The notes under the pieces were generated by a model that saw only the letters and a list, made by a program, of their open reading frames with translations, did no database searches and was not told the DNA's origin. Of a DNA stretch of 33,466 nt, positions 1-33,466 are shown one piece after another. The position numbers and the translations under genes were made by a program. Origin of the DNA: Puniceicoccaceae bacterium (lineage in GTDB: Bacteria; Verrucomicrobiota; Verrucomicrobiia; Opitutales; Opitutaceae); NCBI GenBank assembly GCA_007695295.1, contig REEB01000171.1:1-33466 (forward strand), read 5' to 3'. Numbering within the stretch: position 1 is the first letter of the stretch; every line of letters starts with the position of its first letter.

Positions 1-858
1 ATCCTCCTCGCCGGCGGCTCCGGCAGCCGCCTGCTTCCCCTCACCTGCCCCGTCTCCAAGCAGCTCCTGCCCGTCTACGACAAACCGATGGTCTATTATC
101 CACTCTCGGTGCTGCTGCTCGCCGGCGTGCGCGACATCCTGCTCATCACCACGCCGCACGACCGCCCGCTCTTCGAACGCCTCCTCGGCGATGGCGCCGA
201 CTTCGGCATCCGCCTCACCTACGCCGAACAGGCCCGCCCCGAAGGACTCGCCCAAGCCTTTCTCATCGGAGAGGACTTCCTCGGGGGATCCCCCTCTGTC
301 CTCATCCTCGGCGACAACCTTTTCTACGGCCACAACCTCGTGCAGAACCTCCTCGCCGCCGCCGCACAACCGGCCGGCGCCACCATCTTCGGTTACCACG
401 TGGCCGACCCTTCGGCCTACGGGGTGGTGGAGTTCGATGCTTCCGGCCGGGTCGTCTCCCTGGAGGAAAAACCCGAGTATCCTAAATCCAACTACGCCGT
501 GCCCGGCCTTTACTTCTACGACGGCCGTGCCCCCGCACTCGCCCGCCGGCTCCGGCCCTCCGCCCGCGGGGAGCTGGAAATCACCGACCTCAACCGCCTC
601 TACCTCGCCGAAAACGCCCTCCGGGTCGAAATCCTCGGCCGCGGCACCGCCTGGCTCGACACCGGCAGTCACGACTCCCTCCTCGAAGCCGCCCAGTTCG
701 TCCAGACCATCGAGAAGCGCCAAGGCCTGAAAATCGCCTGCCTGGAGGAAATCGCCTTCCGTCAGGGCTGGATCGACCGCACCGCCCTCCGCCGCCGCGC
801 CGACCGCCTCAGCGGCTCCGGCTACGCCGACTACCTCCGGCGCCTCACCTACGCCTGA
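1..858 (+). CDS. rfbA: Glucose-1-phosphate thymidylyltransferase (5'-truncated)
   Basis: Makes dTDP-glucose from glucose-1-phosphate and dTTP, the first step of dTDP-L-rhamnose synthesis for surface polysaccharide. The frame is open from base 1, and 285 residues are visible. The family normally begins about four residues before the first visible one, so only the start codon and a few residues lie outside the window. Visible motifs are the nucleotide-binding loop GGSGSRL (visible residues 5-11), [13 protein letters not shown] just after it, LGDN (metal-binding Asp, bases about 307-318), [20 protein letters not shown] in the sugar-binding region, GELEITDLN and [13 protein letters not shown]. 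The C-terminal helical part is present, so this is the long RmlA/RfbA form. Other rml genes are presumably upstream, outside the window. The following gene is an unrelated protease with its own promoter candidate. Family assignment is secure. Confidence 0.95.
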
Positions 859-941
859 GCCGTCCTCTCCCCCGCGCGGGTCCCAGCTTTAGTCGGCGGT
901 TTTGGCTGACGATGGAGTACTGGTCTCCGTGTTCTCCGGAA

Positions 942-969
942 TTGCCAAAACGCGATTCCCCGCTAGCCT
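942..969 (+). promoter_or_regulatory. Candidate sigma-70-type promoter for the subtilase gene
   Basis: TTGCCA (942-947) and TAGCCT (964-969) are separated by 16 bp and end 38 bp before the TTG start at 1008. The boxes match the -35/-10 consensus only partly, and the promoter is inferred from spacing and position alone. No Shine-Dalgarno sequence is obvious before the start. Confidence 0.35.
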
Positions 970-1007
970 AAACAACTCTTCCCCAACCCTTTTCCTCCGC
1001 CCACGCC

Positions 1008-4000
1008 TTGAAAGCCCCCCCTTCCAGCCGGGCGCCGCTGCTGGCGCTTGTCGTCACCGCCGTCATCGCGGTCGGCTGGTGGCTGTGGTCGCCGGAGGAT
1101 CTTTCGACCAAGGAGTTCACCGGCCCGGCCCCCGCGGAGCAACCCGGCGCACCCATCTCCGAGGCCGCCGCCGCACCCGCGGAGAACCCGCCTTCCGCTC
1201 CCCAGCCCGCCTTCGTCAGCAGGCCGACCCCTCCGCCTCCAGCTCCCGAGGTCCGCCTGCCCCGCGGCCTCACCGCCATCTCCGAAACCCTCGACGAATC
1301 CCTCCGACTCGGCCCAGACGGACATTGGGAGCGCCGCCGCCTCGTCCGCATCCCTTCCGAGTCCTCCCCTGTCGTCATCAAGGAAACGCTTGCCGCCGCC
1401 CCGGACGGTGAGCCCGGCGCCCGCGTCGCCTTCCTCGCCTGGATTGCCGACCAGGTCGCCCTCGGCCCGCTCGATCCTGATGGCGCGGAGCCTTTTCCGG
1501 ACCACCTGCTCGCCTCCCGCGACTCCCTCCTGCCCGCCTCCCCTTGGAGCCAGCTCCGGGTGCTCCGCCTCGAGTCCGCCACCCTCGACGCGGTTGACCA
1601 GGCCATCGCCCGGCTCGAAGGCCCGGCCGCCGCCGCCGGCTGGATCGCCGAGCGCAATGTCCTCTTGTATCCGGCGGCTCTGCCCAACGACCCCCAACTC
1701 ACCCAGCAGTGGGCCCATTCCCTCATCGACTCCGCCGGCGCCTGGAGCGTCACCACCGGAAACGCCACCACCTACGTCGCCGTGCTCGACTCCGGCGTCT
1801 CCCCCACCCATCCCGATCTCTCGGGAAATCTCGCCACCGAATACGGCAACGACTTCGCCTCCCCCGGCACCCCGCCCAACGACAACGACGGCCACGGCAC
1901 TTTTGTCTCCGGCATCCTCGGAGCGGTCGGCAACAACAGCATCGGCATCGCCGGGGTCGCTTGGACGGTCCGCATCATCCCCATCCGCATGGGCGACTCC
2001 ACCTTCACCCTCGACCGCATCACCAGCGCCCTCGATTACGTGCGCGGCCTCAAAAGAAACGATGGAGTCAACGTCGTCGCGACGAACAACTCCTACGGGT
2101 TTCTCGCTCAGTCCAGCAACCCCTCCTTCCTCCTCTCCAACGCCATCCACCGCCACCGCAACGAAGGCATCCTCTTCGTCGCCGCCGCCGGCAACGACGG
2201 CAAGAACCTCGACGGCGCCGAAAACTTCTACCCCGCCGGCTACGACATGCCGCACATCCTCTCCGTCACCGCCACCACCAGCTCGGACGGGCTTTGGGGC
2301 AGCTCCAACACCTCCGCCACCCGCGTCCACCTTGGCGCCCCCGGCGTGGGCATTCGCTCCACCACCCGCACCGGCTCCTACGCCAACGGCAACGGCACCT
2401 CCTACGCCGCCCCCCATGTCGCCGGCGCTGTTGCCCTCATCCACGCCGCCAATCCGGATCTTTCCTGGTCCGAGATCCGCGCCGCCATTCTCGACTCAGT
2501 CGACCCCCTCCCCGTGCTCGATGGAAAAACCTCGACCGGAGGCCGGCTCAATCTCGGCCGAGCCGTCCGCCAGGCTAACCAGGAATCCTACCGCATCCAC
2601 TTGATCCGGCCGTTGGCTTCCTCGGTCCGCCTGCTCGACCCCGCCGTCGGGCTGGTCCTCGAACCGGAGGTCCGCCTCGCGGACGAGCCGCTTCCGCAGT
2701 TGGCGGAGTCGGTCACCTGGGAGTTCGTCGGCGGCCCCGCCGCCCCCACCTGGTCCACCGATTCGCAGGAACGGACCGTTGCCTCCTTCGCCGAATCCGG
2801 CGACTACCACCTGCGCGCCGTGCTCGAGATCGCCGGCACCGTCGAAGCCGAGCGCCACCTCCTCGTCGCTGTCGGCCCGGATGCCCCCCTCTCCGCCAGC
2901 CTCACCGGGCACTGGGAATTCGCCTCCATCGAAGACGGCACCGTCGCCGACCGATCCGGCCACGGCCGCCACGGGGCGCTGCAAAACGTCGCGCCCTTTG
3001 CGGATAACGGCCCCGCCGGAGAGTTCGCCGCCAATGCATCCCGCGTCGTCATCCCGGACCTCCCGGTCGGCCCCACGGTCTCGTTTGTCGCCCGCGTTCG
3101 TGCCACCGGTCCCGGTTCGAGCATCTTCCCGCGCATCATCGACACCCCCGCCCACATTTTCTTCTGGGGACGTGAGGACGGCGGCTTCTTCGCCCCCAAT
3201 GACCGCACCCTCCGCTTCTACGAATACCGGAGCGGCGCCGACGGCGTCTGGCACACCGCCCCCGGCCTTGTCGGTGACGGCGAATGGGTTCATGTCGCGG
3301 TCACCTACGACGGGACCGCCCCCGCCGCACGGCCGTTGTTTTTCTACCAGGGAGCCCCAGTCTTCACCATCTCCCAAGGCGAGCCCGCGGGCGAACTCCA
3401 CCCCCAGGGCACGACCACCTACATCGGCAACAACGCCGCGCTGGACCGGCCCTGGCGCGGGCAAATTGCCGAGGTCCGCATGTACGATCGTGTCCTCCAC
3501 CCCGTCGAAATTGCCCAGCTTGCCGATTCGGATGACTTCCCGGTCGCTCCGTTCATCGAGATACCCCCCGCCGATGCCCTGCCCCTCCTCACCGCCATCC
3601 CGCTCCCCGCCACCAACCTCGGCCCGGATGCCCCCGCCCTCACCGTCTCCTGGCTGCTCGATGCCGACCCCGGCGCCGGGGGTCTGAGCGACGGCGATTC
3701 CCTCAACCCGATTCTGGAGTTCACCGAGGAAGGCACCTATGGGCTCATGCTCGAAACCGACGACGGCCTCATCGCCACCCGCCAAAGCTGGACGTTGACC
3801 GTCATCGACGACCGCCCCCTCCTCACGCTCGCATCCCCCAACCCCACCACCCTGCGCAGCCCGCGCTACCCCGTCGCCCTCACCCTCTCCGCCGACCGCG
3901 CCCGCGCCGAGCCCTGGACCGCCCTGCTCGCATGGGACGATCCCGCCCTCGCGGCCGCAGTTTTCCCGGATGCCCCCGCAGAGGTGGCGTTCGAGCCCGG

Positions 4001-4568
4001 CCAAACCACCGCAGACTTCACCCTCTCTCCGGCCGCCGATCCCGACGCCTCCGGCGACGCCGTCCTCCATCTCGGCCTCGCGGAATCCACCCTCTACCGC
4101 TACACCGATCCCGGCCTCACCCTCAACCTCCTGTCGCCCACTTTCCCCAACTTCCTCTTCAGCTTCACCGGCGCCAATCATGCCTCCATCTCCAGCGCCG
4201 AAGCCGCCCTCGACAGCGACCTCGATGGCGTGCCCGACTTGCTCGAATTCGCCCTCGGCCTCGACCCGCTTGACGGCGGCTCCGGCGGCCACCCCCATTT
4301 GCCGGTCCTCGGCCAGACCTCCATCGACGGTGAGACCTTCCTCACCCTCGCGTTCACGCGTCTCGCCGGGCTCGAAAACACCGTTTTTAGTGTCGAGGCC
4401 AGCGACGATCCGTCCCTCCCGTTCTGGCCGGATGCAGCCGAACTTCTCTCCGTCGAACCGCTCCCCGAGGGCCTGGAGCGAGTGACCTACCGCGACCTCC
4501 TCCCCCTCGGCACCGGCGCCGCCCGTTTCCTCCGCCTGAGGGTGACGGTCCTCGAGCCGACCCACTGA
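1008..4568 (+). CDS. Membrane-anchored or secreted S8 subtilisin-like protease, multidomain
   Basis: A 1186-residue serine protease. The proposed TTG start places a short basic stretch before a hydrophobic helix (about residues 9-27), a signal peptide or membrane anchor. The low-complexity Pro/Ala linker that follows (about 35-85) suits an exported protein. A pro-region precedes the S8 domain (about 230-520). The catalytic triad is D261 in AVLDSG, H296 in DGHGTFVSG and S465 in [11 protein letters not shown], and N396 in AAAGNDG is the oxyanion Asn. Downstream are a LamG/concanavalin-like region (about 625-840, from [20 protein letters not shown] to a [13 protein letters not shown] motif) and Ig/Calx-beta-like segments. 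A C-terminal module with [19 protein letters not shown] ends in RFLRLRV and is typical of Verrucomicrobiota surface proteins. It is probably a periplasmic or surface protease; its substrate is unknown. It lies alone between rfbA and carB. Confidence 0.9.
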
Positions 4569-4581
4569 GCCCGCCGTCCCC

Positions 4582-4601
4582 GGGGGCCGCGCTCCCCTTT
4601 T
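4582..4601 (+). terminator. Candidate rho-independent terminator after the subtilase
   Basis: GGGGG (4582-4586) can pair with TCCCC (4593-4597, one G-U pair) around a six-base loop, and TTTT follows at 4598-4601. The stem is short, but the T-run immediately after it and the position 14 bp past the subtilase stop fit a terminator separating it from carB. Confidence 0.4.
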
Positions 4602-4647
4602 ACGGCTTGCCACGCCGCGGGCCGGGCAACCAAAACGAAGCCCGCCC

Positions 4648-7878
<3,231 letters not shown>

Positions 7879-7885
7879 GTCGGCC

Positions 7886-8746
7886 ATGGCCGCCTCCGCC
7901 GACACCCTCATCGCCCTCCTCCACGGCCCCGACCAGCCCGGTCTCGTGGCCAAAACCGCCGGCTGGATCTTCGAACGCGGCGGCAATATCCTCCACGCCG
8001 ACCAACACCGCGACATGGAGCAGGGGGTCTTCTTCCAGCGCATCGAGTGGGCCTCCCCCCCCGATGAGGATCTGCCTTCCGAGCGCGACGCCTTCGCGGC
8101 CTTCACCGCCTCCCTTGGCATGAAGGCCCGCATCCTCCTCAGCGGCCACCGCCCGCGCGTCGCCCTCATGGTCTCCCGCGCCGACCACTGCTTCCACGAC
8201 CTCATCCTGCGCTGGAAGGCCCGCGAACTACGCTGCGAGATCTGCGGCATCCTCTCCAACCACCCCGACCTCGGCGACGCCGCCCAAGGCTACGGCCTGC
8301 CGTTTGTCCACATCCCCGTCACCCGCGGTTCCAAGCCGGATGCCGAAGCCGAACAGATTCACCGGCTCCGCCAGTGGGGCGCCGAGCTGGTCGTGCTCGC
8401 CCGCTACATGCAGATCCTCAGCGGCCCGTTTCTCGAGACCCTCGGCGCCCCGGTCATCAATATCCACCACTCCTTCCTCCCCGCCTTCGCCGGCGCCCGC
8501 CCCTACCACCAGGCCCACGAGCGCGGCGTCAAGCTCATCGGCGCCACCGCCCACTACGTCACCGCCATCCTCGACGACGGCCCCATCATCCACCAGGACG
8601 TCATCCGCGTCTCCCACCGCCACGGGGTCGAAGACCTCATCCGCAAGGGCCGCCATCTCGAAAAGTCCGTCCTCGCCCAGGCCGTCAACTGGCACCTGGA
8701 AAACCGCGTCCTCGCCTACGGGGCCAAAACGGTCGTTTTCGACTGA
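7886..8746 (+). CDS. purU: Formyltetrahydrofolate deformylase
   Basis: Hydrolyses 10-formyl-tetrahydrofolate to tetrahydrofolate and formate, balancing one-carbon pools. The 286 residues fit the family. An N-terminal ACT domain (about 5-85; LLHGPDQPGLVAKTAGWIF) is followed by a formyltransferase-like catalytic domain (about 90-286). The catalytic stretch INIHHSFLPAF, then GATAHYVTAILDDGPIIHQD, closely follows the known PurU pattern. These contain the conserved His and Asp that separate this hydrolase from PurN-type transferases together with the ACT domain. It starts 7 bp after the carB stop and is followed by a second ACT-domain enzyme gene 26 bp downstream. This suggests a cotranscribed carB-purU-threonine ammonia-lyase unit. 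No strong Shine-Dalgarno sequence precedes the ATG; most plus-strand genes here also lack one. Confidence 0.95.
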   Translation: MAASADTLIALLHGPDQPGLVAKTAGWIFERGGNILHADQHRDMEQGVFFQRIEWASPPDEDLPSERDAFAAFTASLGMKARILLSGHRPRVALMVSRADHCFHDLILRWKARELRCEICGILSNHPDLGDAAQGYGLPFVHIPVTRGSKPDAEAEQIHRLRQWGAELVVLARYMQILSGPFLETLGAPVINIHHSFLPAFAGARPYHQAHERGVKLIGATAHYVTAILDDGPIIHQDVIRVSHRHGVEDLIRKGRHLEKSVLAQAVNWHLENRVLAYGAKTVVFD

Positions 8747-8772
8747 TCCGCGCCAACGCGCCGCCTCCTCCC

Positions 8773-9999
8773 GTGGCCCTCTCACTCGACGACATCACCG
8801 CCGCCCGCCGGCGCATCGCCGGGGCCGTCGCCGTCACACCCTGCCCGGAGTCGATCCCGCTCTCCGAAATCTCGGGGTGCCGGATTTTCACCAAGCTCGA
8901 CAACTTCCAGCGCACCGGAAGCTTCAAGGAGCGCGGCGCCGCCAATGCCCTCGCCCTCCTCCGCGAAACCGGCCGCTGCCGCGGCGCCATCGCCGCCTCC
9001 GCCGGCAACCACGCCCTCGGTCTCGCCTACCACGGCCGCCGCCTCGGCATCCCCGTAACCGTGGTCATGCCCCGCACCGCCCCGCTCATCAAATCCGCCA
9101 CTTGCGAGCGTCTCGGAGCCCGCGTCCTCCTCCAAGGCGAATCCTTTGCCGAAGCCCAGGAACAGGCCCTTTCGCTCGTCGACGCCGAAGGGCTCACCTA
9201 CGTCCACGGCTTCGATGATCCCGCCATCATCGCCGGCCAAGGCACGTTCGGCCTCGAGTGCCTCGAACAGGTCCCGGACTGCGACGCCATCGTCCTGCCC
9301 GTCGGCGGGGGCGGTCTCGCGGCCGGGGTTTCCCTCGCCGTCAAATCTCTCCGCCCCGAGGTCCGCGTCTACGGCGTCGAGGCCGACCACGCCGCCGCCT
9401 TCTCCGCCGCCCTCCGGGCCGGCCGGCCCGTCGACGTCCCGCCCCGCCCCACCCTCGCCGACGGTCTCGCCGTCTCCCGCGTCGGCGCCCTCGCCTTCTC
9501 CATCGCCGCCCCTCGGCTCGACGGAGTCGTGACCGTGGATGAGGACACCCTCGCCCTCGCCATCCTCCGCCTCATCGAGTTGGAAAAAACGGTCGTCGAA
9601 GGCGCCGCCGCCGCCCCGCTGGCCGCCCTCCTCGCCGACCGCCTTCCCGAGCTGCGGGGCCGCACCGTCGTCCTCGCCCTCTGCGGCGGCAACATCGATC
9701 CCGCCATCCTCAGCCGCGTCATTGACAAGGGGCTCGTTGCCGACGGCCGCCTGGGCCGCTTCACCGCCGTCATCAGCGACCGCCCCGGCGGCCTCGCCGC
9801 CCTCGCCGCCGAGATCGCCGCCGCCGGCGCCGGCATCAAGGACATCTTCCACGACCGCGCCTTCAGCGGCCCCGATGTCTCCGCCGTCAACGCCGTCTGC
9901 ACCGTCGAGACCCATCACGCCGCCCACTTTGCCGAACTGCTCGGGCGGCTGCGCCAGCGGGGCTTCCAGGTCCGCCCCGCCAATCCTCCGCCACCCTGA
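8773..9999 (+). CDS. ilvA: Threonine ammonia-lyase with C-terminal ACT domain
   Basis: A PLP enzyme deaminating threonine to 2-oxobutyrate, the entry step of isoleucine synthesis (or threonine catabolism). From the proposed GTG start it has 408 residues, the length of the medium form with a single C-terminal ACT domain. The frame is open further upstream, but those residues overlap purU and have no family character. The GTG lies just before SLDDITAARRRIAG, a normal beginning for the family. The PLP lysine is in RTGSFKERGA, the substrate loop is SAGNHALGLAYHG and the phosphate-binding loop is VGGGGLAAGVS. The ACT domain occupies about residues 330-405 (FTAVISDRPGGLAALAAEIA), so amino-acid feedback is likely. 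Whether its role is anabolic or catabolic cannot be decided from the sequence. Confidence 0.92.
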   Translation: MALSLDDITAARRRIAGAVAVTPCPESIPLSEISGCRIFTKLDNFQRTGSFKERGAANALALLRETGRCRGAIAASAGNHALGLAYHGRRLGIPVTVVMPRTAPLIKSATCERLGARVLLQGESFAEAQEQALSLVDAEGLTYVHGFDDPAIIAGQGTFGLECLEQVPDCDAIVLPVGGGGLAAGVSLAVKSLRPEVRVYGVEADHAAAFSAALRAGRPVDVPPRPTLADGLAVSRVGALAFSIAAPRLDGVVTVDEDTLALAILRLIELEKTVVEGAAAAPLAALLADRLPELRGRTVVLALCGGNIDPAILSRVIDKGLVADGRLGRFTAVISDRPGGLAALAAEIAAAGAGIKDIFHDRAFSGPDVSAVNAVCTVETHHAAHFAELLGRLRQRGFQVRPANPPPP

Positions 10000-10004
10000 A
10001 TCCC

Positions 10005-10022
10005 GCCCTCCGGAAGGGCTTT
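10005..10022 (+). terminator. Weak hairpin plus T-run after the threonine ammonia-lyase gene
   Basis: GCCCT (10005-10009) and AGGGC (10015-10019) form a five-base-pair stem with a five-base loop, followed by TTT. It lies five bases past the stop codon in a gap between convergent genes, where a terminator is expected. The short stem and short T-run keep confidence low. Confidence 0.3.
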
Positions 10023-10065
10023 GCACCGGAGACGCGTACCCACATCCCCGGTGCCGCTTCCGCCT

Positions 10066-12423
10066 TCAGGGAAGCGAGGTCACCACGGGGGAGAGGTCCG
10101 GCTCCAAGTGGTCCGCGATCGCCCGAAGCATGGGTTCCCAGAACAAATCGTATTCCGGGCCGATCGCAGGGCGGCACATCGCGATCACGAGGTCATTGTC
10201 GTAGTCGATGCGCAGAACCGATCGGGTCGCGGATCCATGGCTGAGCGTGTTCCACCCCAGGAGCATGCGCGCCTCCTCCGGCAGGTCCTCCGGCGCATCG
10301 GGATGCACCGGACCACGTTCCCAGCTCGAGCCAAGTCCATAGACCACATCCGGAGTCAGGCAGTCCGGCTGCACCTCGCCGGCACGCACGGGCAGGAGCT
10401 GCTCAAAGGCCGCTTCGGAAAAGAACTCCCGGTCGCCGTAAAGCCCGCGGTTCAGCAGGAGTTGACCGATCCGGGCCAGATCGCCCGCGGTCGTTCGGAT
10501 GCCATAGGCGGTGTCGAAGACACTGGTGTTCTCCATCCCCAACGGGGCAAAGAGCCCTTCATGCATCAGGCGCACGAAGATCCTCCCGTCCACCGCTTCC
10601 AGGCTGCGCCCGGCGAGGTTCATGCTCAAGCCGTTGTAGTGGTAACGTTTTCCGGGCTCGAGCCAAGGCAGTTGGTGCAACACTTGGTTCTCGAACCAAG
10701 GGTTGTCGAAACCCCCGAAGGTCCCATGCCCCTCCGTGCCCACCAGGTGCATCATGCACTGCCGGATGGTGATGACTTTGTCTCCCTCGACGGGAAAGTC
10801 CGGCAGGTAATGGCCGATCGGAACGTCGAGATCGATCAGGCCTTGGTCGACAAACCGCGTCAGGAGCGTGCCGGTGATGAGCTTGGAGATGGAGGCGATG
10901 TCGAAGGGCGTGTTCCGATCAATGGCCCGGCCCTGCCAGCTCCCGTAAGCGCCATCATGGGCAATGACGCCGCCGCGAGCCACCATCAGCGTGAAGGGGA
11001 TGCCCGAGGCTTCCGCCCAAGATTCACCCAAAGCAGCCAACTTCTCTTCAAATCCGGGTGCAAACCCCGCGGTTTCCGCCTCCCCGGCTCGCAGTAAGGG
11101 ACCGGAGCGTTCCACCGCTTTGCGCGGCGGCTGCAAGGGTTGTAAGGCGACAGTGCCAAAGTGCTTTCGCTTCAAATCGAGCAGGACTTCCTGATGGCGA
11201 AACCGGAGCGGATCAAAGCCCGGCGGCCCTTCGCCGAAGTCCGCGTCCCCCATCTGCCGGTCATGCAGGGCGGCGAGGAGGAGGGCGCCGTTCGGGCTGT
11301 CGAAGAGCAGTCCCATGAAGGCCTGCCCGCCGATCCGGGCAATGCTCCCCGCGGCGTCCGCCCAGACCGCCGGCTCAAGTCCCGAACCCTCGAGAAACGG
11401 CAGCGGAACTTCAAAATCGCTCCGCCACGGCTCGAATCCCGGTGGAGCCGCATAGTAGGTCAATGCGCGACGGATGACGGGGCCGTTTGTCGGCCGGGCT
11501 TCATACAGGGCCACGTACCGCCCCGGAGCCTCCGCCGCGGCGACTTCGTTCAGCTCCCGGTCAAACCACCGCACCGTGACCTCCAACTCGCCGAAAACAT
11601 CGGCCATCAGCTCGGGATTGGCCCAGCGGGGCTCGGGAAAGGAGCCGAGCCCGATAAGAAAGGAATTCCACTGCCCCCCCGCCTGCAATTCCATACCGAT
11701 GGCGCGATCGCGCCGCTGCCGCTCCCGCAGCGCCACCTGCCGATCCTCCCACTCCGCCTCACTCAGAATCCTCAGCGCGAATCCCCAGCCACCGCCGCCG
11801 TTCTCCACTTTCACCAGCAGCCGGTTTAACCCCTCCCGCAGCGCGAAGCGAAAGGTGTCGTCGTCGGGATTCACCCCCCGGTCCAGGGTCGCAAACCGGT
11901 GCACCCTCTCCCCGTTCACCCAGACCGTTGCCCGGTCATCAGAGCCGAAGAGGGCGTGGACGGTGCGCGCGACATCGGACTCGACGTGGCAGAATGCATA
12001 GGCAACCCGGTGGCTGGTCGGCCCGAAAGCCTCCAGCGCCGCGACCAGATCGACCGTTCCATGGTCGCCCGACCGCACCGCCACCACGCCAGCCTCCCGC
12101 GCACGGCCTTCCTCATCGCGGTAGTTGACCCGGGTCTCGGGCGTGATCACGGCCGCCGCTTCCCCGCCGAGGGCGGCAAGATAATCGCGGTCGAAGCCTG
12201 CGCGCGGCACCGATCCGACGCGCTCTTCCGGAGGCAGGGATTCGTTGGGGAACGATCCCAAGACCAGCCACTCAGCCGGAGCGACCCTCTCCCCGAAGCG
12301 GTGTACCGCCCCGGTCGAAGCCTGCCCCACCGGCAGCAGTCCGCTCATCCCAAAGACCGCCGCCAGCACCGCGGCGATCGCACCTGCCCGCCTTTCTCCC
12401 ATCGAAAGCAAATGCGTCTTCAT
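10066..12423 (-). CDS. Exported serine hydrolase, beta-lactamase/PBP4* fold, with long N-terminal extension
   Basis: 785 residues from the ATG at 12423; an in-frame TTG 36 bp upstream exists but adds only a basic peptide. Residues 1-36 look like a signal peptide ending near GQAS. Residues about 45-220 form an extra region (WLVLGSFPNES, FGSDDRATVWVNGERVH, NRLLVKVENGGGGWGFALRI). It resembles beta-sandwich domains found at the N-terminus of carbohydrate-active or outer-surface proteins in this phylum. Residues 220-450 match no family I recognise. Residues about 460-785 are the serine hydrolase: S511 and K514 in the SISK motif, Y596 in YHYNGLS (the usual YxN reads Y-N-G), and HGSATRS (729-735) in place of KTG. 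The lack of KTG argues for a peptidase or esterase, not antibiotic resistance. The gene stands alone, convergent with the threonine ammonia-lyase gene. Confidence 0.85.
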   Translation of the reverse strand: MKTHLLSMGERRAGAIAAVLAAVFGMSGLLPVGQASTGAVHRFGERVAPAEWLVLGSFPNESLPPEERVGSVPRAGFDRDYLAALGGEAAAVITPETRVNYRDEEGRAREAGVVAVRSGDHGTVDLVAALEAFGPTSHRVAYAFCHVESDVARTVHALFGSDDRATVWVNGERVHRFATLDRGVNPDDDTFRFALREGLNRLLVKVENGGGGWGFALRILSEAEWEDRQVALRERQRRDRAIGMELQAGGQWNSFLIGLGSFPEPRWANPELMADVFGELEVTVRWFDRELNEVAAAEAPGRYVALYEARPTNGPVIRRALTYYAAPPGFEPWRSDFEVPLPFLEGSGLEPAVWADAAGSIARIGGQAFMGLLFDSPNGALLLAALHDRQMGDADFGEGPPGFDPLRFRHQEVLLDLKRKHFGTVALQPLQPPRKAVERSGPLLRAGEAETAGFAPGFEEKLAALGESWAEASGIPFTLMVARGGVIAHDGAYGSWQGRAIDRNTPFDIASISKLITGTLLTRFVDQGLIDLDVPIGHYLPDFPVEGDKVITIRQCMMHLVGTEGHGTFGGFDNPWFENQVLHQLPWLEPGKRYHYNGLSMNLAGRSLEAVDGRIFVRLMHEGLFAPLGMENTSVFDTAYGIRTTAGDLARIGQLLLNRGLYGDREFFSEAAFEQLLPVRAGEVQPDCLTPDVVYGLGSSWERGPVHPDAPEDLPEEARMLLGWNTLSHGSATRSVLRIDYDNDLVIAMCRPAIGPEYDLFWEPMLRAIADHLEPDLSPVVTSLP

Positions 12424-12624
12424 TCCTCTTGTCCTATGTCGGCGGATACAGCCGGGCAATCCCCGGTCGTGGCCGTCGCGACGTTAGAAGCCGCACCAAC
12501 AGTGGCGGAGAAGAATTTGTTCCCGTCGACCCTGCCCCCGAGGGTCCCCGCACTCCCGGCAGGCCCCTCTCCCTAACGAACAGCCCGTCCCTAACTCGAC
12601 CCGATCAAAATTTCGGCCTGACCC

Positions 12625-12652
12625 CATTTCCGGCCGGCCATTTCCGGCCGGC
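12625..12652. repeat. Perfect 14-bp tandem repeat forming a hairpin
   Basis: CATTTCCGGCCGGC occurs twice in direct succession (12625-12638 and 12639-12652). Because CCGGCCGG is self-complementary, 12630-12637 and 12644-12651 form a perfect eight-base-pair stem with a six-base loop. It lies 8-35 bp past the der stop on the minus strand. It could act as a transcription end or RNA-stabilising structure, but there is no T-run. Confidence 0.55.
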
Positions 12653-12659
12653 GACAAAA

Positions 12660-14084
12660 CTATTCGGCCTTGCCGCCCATGCCGGGCCGCGACTCTTTTC
12701 CACGCAACTCGAAGTGCATCGGGCAGCCCTCGAGGTCGAATTCCCGCACCAAGCCCGACTCCAGGTAGCGCCGGTAGGCATCGCCCAGCCGAAAGGTCTG
12801 GTTGCAGAACAACCGGATCCGGAAGGGACGGTTGCCGGTCTGCACCGAATAATAAACCCGGAAGCGCTTGCCGCCGACGCGCGGCGGGGGCCGGCTCTCA
12901 GTCAGGCGTTGGATGACGGCGTTGAGCCGCCCGGTCGGCAGGGTCTGATCAAGGCGTTTGTCCAGCCGCACCGCTTCGCGCAGCAGCCGTCCGATGGAAA
13001 ATCCCTCCAAAGCGGAAACAAAAAGGATCGGCGAGCCCGGAGCGAAAAAAAGGCTGTGCTCGAGCACGGCGGAAAACTCCTTCCGGAAGGCCGCCTCGCT
13101 GGCATATTGCGGCAGTTGTCCCTCCCGCAGCGCCTGACGCGCCAGGTCCCACTTGTTCACCACAATGATCAGAGGCTTGGCCCGTTTGACCGCCTCGCCG
13201 GCAATGGCTTTGTCCTGTTTGTTCGCGCCTTCCGTCGCATCAAGCACGAGGAAAACCACTTCCGCCTCCTCGATCGCCCGCAGCGAGCGCACCCGGCTGA
13301 AATACTCCACCGGCGAGCCGAGCTTGGCGGAGGCCCGGATGCCCGCCGTATCCACCAGCCGGAATCGCAAGGGCTCCCCGCCGCGCGAGGAGCGGTAGTC
13401 GAAGTCCAGCTCGACCGCGTCCCGGGTCGTTCCCGGCACATCGCTGACGATGAGGCGCTCGGAGCGGAGCAGCCGGTTGCCGAGGGAGGATTTGCCCACA
13501 TTGGGCCGGCCGATGAAGGCGATCTTCAACCGCTTCGGTCCTGCGGACTCCGTTTCCTCCACGACATTTGTTTGTATCCGATTTAAAATGACGGCCATCC
13601 GCGCCCGCAGTTCGCTTTCACCGTGTCCGTGCTCGGCCGAGACCGCGATCGGGTCGCCCATACCCAGTTCGCAGGTCTCGGCATAGCCGGGAGGCAGGGC
13701 GTCCCGCTGGTCGGCTTTGTTGAGGATAATCAGGACTGGCTTGCCGCCGGCCCGCAGCCGCAACGCCACTTCCCGGTCCAGCGGGGCAAGACCCGCCCGC
13801 CCGTCGAGGACAAAGAGGATCAGGTCGGCTGCGCCGATCGCAAATTCCACCTGCGTTTCCACGGCGGCCGCAATCGCAGCCGGGGTATTGGCGTCGCTCA
13901 GGCCCAAGCCGCCGGTGTCGAGCAGTTGCCAGCCCTCGGGCAGATCAGCCGGAACAACATCCCGGGTGATGCCGGGTTCGTCGTGTACGATCGCCAGGCG
14001 CCGCCGGGCGAGGCGGTTGAAAAGACGGCTTTTCCCCACATTGGGGCGGCCCACGATCGCCGCCACCGGACGACCGCCGGTCAT
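12660..14084 (-). CDS. der: Ribosome biogenesis GTPase Der (EngA)
   Basis: An essential GTPase for 50S subunit maturation, with two consecutive GTPase domains and a C-terminal KH-like domain. The 474 residues fit. First domain: GRPNVGKS (residues 12-19), a DTGGLG switch and NKAD. Second domain: GRPNVGKSSLGNRLL, DTAGIR and NKWD. The KH-like part carries VGGKRFRVYYSVQTGNRPF near the end. An in-frame GTG/ATG-type extension upstream is possible, but the ATG at 14084 places the first P-loop at the usual distance. It also overlaps the upstream aminotransferase stop as ATGA, so translation is probably coupled. der is the last gene of the lrp > aminotransferase > der unit, and the repeat hairpin lies just after it. 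Confidence 0.97.
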   Translation of the reverse strand: MTGGRPVAAIVGRPNVGKSRLFNRLARRRLAIVHDEPGITRDVVPADLPEGWQLLDTGGLGLSDANTPAAIAAAVETQVEFAIGAADLILFVLDGRAGLAPLDREVALRLRAGGKPVLIILNKADQRDALPPGYAETCELGMGDPIAVSAEHGHGESELRARMAVILNRIQTNVVEETESAGPKRLKIAFIGRPNVGKSSLGNRLLRSERLIVSDVPGTTRDAVELDFDYRSSRGGEPLRFRLVDTAGIRASAKLGSPVEYFSRVRSLRAIEEAEVVFLVLDATEGANKQDKAIAGEAVKRAKPLIIVVNKWDLARQALREGQLPQYASEAAFRKEFSAVLEHSLFFAPGSPILFVSALEGFSIGRLLREAVRLDKRLDQTLPTGRLNAVIQRLTESRPPPRVGGKRFRVYYSVQTGNRPFRIRLFCNQTFRLGDAYRRYLESGLVREFDLEGCPMHFELRGKESRPGMGGKAE

Positions 14085-15265
14085 GCCATGCCCCCCGCCG
14101 CGACCCGGCCGGCAAAGCGCTCGATCCGGTCGCAAGCCTCGATCAGCCGGTCATAGCCGGTGGCGAAACTCGCCCGCACAAAGCCCGCCCCGTCCGCTCC
14201 AAAGGCCGTCCCCGGCACCACCGCGACTTTCTCCTCCTCCAGCAGGCGCAAGGCAAACTGCCGCTCGTCCAACCCGGTGGAGCGAATGTCGGGAAAAGCG
14301 TAAAAAGCCCCGCCCGGCGTGTGGCAGCCGAGGCCGGCTTCCCGGAAACGCCGCACCACCAGCTCGCGCCGCCGCAGGTACTGCTCCCGCATCCGCAGCA
14401 TGGAATCCTCCCCGCGGGTCAGCGCCTCGCGGGCCGCGTCCTGACTCAGGATCGGTGCGCACATCATGCTGTATTGGTGGACTTTCATCATCGCTTCAAT
14501 CAGCGCCGCCGGACCACAGGCGTAACCGATGCGGAAACCGGTCATCGCAAAGGCCTTGGAAACGCCGTGGAGCAGGAGGGTGCGGTCCCGCATCCCCGGC
14601 AAGCCCGCCAGGCTGACATGCGTCCCCTCAAAGGTCAGCTCCCCGTAGATTTCATCGCTGATTACAAGCAGATCCTTCTCCACCGCAAATCGTGCGATCC
14701 GCTCCAGCGGCTCACGGTCCGTCACGCCCCCGGTCGGATTGCAGGGCAGGTTGAGCAGGAGGACTTTGCAGCCCGGCGTCCAGGCCGCCTCCAGCACCTC
14801 CGGATCAATCGCGAAACAATCCTCCGCCCGTGTCGCCACCGGCACCGGTTCGGCGTGGGCCAGCCGGATGCCTGGCATGTAGGACACGTAGCAGGGTTGA
14901 TGATACAAAACCTTGTCGCCCGGATTGAGCAGCGCCCGCAGGGCCAGATCCAGCGCCTCCGAGACGCCGACGGTGACGAGGATTTCGTCCTCCGGCCGGT
15001 ACTCCGGGCCGAAGTGCCGCGCCAGGTAGGCCGAGATCGCCCTCCGCAACTCAATCGTGCCGAGGTTGCTGGTGTAGTGCGTGCGGCCGCGCTCCAAGGC
15101 GTAGATCGCCGCCTCCCGCACATGCCAGGGGGTGACGAAGTCCGGCTCGCCAATGCCCAGCGAGATGACGTCGCGCATCTTCGCCACGACCTCGAAAAAG
15201 TCACGGATGCCGGAGCGGGGCAGCCCGCTGACATGCCGTGCGATAAATCGCTCTGGTTCGGCCAT
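14081..15265 (-). CDS. Class I/II PLP-dependent aminotransferase
   Basis: A fold-type I aminotransferase (394 residues) of the aspartate/alanine transaminase superfamily; the amino acid substrate cannot be fixed from sequence. The PLP lysine is K237 in GVSKAFAMTGFRIGY. Other cofactor contacts are N176 in PCNPTGG, and D204 and Y207 in SDEIYGEL. The substrate carboxylate Arg is in FVRASFATG near the C-terminus. The N-terminal part ISLGIGEPDFVTPWHVREAA is characteristic. A strong Shine-Dalgarno GGAGGA (minus strand, 15276-15281) lies 10 bases before the ATG, the clearest ribosome site in the window. The adjacent Lrp-type gene ends 26 bp upstream. Lrp plus aminotransferase pairs of this kind are widespread (for example yugG-yugH in Bacillus), suggesting regulation by its own amino acid substrate or product. 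The stop overlaps the der start. Confidence 0.92.
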   Translation of the reverse strand: MAEPERFIARHVSGLPRSGIRDFFEVVAKMRDVISLGIGEPDFVTPWHVREAAIYALERGRTHYTSNLGTIELRRAISAYLARHFGPEYRPEDEILVTVGVSEALDLALRALLNPGDKVLYHQPCYVSYMPGIRLAHAEPVPVATRAEDCFAIDPEVLEAAWTPGCKVLLLNLPCNPTGGVTDREPLERIARFAVEKDLLVISDEIYGELTFEGTHVSLAGLPGMRDRTLLLHGVSKAFAMTGFRIGYACGPAALIEAMMKVHQYSMMCAPILSQDAAREALTRGEDSMLRMREQYLRRRELVVRRFREAGLGCHTPGGAFYAFPDIRSTGLDERQFALRLLEEEKVAVVPGTAFGADGAGFVRASFATGYDRLIEACDRIERFAGRVAAGGMA

Positions 15266-15291
15266 CGGTCCTTATTCCTCCAAACGCGCCC

Positions 15292-15774
15292 TCAGGGCGA
15301 AACCTGCAGCCGCCGCCGCTCCTGCTCCGGGACGCCGAGAAAATACCCCTGCTCCTTGTAGCTGCGAAGGAGGAAATGCGTCGCCGTCGACACCACCCCT
15401 TCGATCGTGGCCAGTCGCTCGGAGACAAAGGTGGCCACGTCGTGCAGGCTGCGGCCTTTCACAAACACCAGCAGGTCGTAGCCACCCGACATCAGATGGC
15501 AGGACTCCACTTCATCGAAGCGTCCGATCCGCTCGGCCAGGCGGTTGAAGCCTCCGTCCCGCTCCGGGGTGATTTTCACCTCGATGACCGCCCGCACTTC
15601 CCGGTCGCCGCGGGCTTCCGGATTCAGCACCGGCCGCCACCCCAGCAGCACGCCGTTCTCGCTCAACTCCGCGAGCTGCCGGCGGACTTCACCCAGCTCA
15701 AGGCCGAGGATCGCCGCCAGCCGCTCCGGCTCGTGCGCCTCCCCTTCCAGCAACAGTTCCAAAACCGCATTCAT
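15292..15774 (-). CDS. Lrp/AsnC-family transcriptional regulator
   Basis: 160 residues. The N-terminal winged helix (about 1-60; LAAILGLELGEVRRQLAELSENGVLLGWRPVLNP) and the C-terminal ligand-binding RAM/ACT-like domain (about 70-145; RAVIEVKITPERDGGF, VESCHLMSGGYDLLVFVKG) are both present. Such proteins bind an amino acid and regulate nearby transport or metabolic genes. The downstream aminotransferase is the natural target and may be under its control together with the gene itself. The intergenic region toward pdxJ holds a 14-bp GC palindrome that could be an operator. The ATG at 15774 is chosen because the HTH starts within ten residues. Which amino acid is sensed is not visible. Confidence 0.9.
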   Translation of the reverse strand: MNAVLELLLEGEAHEPERLAAILGLELGEVRRQLAELSENGVLLGWRPVLNPEARGDREVRAVIEVKITPERDGGFNRLAERIGRFDEVESCHLMSGGYDLLVFVKGRSLHDVATFVSERLATIEGVVSTATHFLLRSYKEQGYFLGVPEQERRRLQVSP

Positions 15775-15887
15775 CGTCCCATTAAGGAGGAGCTTCCCGC
15801 CCCATGCCAGAAGGAAAATCGGCCCCCGGCTCCCCTCCGCATCGGTCCCGCGGCCCGGCCCGGCCGTTCCCGGCCCTCAATTTCCCT

Positions 15888-15916
15888 TTGCCTCCCGCGG
15901 CCGCGGGCGTCATCAT
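15888..15916 (+). promoter_or_regulatory. Candidate pdxJ promoter with a 14-bp palindrome in its spacer
   Basis: TTGCCT (15888-15893) and CATCAT (15911-15916) are 17 bp apart, 55 bp before the pdxJ ATG. The spacer begins with CCCGCGGCCGCGGG (15894-15907), a perfect 14-bp palindrome. The arrangement suggests an operator blocking a promoter, but GC palindromes arise easily in this base composition. Confidence 0.35.
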
Positions 15917-15970
15917 CAAGTCGCCAAAAATCCAATACCGGCCACGCCCGGGCCAACCGCCTTCCGCCCC

Positions 15971-16729
15971 ATGTCCCAGCCCATCCTTCTCGGAGTCAAC
16001 ATCGACCATGCCGCCACCCTCCGCCAGGCCCGCTACCGCGAGGCCGGCCGGACCTGCGGCGGCCTCGTCGAGCCGGATCCCGTCGCCCTCGCCCTCGCCG
16101 CCGAGCATGCCGGCGCCGACGGCATCACCGTCCACCTCCGCGAAGACCGCCGCCACATCCAGGAGCAGGACGTCTGCCGCCTCCGCGACGCCATCGCCAC
16201 CCGCCTTAACCTCGAAATGGCCTGCACCGAGGAGATGCTCCAGTTCGCCCTCGGCCTCAAGCCGGACTCCGTCTGCCTTGTGCCCGAAAACCGACGTGAG
16301 ATCACCACCGAAGGTGGGCTTGATGTCCTCAACCAGGGGGACCGCATTGGCGAGATCGCCTCGCTCCTCGCCGAGGCCGGCATTCCGGTGAGCCTCTTCA
16401 TCGACCCCGATCCGGACGCGATCGAGTTTGCCGCCGAGCTCGAATGCCCCTGGATCGAGCTCCACACCGGCAGTTTCGCCAACACCACCGGAGCCGCCGC
16501 CGAGCGGGAGTTCGACCGCCTCCGCGAGGGTTGCGAGCGCGGCCATGCCCTCGGGCTCGTTGTCAACGCCGGCCACGGCATCAATTTCGTCAACATCCGC
16601 CGCATCCGCACCCTGCCTTTCCTCCATGAGCTCAATATCGGCCACAGCATCCTCTCCCGCGCCCTCTCCTCAGGCATCGCCGAAGCCGTCCGCGAAATGA
16701 AGCGCCGCATGAACGACCCGCGCACTTGA
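15971..16729 (+). CDS. pdxJ: Pyridoxine 5'-phosphate synthase
   Basis: Condenses 3-amino-2-oxopropyl phosphate with 1-deoxyxylulose-5-phosphate to pyridoxine 5'-phosphate, the last ring-forming step of the DXP-dependent vitamin B6 pathway. 252 residues in a single TIM barrel. The family signatures are all present: LGVNIDHAATLRQARYRE at the N-terminus, HAGADGITVHLREDRRHIQ, LNLEMACTEEM, CLVPENRREITTEGGLDV, WIELHTGSFAN, VNAGHGINF and LHELNIGHSILSRAL. The frame is open upstream, but the ATG at 15971 gives the conserved short N-terminus. Its stop overlaps the acpS start (TGATG), as in many bacteria where pdxJ-acpS are paired. Its product PLP serves the two PLP enzymes encoded nearby, though no direct link is implied. 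Confidence 0.98.
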   Translation: MSQPILLGVNIDHAATLRQARYREAGRTCGGLVEPDPVALALAAEHAGADGITVHLREDRRHIQEQDVCRLRDAIATRLNLEMACTEEMLQFALGLKPDSVCLVPENRREITTEGGLDVLNQGDRIGEIASLLAEAGIPVSLFIDPDPDAIEFAAELECPWIELHTGSFANTTGAAAEREFDRLREGCERGHALGLVVNAGHGINFVNIRRIRTLPFLHELNIGHSILSRALSSGIAEAVREMKRRMNDPRT

Positions 16730-17136
16730 TGCAGCCCCCCGATTTTCCCGAAGGCACCGCCGTGCTCGGCCTCGGGCTCGATCTCATCGAGGTCGAGCGC
16801 ATCCGCGGCGTTTGGGACCGCCAGGGCGATCGCTTCCTCAACCGCATTTTCACCCGCGAGGAGCTCGACTACTGCCTCGGGATGAAACACCCCCACAAGC
16901 ACCTCGCCGCCCGCTTCGCCGCCAAGGAAGCCGTCTCCAAGGCTTTTGGCACCGGCATCGGCGGCGCTTTCGGCTGGACTTCCGCCTCCATCTACCACGC
17001 CCCCGGGGGACGCCCGCTCGTCCGGCTCGACGAACGCGGCGCCGACCTCCTGCGCCGCCTCGGCGGCCGCTCCGTCCTCCTCAGCCTCTCCCACACCGAG
17101 GGCCACGCCGCCGCCGTGGCCGTCATCACCGCCTGA
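16729..17136 (+). CDS. acpS: Holo-[acyl-carrier-protein] synthase
   Basis: Transfers 4'-phosphopantetheine from CoA to the serine of apo-ACP, activating fatty acid synthesis. 135 residues, within the family range. The magnesium-binding residues are visible: D18 in LGLDLIEVERI and E67 in RFAAKEAVSKAFGTGI. The C-terminal VLLSLSHTEGHAAAVAV is the family end motif. The ATG at 16729 shares one base with the pdxJ stop, so translation is likely coupled. A TTG one codon upstream is less likely. The SGNH-type gene begins 11 bp downstream and probably belongs to the same transcript. Confidence 0.97.
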   Translation: MQPPDFPEGTAVLGLGLDLIEVERIRGVWDRQGDRFLNRIFTREELDYCLGMKHPHKHLAARFAAKEAVSKAFGTGIGGAFGWTSASIYHAPGGRPLVRLDERGADLLRRLGGRSVLLSLSHTEGHAAAVAVITA

Positions 17137-17147
17137 CCCACCCCGCC

Positions 17148-18593
17148 ATGCCCGCCTTCAACAACCCCCCGCTCATGATCATCGGCGATTCCCTCGCCCA
17201 GGGTTGCCGCTCCCTCTCCGTGACCAAGGCCTTCTGCGATCAGGCCTACGGCGCCATCGCCGCCCGCCACGGCCTCGAATGCGACCTCAAAACCCCCAAC
17301 TTCCCCCGCCCCGTCCTTTTCGATCTCGAAGTCCTCACCCGCGGCCTTCTCGTCAACGGCCCCCTCGCCGCCCTCCGCGGCATCCCCGCCAACTACCGGG
17401 ACTGGACCCGCCAGTTTCGCACCAACTACCAGGGCAAACGCAGCCCCCGCGCCCCCGCCCGCTGGTTTGACAACCTCGCCGTCGCCGGCTTCCGCCTCGA
17501 GGATACCCTTGGAGAACCGTCCATCCCCTGGCTGGGCGGCAAAAGCAAAAAAGGCGGCCCCGGCATCGGCACCGCCAGCCTCGCCCAAAAGGTCATCGAC
17601 GCCACCCCGCGGCTTAATCTCCTCAAAGCGGAGGACCGCGCCGCCCTCGGCGACCTCCACCTCGCCGTCAATGCCCGCTACGTTCTCAATCCGTCCAATC
17701 ATTCCGAATACATGGAGTGGACCCAGCTCGACTGGGTCAAAGCCCGCCAGCCCCGCCACCTCATCGTTCACCTCGGCCACAATAATGGCCTCTACCCGAT
17801 CGGCAGCGAGGCGGACGCCTCCCTCTGGGAGGAACTCTGGGGCCGGCCGCCGCGCCCCGCCCTCGAGCGCTACCGCGCCATCCTCCACCGGATCAAGGCG
17901 GATTGCCCGCAGACCCGCGTCATTGTCCTCGGGCTGCCCAAGGTCGGCGCGGTCGCCAACCTCATGCCCGACCCCGACCTTCCCCCGCCGCCCGGCGCCG
18001 ATTACCACCTGCGCTATGAGACCGTCTTCCCCCAGCCGGGCGAGCTCTCCGGCGAGGGGCTCCGCGCCATCGATGCCTCCATCGCCACGGTCAACGCCCG
18101 TCTTGAGAAAGAGGTCGGCGGCCTCGGCAAGGACTGGGAATGGTTCGATACCTTCAAATTCCTCGAAACCCTCGACTACAAAAACCGCCGCGACGAGCGG
18201 CTCCGGATCGCCCTCGGCGGCCGCACGCTCGACAACACTTACCTGCGCGCCGAGCTGCGCCGCATCCGCGGCCGCGGCCCCCGCGGCCGCACCTTCAGCC
18301 GCTACGAATTCGCCTCCGGCGGCCTCTTCAGCATCGATGGCATGCACCCCTCCGCCGTTGGATACGCCTTGCTCGGCATCGAGCTGGCGGAGCGCTTCCT
18401 CGGCTCATCCCTCTCCAAAAAGCAGCGGGAGGCCATCCTCGCCGGAGCCTTGAAACACGAAACCCTCATCTCCAGTTACCCCAATGGCCTCGGGATGATT
18501 CTCCACTGGACTGCCCGGCTCGGCCGCGGGGAGAACCAAGCCGCGGAGGAAGCGCTCGCCGGGGCCGTTCGCGAGGTTTCCTCACACCTTTAG
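17148..18593 (+). CDS. SGNH/GDSL-like hydrolase, large and of unknown substrate
   Basis: 481 residues from the ATG at 17148, 11 bp after acpS. Block I of the SGNH fold is at the extreme N-terminus, IIGDSLAQGC with nucleophile S15. A block-III-like HLGHNNG has N212/N213. Block V is SIDGMHPSAVGYALLG, with D397 and H400 at Asp-x-x-His spacing. Between blocks I and III is a long insertion (about residues 30-195) unlike small SGNH esterases. A basic stretch (LRRIRGRGPRGRTFSR) precedes block V. No signal peptide is visible, since block I begins at residue 11; a cytoplasmic role is likely. The substrate (ester, acetyl or lipid) is not apparent. Its placement after acpS hints at acyl or lipid metabolism, but this is inference. 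Block II Gly was not identified with certainty. Confidence 0.75.
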   Translation: MPAFNNPPLMIIGDSLAQGCRSLSVTKAFCDQAYGAIAARHGLECDLKTPNFPRPVLFDLEVLTRGLLVNGPLAALRGIPANYRDWTRQFRTNYQGKRSPRAPARWFDNLAVAGFRLEDTLGEPSIPWLGGKSKKGGPGIGTASLAQKVIDATPRLNLLKAEDRAALGDLHLAVNARYVLNPSNHSEYMEWTQLDWVKARQPRHLIVHLGHNNGLYPIGSEADASLWEELWGRPPRPALERYRAILHRIKADCPQTRVIVLGLPKVGAVANLMPDPDLPPPPGADYHLRYETVFPQPGELSGEGLRAIDASIATVNARLEKEVGGLGKDWEWFDTFKFLETLDYKNRRDERLRIALGGRTLDNTYLRAELRRIRGRGPRGRTFSRYEFASGGLFSIDGMHPSAVGYALLGIELAERFLGSSLSKKQREAILAGALKHETLISSYPNGLGMILHWTARLGRGENQAAEEALAGAVREVSSHL

Positions 18594-18981
18594 AGAACCC
18601 GTGGTGACGCTGCGGTGCGCGCCGCCCGCGGGCGCTGAAAAGCGATCAACACCCCCGTGCTGAAGAAGATGGTGCTCGCCGCCATCGCCATCGCGGCGGA
18701 GAGGTCTCCCTGGCTCGAATAGGGTGAAGGGGGCGGCCGTCTCCACCCCCGGCGGCACGAGCAACAGGGAGGCGACCTGCAACCGCATGCCCACGGCGAA
18801 GTTGGTCCGCCAGGCCACCACCAAGGCCGCAGGATCGTGATCTGCACCGGCTCCAGCCCCGCCGGCGCCACCAGCCACCAGATGCCGGGCTTTCCCCTGC
18901 CCCCGGGCAGGCCCTCCCCGGCCGGGACCGCCCACTGCATGCTCGACGCCCTGCCGGCGATCCTTTCCACTTCATTCTTCC
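18594..18981. other. 388-bp stretch without a convincing gene
   Basis: No frame on either strand has both a family match and a plausible start. On the minus strand, short stretches of protein-like sequence lie in different frames. One frame has AWRTNFAVGMRLQVASLLLV, and another has SAAMAMAASTIFFSTGVLIA. They could be remains of a frameshifted membrane-protein gene or chance readings of GC-rich DNA. No promoter for the downstream helicase was recognised with confidence. Confidence 0.4.
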
Positions 18982-20982
18982 ATGGATTATGTCGTCAACG
19001 CCCCCGCCGGCGGGCTCAACCTCCCCCCCATCGACTTCCGCGCCGAACTCAACGACGAGCAATTCGCCGCCGTCACCGCCGAGCCCGGCCCGCTCCTCGT
19101 CCTCGCCGGAGCCGGCTCCGGCAAGACCCGCACCCTCACGTTCCGCGTCGCCTACCTGCTCTCCCGCGGCGTCCGCCCCTGGGAGATCCTCCTCCTCACC
19201 TTCACCAACAAGGCCGCCAAGGAAATGCTCCACCGCGTGGAGGACCTCACCGGCGTACCGGCCCGCCAGTTCTGGGGCGGCACTTTCCACCACATCGGCA
19301 ACCGCCTCCTCCGCCGCCACGGCCGCGAAATCGATCTCGACCCCGCCTTCACCATCATGGACGAGGGCGAGGCCGAGTCCCTCCTCAAGGAAACCGTCGA
19401 CGAGCGCTCGCCCAAATTCTTCAAAGACAAGGCCAACCCCCGCCCCAAGGTCCTCAACTCCATCATTAGCTTCGCCCGCAATACCTGCGCCCCCCTCCCC
19501 GAGGTCATCCTCCGCAACTACCCCCTGCACGAGGGCGTCATCCCTGAGATCGCCGCCTTCGCCGAAGCCTACGAAGCCCGCAAACGCAAACACCAGGTCG
19601 CCGACTACGACGACCTCCTCGAATTTTGGCTCAAACTCCTCGACGCCGCCCCCGAAATCGCCGCCGACCTCCGCCGCCGCTTCACCCACTGCCTCGTCGA
19701 CGAATACCAGGACACCAACTCCCTCCAGGCCCGCATCGTCGACGCCATGTCCGGCAACCACCAGATCATGGCCGTCGGCGACGACGCCCAATGCATCTAC
19801 ACCTGGCGGGGCGCCAATTTCGAAAACATCCTTTCCTTCCCCGAACGCCACCCCGGCACCGTCATCCACCGCATCGAAACCAACTACCGCAGCAGCCCCG
19901 AAATCCTCACCCTCGCCAACCAGGTCCTCCTCCAGCAGCCCAGCGGCCGCGGCTTCGACAAAAAGCTCCGCCCGGCCCGCTCTTCCCAGGGACTCCCCTG
20001 TTTCATCCCCGCCATGGATCCCCAGGAGCAGGCCGCCTTCGTCTGCTCCCGCATCCGCGGCCTTCTCGACGAGGGCCGCAGCCCCGACGCCATCGCCGTC
20101 CTCTACCGCGCCCACTACCAGGCCATCGAAATCCAGATGGAGCTGACCCGCCAGGGAATCGACTTCCAGATCACCAGCGGCGTCCGCTTCTTTGAGCAAG
20201 CCCACGTCAAGGATCTCATCGCCCACCTGCGGCTCGTCTACAACCCCCAGGATCTCCCCGCCTTCCAGCGGCTGTTCATGCTCCTGCCCCGCGTGGGCGC
20301 CAAAAACGCCACCCGCCTCCACACCCTCGCCCTCGAGCACGCCCGCAAAAACGGTATCGAATTTCTGGATGCACTGCTGGAAGAACCGGTCCGCAAAAAA
20401 GTCCCCAAGGACGCCGCCGAAGACTGGGCCGGCCTGGCCGCCTCCCTCCAGGATGTCCGCCAATGCCTCCGCGAAGACTCCCCCGCCCGGGCCGTCAAAA
20501 TCGCCGCCGAAGGCTGGTACGGCATTTACCTCAGAGGCGCCTACGCCAACTACCTCTCCCGCTCCGACGACCTCCGCGCCCTCGAAGCCTTCGCCGCCCG
20601 CTACGAAGAGGTCCAGGAACTCCTCGCCCAAGTCGTCCTCCTCAGCTCCGAAACCGCCGACCGAAATGACGACGCCGGCCCCCGCGTCCGCCTCACCACC
20701 GTCCACCAGGCCAAGGGGCTCGAGTTCGACATCGTCTTTGTCATCGGCCTGGCCGACGGGCTCTTCCCCCTGCGCCGCGCCCTTGAGGACGGCGATCCCG
20801 AGGAGGAACGCCGCCTATTCTACGTCGCCGTGACCCGCGCCCGGGACGAACTCTACCTCGTTTACCCCCGCGTCGCCGCCCGCGCCGGCCCCGTCACCCT
20901 GCTGAGCCCCAGCCGCTTCATTCAGGAAATGAACCCGGAGTGCTACGAATCCGTCCGCCTCCGCCGCCAGACCGGCTGGTAA
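18982..20982 (+). CDS. UvrD/Rep/PcrA-type ATP-dependent DNA helicase
   Basis: A superfamily 1A 3'-5' DNA helicase of 666 residues, acting in repair or replication restart. Motifs in order: Q motif LNDEQFAAVT; I AGAGSGKT with K48; Ia TFTNKAAKEM; II VDEYQDTN with D240 and E241; III GDDAQCIYTWRGA; IV ETNYRSSPEIL; V TVHQAKGLEFDIVFVIGLAD; VI RRLFYVAVTRARDELYLV (R619, R621). There is no C-terminal nuclease domain of the AddA/RecB kind, and the length is near Rep and PcrA. It ends without the longer C-terminal tail of E. coli UvrD. It is not possible to say from this window whether it is the main UvrD or a paralogue. The neighbours are not repair genes, so it looks like a single-gene unit. Confidence 0.93.
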   Translation: MDYVVNAPAGGLNLPPIDFRAELNDEQFAAVTAEPGPLLVLAGAGSGKTRTLTFRVAYLLSRGVRPWEILLLTFTNKAAKEMLHRVEDLTGVPARQFWGGTFHHIGNRLLRRHGREIDLDPAFTIMDEGEAESLLKETVDERSPKFFKDKANPRPKVLNSIISFARNTCAPLPEVILRNYPLHEGVIPEIAAFAEAYEARKRKHQVADYDDLLEFWLKLLDAAPEIAADLRRRFTHCLVDEYQDTNSLQARIVDAMSGNHQIMAVGDDAQCIYTWRGANFENILSFPERHPGTVIHRIETNYRSSPEILTLANQVLLQQPSGRGFDKKLRPARSSQGLPCFIPAMDPQEQAAFVCSRIRGLLDEGRSPDAIAVLYRAHYQAIEIQMELTRQGIDFQITSGVRFFEQAHVKDLIAHLRLVYNPQDLPAFQRLFMLLPRVGAKNATRLHTLALEHARKNGIEFLDALLEEPVRKKVPKDAAEDWAGLAASLQDVRQCLREDSPARAVKIAAEGWYGIYLRGAYANYLSRSDDLRALEAFAARYEEVQELLAQVVLLSSETADRNDDAGPRVRLTTVHQAKGLEFDIVFVIGLADGLFPLRRALEDGDPEEERRLFYVAVTRARDELYLVYPRVAARAGPVTLLSPSRFIQEMNPECYESVRLRRQTGW

Positions 20983-21186
20983 CCCCATCCTCCACCCCTC
21001 AGCCCTGTGCCTGCGCGACGGCCGGAGGGGCGCAGAAGCGGGTGCCTGATCCGGCTCACCGGATGATTGTCTTCTTTGCCTTGGCAGCAATCGACCTGCG
21101 CGAACAGATCCAGGCATCAAATCGATTCTTGGGCTGCTCCAATCAGTTGATGAAGAAACGGGACGCGCGATGGAAATCCCCGGTCC

Positions 21187-21897
21187 TCATGGGTACGCGG
21201 CAGCGTCAGCCGGCAGCGTCCACTGGGGCACTTCCCGCCGACCGCGTTCGCTGAGGCCGTAGCGGCCGGGGGCGGTGCGCTCAAACCAGTGGTAGGGATT
21301 ATGATAGAGGATGTTCCAGGCATCGGGGATACCGAGCCGGTCCCGCAGGTCGCGCGGGCGGGCCGGGCCTTCGGCGGCGAGCGCATGCGCAATTCGCAGC
21401 GCGCGCTGGCGGTAAGGGGTCATGCGGCCGCGACGGCGGTCGATGCCGCCGGTGTTGGGATCGCCCACAAGGGCGTCGAACTCCGCCAGCAATTTTCCCC
21501 GCAGCTTCGGCGAAGGCCGCGGGGCATAAGCCTTGGGATCGAGCAGCACCGTGGCGGCCGGGGGACATTGGCCGGAATCGACGAGAATGAGACCGAGCCC
21601 GAGGAGACGGAGCAACCGCAGCAAACCCGCGCGATGGGTGCGGAAGGACGCCGCCTCCGCCGGAATGCCAAGGTAAACGAGCGGCGAAAGACGCTGGCGT
21701 TCCACCGCCTGCACCAGCAGCCGGAGGTTGACCGTGGTTTTCAGCTCCACCAGCACCGGCGGATCCTTGCCTCGCACCGCCACCACGTCGCAATCCCCCA
21801 CTTCCCCTTTCACGGTGAAGCCCTGCCGGACCAAGAGGGCCTTGACCGGGCCGTAGAGGTTCGCTTCGGTCGGCGGATCTGGTCTGCGTTTCGGCAT
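21187..21897 (-). CDS. DUF2161 family, PD-(D/E)xK nuclease-fold protein
   Basis: 236 residues from the ATG at 21897; longer GTG or ATG starts (21945, 21924) add only a Gly/Pro-rich leader. The N-terminal part has the layout of DUF2161/COG5482, a predicted PD-(D/E)xK phosphodiesterase: EANLYGPVKALLVRQGFTVK, then the catalytic-type pair GDCDVVAVRG and VLVELKTT (Asp...Glu-x-Lys), then LRLLVQAVERQRL. The C-terminal part resembles a winged helix (GPARPRDLRDRLGIPDAWNI, then HWFERTAPGRYGLSERG). The biological role is not known; a DNA- or nucleic-acid-related activity is inferred from the fold. It lies 52 bp downstream of the M16 protease gene and may be the last gene of that unit. Confidence 0.8.
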   Translation of the reverse strand: MPKRRPDPPTEANLYGPVKALLVRQGFTVKGEVGDCDVVAVRGKDPPVLVELKTTVNLRLLVQAVERQRLSPLVYLGIPAEAASFRTHRAGLLRLLRLLGLGLILVDSGQCPPAATVLLDPKAYAPRPSPKLRGKLLAEFDALVGDPNTGGIDRRRGRMTPYRQRALRIAHALAAEGPARPRDLRDRLGIPDAWNILYHNPYHWFERTAPGRYGLSERGRREVPQWTLPADAAAYP

Positions 21898-21949
21898 GGG
21901 AGGGACTCCCGGCGCGGCGGGCATTCCGATCCGCCCCGCCGACACGGGC

Positions 21950-24541
21950 TCAGCCCGTTATTGCCTCCGGGGCGGCTCCCGCGACCAGCTCCACCGCCTC
22001 CGTATCCACCAACCAATGACGGGCAAACCGGGCCAGATCCGCCGGGCGGCAAGCATCGATTTTTTTTCCGTAGTGGCGCCAGTCGTTGACGGGCAGCCCG
22101 TAGGCGGCGTTGAGCCCCGCCTGGACGGCACAGGCGCCGTTGGTCTGGAGGGACATGCGGCGGCCCGCCTTCAGGCGGGTGCGGCAGCGCTCCCACTCGG
22201 CGGCGGGGATGCGGCCGGCCCTCAGCCGCGCCAGCTCCGCCCGCATTTCCTTGAGGACGCGGGGGGCGGCGGCCGGATGGGTGCCGGCGACAAGGTAAAA
22301 GCACCCCGCCCGCATGCCGATGATCCGGCCGGAGCGGACAAAGTAGGCCAGGCCGAGCTTGTCGCGGACCCGCTCAAAGAGCCGGCTGGAAAGGCCGCTG
22401 AGCAACTCCTCGGCGATGTCGGCGAGGATGAAGTCCTCGTCCACCACCCCCGGTCCGCGGAAGCCGAGCATGACGACCGCCTGTTGGCGATCGCGGGGAA
22501 AACGGTGAGCGCCCGGTGACGCCGGTTGGACGAGGGGCGCCGCCTCCGGCAGAGGCCGGCCCGGGGGCAGTTTTTCCAGGAGCCGCCGGACCTTGCCAAG
22601 CAAGCCGGATCCGGAAAAGTCGCCGCTGACGGCGAGAACCGCGTTGGCTCCTGTGACGAGTCGGGCGTGGTGGGCGCGCAACGCCGCCGGAGAAAGACGG
22701 GCCACCGTTTCCAGAGTGCCGGATGCATCCACCGCCAGTGGATGCGAGCCGAAAAAATGCTCCCTGAGGCGTAGCTGAGCAGCGGAGACAATGTCATCCT
22801 CGGCCTCGCGGATGGAGGCAAGCTGCGCCTCCCGCTCGCGGGCCACCGTGGAGGGCTTGAAGGCCGGCGCGAGCAGCGCCTCCTCGAGCAGCGAAAGGGC
22901 CAGGGGGGCGTCGTCGGGGAGGACTTCGAGTGAAAGCCCGAAGCTGTTGTTGCCGGCAAACTGGCCGAACCCGCCACCGACCGACTCGATCGCCGTCGCC
23001 ACCGCGGCGGCGGAGCGCTTCTTCGTATCGCGGGTCAGGAGGACGGCCAGCAACTGGGTGATGCCCCGCTGGTCCGCCGGCTCCAGACCCGCCCCGCCGC
23101 GGCCGACGAAGCGGAAGTGGAGATTGGGCAGGGCCGGGTTCTGACGCCAGAGCAGCCGGGCGCCGTTGCCCAGCCGCTGCTCGGAGAACTCCGGCTCGGC
23201 GGCCGCGCCCGCCGCCACGGCGGCGGCGGCCGGACGGGCAGAAGCGGGCCGCGAAGTCACGCAGGTAAACTGTTCACGGCAGAGCCAGGACCGCCAGACC
23301 CGCCCGCAGTCGGCCGGGGTGAGCTGCGCCACCCGCCGCAGGTAGTGCCGGCTGAAATCGAGATCACCCGCCACCACTTCCGCGGCGCCGATCCGGGAGG
23401 CTTGGCCGGACATGGTTTTGCGGGCGGAGATTTCACCTGAGAGCAGCTTGCGGACCGCTTTCTCGACGAGCGCAGGGCGGATCTTTTTCCCCGGCCCGGC
23501 CTGGAGGTAGGCGAGAGTGCGGCGGAGCGCCGCCTCGCCTTTCTCCGGCTCGGCCAGAAAACCCACATAAAAGAGCCCCACCGCGCCGGGATTCCAGTTG
23601 GAAACATCGATCTCGTGCACCAGCCCGGCCCGCTCCCGCACTTCATTCCAAAGAAGGGAACTGTTGCCGTGGCCGAGGATGATCGCGAGCACATCGAGTG
23701 CGGGTGAGTCCGGGTGGGTGAGCGGCGGGGTGTGAAAGCCGAGACTGGCGCGGAAAAGTTGCACATCCTCGTACCGGTGGGACTCCCGCCGGCCGAGCTG
23801 GCCCGGCTCCGAAGGGACCAGCACCGGGGATACCCTCCGCCGCGGAATCGGCCCGAGGATTTTCTCCAACACCGCCGAGGCCTCCCCCGCGGCCACATCC
23901 CCCGCCACCACCGCGACGACATTGTTCGGTGCATAGCGCTCGTGATAATAAGCCGCCAGCATGGCCCGGTCGGCCGATTCGAAAAGCTCCCTGTGTCCAA
24001 TAATCGGATACCGGTAGGGATGCTCGCGAAAGGCGGTCTCGAAAAACGCCTGGGCGAGCCGCTGGTCGGGATCATCCTGCCCCATGTCGATTTCGCGGAG
24101 GATGACCTCCCGCTCCCGCCCGATCTCCGCGGCCGGCAGGGTGGAGTTGAAAACGGCGTCGGCGAGCAGCTCGGCCCCGGCGGCAAAGTTCTCCGAGGGC
24201 AGGTCGAGATAATAAACCGTGCGGTCGAAAGTGGTGTAGGCGTTGACATAGCCGCCGAGCGCCTGGACTGCGGCCGCGTAAGCCTTTCCGCTGCGTTTGG
24301 TGGTGCCCTTGAAGAGCATGTGCTCAAGGAAGTGACTCAGGCCGGTGCCGAGATGGGCGCCCTCGTGCATGCTCCCGCTGCGCACCCAAAACTGGATCGA
24401 AACCACCGGACTGGTGCGGTCCTCCTTGACCAAGGTGACGAGCCCGTTCGGCAGCACCGTGCGGGCGACCGGTTGCTCGATCCAGGACTGAAGCCGGCGC
24501 CAGCAACGATCCAGCGATGCGGAACGCGTCTCCCCGGCCAT
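21950..24541 (-). CDS. M16-family zinc metalloprotease, two fused M16 halves
   Basis: 863 residues covering two M16B-type units in one chain. The N-terminal unit carries the inverted zinc motif HFLEH (H70, E73, H74), and the third ligand Glu falls in GREREVILREID about 75 residues later, so this half should be catalytic. The C-terminal unit (about 460-863) lacks HxxEH: the equivalent region reads GITQLLAVLLTRDT. It keeps the companion-type Arg/Tyr substrate region (LFERVRDKLGLAYFVRSG). A single polypeptide thus resembles the active/inactive heterodimers of bacterial M16 pairs. The ATG at 24541 shares one base with the stop of the upstream Minf_1886-like gene (TGATG), indicating translational coupling. 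No clear signal peptide is present, so cytoplasmic or unknown location. The substrate is unknown. Confidence 0.93.
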   Translation of the reverse strand: MAGETRSASLDRCWRRLQSWIEQPVARTVLPNGLVTLVKEDRTSPVVSIQFWVRSGSMHEGAHLGTGLSHFLEHMLFKGTTKRSGKAYAAAVQALGGYVNAYTTFDRTVYYLDLPSENFAAGAELLADAVFNSTLPAAEIGREREVILREIDMGQDDPDQRLAQAFFETAFREHPYRYPIIGHRELFESADRAMLAAYYHERYAPNNVVAVVAGDVAAGEASAVLEKILGPIPRRRVSPVLVPSEPGQLGRRESHRYEDVQLFRASLGFHTPPLTHPDSPALDVLAIILGHGNSSLLWNEVRERAGLVHEIDVSNWNPGAVGLFYVGFLAEPEKGEAALRRTLAYLQAGPGKKIRPALVEKAVRKLLSGEISARKTMSGQASRIGAAEVVAGDLDFSRHYLRRVAQLTPADCGRVWRSWLCREQFTCVTSRPASARPAAAAVAAGAAAEPEFSEQRLGNGARLLWRQNPALPNLHFRFVGRGGAGLEPADQRGITQLLAVLLTRDTKKRSAAAVATAIESVGGGFGQFAGNNSFGLSLEVLPDDAPLALSLLEEALLAPAFKPSTVAREREAQLASIREAEDDIVSAAQLRLREHFFGSHPLAVDASGTLETVARLSPAALRAHHARLVTGANAVLAVSGDFSGSGLLGKVRRLLEKLPPGRPLPEAAPLVQPASPGAHRFPRDRQQAVVMLGFRGPGVVDEDFILADIAEELLSGLSSRLFERVRDKLGLAYFVRSGRIIGMRAGCFYLVAGTHPAAAPRVLKEMRAELARLRAGRIPAAEWERCRTRLKAGRRMSLQTNGACAVQAGLNAAYGLPVNDWRHYGKKIDACRPADLARFARHWLVDTEAVELVAGAAPEAITG

Positions 24542-24984
24542 CACCCGCGGTCCACCGTTTCCAGGTGAGGCAGTGGAAACCGCCGCTGCCGCGGCTCGAA
24601 GGGCTTCACAAAGGCTTCCACAAAGTCATAGCCGCCGTCGAAGTCCTCCCGGCGGTCGTTCTCGGTTTTCGAAAACACCTGCAGCTCAATCAGATTGTAG
24701 ACCATCTCCCCGAAATCGGATCCGGAGCGCACCCCCCACTCGGTCAGCACGGTGAAAGCCATGGGGCCGAACTGCTCGAGGGCGTAGTCGCGGATCCCCC
24801 CGAGCAGCTCCTGGCCGGTCACGTGGCGGCGGCGGCGGCCCGCTCCGGCTTTGCGTTTCTTCTCCAAGGCACCCACCGTATGATCGAGGGCGTCGCGCAG
24901 AAAGGCGTAGGCGGACCGGTCATAGCGGCGATCCTCCTTGAGGATCTGGTCGACTTTGGCGGAGAATTCGTCGTCGTGAATCAC
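24541..24984 (-). CDS. Minf_1886-type Verrucomicrobiota/Planctomycetota protein
   Basis: Matches the family named Minf_1886 (TIGR04138), known almost only from Verrucomicrobiota and Planctomycetota and of unknown function. Conserved stretches are YDRSAYAFLRDALDHTVG, RHVTGQELLGGIRDYALEQF, GPMAFTVLTEWGVRSGSDFG and YDFVEAFVKPFEPR. The GTG at 24984 (147 residues) is preferred because it begins at the usual N-terminus and leaves 113 bp for promoters. An in-frame ATG at 25089 would run to within 8 bp of the fur gene and adds a non-conserved leader. A purine-rich TGGAG lies about 9 bases before the GTG. The stop overlaps the M16 start, so the two proteins are probably made together. Confidence 0.85.
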   Translation of the reverse strand: MIHDDEFSAKVDQILKEDRRYDRSAYAFLRDALDHTVGALEKKRKAGAGRRRRHVTGQELLGGIRDYALEQFGPMAFTVLTEWGVRSGSDFGEMVYNLIELQVFSKTENDRREDFDGGYDFVEAFVKPFEPRQRRFPLPHLETVDRG

Positions 24985-25032
24985 GGTAGTGACTCCACCA
25001 TTCTCCAGCCGGTCCGCGCTGGCAAGAAAAGG

Positions 25033-25066
25033 TTGAAACCCGTTGCCGGCGGGGTAAGGTTTACCC
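25033..25066 (+). promoter_or_regulatory. Candidate fur-type promoter with overlapping palindromic operator
   Basis: TTGAAA (25033-25038) and TAAGGT (25055-25060) are 16 bp apart, 37 bp before the regulator's ATG. The palindrome GGGTAA-GGT-TTACCC (25052-25066) covers the -10 box. Read as 7-1-7 it has one mismatch, the half-site spacing used by many Fur-family proteins. Autoregulation is inferred. Confidence 0.45.
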
Positions 25067-25097
25067 TGCGGTTCGATTTTGCACTCCATTCCGCCTT

Positions 25098-25568
25098 ATG
25101 CCCGTGGCGAATCCCCATCAGCATCCCCCTTCGGCCATCGAGGAAGCGCTCGACGTCCTCCGTCAGCACGGCCACCGCATCACCGCGCCCCGGCGGGCGA
25201 TTCTCCACGCCCTCATCGGGAGAGGCGAGCCCGGCACGATCGAGCAGCTTCACCAGGCCGTCGGCACGGATGGCTGCGATCTGGTGACCGTTTACCGCTG
25301 CATGGATGCCTTCGAAAAACTCGGACTCGTGCGGCGCTCCTATTACGAAAGCGGCACCTGCCTTTACGAGTACCAACCCCCTGGGGCCAAGGAGCACCAC
25401 CATCACATCATCTGCCGGTCCTGCCAACGGGTCGAAACGCTCGATCTTTGTGTCGTCGAAGGACTGGAGAAACTCGTGCGCGACCGCGGTTACCACAAGG
25501 TCTCGCACCTGCTGGAGTTTTTCGGCACCTGTCCGGACTGCTTCGCCGCCGAGCAGGAAAGGAGCTGA
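25098..25568 (+). CDS. Fur-family metal-responsive transcription regulator
   Basis: 156 residues. An N-terminal winged helix (about 15-90; GHRITAPRRAILHAL, DLVTVYRCMDAFEKLGLV) is followed by the dimerisation and metal domain. The latter has EHHHHIICRSCQRVETLD and GTCPDC, giving two CxxC pairs for structural zinc and a His cluster for the regulatory metal. Fur, Zur and PerR cannot be separated reliably by sequence. It is transcribed divergently from the Minf_1886-M16-DUF2161 unit with a palindrome in the shared region, so it may control itself or both. It is convergent with the ribbon-helix-helix-like gene. Confidence 0.93.
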   Translation: MPVANPHQHPPSAIEEALDVLRQHGHRITAPRRAILHALIGRGEPGTIEQLHQAVGTDGCDLVTVYRCMDAFEKLGLVRRSYYESGTCLYEYQPPGAKEHHHHIICRSCQRVETLDLCVVEGLEKLVRDRGYHKVSHLLEFFGTCPDCFAAEQERS

Positions 25569-25569
25569 G

Positions 25570-25595
25570 CCGCCCAGGCGGAGCCTCAAGGCTCC
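25570..25595. terminator. Two mutually exclusive hairpins between convergent genes
   Basis: CCGCC-CA-GGCGG (25570-25581) and GGAGCC-TCAA-GGCTCC (25580-25595) are perfect stems sharing two bases. They lie between the fur-type stop (25568) and, overlapping it, the end of the convergent small gene. A bidirectional terminator is likely, though no T-run follows on either strand. Confidence 0.4.
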
Positions 25596-25861
25596 ATGTT
25601 CTGCACGTTGCGAAGCAGATCGTCGATCGCGCGCTCATTGCTTTCGCGCTTCAGGCCGCGGCGGCCGCCGTGAACAAATTCAAACCGGATCGACTCCCAA
25701 ATCTGACCGCTGCGGTCGAGGGTGTCTTCGATGGAATAGGCCGCCTCTTCGAGGAGGACGCGGGCCAGGCGGCCCCGCGGGCATTGGTAGATGCGGCTGA
25801 GGCGTTCGAGGGTGGCATCGAGTTCGGCGCCGATGGGGAAACTGAGGATTTCATCGTCCAT
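25586..25861 (-). CDS. Small protein resembling ribbon-helix-helix proteins
   Basis: 91 residues, function not recognised. The N-terminal half (DEILSFPIGAELDATLERLS then GRLARVLLEEAAYSIE) has a strand-helix-helix pattern like ribbon-helix-helix DNA-binding proteins and antitoxins. The C-terminal half is basic and variable. A Shine-Dalgarno-like AAAGGA precedes the ATG by about 11 bases. No toxin gene is adjacent. It may be a DNA-binding regulator; the fold assignment rests on pattern alone. Confidence 0.6.
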   Translation of the reverse strand: MDDEILSFPIGAELDATLERLSRIYQCPRGRLARVLLEEAAYSIEDTLDRSGQIWESIRFEFVHGGRRGLKRESNERAIDDLLRNVQNMEP

Positions 25862-26050
25862 GATGGGAATGTTCCTTTGGTGTTACGGATAACGGCATGA
25901 TCGGCGCAGGGCGGCGGCCCTTGACTCTCTGGGACGATGGAACGGGTTTTCTGTTTCAAAAGAATGTCAAACCCCCGGCGCCACTCGGATTCGGTTTGCG
26001 GATCACCCACCGGCGACATTGATTCCCTTTCCACCTGTCTCCCCGTGATC

Positions 26051-26275
26051 ATGTCCATCGACAGTTCTCACCCGACCTCCCCACAGCATGTGCCGAAGCC
26101 CCCGGCCTCGGGAGGGAAGCCTCCTCCACCTCAGGCGACGCCGGCCGCGCCCTCCACGTCCGCAGCGCCCCACGTCACTCCGCAGCTCTTCGAGGATGAA
26201 GTCTTGGAAGCCCTCCAGAAAAAACTGAGCTCGATTTCCGAAATGGCGGACCGGGCGCTGGAGCGCCTCGGCTGA
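26051..26275 (+). CDS. Small proline-rich hypothetical protein
   Basis: 74 residues from the ATG at 26051; the frame stays open upstream to an ATG at 25937, but that leader is unlike coding sequence. The first half is rich in Pro, Ser and Ala. The second half (TPQLFEDEVLEALQKKLSSI, then SEMADRALERLG) is a predicted amphipathic helix. No family is recognised. The codon pattern in the second half looks coding. It ends 13 bp before the convergent DUF192 gene. Confidence 0.45.
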   Translation: MSIDSSHPTSPQHVPKPPASGGKPPPPQATPAAPSTSAAPHVTPQLFEDEVLEALQKKLSSISEMADRALERLG

Positions 26276-26288
26276 GCCACCGGCCCCG

Positions 26289-26846
26289 CTACTCCGCCAG
26301 CACCGCCGCCAGATAGCGATCGGGATCGAAGCCCCGGGCACGCAAGGCCGCGGCCAAATCATCGAGATTGAGGCGGGCCCCTGTTCGCACACCGTGGGCA
26401 CGAAACCAACCGCGGTTCATCTCGAGCGCAAACTGGATCGCCTCCGAACGCGACTCGACCGGAGTCTCGTCATAGGGCCGCAGGGCATAGATTTCCCGCA
26501 GAACACCGTCCGCACTGAAGTAGCCGATGTCGAGGGGGATGGACGTATCGCGCATCCAGAAGCTCATTTTCTGGGGCCGGTTGAAAACGAAGAGCATGCC
26601 TTCCTGCTCGCCCAGCTCTTCCCGATACATGAGGCCGCGCTGCAATTCCATCGGCCGCACCGCCACCTGCACTTGCGCCTCGACTTCGCCGACCCGGAGG
26701 GGAAACCATGCTTCGAAGCGGGCGTTGCCCGCCGGCCCCGGCCCAGACGATCCGCAGGCCGTGAGCAAAAGCAGCAGGCTGCCGAAGAGACCGCCGCGGG
26801 CGGTGATTTTGAGAACTCCGGTCCGGGGAAGGCAGGGGCGAGGCAT
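26289..26846 (-). CDS. DUF192 family lipoprotein
   Basis: 185 residues. The N-terminus is a lipoprotein signal: a basic stretch, the hydrophobic LFGSLLLLLTAC, and a lipobox cysteine at residue 31 followed by Gly-Ser-Ser. The mature part is a DUF192 domain. The conserved sequence QRGLMYREELGEQEGMLFVF is followed by KMSFWMRDTSIPLDIGYFSA, then FALEMNRGWFRAHGVRTG. DUF192 function is not well established; lipidation would put this copy on the periplasmic face of the inner or outer membrane. The long upstream frame belongs to the opposite-strand kinase gene and is not part of this gene. It is divergent from the M24 peptidase gene, with 63 bp between. Confidence 0.9.
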   Translation of the reverse strand: MPRPCLPRTGVLKITARGGLFGSLLLLLTACGSSGPGPAGNARFEAWFPLRVGEVEAQVQVAVRPMELQRGLMYREELGEQEGMLFVFNRPQKMSFWMRDTSIPLDIGYFSADGVLREIYALRPYDETPVESRSEAIQFALEMNRGWFRAHGVRTGARLNLDDLAAALRARGFDPDRYLAAVLAE

Positions 26847-26866
26847 CACGCGACGCTGGGGGGCGG

Positions 26867-26895
26867 TTGACAATCCCGCAAGAGTGAAGCGAAAT
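26867..26895 (+). promoter_or_regulatory. Candidate promoter for the M24 peptidase-heptose gene run
   Basis: A perfect -35 TTGACA (26867-26872) is followed after 17 bp by CGAAAT (26890-26895), a weak -10. The predicted start would be only about 8 bp before the ATG at 26910, giving an almost leaderless mRNA. No Shine-Dalgarno sequence is seen, which agrees with this. Confidence 0.4.
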
Positions 26896-26909
26896 CCCCA
26901 ACTGCCATC

Positions 26910-28058
26910 ATGCCCGCCGCCACGTCTTCCGCTTCCCTCCCCAAACTGCTCTACGCCGATACCGTCCGCTCCAGCGACCAGGCTTGGTTTTCCGGTTTCC
27001 GCGTCCCGGATGCCTTCATCTCCCTCGAGCACCGGGGTACAAAACGGGCCTGGCTCAACGCCCTCGAATACGGCCGCGCACTGAAGGAGTCGGCTTTTGA
27101 CGAGGTCCTGCCCCTGGAGAAACTCCAGGAAGCCGCCCGCCGCCGGACAAAGCAGGACTTTCCCGGGGCCGCCGAAGTCATTTTCACCCTTGCCCGCGAG
27201 CTCGGACTGAAAGGATGTCGCATCCCGACCGAGTTTCCCGCCGGCATCGCCCTCGTGCTCAAGCAGAAAGGGCTTCGCCTGGAAGTCGTGCCGGATCCGT
27301 TTTTCCCTCAGCGCCTGATCAAGACCGAGGCCGAGGCGGCCGCCATCGCCGCGGGCAATCGCATCAGCACCCGCGGCTTTCGCGCAGCCGAAGACCTGCT
27401 CCGCCGCGCCACCATCAAGGGCCGCCGACTCCGCGTCGACGGCAGGCCGCTCACCTCCGAGCGCGTGCGCAAAGTCATCCAGGCCGCCTGCCTCGAAGCC
27501 GGCGGCATCGCCCTCGACACCATCGTAGCCGGGGGCGACCAGGCCTGCGACCCCCACTGCACCGGCTCGGGCCCGCTCCGCCCGGGCGAGCTGATCATCA
27601 TCGATATTTTCCCAAAAAGCCTCTCCACCGGCTTTCATGGAGACATGACCCGCACCTACGTCAAGGGACGCCCCAGTGAAGCCCAGAAGGCCCTGGTGGC
27701 CGCCGTGGCCGAGGCACAGAAACTCGCCCTCTCCCGCATCCGGGCGGGGGTCGATGGCGCCCGCGTCCACCAGGCCGTCTGCGCCTTTTTCGAGCAACAC
27801 GGCTATGCCACCCGCCACGGCGACAAGGGTTCGGAGGGGTTTTTCCACGGCACCGGCCACGGGCTCGGGCTCGATGTCCACGAGCCACCGCGCGTTTCCC
27901 GGATGCGTTCGCTGCTGCCCGCAGGCACCGTCGTCACCGTCGAGCCCGGCCTCTACTACCCCGGCCTCGGAGGCTGCCGCATCGAAGATGTCGTCCAAGT
28001 GACGAAACAGGGGCCCAAGATGCTCTCCCGTCATCCCTACCGCTGGGTCTTCAGCTGA
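26910..28058 (+). CDS. M24 metallopeptidase (Xaa-Pro aminopeptidase-like)
   Basis: 382 residues with a pita-bread catalytic domain from about residue 150. The five metal ligands of the family are all present: D232 (IIIDIFPKS), D245 (HGDMTRTYV), H317 (GTGHGLGLDVHE), E345 (TVEPGLYY) and E359 (CRIEDVVQV). The N-terminal 140 residues form the non-catalytic creatinase-type domain, which favours an aminopeptidase P or prolidase over methionine aminopeptidase. Substrate specificity is not resolved. It is the first of a plus-strand run, 14 bp before the heptose kinase gene; a shared transcript is likely although the functions are unrelated. Confidence 0.92.
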   Translation: MPAATSSASLPKLLYADTVRSSDQAWFSGFRVPDAFISLEHRGTKRAWLNALEYGRALKESAFDEVLPLEKLQEAARRRTKQDFPGAAEVIFTLARELGLKGCRIPTEFPAGIALVLKQKGLRLEVVPDPFFPQRLIKTEAEAAAIAAGNRISTRGFRAAEDLLRRATIKGRRLRVDGRPLTSERVRKVIQAACLEAGGIALDTIVAGGDQACDPHCTGSGPLRPGELIIIDIFPKSLSTGFHGDMTRTYVKGRPSEAQKALVAAVAEAQKLALSRIRAGVDGARVHQAVCAFFEQHGYATRHGDKGSEGFFHGTGHGLGLDVHEPPRVSRMRSLLPAGTVVTVEPGLYYPGLGGCRIEDVVQVTKQGPKMLSRHPYRWVFS

Positions 28059-28071
28059 GTCCCCCACCCCC

Positions 28072-29064
28072 ATGGCCTCGCCCAGCCTCGCCGCCAACGT
28101 CATCCTCGAGCGCATCCGCTCCCTCAAGGTGCTGGTCATCGGCGATGTCATGCTCGACCACACCATCTGGGGCGATGCCGTCCGCATCAGTCCGGAAGCG
28201 CCCGTGCCGGTGGTGGAGGTGGAGCGCGACACTTGGTCCGCCGGCGGCGCGGCCAATGTCGCCCTCAACGCCACCACCCTCGGTGCCTCCGCCACCGTGG
28301 TCGGCCGGATCGGGCGCGACGAAGCCGGCCGCCGACTCCGCCGCCTACTCTCCGACGCCGGAGTGCGCCTTTTCCCCCTCCCCGCCGGCGATGGCCCCAC
28401 CATCCAGAAAACCAGGGTCATGGTCCGCCGCCAGCAACTTTGCCGGCTCGACCGCGAAGCCGATCCCACCGCGTATTCACTTTCTGAAGACGATGCCATC
28501 GACGCCCTCGCCCGGGCGGCCGCCGACCACGACGCCATCGTCTTTTCCGACTACGCCAAGGGCTTCCTGACCAGCCCGCTGCTCGCCCGCATCTCCGCCG
28601 CCGCCCGGGACGCGGACCGGATCGTCGCCCTCGACCCCAAACCCCGGCGCGATCTCGACTTTCGCGACTTCGATCTCCTCACCCCCAACCGCAAGGAAGC
28701 CCTCGAGATGGCCGGGATGGCCGGCGAGTACCGCGGCGCCTTTCCCGCCGAGGAGGTCTGCCGCGCCCTCTGGAAACGCCACCGCACCCGCAATCTCGTC
28801 GTCACGCTCGGTGAGGATGGCATGCTGCTTTCGCGCCGCGGCCGCCCCGGCCACACCATTCCGACCGCCGCCCGCGAGGTCTTCGACGTCTCCGGCGCGG
28901 GCGACACGGTCATCGGTTCGCTCACCCTCGCCCTCGCCGCCGGCGCCGACCTCGCAAGCGCCGCCCACTTCGCCAACGCCGCCGCCGGGGTCGTCGTCGC
29001 CAAGGTCGGCACCGCAACCGTCACCCCGGAGGAGCTGCTCGCCTCCCTCCCACCCACGACATGA
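28072..29064 (+). CDS. rfaE1: D-glycero-beta-D-manno-heptose-7-phosphate kinase
   Basis: A PfkB-family sugar kinase of 330 residues, matching the N-terminal (kinase) half of HldE. It phosphorylates heptose-7-phosphate at C1 in ADP-heptose synthesis for the LPS core. Signatures are VLVIGDVMLDHTIWGDAVRI, ISPEAPVPVV, SAGGAANVALNATTLGA and the ATP/base region FDVSGAGDTVIGSL, with catalytic D278. The adenylyltransferase half of HldE is absent, so a separate rfaE2/hldC-type gene must lie elsewhere. gmhB follows with a four-base ATGA overlap, and together they catalyse consecutive steps. Its presence implies heptose-containing LPS or a related heptose glycan. Confidence 0.93.
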   Translation: MASPSLAANVILERIRSLKVLVIGDVMLDHTIWGDAVRISPEAPVPVVEVERDTWSAGGAANVALNATTLGASATVVGRIGRDEAGRRLRRLLSDAGVRLFPLPAGDGPTIQKTRVMVRRQQLCRLDREADPTAYSLSEDDAIDALARAAADHDAIVFSDYAKGFLTSPLLARISAAARDADRIVALDPKPRRDLDFRDFDLLTPNRKEALEMAGMAGEYRGAFPAEEVCRALWKRHRTRNLVVTLGEDGMLLSRRGRPGHTIPTAAREVFDVSGAGDTVIGSLTLALAAGADLASAAHFANAAAGVVVAKVGTATVTPEELLASLPPTT

Positions 29065-29621
29065 GCGGAGCGGGCGCCCTTTTCATCGATCGCGACGGCA
29101 CCCTCATCGAAGACCGCAACTATCTCGGCGACCCCGACGAGGTCGCCCTCCTGCCCGGCGTGGCCAAAGCCCTCGCCCGCGCCCGCGCCCTCGGCTACCG
29201 CCTCTACCTTTTCACCAACCAATCCGGTGTCGGCCGCGGCTACTTCACCCTCGGGGATGTCCATGCCGTAAACCGGCGCATGGAGGAGCTGCTCGGTCTG
29301 TCCCCGCCGGTTTTCGATGCCATCGGCATCGCCCCCGAGCATCCCGACGATCCCCCGGTCTACCGCAAACCCAGCCCCCGCTTCATCTTCGAACACATCG
29401 CGGCGGATAATCTCGACCCGGCCCACTGTTACATGATCGGCGATTCTCCCGCGGACTGGCAGGCCGCTCTCAACGCACAGATCCACCCCATCGCCCTCAC
29501 CACCGGCCCCCGAGGCGATCCCTCCGACCACCCGCTCATCCGAGAAAACCGCATCCACGTCTACTCCGGCCTCCCGGCCTTCGTCGCCAGCCTGCAGCCC
29601 GCACCATGGATCGGTGAATAG
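29061..29621 (+). CDS. gmhB: D-glycero-D-manno-heptose-1,7-bisphosphate 7-phosphatase
   Basis: A HAD-superfamily histidinol-phosphatase-type enzyme (186 residues) removing the 7-phosphate from heptose bisphosphate, the step after the adjacent kinase. HAD motif I is LFIDRDGTLIEDRNYL (D10, D12), motif II is FTNQSGVGRG, motif III Lys is in VYRKPSPRF and motif IV is MIGDSPADWQAA. In E. coli GmhB a zinc loop with three cysteines and a histidine precedes the RKP motif. Here that region is PEHPDDPPVYRKP with no cysteine, so the zinc site is lost or absent. The start overlaps the kinase stop by ATGA. Confidence 0.93.
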   Translation: MSGAGALFIDRDGTLIEDRNYLGDPDEVALLPGVAKALARARALGYRLYLFTNQSGVGRGYFTLGDVHAVNRRMEELLGLSPPVFDAIGIAPEHPDDPPVYRKPSPRFIFEHIAADNLDPAHCYMIGDSPADWQAALNAQIHPIALTTGPRGDPSDHPLIRENRIHVYSGLPAFVASLQPAPWIGE

Positions 29622-29680
29622 CCCCCCATCCGACTCGGCTCGATCGCAGCATTCATCCATCTCCCGACAACCCTCCCCCC

Positions 29681-31081
29681 ATGGCCACTTCTCCCCCCAT
29701 CCTTCGCGTCAGTCCGAACGCCCGCCACCTCCAGTCCGCCGACGGCCGACCCTTTTTCTTTCTCGCCGACACCGCCTGGGAATTATTCCACCAACTCGAC
29801 CGCGAGGAAACGACCCACTACCTTGAGGACCGTGCGGCCAAGGGGTTCACCGTCATCATGGCGGTGGTGCTGGCCGAGCGCGACGGCCTCCGCAAGCCCA
29901 ACGCCTACGGTGAGATCCCACTGCTCGACCTCGACCCCGCCCGGCCCAATCCCCGCTATTTCGAGCACGTCGATTTCGTCGTCGAAAAGGCCGCCGAGCT
30001 CGGCCTGGTGATTGGGATGCTGCCCACTTGGGGTGACAAGGTAACCGATGCCCTCGGCGGAAGCGGCCCGGTCATCTTCAACCCCGCCAACGCCCGCAGC
30101 TTCGGCGCCTTTCTCGGGCAGCGCTACCGCCACCGGCCACTCATCTGGATTCTTGGCGGCGATCGCAACATCGACTCCGACCCCATCCTGGAAACCTGGA
30201 GGGCCATGGCGCACGGCCTGCGGTCGGGCGACGAAGGTCGCCATCTCATCACCTTCCACCCCCGCGGCATGCAGACGTCGAGCTGCTGGCTGCACAACGA
30301 AGACTGGCTCGACTTCAATCTCTACCAGTCCGCCCACCTCCGGAAGTATCAAAGGGTCTACGATTTCGCACTAAACGATTACCTGCTTCAGCCGCCCAAA
30401 CCCACCGTCGAAGGAGAACCGGCTTACGAGGACATACCGGTCCACTTCTGGGTTTACATCGACTGGCAGACCGACCCGGAGGTGCGCCGCAATGTGCTGG
30501 ACGACGACAACCTCATCCGCGACCCCGGCTATTTCGAGGAGGGCTTTTTCGACGCCGTTGACATGCGTGTCCACGCCTACTGGAACCTCCTGTCGGGCGC
30601 CTGTGGCTTTGCCTACGGCAACAACGCCGTCTGGCAAATGCTGCGCAAAGGCGAAGAGCCCGCCATACCCACGCTGTGCGACTGGCGGGATGCGCTCGAC
30701 CGCCCGGGCGCACGGCAGGTTTCATTGATCAAGGCGCTCTTCCTCTCCCGGGATTTTTCCCGACTGCGCCCGGACCAAGCCGTCGTTTACGGACCCAACC
30801 CGCACGATGAAAACCATGTCCGCGCAGCCTCGGCCGAGGATGGATCCTTTGCCCTTGCCTACCTCCCTCAGGGCAAGTCCATCATCGCGGTTTTGGGCAA
30901 GATCGCCGGACCGCGCGTCCGTGCCTGGTGGTTTGACCCACGCTGCGGAGAAGCCCTTCCGGCCGGCGCCTTCGAAAACCGCGGACACGCCACCTTCGAG
31001 CCACCGTCCTCGGGACATGGCCATGACTGGGTGCTGGTGCTCGAAGATGCCTCCGCTTTCGACAAGCCGCCGGGGGCCTGA
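29681..31081 (+). CDS. DUF4038 / GH140-like glycoside hydrolase
   Basis: 466 residues. The N-terminal barrel has the DUF4038 (apiosidase-like, GH140) beginning FFFLADTAWELFHQLDREET, then KGFTVIMAVVL, GMLPTWGDKV and IWILGGDRN. The C-terminal part from about 385 (FALAYLPQGKSIIAVLGKIA, VRAWWFDPRCGEALP) matches the small collagen-binding-like domain that usually accompanies DUF4038. GH140 enzymes cleave apiose from rhamnogalacturonan-II; the substrate here is not established. No signal peptide is visible, so the enzyme may be intracellular, acting on imported oligosaccharides. The gene is 59 bp after gmhB. Confidence 0.88.
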   Translation: MATSPPILRVSPNARHLQSADGRPFFFLADTAWELFHQLDREETTHYLEDRAAKGFTVIMAVVLAERDGLRKPNAYGEIPLLDLDPARPNPRYFEHVDFVVEKAAELGLVIGMLPTWGDKVTDALGGSGPVIFNPANARSFGAFLGQRYRHRPLIWILGGDRNIDSDPILETWRAMAHGLRSGDEGRHLITFHPRGMQTSSCWLHNEDWLDFNLYQSAHLRKYQRVYDFALNDYLLQPPKPTVEGEPAYEDIPVHFWVYIDWQTDPEVRRNVLDDDNLIRDPGYFEEGFFDAVDMRVHAYWNLLSGACGFAYGNNAVWQMLRKGEEPAIPTLCDWRDALDRPGARQVSLIKALFLSRDFSRLRPDQAVVYGPNPHDENHVRAASAEDGSFALAYLPQGKSIIAVLGKIAGPRVRAWWFDPRCGEALPAGAFENRGHATFEPPSSGHGHDWVLVLEDASAFDKPPGA

Positions 31082-31233
31082 CCCAAGCCTTCGCCCCGCG
31101 GCGCCGGTCGGCCAAAACGCGATCCCCGCACCCCCTCCGCTCGCCAGATGGGACACTTTGCATGCGCAATGAGCGCTCCGGGGGACCCGCTTTGCATTTG
31201 ACCCTCATTCGCCGACGGCAGAACGTTTCCGCA

Positions 31234-32247
31234 ATGTCTCCTTCTGCTCCGACTCTCACCGAGAGCTTCTGCCGCGATCTCGCCCCGGACAACCTCACCT
31301 CACGCAGGACCCAGCGCTACCGGGGCGGAGGCTTTCACCTTTCCCTCGCCACGGACTGCACCGTCGACGAGCGGGAACTGCTAACCCGGCTCTATTCAGC
31401 GACGGGCGAAGTCATGCGGCTGACCGATCCCGCCCTCGCCGACAATCCCCTCCGGGAAGGACAAATGGTCGACATGGCGCGCCGCTCCGAGCTTCATTTG
31501 CTCGAAGAACAACTCCTCGCCTCGATCCGTGAGATCGCATCTTCCCGATCCGACAGCGTGCGCAAGGCCTTTCTGCGCCTCGCCACCGGGCCTTTTGCCA
31601 GCATGTGCGAGTACTTCCTCCTCATCCAAGCCGGTGGAGTTGAGAAGGAGTACATTCAAACCCTCCACTACCTCGCACGGGATCATCGCAAAATCATGCG
31701 GGCGTTTTTTGAGGATCTCGACCCCCCCACCCGCAAACACGACACCGCCATCCGCCAGCATTCGCTCGACCTGCTGCTGGAAAAGTGGCGCACCGGCCTT
31801 TTCCGCAGCAAGGACCACCCCCTCATCATCCGTTTCCAGACCTTCTACCATGGCACGGTCGCGGAACGTTGCCTGGAGTTTGCCGAGCTGGACCAGATCT
31901 TCTACCAGCTCGCCCACAATTGCCTGCGGTTCTCCTCCACCCAAGTCCTCGACATCACGGTGCTGCTCACCGGAGACGGCCGCAATCTGCGCTGGATCTT
32001 CAGCAATGCCATCGCTCCGGACCACGCCGCCAAACTCCAGGCCATCCTCGACGACGGGCTCAATCCCTTCGAGCACGGCGTCGCCACGGGTGACGGCGAA
32101 GGCCACGGGCTCGGCTTCGTCGGCGAGGTCGTCGTCCATGCCTTCGGGCTCTCCGACCTGTACGAAGCGCTCAAGAAAGGGCATCTCGGCATAAGTGTCG
32201 CCAAGGATCGCTTCCTGCTCTGGTTTCACTGGCCGGCCGTGGCCTGA
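31234..32247 (+). CDS. Divergent HATPase-type (histidine kinase-like) protein
   Basis: 337 residues from the ATG at 31234; an ATG at 31162 adds 24 non-conserved residues. The C-terminal third looks like a GHKL ATP-binding domain. An N-box-like YQLAHNCLRFS has H228/N229. The strand-loop LLTGDGRNLRWIFSNAIAPD replaces the usual DNGxG motif with S-N-A. It is followed by NPFEHGVATGDGEGHGLGF, a G2-like lid, and a final strand pair (GHLGISVAKDRFLLWFHWP). The N-terminal region is helical with no membrane segment. The phospho-accepting His of an H-box is not obvious (candidates HYLARDHRK or TRKHDTAIRQ). It could be a soluble sensor kinase or a non-catalytic HATPase protein. No response regulator is adjacent. 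DUF2237 follows after 8 bp. Confidence 0.6.
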   Translation: MSPSAPTLTESFCRDLAPDNLTSRRTQRYRGGGFHLSLATDCTVDERELLTRLYSATGEVMRLTDPALADNPLREGQMVDMARRSELHLLEEQLLASIREIASSRSDSVRKAFLRLATGPFASMCEYFLLIQAGGVEKEYIQTLHYLARDHRKIMRAFFEDLDPPTRKHDTAIRQHSLDLLLEKWRTGLFRSKDHPLIIRFQTFYHGTVAERCLEFAELDQIFYQLAHNCLRFSSTQVLDITVLLTGDGRNLRWIFSNAIAPDHAAKLQAILDDGLNPFEHGVATGDGEGHGLGFVGEVVVHAFGLSDLYEALKKGHLGISVAKDRFLLWFHWPAVA

Positions 32248-32255
32248 GTCCTCCC

Positions 32256-32633
32256 ATGTCACCCAACGAACCCCGCCCGAAAAACGTCCTCGGAGGCCCG
32301 CTCAAAGCCTGCAGCCTCGATCCAGTAACCGGGTTTTTCCGCGACGGCACCTGCCGCACCTGTCCGGAGGATGTCGGCTCGCACACGGTTTGCGCCGAGG
32401 TGACGGAGACTTTCCTGGAGTTCTCTCGGAAGGCCGGCAACGATCTATCCACTCCGGTTCCCGCCTATGGGTTTCCCGGATTGCGGCCCGGCGACCGTTG
32501 GTGCGTCTGTGCGGAGCGCTGGCTCGAAGCACTTGAGGCCGATTGTGCTCCGCCGGTCATCCTCGCCGCCACCGCGGAGGCAGCCCTGGAAAGCGTTCCT
32601 TTGCCGCTCCTTCAGAAGCACGCCACCGCCTGA
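32256..32633 (+). CDS. DUF2237 family protein
   Basis: 125 residues, a single DUF2237/COG3651 domain of unknown function, widespread in bacteria and also found in some eukaryotes. Conserved features: NVLGGPLKACSLDPVTGFFR, DGTCRTCPEDVGSHTVCAEV, GNDLSTPVPAYGFPGL and GDRWCVCAERWLEA. There are several conserved cysteines (CRTC and CVC pairs), suggesting a metal or redox site; this is inference. It starts 8 bp after the HATPase-type gene, so the two may be cotranscribed. No clear Shine-Dalgarno sequence. Confidence 0.93.
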   Translation: MSPNEPRPKNVLGGPLKACSLDPVTGFFRDGTCRTCPEDVGSHTVCAEVTETFLEFSRKAGNDLSTPVPAYGFPGLRPGDRWCVCAERWLEALEADCAPPVILAATAEAALESVPLPLLQKHATA

Positions 32634-32799
32634 GAGCGTCGGCTTCGCTGGCGGCCGGCTGATCGCACCAAGCCACAAGGGGTCCAAGTGGGGCATCGGC
32701 GGCAGAGCCTGGTGCCATCCGGATGCGGTTGACACCCCCGGGGAGCGGGGCATCGTTTCCCTCAGCATCCCCTAAAAACCCCTAACCCCGGGAAAACCC

Positions 32800-33117
32800 A
32801 TGAGACCATCAAGTCTCGAAGACATTAAGCCGCAGAAAACATTCTGCCCTCATTGCAAAAAAGATGTCGTGCCCCACATCCTTGATTCCCCGCTTGGTCA
32901 ATCCGAACCACGGGCGCAAATCCTGGGAGTGACGCAGCCTCCGGTGGAGCCCATGCACCTTTATTATGCAGAGTGCCCCCAATGCCACCATCGCATCTAC
33001 TCAAAAATTGTTGATGAGTTAAACAATCCCGCACGGTCGATTGACTGGATGAGCTGGTTGATCGTGGCCGCCGCACTCGGCGCCATGGTCATGCTCTACT
33101 TCGCTTTCAACCGCTGA
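32800..33117 (+). CDS. Small zinc-ribbon membrane protein
   Basis: 105 residues, no family recognised. Two CxxC pairs, FCPHCKK (near residue 15) and CPQCHHR (near 60), could form a zinc ribbon on the cytoplasmic side. A single C-terminal helix (MSWLIVAAALGAMVMLYFAF) would anchor it in the inner membrane. The gene is markedly lower in G+C than its neighbours by eye, suggesting recent acquisition or relaxed codon use. In the 166-bp gap upstream, a TTGACA (32729-32734) could be a -35 box without a good -10. Function unknown. Confidence 0.75.
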   Translation: MRPSSLEDIKPQKTFCPHCKKDVVPHILDSPLGQSEPRAQILGVTQPPVEPMHLYYAECPQCHHRIYSKIVDELNNPARSIDWMSWLIVAAALGAMVMLYFAFNR

Positions 33118-33164
33118 AATAGCGGGGTTGGAACTCGATAAACGCAAGCCGACCGTGCCCGAGG

Positions 33165-33466
33165 TCAGGCGGGGCGCCGGCAGCGTACGACCAAGGCGGC
33201 CAGAAGCGCCAGAATCCCCGCCAACAAGCCGGCCGTGTGCGGCTCCGGCACCAGTGCAACCACCTCGAGGCTGTCGATGCGGCGCACTCCCGCCCAATCC
33301 CCGAAAAGCAGGGGCTCCGCATCAAGGAAAAACCCCACTGCGGTAATGTCCGCTGACGGAAGCGGACCCGGCAGCTGAGGCCCCAGGGCAAGCCCGGCCA
33401 TGGCGGAGTTGCCGGGGGCTCCATCGAAATCGACGGCACGCCAACCTGTTTCACTCCAGGTGAAGG
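33165..33466 (-). CDS. PEP-CTERM sorting-domain protein (5' part outside window)
   Basis: The frame is open to the right edge; 99 residues of the C-terminus are visible and the start is missing. The last 30 residues are a PEP-CTERM signal: the VPEP motif, a hydrophobic helix (LLAGILALLAALVV) and a basic end (RCRRPA). Such proteins are processed by exosortase and exported to the surface or matrix in exopolysaccharide-making bacteria. The visible upstream part (FFLDAEPLLFGDWAG, RIDSLEVVAL) is beta-rich, as in many PEP-CTERM proteins, but gives no function. No exosortase gene is in the window. It is convergent with the zinc-ribbon gene. Confidence 0.88.
   Translation of the reverse strand, partial: FTWSETGWRAVDFDGAPGNSAMAGLALGPQLPGPLPSADITAVGFFLDAEPLLFGDWAGVRRIDSLEVVALVPEPHTAGLLAGILALLAALVVRCRRPA

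Follow-up and report, generated by a model that had tools for sequence, protein, structure and literature searches.

A soluble pseudo-histidine kinase encoded beside a DUF2237 gene, and its probable kinship to the sensor half of ECF anti-sigma factors

Few bacterial pseudo-histidine kinases are understood, and the example that we found is DivL of Caulobacter. According to the available part of its description, the phospho-acceptor histidine of DivL is replaced (Tyr550) while the other histidine kinase motifs are retained, and the transmitter is reused as a sensor (PMC4211667). Soluble sensors also occur in another class of bacterial regulators: as far as the accessible text of that account goes, ChrR is the zinc anti-sigma factor that belongs to ECF11 in the response to singlet oxygen (PMC6852236). 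Pseudo-histidine kinases such as DivL and anti-sigma factors with soluble sensor domains are both, then, known already. In the open-access literature we found no report of a histidine-kinase-like sensor joined to an ECF anti-sigma factor.

The gene described here occupies 31234..32247 (+ strand) of the window, by which we mean the whole stretch of DNA analysed: 33,466 nucleotides, positions 1 to 33,466 of contig REEB01000171.1 (assembly GCA_007695295.1), from a Puniceicoccaceae bacterium of the Opitutales. A preliminary description, made from the letters alone, had placed a 337-aa protein there, and the frame is indeed open and intact; its predicted fold identifies it as a soluble pseudo-histidine kinase gene. 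An alternative in-frame start at 31162 would give a protein of 361 aa; the start at 31234 agrees with the beginning of the nearest relative (L002/L051, 43% identical). After a gap of 8 bp, downstream and on the same strand, comes the DUF2237 gene that the same description had reported (32256..32633, +, 125 aa; Pfam PF09996, E=6.9e-54), and this spacing makes it likely that the two genes form one operon. The genes upstream encode, by Pfam, a PfkB-type kinase, a HAD hydrolase and an apiosidase-like protein. Among the window neighbours scanned with Pfam, no two-component or sigma genes were present: no response-regulator family was matched, and no cognate sigma gene adjoins the pseudo-kinase gene. 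The genome contains a single match to the window protein and a single DUF2237 gene, which is the neighbour.

Three further open frames lie close by. The one directly upstream of the pseudo-kinase gene (29681-31081, +) combines an Apiosidase-like catalytic domain with Collagen_bind_2 and is probably unrelated. Farther downstream, 32800-33117 (+) encodes a protein of 105 aa that has two CxxC pairs and, at its C-terminus, a hydrophobic segment; its best Pfam match is zf-LITAF-like (2.1e-5). An antisense frame of 288 aa (31396-32262, -) covers the pseudo-kinase gene; we do not count it as a gene but as a mirror ORF in GC-rich coding sequence.

The fold of the window protein was predicted with AlphaFold2 from a 38-row family alignment (A3), giving a model with mean pLDDT 89 and pTM 0.88. 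Its layout is a helical N-terminal part, a DHp-like hairpin and an alpha/beta domain in Bergerat order, with disorder at residues 283-290, in the lid. In the model the N-terminal region (residues 1-105; 31234..31548, +) is mostly helical, as had been proposed, and it matches no Pfam family above cut-off. The DHp-like helices, assigned by DSSP of the model, comprise residues 107-158 (31552..31707, +) and align to YycG from its residue 384; the CA (Bergerat/HATPase-like) domain, delimited by the model and by structural matches, spans about residues 173-334 (31750..32235, +). Foldseek returned 117 PDB matches to the model at E<=0.001, and the 50 that were listed all belong to histidine kinases or close relatives of these. 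Residues 107..336 align to residues 384..610 of ADP-bound YycG (Z 14.1, rmsd 3.6, 195 aligned), a structural alignment score tied within 1 with those of several other kinases.

Sequence searches started from the window protein returned little. At E<=10 its Pfam search gave DOG1 alone, at 0.067 and below the cut-off of that family, with neither HATPase_c nor a PAS domain matched; NCBIfam and a phmmer search of PDB sequences gave nothing usable, and the mixed alignment A3, used as the query, likewise found no match in the PDB. The HATPase order of the C-terminal part, which the preliminary description had read from the letters, is thus borne out by the predicted structure, in which the Bergerat fold is present, and by homology to proteins that do match HATPase_c; a direct match of the window protein to that profile was sought and did not appear. 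On the strength of the model, we regard a Bergerat-fold CA domain in this protein as well supported. The preliminary description had named a predicted structure lacking that fold as an outcome that would overturn it, and this outcome did not occur.

The H-box is absent, as had been claimed. In the A3 column that holds histidine in 19/19 H-box rows, the window protein has Leu114 (31573..31575, +). The structural alignment begins with model residue 107 on YycG 384 and, provided that its first residues contain no gap, places this leucine at YycG residue 391, the phospho-acceptor histidine of that kinase. In phosphotransferases of the ChpT/Spo0B type the phosphate is carried by the DHp histidine, and in the window protein that histidine is likewise missing, the column being Leu114. 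Other elements of a nucleotide site are in place. The N-box asparagine is retained as Asn229 (31918..31920, +; alignment A3), the N-box-like HN of the preliminary description being His228-Asn229, and the G2/lid glycines, GDGEGHGLG at residues 286-294 (32089..32115, +), are seen in sequence, alignment and model. The G1 motif DxGxG is missing and SNAIAPD stands instead, with Asn258 (32005..32007, +) at the position of the Asp by comparison with ThkA and in A3. This absence had been noted before and taken to mean a degenerate ATP-binding core, a reading that goes too far: asparagine fills the column in 19/19 H-box rows, and ThkA, with asparagine there too, is found with ADP and Mg in PDB entry 3a0t. 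Because the asparagine is a family trait and is present in ADP-bound ThkA, the G1 change need not abolish nucleotide binding, and by itself it does not show that binding has been lost. The telling change is the loss of the histidine rather than the change at G1.

To place the protein among its relatives, we rely on several searches of differing depth. A first scan of genome contigs with the single window protein found no relative; a second, with alignment A2, gave 52 loci, in Opitutales/Opitutia, Chloroflexota (Chloroploca, Oscillochloris, Viridilinea, Herpetosiphonaceae, Roseiflexaceae), Myxococcota and a few others. This contig scan used the pattern ERCxE[FL][AS][EA][YIL]D, so that the invariance of residues 211-220 in its hits is partly selected and is not evidence; L051, L058 and L059, which came from other searches, differ from the pattern at these residues. 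Reading 51 of the loci (the fragment L111 was left out) gave 20 with an H-box, 3 short forms lacking the histidine and 28 of a long type, some of them partial. By tblastn the window protein reaches the H-box members L063 (7e-49) and L064 (1e-45), with E-values relative to the candidate stretches. Four of 57 related genomes contain the family, the window genome included. Across the order, a family profile matched 41 of 372 genomes, from which four matched by the anti-sigma part alone (G224, G230, G355, G013) were dropped; the 37 counted comprise 30 with long forms and 7 with short forms, 2 of these 7 being H-box forms. Among 387 genomes of the phylum 5 matched, 3 of them found before.

An unrooted maximum-likelihood tree of 46 rows (44 different) resolves three clades. 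The first holds 21 H-box rows (support 100/97), 12 of them labelled Chloroflexota, with an H-box of the HDLRGG type; the second holds six short rows without the histidine, including the window protein and L051 (94/88); the third holds 19 long rows, mostly from Opitutales (100/100). The soluble, kinase-like H-box proteins, to which the window protein is homologous, have an architecture in which an N-terminal helical region with RYxGG is followed by DHp and then CA. Since histidine kinases in general also possess the H-box, we infer on this unrooted tree that it is the ancestral state, and the loss of the histidine would therefore have been a single event. The membership of the first clade in the kinase superfamily is visible in sequence: HATPase_c matches 18/19 H-box members at E<=1 (best 7e-10, with L064 exceeding the curated cut-off), and a profile of these members finds histidine kinases in the PDB (best 1.2e-5).

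Within A3, whose 38 rows are 19 H-box, 4 short His-less and 15 long, the motifs appear to be lost in steps. The H-box column is histidine in 19/19 H-box rows and Leu, Tyr, Tyr and Arg in the four short rows, and the 15 long rows have no H-box, a lone histidine in this column of 1/15 standing without the following Asp or glycines. The tree places two more short rows in this clade, and in these too the histidine is missing, which makes it absent from 6/6 rows of the window clade. The N-box asparagine (229) and Gly292 of G2 are each present in 19/19 H-box, 3/4 short and 0/15 long rows; the G1 residue is asparagine in 19/19 H-box and 3/4 short rows and alanine in 13/15 long rows. Judged by these residues, most members of the window clade keep the nucleotide site while the phospho-acceptor histidine is replaced, and the long clade has lost its ATP motifs.

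The surroundings of the H-box and short forms vary. Ten neighbouring proteins from seven H-box loci, in a scan that left out L063, L079, L081 and L058, included no response regulator and had no common theme; three of the ten matched nothing. At L080:1114-2976 a gene for a GAF-GAF-SpoIIE phosphatase comes after an H-box relative from Viridilinea, hinting at partner switching. Two short His-less forms are each followed by a homologous gene (L035:4983-5684 and L036:6896-7558; 233 and 220 aa, in overlapping frames) and, in both genomes, by a DUF3392-type gene, an arrangement that could reflect a partner pair.

The long clade differs in what precedes the kinase-like part. Residues 9-70 of one member (L103) match an NCBIfam anti-sigma factor model at 2.2e-6, below the whole-protein cut-off of that model. 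The same profile segment matches four other proteins; the two of these that were scanned both carry RskA_C after it, and one of the two has an ECF sigma gene alongside. At all 13 loci read, of the 30 long-form genomes, an ECF sigma gene directly precedes the long-form gene (Pfam-confirmed in two), and the long-form frames are mostly full length. The model of a long-form member is weaker than that of the window protein (pLDDT 75), with one Foldseek match at E<=0.001; its C-terminal part still finds histidine kinase CA domains, the best, a match of moderate quality, being GacS (Z 9.7, rmsd 2.6, 120 aligned). Neither the anti-sigma domain nor a long-form member occurs in the window protein and window genome, respectively, and the best-scoring match in that genome to the ECF sigma of these clusters is 30% identical. 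One long-form gene (G288:C34:38030-39248) was matched as two overlapping pieces, which looks like a frameshift and may be an assembly error, and another long-form locus (L085), on a contig labelled Longimicrobiales (Gemmatimonadota), falls inside the Opitutia rows, through either transfer or a mislabelled MAG contig.

Around the sigma gene the same families recur. Over the 13 loci we counted SRPBCC-like (12), DUF2071 (12), flavin amine oxidase-like (12), 2OG-Fe(II) oxygenase (11), DUF6268 (10), pirin (8), glutathione peroxidase (7) and SOUL heme-binding (7) genes, with family names taken from one member per group and the Pfam match behind the SRPBCC-like name weak and below cut-off. At one locus (L054:7946-10892) HDOD, pirin, 2OG-Fe(II) oxygenase and SOUL genes stand in a row beside the ECF sigma cluster, and the row recurs in other long loci; our literature search found no paper on such a cluster. 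Searches by dyad counts, alignment and patterns gave no convincing ECF promoter motif shared by the clusters. Exact dyads were common to at most 4 upstream regions, compared with 3 in shuffles. The block GGTTG occurs in 14/57 target regions against 9/41 others (shuffle mean 7.5, maximum 14) and is therefore not enriched, although to the eye it had seemed shared; GTCAAG (7/57 against 0/41) gave the sole p<0.05 of seven patterns, at an uncorrected p=0.04, and shuffles reached 9. The two together occur in 3/57 regions, 0/41 others and no shuffle, with all three instances before one gene family, too few to call.

The link to DUF2237 is also a feature of the long clade above all. DUF2237 genes are present in 92/372 genomes of the order, in 33/37 with the pseudo-kinase family and 59/335 without; the corresponding Fisher value of 1.8e-18 takes no account of kinship and should not be relied on as a probability, since a single family (f2) supplies most of the long-form genomes. 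In 26/30 long-form genomes the DUF2237 gene lies within 5 kb of the long-form gene, and in 5/13 long loci read it is directly upstream of the ECF sigma gene. Among the seven short-form genomes it is that close in one, which is the window genome; in others it lies 12 kb and 45 kb away on the same contig. The link to DUF2237, for which the preliminary description had proposed adjacency in relatives as a check, is real but unlike the one imagined there: proximity is common among the long forms, and the direct pairing with a short form was seen in the window genome alone.

What DUF2237 might bring is suggested by work elsewhere. In the portion of that study available to us, it is reported to be over-represented among phototrophs and among prokaryotes that carry a rhodopsin, and knocking it out in Synechocystis reduces phototaxis; the same portion contains no link that we could find between DUF2237 and a pseudo-kinase or ECF sigma factor (PMC5932025). 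In the order, a rhodopsin is present in 11/37 family-bearing genomes and 36/335 others, a comparison that ignores kinship; restricted to the long clade, the difference does not reach significance (7/30 against 40/342, p=0.08). The window genome contains a photolyase, and no rhodopsin was found in it with the model that matched 47/372 genomes of the order. From the content of the clusters and the co-occurrence with DUF2237 and rhodopsin, we draw a light or oxidation theme with moderate confidence for the long clade; for the window protein the same evidence gives a faint hint of one.

The neighbour may also be a coincidence. That the DUF2237 gene is incidental, and the window protein unrelated to light or oxidative stress, is the rival that survives best, and we consider it a serious if minority possibility. 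It fits the single short-form genome in seven with DUF2237 within 5 kb, and the H-box relatives, whose scanned neighbours (10 proteins, 7 loci) share no theme. Against it stand the 26/30 long forms with DUF2237 within 5 kb, in clusters with glutathione peroxidase, SOUL, pirin and flavin-oxidase-like genes, and the fact that the copy in the window is the sole DUF2237 found in its genome.

A second question is whether the protein still transfers phosphate. Over the 38 rows of A3, 24 columns are invariant, 6 of them inside the scan pattern; the 18 outside it are R28, G31, Y54, R149, D150, K153, R156, D163, D170, H176, L180, K184, W185, G207, Y224, G319, W333 and P334. None of these is the H-box histidine, the Mg-type N-box asparagine, the G1 residue or a G2 glycine. 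R28 and G31 belong to an RYRGGG motif (residues 28-33; 31315..31332, +), and both are invariant in 38/38 rows. His176 (31759..31761, +), outside the ATP motifs, is invariant in 38/38 rows and in all three clades. An unorthodox active kinase or phosphotransfer protein could bind nucleotide through the retained N-box asparagine, lid glycines and family G1 asparagine, much as ThkA with its G1 asparagine is seen with ADP and Mg in the PDB, and could pass the phosphate to another residue, of which the invariant His176 would be an example, or to a partner protein. We consider this unlikely. In the model His176 belongs to the strand that opens the CA domain and not to a DHp helix; it is kept equally in the long rows, which have neither the N-box asparagine (0/15) nor G2 (0/15); the H-box histidine is missing from 6/6 window-clade rows; and the window neighbours scanned include no response-regulator family.

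The proximity of sigma factors raises the question of direct binding. SpoIIAB and RsbW consist of a lone CA domain without DHp and bind sigma, and a GHKL protein of this kind, restraining a sigma factor by direct contact, would suit the ECF sigma gene found beside the sister clade at 13/13 loci read. In the window protein, however, DHp-like helices precede the CA domain, and no sigma family appears among the window neighbours scanned; in the sister clade itself the simpler candidate for binding sigma is the anti-sigma domain, which the window protein lacks. Such a role is accordingly improbable.

Last, we asked whether the forms without histidine are under selection. The window gene has no relative close enough for the measurement, and it was made on the related His-less pair L060/L061, whose dN/dS is 0.05 (NG86) or 0.07 (YN00), a sign of strong purifying selection. 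The long pair L096/L103 gave 0.07 (NG86) and 0.12 (YN00), and three H-box pairs 0.12 to 0.29 (NG86); six pairs were compared in all, with YN00 values for four and no valid dS by NG86 for L102/L106. The His-less forms behave as functional genes. That the gene is functionless and decaying, surviving in few genomes, would accord with its patchy spread (4/57 genomes including its own, 37/372 of the order) but is very hard to credit given the dN/dS of 0.05-0.07 in the short forms, the 24 columns invariant over 38 rows (6 inside the scan pattern) and the intact frame in the window. The preliminary suggestion of a pseudokinase or unusual soluble sensor is in this way upheld by the histidine kinase fold, the lost histidine and the conserved coding frame, and we regard the identity of the window protein as a pseudo-histidine kinase as well supported.

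Overall, these data lead us to favour, with rather better than even confidence, a soluble pseudo-histidine kinase that signals by conformation and not by phosphotransfer and that is related to the sensor part of an ECF anti-sigma factor. In this scheme the kinase-like module would sense a signal, for which light or oxidative stress is a possible source, and change shape; the signal would be read by residues conserved outside the ATP site, with nucleotide binding perhaps serving as a gate. In the long clade it would be the fused anti-sigma domain that lets the sigma factor go when the shape changes. In the window organism the output would pass by contact to a separate partner, for which the DUF2237 protein is a candidate. 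Of this scheme the signal, the partner and the output are inferences. A bolder version, which we put forward tentatively, is that the whole family shows a kinase exchanging one output for another. Phosphotransfer would be the starting point; the window clade, as a His-less sensor that binds nucleotide, would be the middle stage; and the end would be an anti-sigma factor whose sensor half has a dead ATP site. The conserved residues that include R28, R149, D150, K153, R156, D163, D170, H176, K184 and W185, with others, would then form a second, non-ATP site that reads a ligand related to light or oxidation, with DUF2237 in the pathway.

Three stages of loss seem to persist together within one family, and DUF2237, a phototrophy-linked gene of unknown function, gains a regulatory setting that can be tested. 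The end point reached in the long clade joins two-component kinases with ECF sigma/anti-sigma pairs, which are normally separate. Among described proteins, ThkA (TM1359, Thermotoga; 3a0t) resembles the window protein in its G1 asparagine and CA fold (Z 12.2, rmsd 3.2, 145 aligned), but ThkA is a working kinase with its histidine, whereas in the window protein the H-box histidine is gone. DivL resembles it in combining the histidine kinase fold with a replaced histidine (4q20_B: Z 12.1, rmsd 2.9, 141 aligned). In the accessible part of its description DivL contains PAS domains, and its binding partner is the response regulator DivK (PMC4211667), whereas the window protein shows no PAS match; unlike DivL, it has asparagine at G1, and its sister clade carries a fused anti-sigma domain. 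ChrR, as far as the available text describes it, is built like the long clade, with an N-terminal anti-sigma domain and a C-terminal soluble sensor controlling an ECF sigma factor, but its sensor is a zinc-binding cupin-like domain where the long clade has a pseudo-kinase module (PMC6852236). The window protein, unlike ChrR, has no anti-sigma domain. Finally, in RskA-type anti-sigma factors the segment before RskA_C, in the two proteins scanned, resembles the long-clade N-terminus, whereas RskA_C itself is unmatched in the six distinct long-form proteins scanned.
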